From Candidatus Saccharimonadota bacterium (GTDB lineage Bacteria > Patescibacteriota > Saccharimonadia > Saccharimonadales > SZUA-47), in NCBI GenBank assembly GCA_020428465.1, contig JAGQMY010000009.1, positions 1-37,437 on the forward strand: 37,437 nucleotides of DNA, written 5' to 3'. The notes beneath the pieces are model-generated. The model saw only the letters and a program-made list of their open reading frames with translations, had not been told where the DNA came from and searched no databases. The position numbers and the translations under genes were made by a program. Below, one piece after another: positions 1 to 37,437 of the stretch (the stretch's first letter is position 1; each line of letters starts with the position of its first letter).

Positions 1-53
1 ATTAGGCACGCCGCCAGCGTTTATCCTGAGCCAGGATCAAACTCTCCATAAAA
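1..53 (-). rRNA. rrs: 16S rRNA gene, 5' end only (runs off the left edge)
   Basis: Read on the minus strand, the segment holds the universal bacterial 16S 5' sequence GAGTTTGATCCTGGCTCAG followed by AACGCTGGCGGCGTGCCTAA. Only about 53 bases are inside the window. The mature 5' end is placed by analogy with E. coli, 8-10 bases before GAGTTTGATC. The wording fits Saccharibacteria, but 50 bases are too few for a firm placement. Confidence 0.95.
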
Positions 54-274
54 ACGCTTCCTAAGAAGCGCTGTTGAGATTGATTGTTTAAAAACATCTC
101 AGAAAAACTCTAACGATTCGTTAAAGAAAAATTGACGTTGAATTACACTATTCAAATTTTAATGTACATTAAAGATACTCGTTCACTTTTAAGAAGAGAC
201 CCCTAAATGCGTAAAGGTAATTCTACCTTAGCCATGAACCCTATGTCAATAGTATTATTAGAGTTTTTAGCCTA
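54..274 (-). promoter_or_regulatory. 16S rRNA leader with processing hairpin and boxA-like site
   Basis: There is no gene between the gyrA stop and 16S. On the minus strand a hairpin of CGCTTC and GAAGCG (55-70) sits directly before 16S and looks like a processing stem. Further upstream is TTTCTTTAACGAATCG (about 113-128), which resembles the rRNA antitermination boxA (TGCTCTTTAACA). A perfect 16-base palindrome, TTTAATGTACATTAAA, lies near 156-171. I could not fix the promoter. Confidence 0.5.
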
Positions 275-2821
275 TTATTTAGTATTTACTGTTGTAGTAT
301 TTTCATCAGTACCATTTTCAGGCTGTTCAGCATCTACAAGACCGATTGATGCTACAGTGTCGTCATCGTTGAGTCGCATTACTCGAACGCCCTGCGTAGC
401 TCGGCTTATTTCCGGTATATCATTCAGACCGAGTCTGATTGTTTGACCTTGTTTAGAAATAATAATTACTTCCTGCGATGCATCGTTGTTGAGGCTAGCA
501 ACTCCAACCAATGAACCTGTCTTATTGTTCACGACAGCAGATCTAATTCCAACTCCTCCACGAGCGTGTGGAGTAAACTGAGAAACTTTAGTACGCTTGC
601 CGTATCCATTCTGGCTTAATACAAAGATGCTTGCACCTTCATCAACTATATCCATGCCAATGACCCTGTCATCTTTGCGCAGACGAATACCTCTCACGCC
701 ACGAGAAACTCTACCCATTGCCCTAACATTTTGTTCATTGAATCGGATTGCTTGGCCTTGTTCAGTAGTAATGATTACTTCGTCATTACCATTGGTATGT
801 TTAACCCAACGTAAATAATCACCATCGTCTAAGTTAATTGCGATCATTCCGCTTGCTCGGACGTTTTTGTATGCTTCAGATGCTGTCTTTTTAACTACAC
901 CATTCACCGTACACATAAACAAATAGCTTTCAGTTGGCGAACTATCGGTCCTGACAATAGATGTGACCGTTTCGTCGGGTTGTAATTGCAGTAAATTAAC
1001 AACTGCAACACCCTTTGAGGTTAAACTAGATGCAGGAATTTCATAAGTCTTTAATCTAAATACACGGCCTCTATCTGTAAAGAACAACAGATAATCATGT
1101 GTATTTGCTAGCACAAGGTGCTTCACAATATCTTCTTCACGAGTGGCCATTCCGCGTTTGCCTTTACCACCCCGATTTTGCTTTCTATATTCCAGCGCAT
1201 TGCTACGCTTTATGTAATTTGCTGATGTCATAGTTACAACGACTTGTTCGTTCGGAATTAACTCTTCATCACTAAATTTACCTAATTCTTGTGGAACGAT
1301 TTTGGTTCTACGTTCATCAGAATATTTGTTTTTCAGGTCTTTAAATTCGTCTTTAATGATGGCCAATATTCGCTTTTCATCAGACAATATCGCTTCAAGT
1401 TCCGCTATCAATTTAACTAATTCTGCAAGCTCGTCTTCGATTTTCTTTCTCTCTAGACCTGCAAGAGTCCTGAGTTGCATTGCAAGTATTGCTTTCGCCT
1501 GGATTTCAGATAGTTTAAATTTCTTGATTAAGTTTTCTTGTGCTTCTTCGGTAGTTTCACTGGATCTAATGGTACTAATAACTTCGTCAATGTGATCAAG
1601 TGCTATTTTCAAGCCCTCGAGTACATGAGCCCTATCCTTAGCTTTCTTAAGTTCAAACTCTGTTCTGCGTCTGACTACAACTTGTCGGTGCTTAATATGC
1701 TCTTGAATAATATCTTGCAAGCCTAAAACTCTTGGCTGAATACCGTCAATCAAAGCCATCATATTATAGTTAAATGAACTTTGTAGAGGTGTTAGTTTAA
1801 AGAGTTGATTCAATAATTTTTTAGGGAAAGCATCACGCTTGAGATCAATAACAATTTTTACATCACCTCGAGCACTCTCATCACGAAGGTCAGCTATACC
1901 AAGAATCTTTTTATCTTTGTGTAGTTCGGCAATCTTTTCGAGAAGCGATGCTTTATTTAGTCCATAAGGAATTTCCGTGATAACAATCTGTTGTTTGCCT
2001 TTAGAATTCTCGACAACTTCGGCAATACCTCGGACCATTACTCCACCGCGACCTGTTGCATAGGCATTCCTCAGGCTATCTTTACCGTAAACTATACCGC
2101 CTGTTGGAAAATCAGGTCCCTGTACAAATTGCAGTAATTCATCAATAGTAGCTTCGGGATTGTCTATTTGATATATCGTCGCGTCTAATAGCTCGCCTAA
2201 GTTATGAGGGGGTATATTAGTCGCCATACCGACAGCAATACCTAATTGACCGTTCAGAAGTAAATTAGGTAATTTAGCTGGTAATACTGATGGTTCCTTG
2301 TTTTCACCGTCGTAAGTATCTCTAAAATCAACTGTTTCTTTTTCTATGTCAGCTAAAAGTTCATCGGCAATTTGTGCCATTTTTGCCTCGGTATATCGCA
2401 TCGCCGCTGGTGGATCACCATCCATTGAACCGAAATTTCCTTGTCCGTTCACCAACATATAGCGCATTGACCATGGCTGTGCCATACGTACCATAGCGTC
2501 ATATATCGAACTATCTCCGTGTGGGTGATACTTACCCATTACTTCACCAACGACATTGGCGCTTTTCTTGTGTCGAGAATTACTTCTCAGACCACTCTTG
2601 TTCATACTATGCAGAATTCTTCTATGTACAGGTTTCAACCCATCTCTAACGTCTGGTAGAGCACGATCAATAATAACGCTCATTGAGTAGCGTAAATAGC
2701 TATCCTGCATTACATTTTCAACTGTTCGTTTCTCAACTACTCTAGAGTGAGTTAGGTCTTCAGTATTAATAATTTCGCCCTCTACTGTTTTTTGTGAATC
2801 TATTGTTGTATCGTCTTCCAT
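275..2821 (-). CDS. gyrA: DNA gyrase subunit A
   Basis: This is the breakage-rejoining subunit of gyrase (GyrA2GyrB2), which introduces negative supercoils using ATP. It has 848 residues, normal for GyrA. The active-site tyrosine is Tyr143 in [10 protein letters not shown]. The quinolone-determining stretch [10 protein letters not shown] (101-110) keeps the Ser and Asp of sensitive enzymes. A GyrA-box ([10 protein letters not shown], about residue 550) followed by the C-terminal beta-pinwheel marks gyrase rather than topoisomerase IV. The gene starts with ATG one base after the gyrB stop, so the two are co-transcribed and probably translationally coupled. Confidence 0.97.
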
Positions 2822-2822
2822 T

Positions 2823-4805
<1,983 letters not shown>

Positions 4806-4823
4806 TTATTTTCCTTAATGAGT

Positions 4824-4853
4824 ATTATAAATGACAAAGATGAAAAATAACAA
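4824..4853 (-). promoter_or_regulatory. gyrB promoter
   Basis: On the minus strand, TTGTTA (4848-4853) is followed after 18 bases by TATAAT (4824-4829). Transcription would start near 4817, about 33 bases before the TTG start of gyrB. Confidence 0.6.
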
Positions 4854-4928
4854 ATTTCACTATTGATTGAACACTCAAAAATATGGTTCAATAGCATTAG
4901 CGTTATTATCGCAAAAAGGAAAAATTTT

Positions 4929-6869
4929 ATGTTCAAAAAACTAGTCGCAAATTTACCATTTAATCCCAGCTTAATCAGCCAGGTTAGTTTCTATTCAAAA
5001 CGACTGCATCAAGAGAGGTCTGTTCGTAGACTAAGTTTTTTGTTTATAGCTATTGCAATGGTTGTTCAAATTTTTGCAGTAGTCTCTCCTCCTGAAAAAT
5101 CGCTAGCTTCTTCTCCGAATCATATTTTAGATGGTATTAAAAGCAAAGAAGACATATTGAGAGCCTGGGACTCACCAACAAGTGATGTATCGGCTATATA
5201 CGGGGTATTCGGTGTTACTAGAGATGATATAGTAAATTTAAAACCTGCTAATCTGTTCTCAAACGACGGTAATGATTATTGGACGATTGGAAGAACTTCA
5301 TTAACCGCATACTCTAGTGTTGCCCAAAAATACAAGGACTCTCAGATTACTATTCAGTATGCTGGTCAAACAACTTCAAGTACAACAGATGATAAATTCG
5401 TATATGAGCGGCAATTGAGGGCTTGGGACATAAAAAATCCTGGTGGTAATTGGTACTATGGATCATTTAAAGGCACACTCAAGAGCACAGGTGAAACCTT
5501 CTGGATATTAGGTGATTGTGGTAACTTTACAAAGATCGGTAAATATACACCAGAGAACCCTAAACCAGATCTAAAGATTACAAAAACAATTATCGACAAG
5601 CCTGCGTCTCTTAAGCCAGGAGATAGTTATAGTTATTTGATTCAATATAGAAATACCGTTAACGGTACTACGGCCGAAAATGTTCAAATAATCGACCGAC
5701 TGGATGTGTCAAAATTTGATGTTACAAAGGTCGAGCCATCTGACGCAAAAGTTACAAACGGGATTTTGCAGTATGATATACCATCTCTTCCTTTCAGTAC
5801 CGAGTTTAAAAACATTACCATCACTGTAAAACTAAAAGATCAGATAAGCTCAGGATCTCAAGTTTGTAATGCAAGCAGAATAACAGCTAATAATGCGAGT
5901 GCTGCCGAAACTGGTCAAATTTGTATAGGTGTAATAAACCCCTGTCCATTCGATGGCAATGTAGGAGATGCAAATAATCCGAACTGCATCGAGCCTAAAC
6001 TTGTATGCTCCATAGTAGACGCCGCCCTAAACAGGACAACCCGAAATGTAGATTTCAAAACAACCGTAACTTCATCAAACGCTTCAACTACTCAGATAAA
6101 ATCTTATTCATATGATTTTGGTGATGGTTCTGCTATAGCAACGCAAACCGCGAAAGGCTTTACTGACGAGATTTCACATGTTTTTGGCTTAGGAGAATTC
6201 ACAACAAAAGTCTCAGTAACCTACACTGCCCAAGGTGTTAGCGGTGAGCAGAAAATCGATTGTTCAGCATCCGTTTCATTTGACGATAAACCTTTAGGCC
6301 AATCAAAAACTGTTAAAAATATTACTCAGGACAAGACAGGACAATTAGCCGTAAGTTCAAAGGTACAGCCAAACGATATTATTGAGTACGAGCTCAAGAC
6401 AACAAACGCTCAGAATTATAATAGAAATTCAGTTGATGTTAGTGACTACATCGGTGATATTTTAGACTATGCTGTACTAGACGTAGACTTCCTAAAACAA
6501 CAAAATGGTACATACGATGAAGCAACTAAAAAGGTGGTTTGGAACATAAATGTTCCTGCGAATGGAGCTGTTTTAAGTAAATTTAGAGTATCAATAAAAA
6601 GCCCAGTTCCGTCAACAAATTCTCCGTCAAATGTTAGTACTACTTTCGATTGTAAGATAAGCAATGATTATGGAAATGAAATCACAATTGACGTAAATTG
6701 CCCAATCGTAAAAAGCATTGAGAGCCTTCCTAACACCGGACCCGGATCAAGTGTTATCATGATGTCTGGAATAACTTTTATAGTTGCCTATTTCTACTTC
6801 AGAAGTAGATTAATGAGCAAAGAAATTGATTTAGTTCGCAATGATTATGCGGCAATGGGAGGAATATAA
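4929..6869 (+). CDS. Large LPNTG-anchored surface protein with DUF11 and PKD-like domains
   Basis: This is a predicted exported, sortase-anchored cell-surface protein of about 646 residues. ATG 4929 was preferred to the upstream ATG at 4863 because AAAAGGA precedes it and a signal-anchor follows directly (LSFLFIAIAMVVQIFAVV, near residues 35-55). The middle has a DUF11-like segment (LKITKTIIDKPASLKPGDSY), a PKD-like segment around YDFGDGS, and a second DUF11-like stretch. Near residue 600 is LPNTG, then a hydrophobic segment and RSR. Unlike a classical LPXTG protein, about 18 more residues follow the basic stop-transfer. Its stop overlaps the next start by one base, suggesting the pair acts together. 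No sortase gene is in the window. Confidence 0.75.
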   Translation: MFKKLVANLPFNPSLISQVSFYSKRLHQERSVRRLSFLFIAIAMVVQIFAVVSPPEKSLASSPNHILDGIKSKEDILRAWDSPTSDVSAIYGVFGVTRDDIVNLKPANLFSNDGNDYWTIGRTSLTAYSSVAQKYKDSQITIQYAGQTTSSTTDDKFVYERQLRAWDIKNPGGNWYYGSFKGTLKSTGETFWILGDCGNFTKIGKYTPENPKPDLKITKTIIDKPASLKPGDSYSYLIQYRNTVNGTTAENVQIIDRLDVSKFDVTKVEPSDAKVTNGILQYDIPSLPFSTEFKNITITVKLKDQISSGSQVCNASRITANNASAAETGQICIGVINPCPFDGNVGDANNPNCIEPKLVCSIVDAALNRTTRNVDFKTTVTSSNASTTQIKSYSYDFGDGSAIATQTAKGFTDEISHVFGLGEFTTKVSVTYTAQGVSGEQKIDCSASVSFDDKPLGQSKTVKNITQDKTGQLAVSSKVQPNDIIEYELKTTNAQNYNRNSVDVSDYIGDILDYAVLDVDFLKQQNGTYDEATKKVVWNINVPANGAVLSKFRVSIKSPVPSTNSPSNVSTTFDCKISNDYGNEITIDVNCPIVKSIESLPNTGPGSSVIMMSGITFIVAYFYFRSRLMSKEIDLVRNDYAAMGGI

Positions 6870-7429
6870 TGTCTGTTGAACACGAACCAAAATACAACAA
6901 AGAAACCCTACTGGGACCTACAAGCAAAGAGATAGACCAACTTGCAAAGGAACTTGATAAAGAGTTAGAAGCAAAAGCGGAAGCTTCTAAAAATGGCAAT
7001 AATGTCGAGCAAATAAGCCAAAAGGTTGAACAGTTAGCTATAAGCGGTAAAGAGATGTCTCCAGCTGAGAAAGCTGACACACGTCACCATCCAGTATTGA
7101 TAAATAAGCAGCTTAAAGATATGGCTTATTCGCGTACTATGACAAGAATTAGAAAGCACCTATCTTTGCCTTCACGTGTCTTTAGTAAGGCAATTCACAG
7201 TAATGTAATAGATAAACCTAGTGAGATTATTGGTAATACCGTCGCTAGACCTTCGGGACTTCTGGGAGGGGCATTTATAGCAGCTATTGGCTCAACTATA
7301 TTATTGTGGCTTACAAAACACTTTGGTTATACATACAACTACCTAGTCGTTGTTTTACTGTTCGTACTAGGGCTAGTTTTCGGACTAACAGTAGAGGCTT
7401 TGTGGCGACTTGTTCGTAGAAATAAATAA
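6869..7429 (+). CDS. Small protein with a charged N-terminus and two C-terminal membrane helices
   Basis: This 186-residue protein was not recognised. The first 85 residues are charged and probably coiled-coil (EIDQLAKELDKELEAKAEAS). Two hydrophobic helices follow near residues 130-155 (GGAFIAAIGSTILLWL) and 158-180 (YLVVVLLFVLGLVFGLTV), with a basic tail. The ATG shares one base with the stop of the surface-protein gene and has GGAGG upstream inside that gene, so the two are translationally coupled. It could be a membrane partner of the surface protein. Confidence 0.7.
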   Translation: MSVEHEPKYNKETLLGPTSKEIDQLAKELDKELEAKAEASKNGNNVEQISQKVEQLAISGKEMSPAEKADTRHHPVLINKQLKDMAYSRTMTRIRKHLSLPSRVFSKAIHSNVIDKPSEIIGNTVARPSGLLGGAFIAAIGSTILLWLTKHFGYTYNYLVVVLLFVLGLVFGLTVEALWRLVRRNK

Positions 7430-7440
7430 AGATTTTATTT

Positions 7441-10209
7441 CTATCTAAGATTAATCGTTCCCTGGTCTTGGTTATTTGTGGTTGCTGAAGTATCAGTAAT
7501 GCTTGGTGGTTGAACCGCTAATGGAGCAGTCACATTATTAGACTGTACGGGCAAATTAGAAGTCTGTGGAATGTTTTGTGCTACTGCCTGCTGTGATTGT
7601 CCGTTTTCCTTTTTAAATGGCGATGTAGGGGCCCTAAAGCTGTTAGTGGCCTTTTTGCGCATCCATTCATCTAAAAATGAAGCATTGGCATTCGGAGCTT
7701 GTGCTTGGCCGGGGTTAGACCTCATTCTTCCAGCAACTGGTTTTGCCTGTTCAATTGGATCTAGTGTGTCAGTCTGAAGCCTATCCATTATTTCTTTTTC
7801 GACAACTGCTCTTGGTCTGCCATGTTTAGCGGCTGAAAGTTGCTTCAGAGCATCTCCTAGCTCTTTGTTTATGTTACCCAGTGGAGGTAAACCTGCCATA
7901 CTAAACGGTTGTGTTGGAATACCACCAATAAGCATTCTAACAATCATGTTGCCGTTAGGTACTCTCTGTAAATCATCCATATCAAATATTGGCGTAAATT
8001 GTTTTGCGAGAAATTCAGCATCCGCAGTACCGACACGAAAAGAAACAATAGTACCAATATTTCCGAAAACAGCATCTCTAATTTCATCTGTTAATTGGGT
8101 CGTAAACTGGTTTGCCACTATCAGATTTAGTCTATACTTCCTGGCCTCTGATAATATTGTGGCGAAAGAGTCAGTTGAAAAGTTCTGAAACTCATCTACG
8201 TAAAGGCAGAAGTCCTTTCTTTCACTTTCTGGAATATTTGCTCGGCTCATTGCTGCCGCTTGAAATTTCATCACAAAAATCATACCTAATAGCTTAGAGT
8301 TAAGCTCTCCGGTTCTTCCCTTGCTCAGATTAACTAGCAATATTTTCTTATTGTCCATAATCTCTCTTAGATCAAAGGAGCTTTTTGTTTGTCCGATAAT
8401 ATTGCGCATCATTTCGTTTGCCATAAAAGCACCGAATTTAGATACAAACCAACCTAAAACTTCACTCTTGTGATAATCGCTAGTTTGAGCCATTTCTTTA
8501 TTCCAGAAATCTAATACTATTCTATCTTTTACGAATTTCAATTTTTCTTTTGCATATTGGTTATCAGTAAATACTTTCGGAATGTCGATAAAAGTTGCAC
8601 CTTCAGGGTCAGACATAATCGTCCTGGCAGCCATTCTAAACCAGTGTTCATATCTAGGACCAATGATACCTTGGTGTTGTGGATCGTACAGTTTATAAAG
8701 CATATTAATTGCTTCTTGAATTAGAAAATCCTGTTGATCCGGATTGTCAAATTCAAATAAATTTAATCCGAGCGGATAGTCCATATCAGCCGGACAGAAG
8801 TAGACCACATCTTCAGTTCTTTCCTTCGGTACCATTGATAAAAGTTTTTCTGCAACATCGCCATGAGGGTCAATAAATGCGAATCCATCTCCGTTTAACA
8901 TGTCCTGTAACGCTAGATTCTCCAGAAATGTAGATTTACCAGTTCCAGTTTGACCGACAAGATAAAGATGCCTTCGCCTATCATCTAGAGATAGATTTAT
9001 CTTCTTTTTCACTCCCCTAAAGACGTTATACCCTAGTAGTAGTCCATCGTCAGGCACATTCCGAGGTCCGTCAGCTTGTTTTGACGCCTGTCTTTGTAGC
9101 TGTGTAGTAGGTATGCTGTTTTGATCTGGGAAATGAAATAAAGTTGCAAGCTCTATGGAGTTGAGTATCATTTTGTCATTTTCAGGCGGGAAAAACCTCA
9201 AAATATACGAAGTAATAAAACTATCAATATCTTTTGCTGGTACAAATTTAAAACCGTTTTTGCCTTGAGAGTCAAACAAAGAAAAAGCAGCCACTAAACT
9301 ATTTAGGATTGATTGTGATCTTTGTACCACATTAGAAGACGAGACTATTCTAATACAAACTTCGAATCCAACGTGTTTAGTCTTCTCCTCTATCGCCTCA
9401 ATCAACGCCTGGTCAACACCTGAAAGTGGGTCTTCCTTAGTTTTTTCATCTTTATGTTCCTCAGGTGGTTTGAATGGTGCCGATATGACCTGCCCCATAA
9501 AGCTAAAAACTGCTTTTCCCTTACCGTCGTGCTTTTCATTCTTACGCTTTTTTTGCGCAATAGCTATAGATTTCTTGCGCCATTCACCTAGAGCTGGTCG
9601 AATCAATATCTGAATACCCGCTCCGTCTTCCTTATCAAGTGTTGATAGCGAGTTTAGTAATGATTGCATTGTGTCTCTTTTGAGCTCTTGAAAAGTAGCA
9701 ATCGGATATGAATATTCCTCTTTTAATACAAGTTCACCTCCCATGGTCCCGCTAGTTCTCCCGACAGGACTAAAAATATTGTGTTCAGGCACCTCTTCCA
9801 GCCTTGCCGAGGGGTATGCACTCACAATTGCCTGCTGAACAATTTCAATCATCGCAACCGGAACTGCGGCATAAAAGTTAACAACACCCTTAGACCCGAC
9901 AATCTCAAATGAAACGTGCCTTTGGCCATAAAATTTTGACTTAAAACCCTTCTTGATGGTGCTTGAAATAATGTCATAAAGTGTTTGTGCCTTAGATATT
10001 GTTTCATCCATTACATCTCTTATATCCCTTGAACCGACATCTATATCGCTACTACTAGGCGGTAGATGTATAAGAAGCGGTACCATTTTCAATCCACGTT
10101 CGAAATTCTTTTGTTCTCTCCAAAGTTTTCGCACATGCAAAAAGCCAAAACCAGCAACACCTAATATCGTCACCATCGAGATAATCATTATTATGAAAAT
10201 AATTGGCAT
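7441..10209 (-). CDS. VirD4/TraG-like membrane ATPase (type IV secretion coupling-protein family)
   Basis: This 922-residue protein starts with one transmembrane helix (IIFIIMIISMVTILGVAGFGF). A long N-terminal domain is followed by a P-loop motor domain with Walker A GQTGTGKST (about residue 418), HGDVAEKLL, and Walker B CLYVDEFQNF (about 670). Residues after about 800 are rich in Pro, Gln and Asn and look disordered. This is the architecture of type IV secretion or DNA-transfer ATPases. No other secretion genes (VirB4, relaxase) are in the window, so DNA uptake, export or protein secretion are all possible. It is the last gene of a three-gene operon, five bases after the previous stop. Confidence 0.8.
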   Translation of the reverse strand: MPIIFIIMIISMVTILGVAGFGFLHVRKLWREQKNFERGLKMVPLLIHLPPSSSDIDVGSRDIRDVMDETISKAQTLYDIISSTIKKGFKSKFYGQRHVSFEIVGSKGVVNFYAAVPVAMIEIVQQAIVSAYPSARLEEVPEHNIFSPVGRTSGTMGGELVLKEEYSYPIATFQELKRDTMQSLLNSLSTLDKEDGAGIQILIRPALGEWRKKSIAIAQKKRKNEKHDGKGKAVFSFMGQVISAPFKPPEEHKDEKTKEDPLSGVDQALIEAIEEKTKHVGFEVCIRIVSSSNVVQRSQSILNSLVAAFSLFDSQGKNGFKFVPAKDIDSFITSYILRFFPPENDKMILNSIELATLFHFPDQNSIPTTQLQRQASKQADGPRNVPDDGLLLGYNVFRGVKKKINLSLDDRRRHLYLVGQTGTGKSTFLENLALQDMLNGDGFAFIDPHGDVAEKLLSMVPKERTEDVVYFCPADMDYPLGLNLFEFDNPDQQDFLIQEAINMLYKLYDPQHQGIIGPRYEHWFRMAARTIMSDPEGATFIDIPKVFTDNQYAKEKLKFVKDRIVLDFWNKEMAQTSDYHKSEVLGWFVSKFGAFMANEMMRNIIGQTKSSFDLREIMDNKKILLVNLSKGRTGELNSKLLGMIFVMKFQAAAMSRANIPESERKDFCLYVDEFQNFSTDSFATILSEARKYRLNLIVANQFTTQLTDEIRDAVFGNIGTIVSFRVGTADAEFLAKQFTPIFDMDDLQRVPNGNMIVRMLIGGIPTQPFSMAGLPPLGNINKELGDALKQLSAAKHGRPRAVVEKEIMDRLQTDTLDPIEQAKPVAGRMRSNPGQAQAPNANASFLDEWMRKKATNSFRAPTSPFKKENGQSQQAVAQNIPQTSNLPVQSNNVTAPLAVQPPSITDTSATTNNQDQGTINLR

Positions 10210-10214
10210 TTTAT

Positions 10215-10565
10215 TTACTCACTAACCTTAATGTCTTTATCGAAGCGTTTTTTTATGTAATCAGCCTTAATTTTACTTAGTTCCTTGTTCTGATTATAAG
10301 GATCACCGTGCGTACTGTTTACTATTGCTTTGGCCTTCTCAACCCACGCTCTTTCAATCAGTTCAACATCTTCAGCGTTTAAGCCGTTTTGTGTTGGTAA
10401 TACAGGCATCGTAGATGTTGTATTATCGTTGCTTATACTCTGCACTTGCCGTGCAGGTGTTGGCAAAAGCTGACTACTGCTTGATGTTATCTGAGCCTGT
10501 CCATTATCAGATTGTACGGCTGGCAGTATAGCCTCATCTTGTTGTGAGTCGTCTTTATCTTCCAT
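10215..10565 (-). CDS. Small Gln/Ser/Thr-rich hypothetical protein in the ATPase operon
   Basis: This 116-residue protein was not recognised. The first 65 residues are low-complexity (Gln, Ser, Thr, Asp) and probably disordered. The C-terminal 50 residues (EDVELIERAWVEKAKAIVNS) look helical and charged. It has no signal peptide or membrane segment. It lies five bases before the VirD4-like ATPase and 31 bases after the preceding membrane gene, so it is probably an adaptor or accessory factor of that ATPase. This is inference from position only. Confidence 0.65.
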   Translation of the reverse strand: MEDKDDSQQDEAILPAVQSDNGQAQITSSSSQLLPTPARQVQSISNDNTTSTMPVLPTQNGLNAEDVELIERAWVEKAKAIVNSTHGDPYNQNKELSKIKADYIKKRFDKDIKVSE

Positions 10566-10596
10566 AATTACTAGTGTTTATTGTATCAGTATTGAT

Positions 10597-10938
10597 TTAT
10601 TTTGACCATGTTCTCGTGAAGTAAAATACGCCAAATAATGCTAGACCAATTATTAGCACCACTTCGAATTTTGCAATCTCCCCAAATGCAGACAACATTA
10701 GCAATAAACAAATAAAGCTTGGTATTACCAAAATAAGCATCTTTGTAATAGATTTCTCATATAATTTTGTGTTTATAGAAATAAGCCTCAAAAAACTAAA
10801 TACATTAACCCAAATAAGAACTATTGGAACCGTACTTAAACTAAAGTTCAATCTTTCCGGATTAGTGTTAATCAAAAATAAGAATAAAATGATAGTACTT
10901 AGTAACCAGATAATAAATAATCTTAATCGAGAATTCAT
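10597..10938 (-). CDS. Small four-helix membrane protein, first gene of the ATPase operon
   Basis: This 113-residue protein was not recognised. It is almost entirely four hydrophobic helices: IIWLLSTIILFLFLI, VPIVLIWVNVFSFLRLI, MLILVIPSFICLLLML and VVLIIGLALFGVFYF. There is no catalytic motif. It is first in the operon with the 116-residue protein and the VirD4-like ATPase, so a membrane subunit is plausible. A terminator hairpin (10977-11008) stands between it and the upstream promoter. Confidence 0.65.
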   Translation of the reverse strand: MNSRLRLFIIWLLSTIILFLFLINTNPERLNFSLSTVPIVLIWVNVFSFLRLISINTKLYEKSITKMLILVIPSFICLLLMLSAFGEIAKFEVVLIIGLALFGVFYFTRTWSK

Positions 10939-10976
10939 AATTATAAATATACTCTCATATTAACTTTGATGAAATT

Positions 10977-11008
10977 AAAAATCACGCCTCTCCAAGCGTG
11001 ATTTTTAT
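10977..11008 (-). terminator. Bidirectional hairpin terminator or attenuator
   Basis: Arms AAAAATCACGC and GCGTGATTTTT form an 11-pair stem with a ten-base loop. A T-run follows on both strands. On the minus strand it ends the structured RNA from 11159 and lies 39 bases before the first gene of the ATPase operon. Confidence 0.8.
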
Positions 11009-11159
11009 ATCTATAAGAGGTGCCGGGACGACAAATCCGCTCTAATAATTATTACTTGTATTGCGCTTGTCGTCCATCGGCTATGACTGACCGCTCTTAA
11101 AAGCTTTAGGCTTTTTCGAGCGATATTTTTGTTTTTGTATTTTTGTTATTGATGAATAC
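10977..11159 (-). ncRNA. Unassigned structured RNA, about 180 nt
   Basis: A strong minus-strand promoter and the hairpin at 10977-11008 bracket this RNA. It contains a hairpin with GAGCG/CGCTC arms (11092-11122) and a long stem. In that stem GCCG-GGACGACAA (11022-11034) pairs with TTGTCGTCC-AT-CGGC (11067-11081). The apical loop carries the palindrome TAATAATTATTA. I see no SRP, tmRNA or RNase P signature. It could be a free small RNA (6S is about this length), or a riboswitch-like leader for the ATPase operon. Confidence 0.55.
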
Positions 11160-11165
11160 TGTATC

Positions 11166-11194
11166 ATCCTAGCACAGTAAATATAATATGTCAA
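11166..11194 (-). promoter_or_regulatory. Strong promoter of the structured RNA upstream of the ATPase operon
   Basis: On the minus strand, TTGACA (11189-11194), exactly 17 bases, then TAGGAT (11166-11171), with TG two bases before the -10 (extended -10). The start would be near 11159. Confidence 0.75.
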
Positions 11195-11585
11195 CTATAT
11201 TTTTGTAATTTATCTGTTGTTATTTTTATATCTACACTTTATTAATTATTTTTACAATACCAGTATTTATTTTATATTGATTATTTTTAACAACATATTT
11301 TTTTGCCTATATACTAGAATTATGTGAGTAAATTTTGTAGTTATTACTTATCTATAGCCATAAAGTCTAGAGTAATCGTCTGTTTTGTGATTAAGAGCAA
11401 CCCGCGGTTTTATAAATACTGTAGATCAATCACTAACTTGTTTGTCGGAATTTTGTTTAAATTTATCAAGAAATAAAATATGTATTTCTAACGATTTCCC
11501 TTTTTTATTTTTAAAGTATTTATCTATTTAGGCAGTAAAATATAATCCATCTATAACCTGTGGATTAAATTACATAATTTTATTA
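11195..11585. other. AT-rich intergenic stretch without a gene
   Basis: This stretch lies between two outward-facing promoters. It is very AT-rich with long T runs. One near-DnaA-box (TGTGGATTA, near 11563) is present but there is no cluster. I see no gene, tRNA or clear hairpin in it. Confidence 0.5.
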
Positions 11586-11614
11586 TTGACATTAGCTTTA
11601 TGTAACGTTAGGAT
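11586..11614 (+). promoter_or_regulatory. Promoter upstream of the ComM/YifB gene
   Basis: TTGACA (11586-11591), 17 bases, TAGGAT (11609-11614). It uses the same two hexamers and spacing as the divergent promoter at 11166-11194. The predicted start is near 11621. Confidence 0.75.
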
Positions 11615-11620
11615 ATCAAT

Positions 11621-11700
11621 AGCACTTTGAATAAAAAAAGTGCTCAAAAACAAAAACGCCTCTGTAACAACGACTCCTCGCAGGTCGTTGTTCTTTATTT
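11621..11700 (+). ncRNA. Short two-hairpin leader RNA ending in a terminator-like hairpin
   Basis: The predicted transcript opens with a hairpin of AGCACTTT and AAAGTGCT (11621-11644). A second hairpin of ACAACGAC and GTCGTTGT (11667-11691) is followed by TCTTTATTT. It is either an 80-nt small RNA or an attenuator for the ComM/YifB gene, whose ATG is 64 bases further on. Confidence 0.5.
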
Positions 11701-11755
11701 GGTACCTAATAATTTAAGTTTGCATTTCTAAATACAATTCGCCTAAAGTATAGCT

Positions 11756-13282
11756 ATGAATACGGTTAAATCTGTATATGATGGGTCCGGTGATGGGCTT
11801 ATTGTTGATATACAGTCACATCTCGCAAATGGATTGCCTGGCATACAAATAATAGGTTCTGTTGGTAAGAGCTTGGATGAATCAAAAGATAGAATTAAAA
11901 GCGCTTTTGCTAGCTCTAAAATAGAAATCCCACGTAAGAAAATAACTGTGAACATAGCACCTTCTGACCTATCAAAGTCTGGATCACAGTTTGATGTTGC
12001 GATTGCCTTATCAATATTATTAGAATCCGGTCAGTTAAAAAATTATCAGTTTGAAGATGTTGCAGTAATTGGTGAACTCGGCTTAGATGGTCAAATTAAA
12101 TCGGTACGCGGAATCATAGGCAAAATACTAATTGCTAAAAAACAAGGTATTAAAAAGTTCATTATTCCTGATAAGAACATGAAGCAAGCCTTGCTTATAC
12201 CAAAAATATGGATTTCTTCATTTAAAGATCTCTCAGATCTATATGAAAATTTGTCTCGACAAAATGTTGAATTTACAGACTCGGGCACGGGGTTAGAAAT
12301 AGATATCGTTAAACATCAAGAATTAAACTCGGTAGCCGTTGATTTCTCAGACGTTATCGGCCAAGAATCTGCAAAAAGAGCATTAGAGATAGCTGCCGCG
12401 GGCCAACACAACGTTCTGCTAAGTGGACCACCTGGGGTCGGAAAAAGCATGCTTGCTAAAGCTCTTATTAGTATAATGCCTCCGCTGTCTAGGGATGAGA
12501 TTATCGACATAACTCATTTGCATAGTTTAGTAGGCGCTAGTAACGATGCTTTAATTCTTGAAAGACCACTGCGCTCACCACACCATAGCACAAGTGATAT
12601 AGCTTTAATTGGCGGAGGCCAAAAACCTAAACCAGGAGAAGTAACATTAAGCCACTGTGGCGTTCTTTTTCTCGACGAGCTACCTGAATTTAAACGTTCA
12701 GCACTTGAGAGCTTGAGACAGCCTTTAGAAGACAAGCTCGTGACAGTTTCTCGCGCACAAGATCGAGCAACCTACCCTGCTAATTTCATTCTTATTGCAA
12801 CAAAGAACCCCTGTCCTTGTGGTTATTACGGAAGTAGTAAACCTTGTATTTGTACACCTTTGGAAATAGAACGATATAATAAAAAACTTTCGGGTCCTCT
12901 TCTTGACCGTATTGACCTGCACGTTACAGTTGATTCAATTGATCACAGTGCACTACTCAGAGAAGGAATACCTACAGGTGAAAATAGCTCTAAGATTAGA
13001 AAACGAGTTATCGATACTATTCTAAAACAACGATCTAGATATAAAAGTGAAACTATTAGAAACGGTAACATTAGTAATAAAACACTGAAAGCAAGTAGCA
13101 GGATAATGCCAGAAGCAAAAGAGCTACTAGACAAGGCCGCTGAAAAACTCGATATCTCCGCACGGGTTTATATGAAAACCGTAAAAGTAGCCCGCACAAT
13201 AGCAGATCTTGATGGCTCTGAAGACATACAAACCAAGCACATTACTGAAGCTTTACGCTACAGACCCTTAAGTCTCTCTTGA
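11756..13282 (+). CDS. comM: ComM/YifB family Mg-chelatase-like AAA+ ATPase
   Basis: This 508-residue protein matches the ComM/YifB family, hexameric helicase-like ATPases that help branch migration during natural transformation. The N-terminal third is the Lon/S16-like domain typical of the family (MNTVKSVYDGSGDGLIVDIQ). The AAA+ domain has Walker A GPPGVGKSM and Walker B GVLFLDELPEF. The Cys-rich insert NPCPCGYYGSSKPCIC and the C-terminal Mg_chelatase_C segment are also present. Length is normal. If the VirD4-like ATPase next door takes part in DNA import, the pair would fit a competence role, but that is inference. Confidence 0.93.
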   Translation: MNTVKSVYDGSGDGLIVDIQSHLANGLPGIQIIGSVGKSLDESKDRIKSAFASSKIEIPRKKITVNIAPSDLSKSGSQFDVAIALSILLESGQLKNYQFEDVAVIGELGLDGQIKSVRGIIGKILIAKKQGIKKFIIPDKNMKQALLIPKIWISSFKDLSDLYENLSRQNVEFTDSGTGLEIDIVKHQELNSVAVDFSDVIGQESAKRALEIAAAGQHNVLLSGPPGVGKSMLAKALISIMPPLSRDEIIDITHLHSLVGASNDALILERPLRSPHHSTSDIALIGGGQKPKPGEVTLSHCGVLFLDELPEFKRSALESLRQPLEDKLVTVSRAQDRATYPANFILIATKNPCPCGYYGSSKPCICTPLEIERYNKKLSGPLLDRIDLHVTVDSIDHSALLREGIPTGENSSKIRKRVIDTILKQRSRYKSETIRNGNISNKTLKASSRIMPEAKELLDKAAEKLDISARVYMKTVKVARTIADLDGSEDIQTKHITEALRYRPLSLS

Positions 13283-13343
13283 AAACAGTAGTAAATTTTG
13301 ATATTATTTAATCCAAAATTAAGCAATAACAAGGAGCGAGCCA

Positions 13344-13874
13344 ATTAGCAACGTAACCCGCTTGAATCATCAGATTCGGGCGCCCAAACTTAGAGTCATT
13401 GACGAGGATGGAAACCAACTTGGAATATTGACGCGAGCTGAAGCCTTAGCTGCAGCAGAAGAAGCCGAGTTAGATCTAGTAGAAATATCACCGCAAGCAG
13501 ATCCACCGGTTGCCAAAATCATTGATTGGGGTAAGTTTAATTACCAGAGAACTAAGCAATTGCAGAAAAACAAGCGAAATGCTAAATCACTTGAGGTAAA
13601 GCAAATGCGTGTAGGTTTGAAGATAAGTGACCACGACCTAGAGGTAAAAGCGAAGAAAGTAAGAGAATTCCTCGAAGAAGGTCATAAAGTTAAATACACA
13701 CTAAAGTTCAAAGGTAGAGAATTAGCCCACCGAGACGTAGGCTTCAATCTTGCCCAAAAGATTATAGATAAGTTCGGAGAAACCGTATTGGTAGACCAAC
13801 AGCCAATATTCGCGGGTAAACAGTTAACGTTCGTTATAAGGAGATCACAGAATGCCAAAGCTAAAAACCCATAG
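13344..13874 (+). CDS. infC: Translation initiation factor IF-3 with an ATT start codon
   Basis: IF3 binds the 30S subunit, prevents premature 50S joining and proofreads start codon choice. Starting at ATT 13344 gives 176 residues, with the N-terminal stretch RLNHQIRAPKLRVIDEDGNQ followed by the IF3 C-terminal domain (VKQMRVGLKISDHDLEVKAKK). The start was chosen because AAGGAG (13331-13336) lies seven bases before ATT, and the family expects residues before NHQIRAP. The in-frame TTG at 13362 is 25 bases from the SD, too far. IF3 in E. coli also uses ATT, so that IF3 represses its own initiation. The same autoregulation is likely here. Confidence 0.93.
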   Translation: MSNVTRLNHQIRAPKLRVIDEDGNQLGILTRAEALAAAEEAELDLVEISPQADPPVAKIIDWGKFNYQRTKQLQKNKRNAKSLEVKQMRVGLKISDHDLEVKAKKVREFLEEGHKVKYTLKFKGRELAHRDVGFNLAQKIIDKFGETVLVDQQPIFAGKQLTFVIRRSQNAKAKNP

Positions 13875-14046
13875 TGGCACCAAAGACAGGGTTAGAATTA
13901 ATAAGAACGGTAAAGTCTTAAGACGAAAAGCAACCGGAAACCACCTTCTACAGAAAAAGAGCAAAAGCCGAAAGCGAACTTTTGCCGGAGTAAAAGAAGT
14001 AAGCGGTAAACAAGCAAAGAACATAAAGTTGAATTTAGGAGTCTAA
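13852..14046 (+). CDS. rpmI: 50S ribosomal protein L35
   Basis: This is a 64-residue, very basic protein (MPKLKTHSGTKDRVRINKNG) of the large subunit, full length for L35. The ATG lies 23 bases inside the 3' end of infC and has its own AAGGAG about eight bases upstream within infC, so translation is coupled. The order infC-rpmI-rplT is the standard bacterial operon. Confidence 0.96.
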   Translation: MPKLKTHSGTKDRVRINKNGKVLRRKATGNHLLQKKSKSRKRTFAGVKEVSGKQAKNIKLNLGV

Positions 14047-14063
14047 GGAGAGGACAATAAATT

Positions 14064-14408
14064 ATGAGAGTAAAAAGAGGCGTAACCGCTAGAGCTCGAC
14101 ACAATAAGATACGACGCGGAACCAAGGGTATGACCCTACCCAACAGATCGAGTGTTAGACGTGGTAAACAGGCGCTTGTTAAAGCACTAGAAAATGCACA
14201 CAGAGATCGAAGAGAGAAAAAGCGTACATTTAGACAGTTATGGAACGCCAGAATCAATGCAGCTGCTAGAGAGAACGGTACCACATACAGTCAATTAATG
14301 CATGGTATGAAGGCTAAGGATATTAATATCGACCGAAAAATGTTAAGTGAAATTGCAGTCAATGACAGCGATGCTTTTTCAGTTATTGTTAAAGAAGCAG
14401 TTAAATAG
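14064..14408 (+). CDS. rplT: 50S ribosomal protein L20
   Basis: L20 is a 23S-binding assembly protein. It has 114 residues and typical sequence (MRVKRGVTARARHNKIRRGT, then NRSSVRRGKQALVKALENA). AAGGAGAGG (14046-14054) precedes the ATG, 17 bases after the rpmI stop. In other bacteria L20 represses this operon through an mRNA structure. I did not find a clear mimic here. Confidence 0.96.
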   Translation: MRVKRGVTARARHNKIRRGTKGMTLPNRSSVRRGKQALVKALENAHRDRREKKRTFRQLWNARINAAARENGTTYSQLMHGMKAKDINIDRKMLSEIAVNDSDAFSVIVKEAVK

Positions 14409-14431
14409 AACTCTTGCAACAAGATTAAAAC

Positions 14432-14464
14432 TAAAAAACCCTCGTAAATCGAGGGTTTTTTAAT
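14432..14464. terminator. Bidirectional terminator between rplT and rnpB
   Basis: A stem of AAAAAACCCTCG and CGAGGGTTTTTT with a short loop. Ts follow on the plus strand after rplT, and the mirrored T-run serves the minus strand just after the rnpB 3' end. It closes both converging transcripts. Confidence 0.85.
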
Positions 14465-14465
14465 A

Positions 14466-14921
14466 CCAAACATACGAGTAAGCCGGGTTCTGTCCCCACA
14501 CCTTAATTGAAACGTTTAAACTGATGTTATAGCTAATCAAGGTGCGGGTGATAATCATCTATCTAGTCCGCTGATTGCTCAGAACGGATCAAGCGGTTTT
14601 TATCGCAAAATTCAGTAAGGCAACTGGCCGAATTCGGCAAAATTTCGCTCCTTGCAGCTGACAGGGTTTACCATTTTAGCAAGTCACCCTGCTAAACAAC
14701 GATTTTTTAATATTCGTTCTTTTCACCTTTTCCCCTCATCCCTACAGACGATATGGATACGCTAATTACTTCTATATCTCATCTGTAAAGATGAGGGGTA
14801 GTCTTGTTTCTGTGGCACTTTCCCTAAGATCACTCTTGGTTGCCGTTAGCAACTGTCAAACCTTAATGCTGCCCGGACTTTCCTCCCGCCAGCTGGCGGG
14901 CGATTATCACTGCATGTTTGG
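14466..14921 (-). ncRNA. rnpB: RNase P RNA (catalytic subunit)
   Basis: This ribozyme cleaves the 5' leader of pre-tRNA. On the minus strand the 5' part has the diagnostic GAGGAAAGTCCGGGC (14876-14890) and the 3' part ACAGAACCCGGCTTAC. The ends pair as helix P1: CCAAACAT (14914-14921) with ATGTTTGG (14466-14473). This gives about 456 nt, slightly long for a type A RNA. It begins about six bases after the stop of the RNase HI gene. Confidence 0.95.
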
Positions 14922-14925
14922 CAAG

Positions 14926-14940
14926 ATTTATTGTACTACA
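14926..14940 (-). promoter_or_regulatory. rnpB -10 box overlapping the RNase HI stop codon
   Basis: On the minus strand the last codons of the RNase HI gene read GTA CAA TAA, which contains TACAAT. Seven bases later comes the G that starts the rnpB P1 helix, the expected distance to a start site. The -35 region is weak (TTGATG at a 21-base spacing). Confidence 0.5.
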
Positions 14941-15743
14941 TCTTCGTCTTTTATTGCATCAAGAGCTTTGTTGACTTCTCTATCAGCAAGTTTGTTCATT
15001 TCTCGTGGCACGTGTGTAATCGAAAAATTCTTGAAAGAGGCCTGGAGCTTCTTCGCTGTTTCGTATAAAGACCATAAATCTCTATTTTTTACTTTAAATA
15101 TCCCCTTTAGCTGATTTACGACTAGCATGCTATCCATTCTTACCTGAAGCTCTTTGACATTTTTTTGCCTACACCATTCCATGCCAGCTATTAATGCGTG
15201 GTATTCTGCTTGGTTGTTTGTGGTAATACCGAGATACTTATTCCAGGTTTCGAGTAGATTATTTGCAGTATCCATAACTACGAACCCCGCAGCTGAAGGG
15301 CCTGGATTACCCCTTGAGCCACCATCCGCAAACATAATCGCCTCATTTATATTAGTAGCGCCCGAGTCTGCTTGTGCCATATAAGGTAAAGCGGATGTAT
15401 AAGGTTTAAATTCAAATGTGATAATTTTAACGATTGACTCTCCGTCTATTTCTTCGCCGTAAAACCTCCGTAAAAAATCATAAAGCGAGTCCCTGTCTAA
15501 ACTAACCAACTCCGAACTTTCTAGAAGCTCAAGTGGCACATCGTCTAGTTTAAATACCTGAATACCCTTTACGTTAATTTCGCCAGTTATTGTCCATTGC
15601 TGTGGTTTGTTTGACGATACTTTATCAACGAGCTGAATAACATCGCCCACACGAATATTCTTATCGTCTATACGTATTGTTTTATTTTTTAATCCTTCGA
15701 ATATTGAAACTGCGTAGTCATGGTTAAATTTTAGGTATTTCAT
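14928..15743 (-). CDS. rnhA: ASCH-like domain fused to ribonuclease HI
   Basis: The C-terminal half (residues 133-271) is an RNase HI, which degrades RNA in RNA-DNA hybrids. The catalytic residues are visible: Asp140 in FADGGSRGNPGPSAAG, Glu180 in TTNNQAEYHALIAGME, Asp204 in RMDSMLVVNQLKG and Asp254 in KLADREVNKALD. The first 110 residues (MKYLKFNHDYAVSIFEGLKN, then IRVGDVIQLVD) resemble an ASCH/PUA-like RNA-binding domain. Such a fusion is unusual: eukaryotic-type RNase H uses a different N-terminal domain. The start is three bases after the M50 protease stop, so the two are co-transcribed. Confidence 0.88.
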   Translation of the reverse strand: MKYLKFNHDYAVSIFEGLKNKTIRIDDKNIRVGDVIQLVDKVSSNKPQQWTITGEINVKGIQVFKLDDVPLELLESSELVSLDRDSLYDFLRRFYGEEIDGESIVKIITFEFKPYTSALPYMAQADSGATNINEAIMFADGGSRGNPGPSAAGFVVMDTANNLLETWNKYLGITTNNQAEYHALIAGMEWCRQKNVKELQVRMDSMLVVNQLKGIFKVKNRDLWSLYETAKKLQASFKNFSITHVPREMNKLADREVNKALDAIKDEDVVQ

Positions 15744-15745
15744 CT

Positions 15746-16372
15746 TTATCTAATCAAAATGTTTAAAATAAAATCACCGGCATTGATTAGAATTGGTCCC
15801 AGTACACTGAGTAACAAAAATATAATCATTATCGATATAAATATTCCCATTTGCTCCATTTTTTCCATTAAAACCTGCAAACTTCTAGGTGCTAAAGCAT
15901 ATAAAAGTCGTGAACCGTCTAGCGGAGGTATGGGGAGCATGTTAAACACAAACAAGCGCACATTAAGCTCAATGAAAAGAGTAAATAAGTCTCTTATACT
16001 ACCTGGGTTAAGCGAAAGACCATTCAAAACAATCGAAGCTATGGTAGCCAGTAGTAAGTTTGTTAAAGGCCCAGCTATTCCGATCGCTGCTAAGCCCATT
16101 TCGTCTCCGCTAACCCTATTTACGTTGATTGGGACGGGTTTTGCTGCCAAAATCGGTGGCAACCCCATTAATATCATAAAAACAGGTAGAGCGATGGTTA
16201 ACATTGGATCGATATGCCTTAAAGGATTAAGGCTAATCCTACCTCTAGAGTGAGCCAGGTCGTCACCCAGCTTGTAAGCAATATAAGCGTGCATTGTCTC
16301 GTGCAGCGATATCGAAATAAATAGGAAAAGCGCAAATACCGCTAAACCTGATAACGAAACTGCATTTTGCAT
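15746..16372 (-). CDS. Site-2 protease family (M50) membrane metalloprotease
   Basis: This 208-residue membrane protein belongs to the small M50 site-2 protease group. The zinc motif HETMH (residues 24-28) is in the first membrane helix. The third ligand Asp152 is in NMLPIPPLDGSRLL, the NPxPPLDG equivalent. Four to five hydrophobic helices fill the rest. There is no PDZ domain, so it is not RseP itself. Substrates are unknown. It is the first gene of a unit with the ASCH-RNase HI gene. Confidence 0.9.
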   Translation of the reverse strand: MQNAVSLSGLAVFALFLFISISLHETMHAYIAYKLGDDLAHSRGRISLNPLRHIDPMLTIALPVFMILMGLPPILAAKPVPINVNRVSGDEMGLAAIGIAGPLTNLLLATIASIVLNGLSLNPGSIRDLFTLFIELNVRLFVFNMLPIPPLDGSRLLYALAPRSLQVLMEKMEQMGIFISIMIIFLLLSVLGPILINAGDFILNILIR

Positions 16373-16410
16373 AGTAGTTATTATAACAGCCTGCTTCGGA
16401 TATATAGGAG

Positions 16411-16439
16411 TTGACCAAACGGAGTTAAAATAGTAAAAT
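16411..16439 (+). promoter_or_regulatory. rpmB promoter
   Basis: TTGACC (16411-16416), 17 bases, TAAAAT (16434-16439). The expected start is near 16446, giving a leader of about 24 bases with AGGA before the ATG at 16470. Confidence 0.65.
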
Positions 16440-16469
16440 TAATAACTAAATAACTGTAATAGGATAACT

Positions 16470-16664
16470 ATGAAGAAATGTGAAATCACAGGTAAAGGTA
16501 AGCAATTTGGCAATAATGTCAGCTTTTCTCAGCGCCACACCCGAAGAACTTGGGAGCCCAACCTTCAGAAAAAGACTCTGATTGTCGACGGTAAAAAGAT
16601 TAGAGTAAAGATTAGCACTAGTGCACTGAGAACTCTTAAACGCAAAGGCGTTGTAGCTAAATAA
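16470..16664 (+). CDS. rpmB: 50S ribosomal protein L28
   Basis: This 64-residue basic protein has the L28 signature: MKKCEITGKGKQFGNNVSFS, then RRTWEPNLQKKTL. Only one N-terminal Cys is present, so it is not the four-Cys zinc form. It is monocistronic, with its own promoter and terminator. Confidence 0.95.
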   Translation: MKKCEITGKGKQFGNNVSFSQRHTRRTWEPNLQKKTLIVDGKKIRVKISTSALRTLKRKGVVAK

Positions 16665-16677
16665 ATCTGCTTGATAA

Positions 16678-16713
16678 AACACCCAGCTAGTAATATGGCT
16701 GGGTGTTTTTTAT
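16678..16713 (+). terminator. Terminator after rpmB
   Basis: ACACCCAGC pairs with GCTGGGTGT, followed by a run of Ts. The mirrored A-tract could let it also act on the minus strand. Confidence 0.85.
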
Positions 16714-16761
16714 ATGTCCGATTTTTTAAATATCTTTATATTAAGTTTAGATTTTAGAGAT

Positions 16762-17403
16762 TTACTTTGTATTGAGGACAACGACTTTAGTCTGAGAGCC
16801 AGTATCTTCAATAGATTTAGATAACTTAAAACTATCCATTTTTTCGGCCGATGCTAGTGGCGCAACTTTGCCAAATTCTTCTAGCTCAATTGCCGGTACT
16901 TCATAATTTATGCCTTTGATGGCGTACTGAGACGGGATAACAATATCTGGTTCGACTTTTTTTATTATTGAAGCAGCACCTGTAATATCAAGTGTGAAGC
17001 CGTTCCCACCGATTGGTAGAATTAATACGTCCGTTCCACTTATAACTTCTAGTGCCTCGTCGGAGATGTCTGGATGTATATGACCAATAATTGTAGCCGT
17101 TTGATTGTTATACATGAATTGAAATACGGTTGCTGTTTTTTGGTCTTCAGTATCGATATGAGCCCTTACCTGAATACCCCTGACAGTCAGATCACCAACT
17201 TCAAACTCTCCGGCCGCATCAATTACTAGACGAGCGGATTTAACAGCTTGTTCATCTTCGAGCGACTTAGATGTGTAGAATGCTACAACCTTATCTGTTG
17301 TTATAGATTTTTTACCTATTTTGTTTAAATTGTCGTCTATAACAATGGTCGTATCTTTTGTCTTTAATTTAAAACAATTGCCACCATAGAATTCTATTTC
17401 CAT
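16762..17403 (-). CDS. Degenerate metallo-beta-lactamase-fold protein (UlaG-like)
   Basis: This 213-residue protein has the overall pattern of UlaG-like MBL-fold hydrolases: a beta-rich start (IEFYGGNCFKLKTKDTTIVI), a GEFEVGDLTVRGI segment, and a C-terminal VEPDIVIPSQYAI. The zinc-binding HxHxDH motif is missing: the corresponding loop reads FYTSKSLEDE. Only GHIHPDISDE later in the protein has closely spaced His and Asp. It has probably lost or changed metal chemistry. Function unknown. It is a separate minus-strand gene 47 bases from the next one. Confidence 0.65.
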   Translation of the reverse strand: MEIEFYGGNCFKLKTKDTTIVIDDNLNKIGKKSITTDKVVAFYTSKSLEDEQAVKSARLVIDAAGEFEVGDLTVRGIQVRAHIDTEDQKTATVFQFMYNNQTATIIGHIHPDISDEALEVISGTDVLILPIGGNGFTLDITGAASIIKKVEPDIVIPSQYAIKGINYEVPAIELEEFGKVAPLASAEKMDSFKLSKSIEDTGSQTKVVVLNTK

Positions 17404-17450
17404 ATTTATCTCCTAGTTTTATTCTATTCTAACACTTAAGCTAAGTGTTT

Positions 17451-18089
17451 TTATTTTTGTGTAAATAAATCTGACTTATCAATGATTATTTCGTTTTTAG
17501 CACCAATGACTTGCAACCAGAACTTATCATTGACCTGCCGTCGATAATTCCATTCATCTAGGTCCATCACGGCGTATCTTAGCTCTTTTCCCTCTTGTTT
17601 TTCGAGTTCTGAAACAGCCGACTCTGCTCTTGAATCTGGCACATCACCAACTATCAATATATCTATCGGCGAGCTGTCATCCCTAGTAAATACACCAGAA
17701 TAAAGTAAGCCGAAAATATTTCCAGTCTTGTCCCAAATATTAGCATCGACTATAGGTGCTACTGGCGCGGTTAACGATTCTGTCTTTGGTTCATCTTCAC
17801 TAGCATCTGACTTTTGCTTGAGTACTTTGGAAGAACGCTTACCGGTGAATAACTCTCTGAGTGCGTTGTAGTGTTCATACTTTTGGTTAACTTCATAGTA
17901 AAGCTTGTTATTTGTGCTGTCAGAACTTATTAACCCAATTGACAGTAAGTTAGCTAGCTCCCGACGTACAGAATTAATTTGTTCATCTATTTTTCTGGTT
18001 ATTTCACGTACATAAAAAGACCTGTTCGGATTACTCATAAAAAGTTTTAACAGTTTTACACGAGTTTTAGAACCAAATAATTGCTCCAT
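17451..18089 (-). CDS. Winged-helix DNA-binding protein with a C-terminal nucleotidyltransferase-like domain
   Basis: This 212-residue protein begins with an ArsR/MarR-type winged helix (FGSKTRVKLLKLFMSNPNRS, then FYVREITRKIDEQINSVRRE). An acidic linker follows, and then a C-terminal domain with SPIDILIVGDVPDSRAESAV. That pattern recalls the minimal nucleotidyltransferase fold linked to winged helices in many CPR and archaeal proteins, but no complete GSx(n)DxD active site is seen. It is likely a transcription regulator. It lies 33 bases downstream of miaA and may share its transcript. Confidence 0.7.
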   Translation of the reverse strand: MEQLFGSKTRVKLLKLFMSNPNRSFYVREITRKIDEQINSVRRELANLLSIGLISSDSTNNKLYYEVNQKYEHYNALRELFTGKRSSKVLKQKSDASEDEPKTESLTAPVAPIVDANIWDKTGNIFGLLYSGVFTRDDSSPIDILIVGDVPDSRAESAVSELEKQEGKELRYAVMDLDEWNYRRQVNDKFWLQVIGAKNEIIIDKSDLFTQK

Positions 18090-18122
18090 AACAATATTGT
18101 AACAGATGTGTTCAATAATGTG

Positions 18123-18989
18123 CTACTTGAGCTTTGAATGAACAAAATTTAAGGCTTCTTCGCTTGATTTAAACCATTTGATAGCTTTGTTCCTTTTAAA
18201 CCAAGCGATTTGCCGTTTTGCCAGATTACGATCATTCTTAATATACTGAGCTACACATTCTTCAATGGGCACTAGATTAATAAAATGGGGTTTAATTGCT
18301 TTATAAAATGGCGCCAGAGTTGCTGGGACATTTTCGCCGTACTTTTCAAACAGCATCTTTGCTTCATCGACTGCACCGTTTTTTATCATCGATTTTGCTC
18401 TTTTGGTTATCCTTTCCTCTAAAATTTCTAGCCCTGGATTAATACCAATTATCAGAATATTGTTCTTTAATTTACCCCGTTTTTTATTAATGCCACCTTG
18501 TTCGATAGCCCTAATAAGGTAACGTTTATTTTTATTATTTTCAGGCATTTCAATATTTCTAGCTGTGATGATTTCTTGCAACTGTTCGATTGTCATAAGC
18601 TCAAGTTCAGACCTTAATTGCTCATTTTCCAAAGGTCCAAACTCATAATCATAAAGAAGCCCGTCTATGTATAGACCACTACCACCTACAATTATCGGCA
18701 ATTTACTACGACTTAAGATATCTTTGATTGCCATTTGTGCATCACGCTTGAATTGAGCGGCGCTATACCGTTCGTTAGGCTCAACAACATCTAGGCACCA
18801 GTGCTTTACTTCTTTTCGCTCATTAAGTGATGGTTTAGCGGTAGCAATGTCTAAGTTTTTGTAAATAGTTCGTGAGTCGGCGCAGATAATCTCACCGTTG
18901 AGTTCTTTAGCTATTTGTATTCCAAGGTCGCTTTTACCGCTCGCTGTTGGACCAACAATATAGATTGTATTAATGCCTTCGATCGTCAT
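18123..18989 (-). CDS. miaA: tRNA dimethylallyltransferase
   Basis: MiaA adds a dimethylallyl group to A37 of tRNAs reading U-starting codons. It has 288 residues. The P-loop GPTASGKS is at 13-20, the catalytic Asp38 is in ICADSRTIYKNLDIATAKP, and the DMAPP and tRNA contacts are in the IIVGGSGLYIDGLLYDY region. The start overlaps the upstream ATL gene by four bases (ATGA). It belongs to the thrS-HAD-ATL-miaA unit. Confidence 0.95.
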   Translation of the reverse strand: MTIEGINTIYIVGPTASGKSDLGIQIAKELNGEIICADSRTIYKNLDIATAKPSLNERKEVKHWCLDVVEPNERYSAAQFKRDAQMAIKDILSRSKLPIIVGGSGLYIDGLLYDYEFGPLENEQLRSELELMTIEQLQEIITARNIEMPENNKNKRYLIRAIEQGGINKKRGKLKNNILIIGINPGLEILEERITKRAKSMIKNGAVDEAKMLFEKYGENVPATLAPFYKAIKPHFINLVPIEECVAQYIKNDRNLAKRQIAWFKRNKAIKWFKSSEEALNFVHSKLK

Positions 18990-19312
18990 TTGTTAGGAGC
19001 CCAGATTAATTCATCGATATTAACAAAGAAATTATCATTATTACCTATTACGGTAACACCTTCCGCCTCTAAATGTAGTTTTTGAGCTTGGCGTCCTCCA
19101 TGATATCCACTAGCCAGTCCGCCTCTTTTGTTTACGACTCGATGCCAGGGCAAATCTACTGGCCCATAATGAGCAATTCCGCCGACGATTCTAGAAGCCC
19201 GCGCATTACCGCAAAGTCCGGCAATCTGCCCATAAGTCATGACCCTTCCAGCGGGTATCTGCGCAACAAGTGCACAAACTAGTTCAGCAAATTTTCCTTC
19301 ATTATCTACCAT
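18986..19312 (-). CDS. Alkyltransferase-like protein (ATL), Cys-to-Trp MGMT homologue
   Basis: This 108-residue protein matches the O6-alkylguanine DNA alkyltransferase C-terminal domain. The helix-turn-helix and Arg finger region read TYGQIAGLCGNARASRIVGG. The acceptor motif PCHRV is PWHRV, with Trp at residue 56. This Trp defines ATL proteins, which bind alkylated DNA and flag it for nucleotide excision repair instead of removing the alkyl group. The gene overlaps miaA by four bases and the HAD gene by 11. Confidence 0.92.
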   Translation of the reverse strand: MVDNEGKFAELVCALVAQIPAGRVMTYGQIAGLCGNARASRIVGGIAHYGPVDLPWHRVVNKRGGLASGYHGGRQAQKLHLEAEGVTVIGNNDNFFVNIDELIWAPNK

Positions 19313-19907
19313 CGAAGTATTCTAATACCTCTTGCCAATTTCGACATCGTTCTAAGTGTTCTGGGGCATCAAAATGCCAACCATATTCACCAAATAATAT
19401 TGTATCTATCCCATGCGCCATAGCCGTCATGCAATGTTCTGGATTGTCGTCAATTAACCAGCTTGCACCTATTTGTTTGCAAATTTCACCTTTGGTTTTC
19501 GGTTTATCTACAACTTTAAAATTTCCAATAACATGTAGATCGTCATACATACCGCTAAAGTGCTTTTGTAGCCATTCTTCGGTATCTTCTCTAATTTTTG
19601 GATCTCTGGCTGTGATTAGTATAATTTTATACCTATCCGATAAGACTTTCAGTGCATCAATAGCTCCTGTTATAGGCTCCGATATATGGTGTGTTTGAGT
19701 CCACTCATCTATCACTTCTTGGTGTGTTGCCTTACTCTTAATGCCATTACTAATCATTACGTGTTCATAATAACCCCAATATGGACCACTTACTTTGTAG
19801 TGTTCCAATGTTAGGTTATGTCCCGTCTTATTATTAGCAATTTTTCTTATAGCATCTGTACTTCCAGCCAATACATCATCTATATCAACGGCAAGGACTT
19901 TTCTCAT
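19302..19907 (-). CDS. HAD-superfamily phosphatase, 5'-nucleotidase (NT5C)-like
   Basis: This 201-residue protein has HAD motif I VDIDDVLAGST (Asp8 nucleophile, Asp10 acid), motif II IILITARD, a motif III Lys near FKVVDKPKTKGE, and motif IV WLIDDNPEH. The closest pattern is the 5'(3')-deoxyribonucleotidase or YorS-like group. The substrate is not certain. Its ATG overlaps the thrS stop by four bases, so it is translated with thrS. Confidence 0.85.
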   Translation of the reverse strand: MRKVLAVDIDDVLAGSTDAIRKIANNKTGHNLTLEHYKVSGPYWGYYEHVMISNGIKSKATHQEVIDEWTQTHHISEPITGAIDALKVLSDRYKIILITARDPKIREDTEEWLQKHFSGMYDDLHVIGNFKVVDKPKTKGEICKQIGASWLIDDNPEHCMTAMAHGIDTILFGEYGWHFDAPEHLERCRNWQEVLEYFDGR

Positions 19908-21739
19908 AAACTACTTTTACTTACCCGACTTTTCGCTTCATTAGCAACAGACTTAAAGAAATTCTCATAAGGTCTAGATTGCGGTTCTTCTACCTGCAGG
20001 TCAGCCCTGATTCTTGGCGTGACTTCACCGGATTCGACTTCTTTCTGTCCTACTACAAGCATATAGGGCACCTTGTCTTTTTCAGCGTTTCTTATTTTTT
20101 TACCAACACTTTCGTTGTCATTATCGACTGTAATTCTCAAACCAAGATTTACTGCAGACTCTCTTAATTTTTCTACAAACTCAAGTGTCGAATCTTCTTG
20201 ATTTACACTGGCTATGCGTATTTGTTCAGGAGCAACCCACACTGGGAAACGCCCCGCCGTATGCTCAATATATACCGCCATAAACCGCTCAAAAGATCCG
20301 AGAAGTGCCTTATGGATCATCACTGGTCGCTTCCTATTACCTTCTTCATCTATATACTCTAGGCTGAATCGCTCAGGCTGTACAAAATCTAGCTGTTCAG
20401 TCGCTAGTTGCCACTCTCGACCCAATGCATCAGTAGCCATAATGTCGATTTTAGGACCGTAAAATGCCGCATCTCCCTCAGCAATAAAATAATCTATACT
20501 GAGATTCTTTGTCACGTCTTCAATCTGTTTTTGTGCTCTTTCCCACAATTTTTTATCGCCTAGATACTTGTCAGTATTATCCCGAAAACTTAAGCGTGCC
20601 TTCCACTTCAAATCAAACACCGCATACATTTCTTTGATCATATTCATAATAGCACTAAACTCTTCCTCAACTTGATCAATACGGCAGAAAACATGCGCAT
20701 CATCTTGCGTTGCACCGCGAACACGAGACAATCCATGAAGCTCACCAGCTTTTTCATCTCGGTAAACAGTGGTATTTTCCATGTAGCGTATTGGCAGTTC
20801 TCTGTAACTCCGTGGCCGACTCGCAAAAATCTGCGTATGATGCGGGCAATTCATTGGTTTCATCATAAATTCCGTATCACTCTCATAGCTTGTTACCGAG
20901 AATCGTTCCGGATATTTGTCGTAATGTCCTGATGTTTTGTATAAATCTGTCTTTGCAATATGCGGTATAGCTACCCGCTGATAGCCTGCATTTTTCTGCA
21001 ACTCCTGAGAAAATGACCCAATTTCCTCACGGATTACCGTCCCTCTAGGTGTAAACATTGGCAGTCCAGAGCCGACCAGATCAGAAAACACAAATAAATC
21101 TAGTTCTTGACCTAATCTGCGATGATCACGTTTTTTAGCTTCTTCTAGCATGTCTAGGTACGTTTTAAGATCTTCCTTGCTCGCGAATGCCACTCCATAT
21201 AACCTTTGCATCTGTGGATTGGTTTCTTTGCCACGCCAATAAGCCCCGGCTACTCTCATTAGTTTAAAAGCGCCAACTTCTCCTGTATTGCCAACGTGCG
21301 GGCCGCGACATAGATCTGTAAAATCGCCATTAGTATAGAAACCTACCTCAGAAACTTTGCTATCGCCACTTGCTAAAGTCCCCATTTCTTCAGCACTCAA
21401 ATCTTTAGCTACAGTCGTACCAGCACGTTTCAAATCGTTTAATAGTTCTTCCTTGTAAGGCTGACCTGCGCTCCTGGCCCATGAAATCGCTTCATCAATA
21501 GGCTTTTTCGTCTGCACAAAAGGCTGCTTAGCTTTAATTATGCTCTGCATTTCCTTTTCAATTTTCTTGAAATCAACTTCAGAAATTGTCACACCTGGTA
21601 TATCAATGTCGTAATAATATCCATTTTCTACAACCGGACCAACACCGAGTTTTGCCTTCGGCCAAAGTTTCATAACCGCCGATGCCATTATGTGGGCCAG
21701 GCTATGACGCATTGCATGTAAATTTTCGGTTTCTTTCAT
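19904..21739 (-). CDS. thrS: Threonyl-tRNA synthetase lacking the N-terminal TGS domain
   Basis: The enzyme charges tRNA-Thr and edits mischarged Ser. It has 611 residues and begins directly at the editing (SAD) domain, with HSLAHIMA near residue 13 and the CRGPH segment later. The roughly 60-residue TGS domain of the E. coli enzyme is absent. The class II core has motif 2 around RYMENTTVYRDEKAGELHGL and zinc Cys in MMKPMNCPHH. The C-terminal anticodon domain starts at WVAPEQIRIASV. ATG was chosen because AAGGGG (21748-21753) lies eight bases upstream. It is controlled by the T-box leader and heads a unit with three downstream genes. Confidence 0.95.
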   Translation of the reverse strand: MKETENLHAMRHSLAHIMASAVMKLWPKAKLGVGPVVENGYYYDIDIPGVTISEVDFKKIEKEMQSIIKAKQPFVQTKKPIDEAISWARSAGQPYKEELLNDLKRAGTTVAKDLSAEEMGTLASGDSKVSEVGFYTNGDFTDLCRGPHVGNTGEVGAFKLMRVAGAYWRGKETNPQMQRLYGVAFASKEDLKTYLDMLEEAKKRDHRRLGQELDLFVFSDLVGSGLPMFTPRGTVIREEIGSFSQELQKNAGYQRVAIPHIAKTDLYKTSGHYDKYPERFSVTSYESDTEFMMKPMNCPHHTQIFASRPRSYRELPIRYMENTTVYRDEKAGELHGLSRVRGATQDDAHVFCRIDQVEEEFSAIMNMIKEMYAVFDLKWKARLSFRDNTDKYLGDKKLWERAQKQIEDVTKNLSIDYFIAEGDAAFYGPKIDIMATDALGREWQLATEQLDFVQPERFSLEYIDEEGNRKRPVMIHKALLGSFERFMAVYIEHTAGRFPVWVAPEQIRIASVNQEDSTLEFVEKLRESAVNLGLRITVDNDNESVGKKIRNAEKDKVPYMLVVGQKEVESGEVTPRIRADLQVEEPQSRPYENFFKSVANEAKSRVSKSSL

Positions 21740-21971
21740 GATATTTTCCCCTTATAAATTAAAATAACGCATCGATTCTTAGGTATTTTGTTCTATAAGT
21801 CTCAGTTGTCTTTCGACCTTCAACTTGTAGCTATTAACCTATCCTCGTGCGTCTAAGGGTCCCCTGTTAGGAGACGGTTCCACCAAAGACTTTAACTCTT
21901 CATGCTTTTAATACCCTGCATGCTTGGTATCTAGACTCCGTGATTGGTGAGTTCACATCTACATCTAAACT
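21740..21971 (-). promoter_or_regulatory. thrS T-box riboswitch leader
   Basis: On the minus strand the T-box bulge UGGAACC (21876-21882) sits between helix GUCUCC/GGGGAC (21870-21875 with 21859-21864) and helix GUCU/AGAC (21887-21890 with 21851-21854), the canonical antiterminator or antisequestrator. A candidate specifier ACC (Thr) lies in the loop of the ACUC/GAGU hairpin at 21935-21952. The UGGA bulge would pair with UCCA, and the tRNA-Thr at 27106 indeed ends in UCCA. No terminator follows. The CCCUU of the 3' strand (21855-21859) can pair with the SD AAGGGG, suggesting translational control. A -10 TACAAT lies at 21978-21983 with a weak -35. Confidence 0.82.
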
Positions 21972-22014
21972 ACTATTATTGTACCAAAAAATGTGCGACA
22001 TCTACATTTATTAA

Positions 22015-22138
22015 ATAAAAAGTCCGGCAAGCTACTAACTTTCACTTACCGGTTATCTTTTTGTCTTGTGCTCTCTCGCAACTAAGCACAAAACCTCTTT
22101 TGGAACGGGTTAAAACCGCTCCCAAAACTCTACCAACA
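22015..22138 (-). ncRNA. Unassigned RNA with three hairpins ending in a terminator
   Basis: On the minus strand three stems follow each other: TTTTGG/CCAAAA (22098-22127), TTGTGCT/AGCACAA (22066-22091), and CCGGTAAG/CTTGCCGG (22024-22052) followed by ACTTTTTATTT, a rho-independent terminator. The G·U pair in the last stem exists only in the minus-strand RNA, so I choose that strand. No clear promoter was found. It could be a small RNA or a leader with a 15-codon GTG frame after AAAGAGG (near 22090). Family unknown. Confidence 0.45.
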
Positions 22139-22271
22139 AATTAATGATAGACCAATTAGCAATATAATGCTAGTAGTTTTTTACCTGCCTTTTCCACAAT
22201 CTGTGGATTGAATAAAAATATATCACACATGGTAATAACCTTATAATACCTATGCTATCTACGATATATTT
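22139..22271. other. AT-rich intergenic stretch
   Basis: No gene is visible. It holds the short inverted repeat CCACAATCTGTGG (near 22193-22205), which contains half of a DnaA-box-like sequence, and TAGCAATATAATGCTA (near 22157-22172). Neither has a clear function. Confidence 0.4.
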
Positions 22272-22300
22272 TTGAATAAATAATAGTTTTCGGATATAAT
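22272..22300 (+). promoter_or_regulatory. Promoter of the nested tRNA-Val transcript
   Basis: TTGAAT (22272-22277), 17 bases, and a perfect TATAAT (22295-22300). Transcription would begin around 22307, ten bases before the outer tRNA 5' end. This shows that the composite locus is a transcribed unit. Confidence 0.8.
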
Positions 22301-22316
22301 TACATCTGTAATTTAG

Positions 22317-22501
22317 GGGCGATTAGCTCAGCTTGCCTGCCTAATCTGCTGGATCCGTAGCTCACTTGGCTAGAGCGTCTGATTGACGTTCAGAAGGTAA
22401 GAGGTTCAAATCCTCTCGGATCCACCAGATTGCGCAGGTAAAGCTAGAGCGCGGCATTGACGTTGCTGAGGTGAAAGGTTCGAATCCTTTATCGCCCACC
22501 A
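22317..22501 (+). tRNA. Outer tRNA-Val(GAC), interrupted in the D-arm by a complete tRNA
   Basis: All four canonical stems are intact if the insert is ignored. Acceptor GGGCGAT (22317-22323) pairs 7/7 with ATCGCCC (22491-22497). D-stem GCTC (22326-22329) pairs with GAGC (22447-22450). Anticodon stem CGGCA/TGCTG encloses loop TTGACGT (22457-22463) with anticodon GAC. T-stem AAAGG/CCTTT encloses TTCGAAT. A73 and CCA are encoded. Between the D-stem halves 117 bases extend the stem: AGCTT with AAGCT, GCCTGC with GCAGGT, AATCTG with CAGATT, capped by the inner tRNA. Whether a functional tRNA is made is unknown. Confidence 0.75.
22351..22427 (+). tRNA. Inner tRNA-Val(GAC), complete, with encoded CCA
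   Basis: A full 77-nt tRNA. Acceptor GGATCCG/CGGATCC, D-arm GCTC-ACTTGGCTA-GAGC, anticodon stem TCTGA/TCAGA with loop TTGACGT (anticodon GAC at 22385-22387), variable loop AGGTA, T-stem AGAGG/CCTCT with TTCAAAT, A73, CCA at 22425-22427. It has the normal D-loop GG and no mismatch in any stem, so it should be functional. It reads GUC and GUU. Confidence 0.95.
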
Positions 22502-22543
22502 TATAAAGGATGTTGAGTTCCTATTCAGCATTCTTTATATTTT
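22502..22543 (+). terminator. Terminator after the nested tRNA
   Basis: TATAAAG with CTTTATA form the base of an interrupted long stem that continues with ATG/CAT and TGA/TCA, followed by TTTT. It begins directly after the outer CCA. Confidence 0.75.
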
Positions 22544-22545
22544 AG

Positions 22546-22672
22546 GGGTTAGATTCGAACCGATAGGCGAAATATGCCAGTGGCATATTGAGGAATCCTT
22601 GCTTGGCCGAACGAGCGTGGCGAAGCCATGTTGTCGAGTGAGCATACGTAGTCGAATCCTTTATCGCCACCA
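22546..22672 (+). repeat. tRNA-associated element A (duplicated tRNA 3' end plus palindrome)
   Basis: It starts with an inverted T-arm-like sequence (GATTCGAAC at 22552). It then has a 19-base perfect palindrome AATATGCCAGTGGCATATT (22571-22589) and the motif GAACGAGCG (22609-22617). It ends with a direct copy of the outer tRNA 3' end, TCGAATCCTTTATCGCC plus ACCA (22652-22672), one C shorter than the tRNA. The same layout occurs beside the right-edge tRNA (37226-37354). No gene is visible from here to tgt. Confidence 0.55.
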
Positions 22673-22732
22673 TTTTGAAAATCTTTGAACAAAGTTCAGC
22701 ATTTATTAATATTGGTAAATGTATCTTTCAGT

Positions 22733-23812
22733 TTATTTTTTGTAATTTTCACACAGGCGGGTCATATGGCGAAGATTGTGAATACTGGCAAGTGTTCCTC
22801 CTAACGGATCACCTGCTTTGAACATTTGACGTAAGAAAGCTCTTGAGAACCCATTTTTACAGGTATAGCAATCACACGTTTCATCAATTACTGCTGAATC
22901 AAGCGTAAATTTCTCATTTGTTAAATGTATCTTTTCGCTATTTATACCCCACACCGAACCATGGCGTGCATTGCGTGTCGGCAACACACAGTCGAGCATG
23001 TCTATTCCGTTATCTACGGCGATCGCTAAATCTTCGGGAGTTCCAACACCCAGAAGGAAACGAGGCTTATCATCCCTATAAAGAGGAGCTAGTGTTTCCA
23101 GTACTTTTTTCATCTCTTCCCTAGTTTCGCCGACAGATAACCCACCGATGGCGATACCGTCAACATCACTATCCTGGACAATTTCCAAACTCCTTTTCCT
23201 CAGTTCCAGGTTTAGGCCACCTTGAACAACCCCGAATAATAGTGGTCTCTCTGAATCTTTCAAATCTTTGGTTAGTTTTTTAAACTCCACAATACAACGT
23301 TCTAGCCAGCGATGGGTTCGTTCAAATGCTTCTTCTATTTGTTTATTAGTTACGTTTTCGTCAAGCCCGACCAGATGATCAAAGGCCACAATCATATCCG
23401 CACCCAGATCAAGCTGTATTTGCATAGATATTTCCGGCGATATAAATCGTTTATCGCCTGTTTTTGGATCCTTAAAATGAACGCCATCTTCGGTAACTTT
23501 TACATGTTCACCGAGTGAAAATACCTGAAATCCACCCGAATCAGTCAGCATAGGACCTTGCCTGTTAACGAAATTATGTAGACCACCCAAGTTTTTTATA
23601 GATTTTTCGCCCGGCTGAAGATGTAGATGATATGTATTAGCTAGCACTATCTGTACACCGGTATCGGACACTTGCTGAGGTGTTAGTCCCTTAACCGCAC
23701 CCCTAGTACCGTCAGGCATAAATGTGGGTGTCAACACCTTTCCGGCTCTAGTGTGCAGTACGCCAATTCTAGCGTATTTGCCTATTTTCTTATCTTCAAC
23801 AAAGTATTTCAT
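22733..23812 (-). CDS. tgt: Queuine/preQ1 tRNA-guanine transglycosylase
   Basis: Tgt exchanges G34 of GUN-anticodon tRNAs (Tyr, His, Asn, Asp) for preQ1 or queuine. The general base is in TDSGGFQVFSLG, the substrate loop in GGLSVGE, the nucleophile Asp in DMLDCVLPTRNARHG. The zinc site is CDCYTC with the later His in ASIHNLRHM. I prefer the third Met (23812), which gives 359 residues starting MKYFVEDKKIGKYARIG and fits the family N-terminus. Upstream in-frame starts at 23827 and 23848 are possible. No other queuosine genes are in the window. Confidence 0.93.
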   Translation of the reverse strand: MKYFVEDKKIGKYARIGVLHTRAGKVLTPTFMPDGTRGAVKGLTPQQVSDTGVQIVLANTYHLHLQPGEKSIKNLGGLHNFVNRQGPMLTDSGGFQVFSLGEHVKVTEDGVHFKDPKTGDKRFISPEISMQIQLDLGADMIVAFDHLVGLDENVTNKQIEEAFERTHRWLERCIVEFKKLTKDLKDSERPLLFGVVQGGLNLELRKRSLEIVQDSDVDGIAIGGLSVGETREEMKKVLETLAPLYRDDKPRFLLGVGTPEDLAIAVDNGIDMLDCVLPTRNARHGSVWGINSEKIHLTNEKFTLDSAVIDETCDCYTCKNGFSRAFLRQMFKAGDPLGGTLASIHNLRHMTRLCENYKK

Positions 23813-23854
23813 TCTAATTTCATACATTCTAACAGAGGTAGTCCACAAAGTCTA

Positions 23855-23883
23855 TTGACATGTTGACCTTATTATGTTACCAT
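23855..23883 (+). promoter_or_regulatory. Promoter of the 39-residue small ORF
   Basis: TTGACA (23855-23860), 17 bases, TACCAT (23878-23883). The start is expected near 23890, giving a leader of about 18 bases that contains AAGAAGAGG. Confidence 0.65.
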
Positions 23884-23907
23884 AAGCATGTTAAGAAGAG
23901 GTAGAGT

Positions 23908-24027
23908 TTGAGTACATCAAACAATGCGCTTAACGATTTTAAGATTTTCTACGAAGATCTTGCGTCTATCCTGCCCCCAAAGGCAAGAATCAGACGGCCA
24001 AGAGCAAATCGTACCAAGCGTTCTTAA
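23908..24027 (+). CDS. Small basic protein of 39 residues
   Basis: The frame opens with TTG (23908), six bases after AAGAAGAGG, and ends at TAA 24025-24027. The product starts acidic to neutral (LSTSNNALNDFKIFYEDLAS) and ends strongly basic (PKARIRRPRANRTKRS), like a small nucleic-acid-binding tail. Promoter, SD and a downstream hairpin all fit. I do not recognise a family. It could also be a regulatory RNA with an accidental frame. Confidence 0.5.
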   Translation: MSTSNNALNDFKIFYEDLASILPPKARIRRPRANRTKRS

Positions 24028-24066
24028 CGGTTTGGGGTATATAGCCCCTAGGAGTGGAATAACCGG

Positions 24067-24102
24067 CCCTGTGCAAAATTGAGTAATCAAAAAGCACGGG
24101 GT
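24067..24102 (+). terminator. Hairpin after the small ORF
   Basis: CCCTGTGC pairs with GCACGGGG (eight pairs, one G·U) around an A-rich loop, followed by TTTGCATTTT. It is a moderate terminator. A smaller hairpin, GGGG-TATATAG-CCCC, precedes it near 24034-24048. Confidence 0.5.
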
Positions 24103-24157
24103 TTGCATTTTCCCACAATATTTAAAAAGTTTTCCACTGAATATTTGTACTGCTTAA

Positions 24158-24196
24158 TGTCAATATATTGACATGGTTTGCGATATTTCTTATGCT
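24158..24196 (+). promoter_or_regulatory. nrdR promoter overlapped by a perfect palindrome
   Basis: TTGACA (24168-24173), 17 bases, TATGCT (24191-24196), and only six bases to the ATG at 24203: a leaderless arrangement. The 16-base perfect palindrome TGTCAATATATTGACA (24158-24173) covers the -35 box and looks like an operator. It only loosely resembles NrdR boxes, so autoregulation is possible but not shown. Confidence 0.65.
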
Positions 24197-24202
24197 TTAA
24201 CT

Positions 24203-24613
24203 ATGATTTGCCCATATTGTGCGTCTGATACAAAAGTTACAAATAGCCGACCAAGTCATAAGTTCCCTGAAGTCTGGCGTCGTAGACAATGTAAAACTTG
24301 TAATAATATTTGGACTACTCGAGAATACTTAGATTTGTCCACCACTCACCGAGTAATTAACCGAGATTCTAAAATAGAAGCCTTCCAGCGAGATAAATTA
24401 TTACTAAGCATAAAAGATTCATTATCACACCGAAAAAACTCTCTAACTGAAGCTAGTGCACTTACAGACACGGTTTTAAGCCGTATATTAACCCAAAAAA
24501 CAGCTCAAATATCATTTACGCTAATCTGCGCGCAGACATATGATGTATTGATGCGTTTTGATAAAACAGCCGCTGCTGTTTATATAGCTATACATGGAGA
24601 AAACGAAGAGTAA
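24203..24613 (+). CDS. nrdR: Transcriptional repressor NrdR
   Basis: NrdR senses ATP/dATP and represses ribonucleotide reductase genes. The N-terminal zinc ribbon has Cys3 and Cys6 (MICPYCASDTKVTNSRPS) and the second pair in RRRQCKTCNNIWTTRE. The ATP-cone follows (INRDSKIEAFQRDKLLLSIK). The product is 136 residues, slightly short, with a weakly conserved C-terminus. The start at 24203 was chosen because family members begin MxCPxC; the ATG at 24173 lies inside the promoter. No nrd genes are in the window. Confidence 0.92.
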   Translation: MICPYCASDTKVTNSRPSHKFPEVWRRRQCKTCNNIWTTREYLDLSTTHRVINRDSKIEAFQRDKLLLSIKDSLSHRKNSLTEASALTDTVLSRILTQKTAQISFTLICAQTYDVLMRFDKTAAAVYIAIHGENEE

Positions 24614-24628
24614 TATTTAAGCGTAATA

Positions 24629-26236
24629 TTAATGCGACGTCACGATGCCACTATCCGTCTTCACTGCCTTCTCAGTTATGTCAAATTTACCGATATAAAT
24701 TCCTAACATTAGTCTCGTCTGCGAATATAGTGCTGCAAATGAACTGTATATTATTGTTGTTAAAGGCAAAAGTCCCCACTGCAACACCATTAGTACTGTC
24801 CTACGTCGCTTATAGCGAGCAGGCTTCGGTGGAAGAATCTTAAAACTAAGGTATAGGGTAACGAGAATGCCAAGCATAGCTATAGTCTGAATTTTACTTG
24901 CTACTTGAGGTAACTCGTTTGCAACAAAACTGGTGCGATTGAAAACCCAAGGTATTATGGCACCGAATGCTAATATAAGGGGCGCTGTTGCCCAGCTAAA
25001 ATGACCTTCTAGAAGTCTCATGAATTTAAAGAACATATCACCTCTAGGAACTTTTGTTTTCTTGCTGAACCCGTATTTAGCAACATATGCAACATCTGAA
25101 GCGCCCCAAGCCCATCGTCGAATCTGAATAAACTGCGCTTTTAGAGTTCGTCTGTACCCCTTTGCCAACACAGCATCTTGGTATATTGGTAAGAATATAG
25201 GAATAACTTCATGTTTACCCTCGAAAGCAAAATAACTCCTCCAAAACTGATGTCCATCCTCGACAATAGTCCGCTTACTCCAGAAATCTGTTTCTAATAA
25301 TGCAGAAAGTGGCTGTGCATGTGCCGAGAAGTTCCTCAACATATGCTGTCGCAAGCCCTGGATTAGCATCCAATAACTATTACCTGTCGCTATAACTCGC
25401 ATTGGTGCTGGCACATCCCAAATATTATTTGTGAACATAGGGATAGGCTGAAATGACATGAATTTAGGATCATGACATACCGAGTAAATATAGCTCAGGC
25501 ACGAAAAATACTTTTCGTGCGGTCGGTTATCAGCATCTAGAGTTGTTACAAGGACCTGTTTGGGATCAATACCCTTTTCTCTAACGATTTTTGCCAATTC
25601 TAAACCGGCGTTAGTAATATTAGGTCCTTTACCAATAATTTCTCCAGGGGCATCGACGTGTTTTACAGCCTTAGAAACCAAAAAATATTTCTCGTATTTT
25701 TTCATTAGTTTAATCGCCTGCTTTTCAACTGCCTCTCCACCTCGCTGTTCATATGCCAACAAAACTATCATATCCTTAGGTTTAGCAGTGCTTTTAACGA
25801 TATTATCGAGAGTTGGAACTAAAATCTCTTCTGCCTCGTTCCAAGTAGCAACAATAACGGCATGAATTATTTTATTCGGATTTATTCCGTTAGGATCTCT
25901 TGTTATACGATCGATATTGTCACTATGCCATTTGGGCCAGTTCTTATTATTATCGTGGCTCCTGACATCGTTTAATAACTCTTCCCAGTCAATTTTTATA
26001 TGATTTTGGTAAGTTCGCCATCCTTGAATTGCTCTTGTATTTAATGCTATTGATTTAACAAACCACAATATCAAATACGCAATCATCAAAGCACTTGTTA
26101 AGCCAACAGACACGTAGGTAGCCAGAAACGGGAGCAACAATACTGTCCATGATAAGAAGCCCGGCAATATCTCAAAAAGTCTATATTTAAATGTTTTTTC
26201 ACTGTTGAAAGGTATTTCGAATTTAAATTTTGACAC
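24629..26236 (-). CDS. Membrane glycosyltransferase family 2 (cellulose-synthase-like)
   Basis: This 535-residue protein has two N-terminal membrane helices, a cytosolic GT2 domain and about three C-terminal helices. The GT-A start is HAVIVATWNEAEEILVPTLD. The metal-binding site is TTLDADNRP (about 235), the catalytic base is in VEDGHQFWR (about 322), and the Q-x-x-RW motif is QIRRWAWG (about 370). This set is typical of processive enzymes that extrude polysaccharide. The sugar and product are unknown. A small membrane protein gene lies 12 bases upstream. Confidence 0.85.
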   Translation of the reverse strand: MSKFKFEIPFNSEKTFKYRLFEILPGFLSWTVLLLPFLATYVSVGLTSALMIAYLILWFVKSIALNTRAIQGWRTYQNHIKIDWEELLNDVRSHDNNKNWPKWHSDNIDRITRDPNGINPNKIIHAVIVATWNEAEEILVPTLDNIVKSTAKPKDMIVLLAYEQRGGEAVEKQAIKLMKKYEKYFLVSKAVKHVDAPGEIIGKGPNITNAGLELAKIVREKGIDPKQVLVTTLDADNRPHEKYFSCLSYIYSVCHDPKFMSFQPIPMFTNNIWDVPAPMRVIATGNSYWMLIQGLRQHMLRNFSAHAQPLSALLETDFWSKRTIVEDGHQFWRSYFAFEGKHEVIPIFLPIYQDAVLAKGYRRTLKAQFIQIRRWAWGASDVAYVAKYGFSKKTKVPRGDMFFKFMRLLEGHFSWATAPLILAFGAIIPWVFNRTSFVANELPQVASKIQTIAMLGILVTLYLSFKILPPKPARYKRRRTVLMVLQWGLLPLTTIIYSSFAALYSQTRLMLGIYIGKFDITEKAVKTDSGIVTSH

Positions 26237-26248
26237 TTGAGCTTAATC

Positions 26249-26602
26249 CTACAGAGTCCTAGTTAGGGCATTAAATATAATTACTGTTAACACTAGTAGC
26301 AAAGTATTTAATGCCAAAATAGCAACTGATAAATGTCGTCTATGTGCGAAGAGTTTCATACTTATCAAAATTGATGACAAGGTTACGATTAATGCATAGA
26401 TTCCGAACTGGTATAAATCACTTGTTGAACCAGTTATTTGCCCGATTTTAGTTGTATCACGATAGGCGACGATACTAGTTGGATTTTTTTCAGCATCGAC
26501 ACCCAGAATCACGCTAATAGCTGTTAGTAGAAAGAACGCTAGGTTAACTGAAGTCAAAACAAGGATAGATTTGTCATGATAATAATTTTTTGGAACTCGC
26601 AT
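26249..26602 (-). CDS. Small three-helix membrane protein upstream of the GT2 gene
   Basis: This 117-residue protein was not recognised. The hydrophobic helices are ILVLTSVNLAFFLLTAISVI, YALIVTLSSILISMKLF and LSVAILALNTLLLVLTVIIF. The loop between the first two (about 40 residues) is polar. The short gap to the glycosyltransferase suggests co-transcription and perhaps a supporting role in polysaccharide synthesis. Confidence 0.65.
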   Translation of the reverse strand: MRVPKNYYHDKSILVLTSVNLAFFLLTAISVILGVDAEKNPTSIVAYRDTTKIGQITGSTSDLYQFGIYALIVTLSSILISMKLFAHRRHLSVAILALNTLLLVLTVIIFNALTRTL

Positions 26603-26707
26603 ATTATTAGTGATAAGTATATCGAAAATAGTAGTTAGTATCTAGTAGCTAGATTTTAGCGTATTGCGGACGGTAATCTGTGCTTTGAATTTAATGCTAG
26701 CTTTTAT

Positions 26708-26782
26708 TGGTGCGGGTAGCGGGAGTCGAACCCGCGTCTTATCCTTGGGAAGGATACATAATAGCCGTTATACGATACCCGC
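26708..26782 (-). tRNA. tRNA-Gly(CCC)
   Basis: On the minus strand, acceptor GCGGGTA/TACCCGC is intact. The D-arm TCGTATAACGGCTATTA is the form seen in many bacterial Gly tRNAs. Anticodon stem TATCC/GGATA holds loop TTCCCAA with anticodon CCC. T-arm CGGGT/CCCGC, A73 and an encoded CCA follow. It reads GGG. Confidence 0.95.
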
Positions 26783-26788
26783 TCGAAA

Positions 26789-27013
26789 TTATTCTGTTTG
26801 TGCAGGATGACCTAAAGCTGTCCGTGTAGCAAGTTCAGCAACTTGTTCCCTGTAGCTCGGTGTTGTGCCGGCTATAAATTCGTTAACTTGATCTGGAGTC
26901 AGAGCGAATCTATCTCCATGAGGAAGGCCAGCATAATACTCACCGTCTTTCTCATCCTTAAATATATTTGCATGATCAAGATATGGATTCCCATCAATGA
27001 TAATTTTCATCAC
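26789..27013 (-). CDS. Small acidic hypothetical protein
   Basis: This 74-residue protein was not recognised. It reads as a compact mixed alpha/beta sequence (MKIIIDGNPYLDHANIFKDE, then a Pro- and Ala-rich C-terminus). AGGAG precedes the start by 8-11 bases, which can serve GTG (27013) or the next ATG (27010). It lies between two tRNA genes on the same strand, six bases from tRNA-Gly. No membrane segment or known motif. Confidence 0.6.
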   Translation of the reverse strand: MMKIIIDGNPYLDHANIFKDEKDGEYYAGLPHGDRFALTPDQVNEFIAGTTPSYREQVAELATRTALGHPAQTE

Positions 27014-27105
27014 TACTTAATCTCCTTAATAAGTTATAAAATAGCATAAATTTACTTAATAAGCATTTACTTGTAGCCAACAAAATCATCACACATCGAC
27101 GACGA

Positions 27106-27182
27106 TGGAGCCGCTTCGGGGATTCGAACCCCGGACCCCCACTTTACGAAAGTGGTGCTCTAGCCAACTGAGCTAAAGCGGC
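27106..27182 (-). tRNA. tRNA-Thr(CGT) with discriminator U73
   Basis: On the minus strand, acceptor GCCGCTT/AAGCGGC, D-arm GCTCAGTTGGCTAGAGC, anticodon stem CCACT/AGTGG with loop TTCGTAA (anticodon CGT), variable loop GGGTC, T-arm CGGGG/CCCCG, then U73 and encoded CCA. It reads ACG. The 3' UCCA complements the UGGA of the thrS T-box. Confidence 0.95.
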
Positions 27183-27245
27183 GCGCTTGCCAACTGCCTG
27201 TCCTTCGAATCCGCCAACTGGTGGAGGAGAAGGAAGCTACATCGG
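27183..27245. repeat. Palindromic tRNA-flanking sequence
   Basis: Next to the tRNA-Thr 5' end lies a GC-richer patch with TTCGAATCC (T-arm-like), GCCAACTG twice, and the inverted repeat TCC...GGTGGAGGAG. It resembles elements A and B in having a stray T-arm and a GCCA(N)TGG core, but there is no duplicated tRNA 3' end. Origin uncertain. Confidence 0.35.
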
Positions 27246-27306
27246 CGTATTTCAGGGGTTAGTATAGCAGAATCTCGTCTGCTTTTATAAAAGTTACTTG
27301 TCGTTT

Positions 27307-27320
27307 TATACTGTTAGTAT
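27307..27320 (+). promoter_or_regulatory. -10 box of a leaderless gene
   Basis: TATACT (27307-27312) lies eight bases before the ATG at 27321, and there is no SD. The -35 region is weak. Confidence 0.45.
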
Positions 27321-27995
27321 ATGCCCGACGAAGACAAGAAAGCCGATTCTGAACAGTCCGTATTGGTTGATAATCCGGTTGACCCGGTTCCGGTTGAGCC
27401 CACCACCGTTACGAATCCTATATCAGAGCTTGAGCCTTTGCTAGAAACTGCCGTACTAGAGCCAGCAACCAAACCTGACACCTTGCCAGAACCCTCGCCT
27501 GACCCGCAACCGTTACCAGAACCTTCCCAAAAACCAGTAGAGACTACACAACCCCCTATAGATGTCGCGTCCGATGAGAAAGTTCAACTGCCCAAGCCAT
27601 CACCAACACCACCTAAGGCACCTGTTCCATCACCGGAGCTCCAGCCAATAAATACTCCTGACCCAACAGCTCCTGGCTTAGACTTTGCATTTTCAACATT
27701 TGACATAAGCTTGCTCACCGATGAACAACTTAAAGCAGCAGCTGCATTATGGACTAAGAAGAACTCTAAGCATCTATCCTCACTCGGTGTCGCCAAACGC
27801 CAAGAAATAATGCAGTTAAATTTGCGAGAAATTATTGACTTTTTATCTCATAACAACGGTTCACCCCTACCCCGCATCGCTAGACATGTAAATGTCACTC
27901 CAGGCACTACCTCGAAATATCTTCGTCAGTTGATAACCAAAAGTAAAGTTAGGGCTGAGGGATGGGGCAAAAATAGAAGATATTATTTGAAGTAA
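27321..27995 (+). CDS. Proline-rich protein with a C-terminal winged-helix domain
   Basis: This 224-residue protein has two parts. Residues 1-120 are low-complexity, rich in Pro, Glu and Thr (PEPSPDPQPLPEPSQKPVET), and probably disordered. Residues 125-224 form a helical segment ending in a winged helix-turn-helix (LPRIARHVNVTPGTTSKYLR, then a basic wing WGKNRRYYLK). No signal peptide or membrane segment. It is probably a DNA-binding regulator; targets are unknown. It is likely leaderless. Confidence 0.7.
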   Translation: MPDEDKKADSEQSVLVDNPVDPVPVEPTTVTNPISELEPLLETAVLEPATKPDTLPEPSPDPQPLPEPSQKPVETTQPPIDVASDEKVQLPKPSPTPPKAPVPSPELQPINTPDPTAPGLDFAFSTFDISLLTDEQLKAAAALWTKKNSKHLSSLGVAKRQEIMQLNLREIIDFLSHNNGSPLPRIARHVNVTPGTTSKYLRQLITKSKVRAEGWGKNRRYYLK

Positions 27996-28405
27996 AAGAT
28001 AATTTTTTTGTGGCTTTTCATGCCACACCACGACTCTCATTTTTGGGTCGCCAAAACGGGGTCCCCAAGAAACCTGTTTCTTGGGGTGTAGTACGAGAGG
28101 CAAAAAACGACAGCCGGCTGAAAAACATTACATAAGCCAAAAACCACCCACTTCTGCGCGGCGAGGATGCAAGCACCCATCAGTAACTTAAGATAGGAAG
28201 ACCTCAGGGTTGGCTCGCCGCTTTATTCAGAAATGGCTGATTGGCTTAAATCAGTTTTTCAGAGGGTGAAAATAATAGGATTTTGTTACTTTCAACATTA
28301 TACTTTCGATTATTAACTATAGTTACTTATGCTGAAAGGAAAGTAATAATTAAATTCATAGGTTACACCTCATAATGAGTTTTGCTCTACTACCGGGTTT
28401 GTTAT
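27996..28405. other. Intergenic region rich in RNA-like structure
   Basis: No convincing gene. Features are a GTGGC/GCCAC hairpin (near 28012-28028), a perfect 10-pair hairpin CCCCAAGAAA-CCTG-TTTCTTGGGG (28063-28086), the folded segment 28134-28247, and a palindrome TAACTATAGTTA (near 28314-28325). GC content is higher than in the neighbours up to about 28260. Confidence 0.6.
28134..28247. ncRNA. Candidate structured RNA of about 114 nt, strand unresolved
   Basis: Nested pairs close on one another: AAGCCAA (28134-28140) with TTGGCTT (28241-28247), TTCTG (28152-28156) with CAGAA (28228-28232), and GCGGCGAG (28158-28165) with CTCGCCGC (28214-28221). The enclosed loop is 48 nt. A perfect TATAAT lies upstream on the minus strand (near 28295-28300). 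I found no SRP, 6S or tmRNA signature. Confidence 0.4.
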
Positions 28406-28930
28406 TCATTTAGGCCGAGGCAGCTGTGGCTCAGAAGGGATGACTTTGTTAGAGTAAACAATTTTTGAAAAGCAGAAGTCGTTTGTCAACCAATTCTGTA
28501 ATGCTTCATACACCTTTTCATAGTAACCACTCTTGCATGCATCGGTCGTAACCCACCAGCTTGCATCAACTTCATAATCTATTGTTTCTTCGTTCAATGG
28601 TGTTCTGTAACCAATTCCGTATAGGTAGAAACATCCTAAATACTTTTCATCATTGCTGTATATAACATACGCAAACGAATTACCGTCTCGAAATTCGCGT
28701 TCGTGCCACGCCAAATCAAGCAAATCAAAATCCCTTTCAAGCATTTCTGTCGGCCATGATCCCCCGCGGGTATTTTGAATTGTCTCAATGCTAGAATTAA
28801 CACCTTCTAAATCTGCTTCAAGGTCCGCTCGTGTCAGTGGTTTCGCGTAGAAATCTGCAGAAGTTAGCTTTGTAGGAGCCGGCTCCCCTTTTGGTAATAC
28901 GATATTTTTTACTAAGTTTGAATAATCCAT
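28406..28930 (-). CDS. GNAT-like N-acetyltransferase
   Basis: This 174-residue protein has the strand order of GNAT enzymes: FAYVIYSNDEKYLGCFYLYG as beta-2 to beta-4, then YEVDASWWVTTDACKSGYYE as the beta-4/beta-5 and CoA-binding region, and a helix EKVYEALQNWL. The classical Q/RxxGxG/A loop is not well kept (TTDACKSGYYEK). Substrate unknown. It is a single gene that opens the accessory region. Confidence 0.65.
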   Translation of the reverse strand: MDYSNLVKNIVLPKGEPAPTKLTSADFYAKPLTRADLEADLEGVNSSIETIQNTRGGSWPTEMLERDFDLLDLAWHEREFRDGNSFAYVIYSNDEKYLGCFYLYGIGYRTPLNEETIDYEVDASWWVTTDACKSGYYEKVYEALQNWLTNDFCFSKIVYSNKVIPSEPQLPRPK

Positions 28931-28992
28931 ACCAATAATTATCGCACATTCTTTGGCTCAACTGTCTTGATGCCGTAAGTATTGGTAAAATA

Positions 28993-29022
28993 TTGACATT
29001 ATGTATATTTTTGTGCTATAAT
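28993..29022 (+). promoter_or_regulatory. Promoter of the DnaC-like ATPase gene
   Basis: Consensus TTGACA (28993-28998), 18 bases, consensus TATAAT (29017-29022). The start is predicted at about 29029, on the A of a short frame ATG AAT ATG GTT GAG TCT AGG TAA that overlaps the TTG start of the ATPase in another frame. Confidence 0.75.
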
Positions 29023-29038
29023 ATATTTATGAATATGG

Positions 29039-29776
29039 TTGAGTCTAGGTAATATACCTAGTTGGCATGGTGGATTCCCTGGTCATCATGAATTTTCCAC
29101 ACTTGACGGTCTAGATCGTGATCCTTTAGGTAATCCCGACCTGGAGCTATTCTTTGAATCAGCACAGTCTTTATCGGAAAGATGGAGGGGTAATCAATTT
29201 ACGGGATTATATCTTTACGGCACTCCTGGAACGGGTAAAACTCATGCTGCGATTGGCTTAGGTCGATTACTTGCTGAACAAGGTGCTGAACTTCACTATA
29301 ATTTCTCACCAAACCTTTCTGCTGATGGACTACAAGATGTTTCAGGCTGGACTATGCCACGAGGTTCAAAGAATATACTCAATAATAATGTATTCCCATC
29401 AGCCTTTGATAACGGTATAGTACGAAACCCTAGGTCCGTTTGTATCATTGACGACCACAAACCAGAAAAAGCAAAGTATCTTCTTGCAGCTACTGAAGCA
29501 GCTGCACAATATGGCGGACTCATTATTGTAACTAGTAACAATCCTGATCCGTTTGGTATTCTTGAGGTTTCCGATGGCACTCTGACTAGAGCTGATATCG
29601 CTACTCAGGCTATCCTAGAACGCATAGATCCTGAAACAGCAGAAAAAATCAAATGTACTGAAGCATCAGAAAGAGCAGATATTAGTGCTAGTCTTCGCAG
29701 TCGAATAACTTCCGGCTTCCGATTCATACCGTTTATGGGCGAAGATCGTCGACCGCAAGATAGTTTCTGGAACTAA
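29039..29776 (+). CDS. DnaC/IstB-like AAA+ ATPase
   Basis: This 245-residue protein has Walker A GTPGTGKT (61-68), Walker B VCIIDDHK (Asp138, Asp139), and a sensor-1-like TSNN (165-168), in the order seen in DnaC/IstB/ZapE-type ATPases. There is no HTH or transposase partner next to it. An in-frame TGA at 29030 excludes a start further upstream, so TTG 29039 is the best candidate, without an SD. Its role is unknown. Position in an accessory region suggests helicase loading or a mobile-element function, but this is a guess. Confidence 0.75.
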   Translation: MSLGNIPSWHGGFPGHHEFSTLDGLDRDPLGNPDLELFFESAQSLSERWRGNQFTGLYLYGTPGTGKTHAAIGLGRLLAEQGAELHYNFSPNLSADGLQDVSGWTMPRGSKNILNNNVFPSAFDNGIVRNPRSVCIIDDHKPEKAKYLLAATEAAAQYGGLIIVTSNNPDPFGILEVSDGTLTRADIATQAILERIDPETAEKIKCTEASERADISASLRSRITSGFRFIPFMGEDRRPQDSFWN

Positions 29777-29785
29777 AGTAGTGGT

Positions 29786-30004
29786 TCACTCTTTCGGGAT
29801 TTCAGTGTTGACCCAGGTGTCGCACGATTCGCAGTAGTAAATAGTCGTACTCAGCTTGCGTGAAACCTCGGGTTCCTCAGGGTTAACCAGAAGTGTTGCA
29901 GAAACTTTGTTGTCTGAGCGAAGTGAATCCGTAGATTCAGCGAGCGAAGAAACGGAATTTCTGCGCGCTTCTGACAAGTCTGGGAGATTAAGGATTTTGC
30001 GCAA
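29786..30004 (-). CDS. Doubtful small ORF with one CxxC pair
   Basis: The frame has 72 codons, starts with TTG, and has no SD. The only motif is CESCDTW near the end, half of a zinc site. Part of the coding sequence is made of GAGCGAAG/GCGAGCGAAG repeats, similar to the GAACGAGCG motif of the tRNA-associated elements, so the frame may be intergenic repeat DNA. It converges with the ATPase gene nine bases away. Confidence 0.3.
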   Translation of the reverse strand: MRKILNLPDLSEARRNSVSSLAESTDSLRSDNKVSATLLVNPEEPEVSRKLSTTIYYCESCDTWVNTEIPKE

Positions 30005-30190
30005 GTAGAGTTAGTATTCTATGTATTCACTTCCCTCTTTTTGGTTGCTGGTCACGTCTTCAGAGGTCTTTTTCATTGGTTGATTGCAGGGGGGCAGTTC
30101 ATGGGGGTATTGTAGCAAAAATTTAAAGTGTGACAATTGCCCTTTTGGACAACTATACCCAACACTCCACTGATTGATAGATCTTTAATT

Positions 30191-30517
30191 TTAAGAATCC
30201 AATGGCCGTAATCGCTGTCGAACATCTTCGTTGGTGAAAGTTTGACCTGGAGTAAAGCTTTCTTGACTACCATAAGAATGGATCAATAATCGTACACAGT
30301 CTTCTGCTATTTCTCTGTAGTAGGCTATTGCTTCGTCCATAACACCTTCGCTAATACCTTTACGCCGATTTTTTGGTATCGCTTCTATAACTACTTCACA
30401 CGATCGCGCACAGTCCCTTCCGTCTTCTACAGGTTTCCTGAAAAACTCACAACCCTCACAAGATCCGCTTATTAACGGACCGACATAATTTCTTAGATAA
30501 AACTCTGAATTACTCAT
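30191..30517 (-). CDS. Small Cys-rich hypothetical protein
   Basis: This 108-residue protein was not recognised. Four Cys lie close together (SCEGCEFFRKPVEDGRDCAR, then SCEVVIEAIP), a likely metal site. The rest is helical. ATG 30517 was preferred to TTG 30523. No SD is present. Repeat R1 lies about 60 bases upstream. The segment VVIEAIPKNRR recalls IVIEAVPEEER in the 201-residue protein at 36583, possibly a shared small domain. Confidence 0.6.
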   Translation of the reverse strand: MSNSEFYLRNYVGPLISGSCEGCEFFRKPVEDGRDCARSCEVVIEAIPKNRRKGISEGVMDEAIAYYREIAEDCVRLLIHSYGSQESFTPGQTFTNEDVRQRLRPLDS

Positions 30518-30549
30518 ATACAATATTTTTCATTTCAAAAATTTATAAC

Positions 30550-30740
30550 AAAATGGTATTACTATGTACCAATACATGCAAGCATGAGGGGGATGAAAGT
30601 TTTTTGGCATTTCCATCTCTACTTACCTCTACTTACCTTAACTCATCCCCTATTCGCTTAGATAAAGAGGTTTTTTTGTAGAACTCTTATTGCGAATTTT
30701 TTGCAATAAACTTTTTACTCTTCCCCTTGCAAGTTTATAT
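30550..30740 (-). repeat. Dispersed repeat block R1
   Basis: It contains the core GCAAGCATGAGGGGGATGAA (30578-30597), tandem CTCTACTTAC units (near 30616-30640), a CATCCCC inverted partner of the core, and a 23-base hairpin TTATTGC-GAATTTTTT-GCAATAA (30687-30709). The hairpin is identical in R3. The outer 36 bases (30550-30585) match R5 at 33 of 36 positions. Confidence 0.7.
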
Positions 30741-30762
30741 TTTCATAAGCAACATTTACCAG

Positions 30763-31524
30763 TCATGATTCTGTATGTAGGAAGATAGGCATAGGGTCAT
30801 CAACTGCAAGCCCTGCTTCCCGCCACGTTTCAATCGCCATTCCTTGATACATCATCGTGGTTATAGGATCCATTCCGTAAGTCGGAAAGGCACTTATGCC
30901 ACCGCTTCCATCCCAGTGTTTATAAACTGGTAATACAGGATCAACATTTGTACCTTCCAGGACTTCATAAACTGCGCTGCCCGCTAGCTCTACTAACGCT
31001 AAATTCGCTGCCCCCCTACTGTTATTCCAGGTATTGTACCGAGAATAGTCTGGCACTCCTAAGTCTGATAGCATCGCATTTCCTAGATGTCTAGCTACTT
31101 GAAATGGAGGTTGTTCAACCCGTTCTCCTACTGCAGCCAGTATCTCGACGTGGCTTGAGGGAAAAAGCATAGTTCTAACGTTTCCTGATACATTGGTCGG
31201 GTCTTCTACACTCCATCGACTATGATTCTTCATACCCCATTTGTAGTAAGCCTGCACGAGTTCGGCCACTGCATTATCATGTATTAATGAGGGATTAGCA
31301 TCTCTGTCACGATATTTTCTTGCTATAATCTCGGCCTTAAATCTTGCGAGATCAAATATTAATAATTCCGGTGTGGAATAAAAAGCCCAGTCTAATATTC
31401 TTAGTAATGCACTATACTCTGAGACCCTATCAATCTCTTGTCTTGAAGTTGCAGTGTAAAATTCAATATCTCCGCCTTTGGGTACACCGGTTGTCCATTT
31501 TAATCTCTCGCTTGCATTACTCAT
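30763..31524 (-). CDS. Hypothetical protein, 253 residues
   Basis: Not recognised. It is soluble, mostly helical in the first half (ALLRILDWAFYSTPELLIFD, then KAEIIARKYRDRDANPSLIH) and mixed later, with many Trp and Tyr and no signal peptide or known catalytic motif. The ATG follows a region with the shortened repeat R2 about 30 bases upstream. No SD was found. It may be co-regulated with its minus-strand neighbours. Confidence 0.6.
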   Translation of the reverse strand: MSNASERLKWTTGVPKGGDIEFYTATSRQEIDRVSEYSALLRILDWAFYSTPELLIFDLARFKAEIIARKYRDRDANPSLIHDNAVAELVQAYYKWGMKNHSRWSVEDPTNVSGNVRTMLFPSSHVEILAAVGERVEQPPFQVARHLGNAMLSDLGVPDYSRYNTWNNSRGAANLALVELAGSAVYEVLEGTNVDPVLPVYKHWDGSGGISAFPTYGMDPITTMMYQGMAIETWREAGLAVDDPMPIFLHTES

Positions 31525-31556
31525 ATTAATGAGGTTATCCCCGTTAACTCACAAAA

Positions 31557-31580
31557 GCAAGCATGAGGGGTTTCGGGGTT
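31557..31580 (-). repeat. Dispersed repeat R2 (partial core)
   Basis: GCAAGCATGAGGGG, then diverges into TTTCGGGGTTTTT. It keeps the first 14 bases of the core and lies upstream of the 253-residue protein gene. Confidence 0.6.
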
Positions 31581-31591
31581 TTTGAATATAA

Positions 31592-31634
31592 AAGAGAAAT
31601 GTCGCCTCTGCAGAACCACAGTGGCGACATTTCT
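31592..31634 (-). terminator. Terminator-like hairpin after the nuclease gene
   Basis: AGAAATGTCGCC pairs perfectly with GGCGACATTTCT over 12 bases around a 17-base loop. There is no long T-run on the minus strand, so it may also be an RNA-stability element. Confidence 0.6.
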
Positions 31635-31654
31635 ATGCTTTCATAATATCACAA

Positions 31655-32035
31655 TTATTTAGAATAATCAATCAGCTTACCCTTTTTAGTGATAATGATT
31701 AGCTGCTTTGCACTCCTGATTTCGGAGAACTCTTTTTCTAACTTTGGGACATTTACTTTGTCTGGCATCTTAGAGTTCCGTAAATCAAATATTATATATT
31801 TTGACTGCCTAAGCGCTGTTTTGAAAGCTCGCTTTATAGTGTTTGTGCTCTTACCGACAGGACATTTTATTTCCCAATAGAGTCCATTTATTGAGATGTC
31901 AGGTGTTCGTGCATTTTTACGCTGAACTGGAACTAGTAATTCTACATCGTAACCCAGCTGAGTCAGAAATACCACTGTTGCATTTTCATGAGTGTGCAAT
32001 ACAACACCATTCGTAGTTATTTTTCCCTGTTTCAC
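31655..32035 (-). CDS. Free-standing PD-(D/E)XK nuclease domain, CdiA C-terminal tRNase-like
   Basis: From GTG 32035 the product has 126 residues. The nuclease core is PDIS-x(n)-GLYWEIKCP: Asp46, Glu55 and Lys57 form a D-x8-E-x-K site. The helix with KRAFKTALRQSKYIIFDLRN that follows is characteristic of the CdiA-CT tRNase group of contact-dependent toxins. Here it has no secretion domain. TATACT lies seven bases before GTG with no SD, so a leaderless start fits better than the longer frame from TTG 32068, which would run into repeat R3. It could be a toxin, an anti-phage effector or a housekeeping nuclease. No immunity gene was identified. Confidence 0.6.
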   Translation of the reverse strand: MKQGKITTNGVVLHTHENATVVFLTQLGYDVELLVPVQRKNARTPDISINGLYWEIKCPVGKSTNTIKRAFKTALRQSKYIIFDLRNSKMPDKVNVPKLEKEFSEIRSAKQLIIITKKGKLIDYSK

Positions 32036-32042
32036 TGGAAAT

Positions 32043-32215
32043 AGTATACCAAGTATCCGCAAGCACAAGGGGGATGAAAGTTTATTGATTAATTTACCTA
32101 CACTTACCCTATCCTATCCCCTATCCAATTAAATGAAGAATACTTTACGAAGAACGCTTATTGCGAATTTTTTGCAATAAGCAACTCATGCTTCCCTATT
32201 GCAAGGATTGTCCTT
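32043..32215 (-). repeat. Dispersed repeat block R3
   Basis: Core GCAAGCACAAGGGGGATGAA (32059-32078), then a stretch with CACTTACC and TATCCCCTATCC units. It ends with a 23-base hairpin identical to R1 (32158-32180). Orientation and order of parts match R1. It contains the promoter of the nuclease gene. Confidence 0.7.
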
Positions 32216-32254
32216 GCAACCGCATTATCTTATAAAGCTGTAATTATGGCTTTA

Positions 32255-33043
32255 TTACCTTGTAAGTTCCATCTGTTTTAACGCATAAGTAGGTATAGTT
32301 TCAGGTCTTTCGCCTGCAAGAGCAACTTCTACGATTGCAGTTATGGTGCTAACAGGATAGAGTCTACTATTAGGGCCGCTACTTTCACTCGTTGACCAAA
32401 CTACCCAATCATCGTCCAGTCCTTTGTACGACAAGCCGAAGTCTGTGTCCATTCTGATATTTGGTCCCCAATTACTAATAGGAAACTCGAACATTGACGC
32501 TAATAGTCCTATTCCTTTTATATCTCTTGTTAGTCTATAGCATCCACCGTATTCATCTTGCGGATTAGAACAAAGGATATCAGTTACAGCAGCAACTATT
32601 TGCATTTCTCCTTCTGTACCACCACGTTGAAGTGTATTTATTCCAGTGGCAAATACAAAGTCCTGCTCTGTACTACCGGTTACTCTTTCTAGGTCTATTG
32701 CTTGCTGAAGCCAAGGTGCTTTAGACATCATTTCTGAAGTGTCAAATTCATGAAGAATACCTGCTAGCCCAAGTTGCGCTATCCTAGGGTCTTGTTCACC
32801 CTTTTTCCCTATTCGTTCATTAGCAGTGTGTCCGGCTGCGAAATCTGCTCTCCAGCCATTTACGCTTGTTATAAACCTCTCACCTGCGTCGGTCTGATAG
32901 GCGACTCTTGCCTCAGCTAACTCACCGGCTCTATCTGGATTTTCTCCTAACAAGTCATACAGGGCAACCCTGCTAACATCCCAACCCATATTTCCAAACT
33001 TTACTGTTTGATTACCTATCTCAACACTTCTTGGATTAGCCAT
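32255..33043 (-). CDS. Hypothetical protein, 262 residues
   Basis: Not recognised. It is a soluble protein with no signal peptide, Cys-poor and rich in Gly, Asp and Trp. Segments include GNMGWDVSRVALYDLLGENP and YKGLDDDWVVWSTSESSGPN. GAGGAG precedes the ATG by six bases, one of the few clear SD sites in this region. Repeat R4 lies about 55 bases upstream. Confidence 0.65.
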   Translation of the reverse strand: MANPRSVEIGNQTVKFGNMGWDVSRVALYDLLGENPDRAGELAEARVAYQTDAGERFITSVNGWRADFAAGHTANERIGKKGEQDPRIAQLGLAGILHEFDTSEMMSKAPWLQQAIDLERVTGSTEQDFVFATGINTLQRGGTEGEMQIVAAVTDILCSNPQDEYGGCYRLTRDIKGIGLLASMFEFPISNWGPNIRMDTDFGLSYKGLDDDWVVWSTSESSGPNSRLYPVSTITAIVEVALAGERPETIPTYALKQMELTR

Positions 33044-33097
33044 AATATCTCCTCGTTATTGTCATTGTCAACAATTCTACTCCTACACAATACTATT

Positions 33098-33122
33098 GCA
33101 AGCACAAGGGGTATGAAAGTTT
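33098..33122 (-). repeat. Dispersed repeat R4
   Basis: GCAAGCACAAGGGGTATGAA followed by AGTTT. One base differs from R3 and the last bases agree. It lies upstream of the 262-residue protein gene and just after the stop of the 261-residue one. Confidence 0.65.
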
Positions 33123-33176
33123 ATAATCCAATTCAACCCCCTGCGTGTCCGAAAATTGTAGTTTTGGATGTACTAG

Positions 33177-33962
33177 CTATTGTTGTATATCTTTAGTTGT
33201 AAAATCAGTCGGTCCAACGAATACTTTATCTGGTACAGTAAAACCTTCTTCTTTTAGCATATCCCTGGCATCCGCATATTTTAGCCCAATCGTAGCTAGC
33301 GTCAATTCTCCAGTCTCAGGAATTTTTTCTGCATATGCAGCAGCTCCGAACAAATATTGACCCACATTGAGTAGCCGTCGTTCTATTGGTCCGAAGTCAA
33401 CATTTACTCGTATCTCGGTACCTTTGGCTCCGCTTCTATCCATTGGTGCGGTTCGAAGACCCGGTTCACCCACTACCGGAAGTTCTACGCTTGGCGTAGG
33501 ATTGCTACGACGACCAGTTGGAAAATACGAAATACGATTCCACGCAGTTTCTACGCCCCTTTTAACTTCTGCCTCTGCCATATAGCGATAAGTCTGATTA
33601 GATTTTACTCGCGCCGGTTCACCACCCGAAGGATTACTATAACGGTCATCTTCCCTTAAGTATGTTGCTATTCTTTGGAGAACAGGGCTTGTTCTGTCTG
33701 CATTCACAATCACGATTCCCGCGACAGGTAGTAATGCTCTGAATCCTAGTCGATTAGATACATCAACTATGGCTCTCCTATACTCTTCAAAACCGGCCCC
33801 TGATACTCTTAGGGCAATTTCGAGCCCTGTTTCCCTAACAGTTGCGCTAGATCCAGTATCAACGGCACTATCCACAGGCCTTAGTCTACCTTTACTATCC
33901 AGATACAATTCTGCCCCTGCAGTCTTTGGTACTATTTGACGGTCGCCTCTTCCCCTAGCCAT
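33177..33962 (-). CDS. Hypothetical protein, 261 residues
   Basis: Not recognised. ATG 33962 was chosen over an upstream frame because AAAAGGAG lies six bases before it. The N-terminus is basic (MARGRGDRQIVPKTAGAEL). The middle has regular hydrophobic strands (ALLPVAGIVIVNADRTSPVL). A Pro/Thr-rich stretch near residue 165 separates two halves. No membrane segment. Repeat R5 with a TATACT box lies directly upstream. Confidence 0.65.
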   Translation of the reverse strand: MARGRGDRQIVPKTAGAELYLDSKGRLRPVDSAVDTGSSATVRETGLEIALRVSGAGFEEYRRAIVDVSNRLGFRALLPVAGIVIVNADRTSPVLQRIATYLREDDRYSNPSGGEPARVKSNQTYRYMAEAEVKRGVETAWNRISYFPTGRRSNPTPSVELPVVGEPGLRTAPMDRSGAKGTEIRVNVDFGPIERRLLNVGQYLFGAAAYAEKIPETGELTLATIGLKYADARDMLKEEGFTVPDKVFVGPTDFTTKDIQQ

Positions 33963-33981
33963 ATACTCTCCTTTTAATGTG

Positions 33982-34017
33982 AAAATAGTATAACTACGTA
34001 CCAATACATGCAAGCAT
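33982..34017 (-). repeat. Dispersed repeat R5 with a candidate promoter
   Basis: 36 bases matching R1 at 33 positions, ending in ATGCAAGCAT on the plus strand. On the minus strand it contains TATACT (33987-33992) preceded by TTGCAT at a 15-base spacing. It lacks the AGGGGGATGAAAG part of the core. Confidence 0.6.
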
Positions 34018-34106
34018 TAGTTTTTTGATAATAAACCATCCTCATCCACATTGTTCAATCATCTTTCCGAACTCCAATTAACATTACACACGCAAACATT
34101 ATGCTA

Positions 34107-34135
34107 TTGCTTTTTTATCATTCTTATGTTAATAT
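34107..34135 (+). promoter_or_regulatory. Promoter of the lipoprotein gene
   Basis: TTGCTT (34107-34112), 17 bases, TAATAT (34130-34135), nine bases before the ATG. No SD, so leaderless translation is likely. Confidence 0.5.
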
Positions 34136-34144
34136 ATATTAGTT

Positions 34145-34831
34145 ATGTCAAGCAAAGAAACACCTAGTAATCATAATCACAAGCGCGGGTTAACTGCCTT
34201 GTTTGCAGCAGCGGCCTTATCTACGCTAGCATTGAGTGCCTGTGACTATGATTACAATCCAGGAACAGCAGTAACCCTATCTCCAGAGGAAAAAGCGGCA
34301 AAGGAGCAAGAAGCTCGAGAGCTGGACGCCCTAAGTCTTAAGGAAGCCGGGGTATTGGACATACTATATGACGATGAGGTTCCTTTTGGCGACAAAGTTC
34401 AAGCGTTCTATACGGCATTGGGCGTATATCTGGAGAAAGCCAAAGAAAATGGCATACCTACGAACTCTGAGCTACACTCCTATCAGACAGGCGATCATAG
34501 TAGTTGCGATATTGAAAGACTTGATGATGGGAGAATTGCCGTTCACGCCAGCACCAGTGGTTATGGAGCTGCAAATTCTGCCAGTGTTTTCTTCGACCCA
34601 GAAGGAATTAGCTACGTTGTTTCTTTTGATGGCCACTATGACTCTGCATACGGTGACGTAGATAAGAAAAGGATTGGCCTACTTGGAATAGAGATCAATT
34701 CCATACAAGCAACATTCACTAATCCTGATGCGCCCTGTCTTCTTGATGGCGATTTTCTAGTCAGAGCACTGGTTCCTGATCAAGATCCTTCATCGGGTGG
34801 CGGTGGTGGCGCGGGCTCATCTGCGTCGTAA
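34145..34831 (+). CDS. Predicted lipoprotein
   Basis: This 228-residue exported protein has a basic start (HNHKRG), a hydrophobic core (LTALFAAAALSTLALSA) and the lipobox LSAC with Cys33 as lipidation site. The mature part begins acidic and helical (SPEEKAAKEQEARELDAL), then has a globular domain with two further Cys (in SSCDIERL and APCLLDG). It ends in a Gly-rich tail. Function unknown. It is likely a surface or binding protein of the membrane. Confidence 0.75.
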   Translation: MSSKETPSNHNHKRGLTALFAAAALSTLALSACDYDYNPGTAVTLSPEEKAAKEQEARELDALSLKEAGVLDILYDDEVPFGDKVQAFYTALGVYLEKAKENGIPTNSELHSYQTGDHSSCDIERLDDGRIAVHASTSGYGAANSASVFFDPEGISYVVSFDGHYDSAYGDVDKKRIGLLGIEINSIQATFTNPDAPCLLDGDFLVRALVPDQDPSSGGGGGAGSSAS

Positions 34832-35080
34832 TACATCAAATCCTGTTTATTACCTATTGTAATTCTAGTCATTGCAGATATCGATAATTGTACAAATAGT
34901 TTTATGCTGTTTTGGGCTGACTTTGTCTGAGCATATTAATAACACAGTAAGGTTAAACTCCAATTCATAATGTCCGAACGCAAAATACAAATTTTGTACA
35001 TTCGAACCTAATAATAGGTTTGTGGAATTTAATCAGATTTAACCGTATACTACTAGTAAGCGAAAGCACTATAAAATCTG
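34832..35080 (+). other. Intergenic region upstream of the Nramp-family gene
   Basis: No gene. A hairpin CAAAAT-ACAA-ATTTTG lies near 34980-34995 within a larger AATGT...ACATT inverted repeat (near 34967-35001), a possible operator for a metal regulator. A TATACT box is near 35046 and a TATAAA box at 35070, five bases before the ATG. I could not settle which promoter is used. Confidence 0.4.
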
Positions 35081-36463
35081 ATGAATCTCTCTAATAACAC
35101 AATTACTAAATCTCAAAAAAAGCTTCTCAGACAAATTAACCGAACTGAGCGACAAGCCTACAATGTAACTAAAGGCGTCCTTAGCCGCAAAAGATTTAAT
35201 AGGTTTGTTAGATTGCTTGGTCCGGGTCTCGTTACGGGTGCCGCGGACGATGATCCATCAGGTATTGCCACATATTCACAGGCTGGAGCGACACATGGTT
35301 ATGGGTTATTGTGGGCCTTCCCTCTAATGTACCCTCTGCTACTTGCCGTACAAGAAAGTTGTGCACGAATTGGAGCTATTACCGGTAAAGGATTAGCAGC
35401 TGTCATAAAAGATAATTACAACCGCCGTCTTCTATATATGTCAGTTTTACTAGTAGTTGTCGCGAATACTGTTAACATTGGTGCGGATTTAGGTGCTATG
35501 GCAGCTACAACCCAGCTATTTGTTAACTTACCTTATGCATTTCTGGCGTTTTTTTATGCATCAATAGTAGTATTGTTGGTTATTTTCGTACGATACAAAA
35601 CATACGCAAAGATTTTGAAATGGCTAGCCATATCCTTGTTAGCATACCCTGTTACGGTATTTCTGGTAGGTCAAAACTGGTCTGAAATATTTCAAAACAC
35701 TTTTACCGTACGACCAAAGATTGATTTTGAAACTATGTACATATTAGTTGGGATTCTTGGAACTACCATTTCGCCATATCTGTTTTTTTGGGATACTTCA
35801 GAGGTTGTTGAGGAAGAAATTTCCAAACGAAATATTTCCAAAATAGGCGAGGTGCCTAAAACTACACGAAGATTTTTGCATAATCTCCATGTCGATAATT
35901 TCGTTGGCATGACGCTAGCAAACGTCACAGCTTGGTTCATAGTCATCACCTGTGCATCAACATTATTCAAAAACGGAATTACAGAGATAAACACCGCCGC
36001 TGATGCAGCGCACGCGCTTGAGCCTCTCGTACAGGGATTTCCAAACGCTGGACTTCTTGCTAAATTGATATTTTCGGTGGGCATAATAGGTTTAGGCTTA
36101 TTAGCCGTTCCTGTTTTAGCAGGTTCGTCATCGTACGCCATAAGTGAGGCGATAGGCTGGAAAGAGGGTTTATACCGAAAAGTAAAGAAAGCAACCGGTT
36201 TTTACACCGTAATAATTTTAGCAACCCTGGTTGGGCTTGGTATTAATTTTCTTGGTATCGATCCGATTAAAGCACTTGTATTCACCGCAGTATTTAATGG
36301 GATAGCAGCAATTCCGCTACTCTTGATGATCTATAAGATTGGTAATAACAAAAACATTATGGGTGAATACAAAAATAGTATAGTGTCCAACATTTTCATC
36401 AGTGTCGCTTTCTTTGCCATGAGCGCAGCAGTACTTGTTCTAATATTCTCGTGGGTAAGATAA
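35081..36463 (+). CDS. Nramp-family divalent metal transporter with altered metal motif
   Basis: This 460-residue protein has about 11 membrane helices in the Nramp/APC fold. In helix 1 the canonical DPGN is DPSG (GAADDDPSGIATYSQAGA, Asp58). In helix 6 the MPHN motif is replaced by TTISPYLFFWDTSE. Loss of the metal-binding Met is typical of Nramp-related magnesium transporters, so Mg2+ may be the substrate rather than Mn2+ or Fe2+. The N-terminal 45 residues are basic and cytosolic. It is monocistronic with its own terminator. Confidence 0.85.
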   Translation: MNLSNNTITKSQKKLLRQINRTERQAYNVTKGVLSRKRFNRFVRLLGPGLVTGAADDDPSGIATYSQAGATHGYGLLWAFPLMYPLLLAVQESCARIGAITGKGLAAVIKDNYNRRLLYMSVLLVVVANTVNIGADLGAMAATTQLFVNLPYAFLAFFYASIVVLLVIFVRYKTYAKILKWLAISLLAYPVTVFLVGQNWSEIFQNTFTVRPKIDFETMYILVGILGTTISPYLFFWDTSEVVEEEISKRNISKIGEVPKTTRRFLHNLHVDNFVGMTLANVTAWFIVITCASTLFKNGITEINTAADAAHALEPLVQGFPNAGLLAKLIFSVGIIGLGLLAVPVLAGSSSYAISEAIGWKEGLYRKVKKATGFYTVIILATLVGLGINFLGIDPIKALVFTAVFNGIAAIPLLLMIYKIGNNKNIMGEYKNSIVSNIFISVAFFAMSAAVLVLIFSWVR

Positions 36464-36510
36464 TCTAGTTGTACATTGCTAGGTTCAATTCCAGCCGACT
36501 CTGTCGTCTA

Positions 36511-36554
36511 AGCAAATAAGTACCACCCATTCAGGTGGTTTTTATTTGCTTATT
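36511..36554 (+). terminator. Terminator after the Nramp-family gene
   Basis: AAGCAAATAA and ACCACC pair with GGTGGT and TTATTTGCTT in a long interrupted stem with loop CATTCA. The T-rich 3' arm ends the plus-strand transcript. It also works for the converging minus gene. Confidence 0.8.
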
Positions 36555-36582
36555 GGCGGTCCATAACTTTGGAGGTATGGAA

Positions 36583-37188
36583 CTATTTCAGCTCTATACC
36601 CTCAATTACGGCGCGTGAATACTCATCAATCATTGGAGTAGTTAGGTACCCCTCAAGCACTACTCCGTCGCACATTCCATGAATTGATGGGGGCATGTAA
36701 ATACCGTTGTATTTCTCATCAAGTGCAAAAACAATTTTAGGTAGTGCTCGCGTTGGGTCTTCACCGGTCAAGGCAGCTAACTCTGCTCTATCTTCATTGC
36801 TGAATTGTGTCACGCGCTTTGTATCCTTTGCTACATTAGCGGCATAGTAATATGCATCAGCGAAGTGGAGTACAGGGTCTTGACCTGCATTAAGCGTTTT
36901 AATGCCCCTAGCAAAGTTCATAGCAATTTTTCCTAAATCAGCCCCTCTCCAGTACTTGTATCTTGCCCTTTCTTCCTCGGGGACCGCCTCAATAACTATG
37001 CCGCCCATCTCGTAAAGGGCTTCGAAGTTCACTCGCCCAGGTTGCATGGGAGGTAATGGCATACGAATATCGTGACCTGACAGAGAGCTTTCGCCTAAAT
37101 GTTGATAAGAGCGGCTTTTACTACCTGAGAATGGCTCTATCTCACCGAGCTTGCTTACGTCAAAACGAAACTTAGGGAAATCGGACAT
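36583..37188 (-). CDS. Hypothetical protein, 201 residues
   Basis: Not recognised. It is soluble. The first 50 residues are polar and Pro-rich, the rest mixed alpha/beta (FEALYEMGGIVIEAVPEEER, then a C-terminal GVVLEGYLTTPMIDEYSRAV). TATTAT lies six bases before the ATG and TGGACA 17 bases further up, so the mRNA is probably leaderless. It converges with the Nramp-family gene. Confidence 0.65.
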   Translation of the reverse strand: MSDFPKFRFDVSKLGEIEPFSGSKSRSYQHLGESSLSGHDIRMPLPPMQPGRVNFEALYEMGGIVIEAVPEEERARYKYWRGADLGKIAMNFARGIKTLNAGQDPVLHFADAYYYAANVAKDTKRVTQFSNEDRAELAALTGEDPTRALPKIVFALDEKYNGIYMPPSIHGMCDGVVLEGYLTTPMIDEYSRAVIEGIELK

Positions 37189-37194
37189 GGCTAT

Positions 37195-37223
37195 ATAATA
37201 GCATAATTGCTAGCTTTTGTCCA
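37195..37223 (-). promoter_or_regulatory. Promoter of the 201-residue protein gene
   Basis: On the minus strand, TGGACA, 17 bases, TATTAT, then six bases to the ATG at 37188. No SD is possible in such a short leader. Confidence 0.6.
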
Positions 37224-37225
37224 CT

Positions 37226-37354
37226 TGGCGGGCCCGACCGGATTTGCCTGGGGTCGAGCGCAAAATGCGCTGACCTATTCCACCCCAACTTACTCTCGCT
37301 CGTTCTGGGGCTACGGGGCGGCCAGTGCCACTGGCACTGTCGTTCAAATCCGGG
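37226..37354 (-). repeat. tRNA-associated element B (duplicated tRNA 3' end plus palindrome)
   Basis: 37226-37246 repeats exactly the 21 bases of the tRNA 3' end at 37405-37425. Between them are the motif GAACGAGCG on the minus strand (37297-37305), a 17-base palindrome CAGTGCCACTGGCACTG (37323-37339) and an inverted T-arm GTTCAAATCCGG (from 37342). Read in the tRNA direction the order is the same as in element A. Confidence 0.6.
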
Positions 37355-37365
37355 TAGCCTACCAA

Positions 37366-37402
37366 TAAAAAAACACCCCTGGTTTAGACCAGAGGTATTT
37401 TT
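37366..37402 (-). terminator. Terminator after the right-edge tRNA
   Basis: CTGG and CCAG with flanking ACC/GGT form a stem with loop TTTAGA. On the minus strand it is followed by GTTTTTTT, directly after the tRNA CCA. The plus strand also has a T-run. Confidence 0.75.
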
Positions 37403-37404
37403 TA

Positions 37405-37437
37405 TGGCGGGCCCGACCGGATTTGAACCGGCGATCT
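37405..37437 (-). tRNA. Partial tRNA, 3' end only (cut by the right edge)
   Basis: Minus strand: variable loop AGATC, T-stem GCCGG/CCGGT around TTCAAAT, acceptor strand CGGGCCC, discriminator G73 and encoded CCA. The anticodon is outside the window, so identity cannot be given. Confidence 0.9.

Follow-up and report, generated by a model that had tools for sequence, protein, structure and literature searches.

A tRNA-Val(GAC) gene nested in the D-loop of another tRNA-Val(GAC) gene, and related nests in Patescibacteria

Disrupted tRNA genes have been reviewed as intron-containing, split, tri-split and permuted forms (PMC4033280, PMC3978253), and a 2014 review found bacterial tRNA genes surprisingly uniform apart from their group I and group II introns (PMC4033280). 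In tRNA-dependent lysogeny, an integrating element breaks a tRNA gene and brings a substitute for it (Guerrero-Bustamante and Hatfull 2024, PMC10865867). Here we describe a locus in which a complete tRNA-Val(GAC) gene lies inside a second tRNA-Val(GAC) gene, an arrangement that we call a nest. It was found in a stretch of 37,437 nucleotides from a Candidatus Saccharimonadota bacterium (genome G000), referred to below as the window. In searches of the open-access literature, we found no published description of nested tRNA-in-tRNA genes.

Architecture and genomic slot of the nest

A sequence-only reading of the window had proposed a complete tRNA-Val within the D-arm of another, both with the same anticodon loop and with unrelated acceptor stems. 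All the elements were recovered between 22317 and 22501 (Table 1): the two tRNAs share the anticodon GAC and have dissimilar acceptor stems. The outer tRNA has a complete cloverleaf with its anticodon loop and an encoded CCA, and its D-loop is interrupted by an insert of 107 nt, 77 of which form the inner tRNA. Its stems still pair as had been claimed, with 7/7 pairs in the acceptor (GGGCGAT/ATCGCCC), 4/4 in the D stem (GCTC/GAGC), 5/5 in the T stem (AAAGG/CCTTT) and 5/5, including one G.U, in the anticodon stem (CGGCA/TGCTG). Because the insert parts G18 from G19, the outer D-loop is not restored without splicing. The flanking arms said to present the inner tRNA at the tip of a helix are also present; the helix is interrupted by a C.C mismatch and a bulged A and includes two G.U pairs, and C75-A76 of the inner CCA form part of its innermost arm.

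The inner tRNA was called by both ARAGORN and Rfam (RF00005, 67.1 bits). The outer one was missed by both at normal thresholds, and Rfam with a permissive threshold detected only its 3' part (21.5 bits). Since these programs call the inner gene alone, nests are easily passed over. In the minimum-energy fold of 22317-22501, each tRNA forms its acceptor stem and its T-arm, and the extended D-stem connects the two. The energy of this fold is -86.3 kcal/mol (z = -6.9 versus shuffles, 0 of 200 shuffles being as good), with predicted mean pair probabilities of 0.96 for the outer and 0.99 for the inner acceptor. The linker duplex is stronger than that formed by shuffled arms (p of about 0.001-0.003). 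A chance resemblance of the outer part to a tRNA was ruled out by these fold statistics and by the orthology to intact tRNAs described below.

A single promoter and a single terminator had been claimed to bracket the locus. The TTGAAT-17-TATAAT boxes are present, but such matches are no commoner than in shuffled sequences; a promoter is supported by TATAAT-like boxes similarly spaced ahead of several intact outer-type orthologues. A hairpin followed by a T-rich stretch lies at about 22503-22543, but a simple scan did not score it as a terminator. Rfam run permissively also returned a weak, sub-threshold RAGATH-28 match at 22543-22626.

Table 1. Features of the nested locus and its surroundings in the window
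Feature	Coordinates	Strand	Basis
RNase P RNA gene	14463-14920		Rfam
thrS, conserved upstream neighbour of the slot	19904-21739	-	homology and synteny
Promoter-like TTGAAT-17-TATAAT, upstream of the outer tRNA	22272-22300	+	sequence match
Outer tRNA-Val(GAC), 5' part, GGGCGATTAGCTCAGCTTG (acceptor and D-stem 5' strands, D-loop to G18)	22317-22335	+	orthology, fold
5' linker, 15 nt, pairing with the 3' linker and inner CCA	22336-22350	+	inverted repeat, fold
Inner complete tRNA-Val(GAC), encoded CCA, GGATCCG-type acceptor	22351-22427	+	ARAGORN, Rfam
3' linker, 15 nt	22428-22442	+	inverted repeat, fold
Outer tRNA-Val(GAC), 3' part, GCTAGAGCGCGGCATTGACGTTGCTGAGGTGAAAGGTTCGAATCCTTTATCGCCCACCA (G19 to CCA; anticodon, T and acceptor 3' strands)	22443-22501	+	88-90% and up to 97% identity to intact orthologues
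Terminator-like hairpin, T-rich tail	22503-22543	+	inverted repeat
Second copy of the outer tRNA 3' end (TCGAATCCTTTATCGCC-ACCA), attachment-site-like	22652-22674	+	direct repeat, 17/17
tgt, downstream neighbour of the slot	22733-23848	-	homology and synteny

The outer 3' part is 87-97% identical to intact tRNA-Val(GAC) genes of relatives from the same family and order. These intact outer-type genes read GGGCGATTAGCTCATTTGGCTAGAGCG... and, in most of the relatives sampled, adjoin thrS and/or tgt as in the window; those beside thrS in most genomes sampled from the order are 87-95% identical. When the outer tRNA was aligned with them, no random mismatches appeared in its stems, the stem differences keeping the pairing: compared with most family members, the anticodon stem has changed from A-U to G-C and from C-G to G.U, and the T stem from G-C to A-U. 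Part of these pair-keeping changes may predate the insertion. The D-loop bases at the junction also differ from those of the relatives and now pair across it.

The type of the inner tRNA, a tRNA-Val(GAC) with a GGATCCG acceptor, stands alone in the thrS/tgt slot of another family member (G010) and lies beside thrS at two other loci (L090 and L115). The thrS-side slot also holds GGGTCCT types (40 loci examined), with a GGGTACG type in the congener G001; in three Saccharibacteria assemblies (L120-L122) a tRNA-Val of the same type as in the window lies beside thrS. Judged from these comparisons, the outer gene is the resident of the thrS/tgt slot and the inner one a newcomer type. The slot thus changes tRNA type between lineages, and the window has two at once. 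In L120, L121 and L122, a copy of the tRNA-Val(GAC) 5' half is separated from the intact tRNA by about 100 nt that include an inverted copy of the D-arm. These three Saccharibacteria loci, retrieved by a search for the outer-Val pattern in 85k species, were rejected as nests, being 5'-half duplications upstream of an intact tRNA.

Recurrence and common anatomy of nests

We derived a first covariance model from 17 artificial nests, the window being excluded; it ranked the window top among the test loci, ahead of tandem tRNA pairs. With the best 7 candidates scored per genome, the window alone passed E<=1e-24 among 393 genomes of the order, and seven others, corresponding to five nests and two tandem tRNAs, passed 1e-22 among 380 genomes of the phylum. 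A second covariance model, to which the linker helix was added, parts D-loop nests from tandems better. It recovered four further nests from the 55 genomes of the class of G670, the best 50 candidates per genome being scored. Applied to 236 tRNA occurrences in the examined loci, a detector added a Leu(TAG) nest in the genome of the window, and an Asp nest in G001 was added by inspecting a locus with a strong flanking helix. Three model hits (L132, L133 and L167) were discarded as plain tandem tRNA pairs. In all, at least 12 nests were identified in 9 genomes, 11 of them besides that of the window. These counts are lower bounds given the number of candidates scored per genome (7 for the phylum and order, 50 for the class), and the share of decayed outer tRNAs is underestimated because the search models and the detector favour paired ones.

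G000 thus encodes two nests, Val(GAC) and Leu(TAG), and its congener G001 the Asp nest. Ala nests were found in G503 (GGC), G670 (GGC) and G417 (CGC), an Ile(GAT) nest in the single-contig assembly of G452 (L131), a Val(GAC) nest in G707 and an Arg(GCG) nest in G756. The remaining genome, G537, which belongs to a small Patescibacteria class in which at least 6 of 55 genomes have at least one nest, has three: Ile(GAT) (L128), Val(CAC) (L168) and Thr(CGT) (L169). In the Leu(TAG)-inside-Leu(TAG) nest (L026, G000:C1:3750-4250, minus strand), the D-loop carries a hairpin insert and the outer tRNA is of a GCGGATG type found intact and un-nested in G001, after a similar upstream gene end.

The isotypes of inner and outer tRNAs, the latter read from the same anticodon bases or from G3.U70 for Ala, are the same in every nest whose outer identity is legible, which is at least 11 of the 12 (all but L168). 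Insertions fall in the D-loop or D-stem, in the anticodon arm and, once, in the T-arm. The outer acceptor pairs 7/7 in 11 of 12 nests (in L165 it pairs 6/7 and the CCA is lost), the outer T stem 5/5 again in 11 of 12 (the T-arm is broken in L062, from G001), and in 10 of 12 the outer acceptor does not share the sequence of the inner one. Wherever the outer tRNA has a paired T-arm and an encoded CCA (10 of 10), a 7/7 acceptor partner lies upstream of the inner tRNA; by chance, such a partner occurs in 1.0% of the upstream regions of unrelated tRNAs (ten loci tested).

The sequence beside the inner tRNA is paired in most nests. Fisher-combined p values for the flanking helices were 1.6e-10 over the 12 loci and 1.8e-6 over the seven not selected on pairing, the single-locus values being weak for L130, L131 and L166. 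Ordinary tRNAs displayed no excess of flanking helices, with a mean z near 0, and the window copy was conservatively counted among them. The flanking inverted repeats were rejected as transposon ends, their sequences differing in every nest. Beyond the nested tRNA, outer loops carry extra inserts that are mostly hairpins (L128, L130, L131, L168 and L026). The outer anticodon loop is gone from an intact or lengthened stem, with a short loop in its place, in L127, L129 and L168, while L169 and L026 lack D or anticodon strands. In L166 (Arg in Arg), the outer tRNA is complete save for its insert. Nests are a recurrent architecture in Patescibacteria, and the class that we propose combines a complete inner tRNA, paired outer acceptor and T stems, the same isotype for both and a flanking helix, all of which are present in the window.

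Other tRNA loci of G000 and G001 carry marks of a different kind. Of the tRNAs examined in these two genomes, about one in four has a copy of its 3' end 90-185 nt further downstream, the outer Leu copy being counted; besides the one listed in Table 1, such copies, about 120-185 nt from the tRNA, occur at 37226-37246 (minus strand), L011, L019 and L174 in G000 and at L053, L061, L062, L066 and L172 in G001. In several cases a TGCCAGTGGCA-like palindrome stands before the copy. The copies resemble scars left at attachment sites by small elements that target tRNA genes, and the 5'-half copies of L120-L122 are integration-like as well, the resemblance being only suggestive. At L124 (G000:C81:24588-25268, minus strand), a tRNA-Met-like gene with a CAT anticodon is interrupted in its anticodon loop; the insert, about 600 bp long, is probably an ORF-containing group I intron. 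At L078/L134 (G001:C11:6152-6832), the gene for a 227-aa HTH-containing protein runs into the first bases of a tRNA-Val(GAC), and elsewhere in the order genes for distant relatives of this protein lie near tRNA-Val(TAC) and tRNA-Leu(GAG). A role as homing endonuclease is a lead at most, since only weak HTH- or transposase-like matches were returned by Pfam, NCBIfam, PHROGs and PDB. Finally, at L171 (G001:C1:14000-14900) a tRNA-Leu(CAA) is followed by a degenerate near-complete copy of itself, and the direct repeat AAAGACGTTAAAAGAC trails both.

In-place replacement and its alternatives

We consider it fairly probable that at this locus an essential tRNA gene has been replaced in place, with both copies still there and the older, outer one probably non-decoding. 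A DNA segment with a foreign tRNA-Val(GAC) belonging to a different sequence type would have been inserted between G18 and G19 of the resident, whose promoter would now transcribe the whole locus, inner gene included. The inner tRNA would fold by itself at the tip of the helix that prolongs the outer D-stem. A cut by RNase P at 22351 would free its 5' end, and an endonuclease acting in the helix or the linker, followed by trimming to the encoded CCA, would presumably generate its 3' end. The pairing of the leader with the inner CCA could, on the predicted fold, slow RNase P. The outer tRNA would be left as two pieces held by about 25 predicted pairs and, GAC decoding being supplied by the inner one, would be redundant, persisting as a folded shell that probably does not decode. 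Such replacements would have happened repeatedly in Patescibacteria, their probable start being integrating elements that broke a tRNA gene and brought a same-isotype substitute. Two readings of the isotype match suggest themselves: the disrupted tRNA being essential, only matching insertions may survive, or insertion may be targeted.

No integrase was found in any nest and no donor element in the insert of the window, where 107 nt, 77 of them tRNA, leave no room for an integrase. Two exact-pattern scans of viral contigs returned no donor of the inner Val or Leu tRNA, and phage records yielded generic tRNA-Ala similarity only.

The sequence-only reading had also envisaged a split or intron-containing outer tRNA. 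The outer gene would then be functional, the inner tRNA and linkers acting as an intron and the halves being either joined at G18/G19 or used as a nicked two-piece tRNA held by the D-arm helix. Excision of 22336-22442 would indeed give a normal tRNA-Val with G18G19 (the junction would run from ...AGCTTG to GCTAGAGC...), all outer stems pair, a strong interaction between the two outer pieces is predicted once the inner tRNA is removed (-21.9 kcal/mol), and the outer tRNA of L166 is likewise complete apart from its insert. However, RtcB (PF01139) was not matched in the genome, which is 98.6% complete, and RNase P leaves 5'-phosphate ends that are not used by RtcB-type ligation. No group I or II core was detected in 22150-22750 by Rfam at a permissive threshold, and the predicted fold has no bulge-helix-bulge at the junctions, a 4-bp helix flanked by two 3-nt bulges being absent. 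Elsewhere, the outer tRNAs of L127, L129, L168, L169 and L026 have lost the anticodon loop or D/anticodon parts, which splicing cannot restore. Since no RtcB and no intron core were found and decoding by the outer tRNA would duplicate that of the inner one, the outer tRNA is most likely inactive, and we regard a functional outer gene as quite improbable. The outer tRNA of the window has no damage beyond the insertion, so that a loss of function is not visible at the locus.

Another explanation, which we judge unlikely, is that the outer shell is selected for a non-decoding job, for instance as a precursor that defines ends, protects the transcript or presents the inner tRNA to enzymes. It would account for the 7/7 acceptor and 5/5 T stems of most outer tRNAs even though acceptor sequences differ, for the hairpin inserts in outer loops and the anticodon loops swapped for short ones on intact stems, and for helices of arbitrary sequence around the inner tRNA. 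Paired acceptor and T stems in otherwise old-looking nests are unexpected under pure decay, but the models and the detector favoured paired outers, the T-arm of L062 and the acceptor and CCA of L165 have been damaged, and the predicted folding of the inner tRNA barely depends on the outer one. With shuffled linkers the inner acceptor probability fell only to 0.89 from 0.99, and a shuffled outer acceptor left the inner tRNA unaffected, giving little support in silico to a shell acting as folding chaperone. Only tentatively do we suggest that nested same-isotype tRNAs form a distinct recurrent class in which the shell and its arbitrary-sequence helix are kept as a processing scaffold and which possibly spread as tRNA cassettes into their own isotype. 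As the assembly consists of 111 contigs, two tRNA-Val loci could also have been joined by an assembly or binning artefact. This is very improbable: the junctions lie within a fold that is coherent and has complementary arms, 9 genomes carry nests, among them the single-contig assembly of G452, and the Leu nest sits where the congener has an intact tRNA.

Nested genes among known tRNA systems

Under in-place replacement, a tRNA inside a tRNA would offer a direct route for exchanging an essential gene without a lethal gap, and this route would explain the differing tRNA types in one chromosomal slot of sister lineages. It also raises a question of processing, namely how an internal tRNA whose CCA is paired is released.

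The gene architecture may be categorically new, and the process akin to tRNA-dependent integration. In tRNA-dependent lysogeny (PMC10865867), however, the substitute lies elsewhere in the phage genome, together with an integrase; for the nest, neither an integrase nor a phage was found. The nest consists of a tRNA and short paired linkers alone, placed within the broken gene and apparently under its promoter. Nests resemble the disrupted tRNA genes of the reviews (PMC4033280, PMC3978253) in being interrupted in the D, anticodon or T region, with halves that still pair through extra complementary sequence. Those of archaea and eukaryotes rely on bulge-helix-bulge splicing, whereas the insert of a nest is a complete tRNA of the same isotype, with no splicing route evident. 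The Caldiarchaeum tRNA gene disrupted by a mobile element (PMC3293823) is archaeal and involves tRNA introns, without a complete nested tRNA. Group I introns of bacterial tRNA genes are likewise insertions in a tRNA gene; in contrast to them, the insert of the window has no catalytic core and carries a tRNA.
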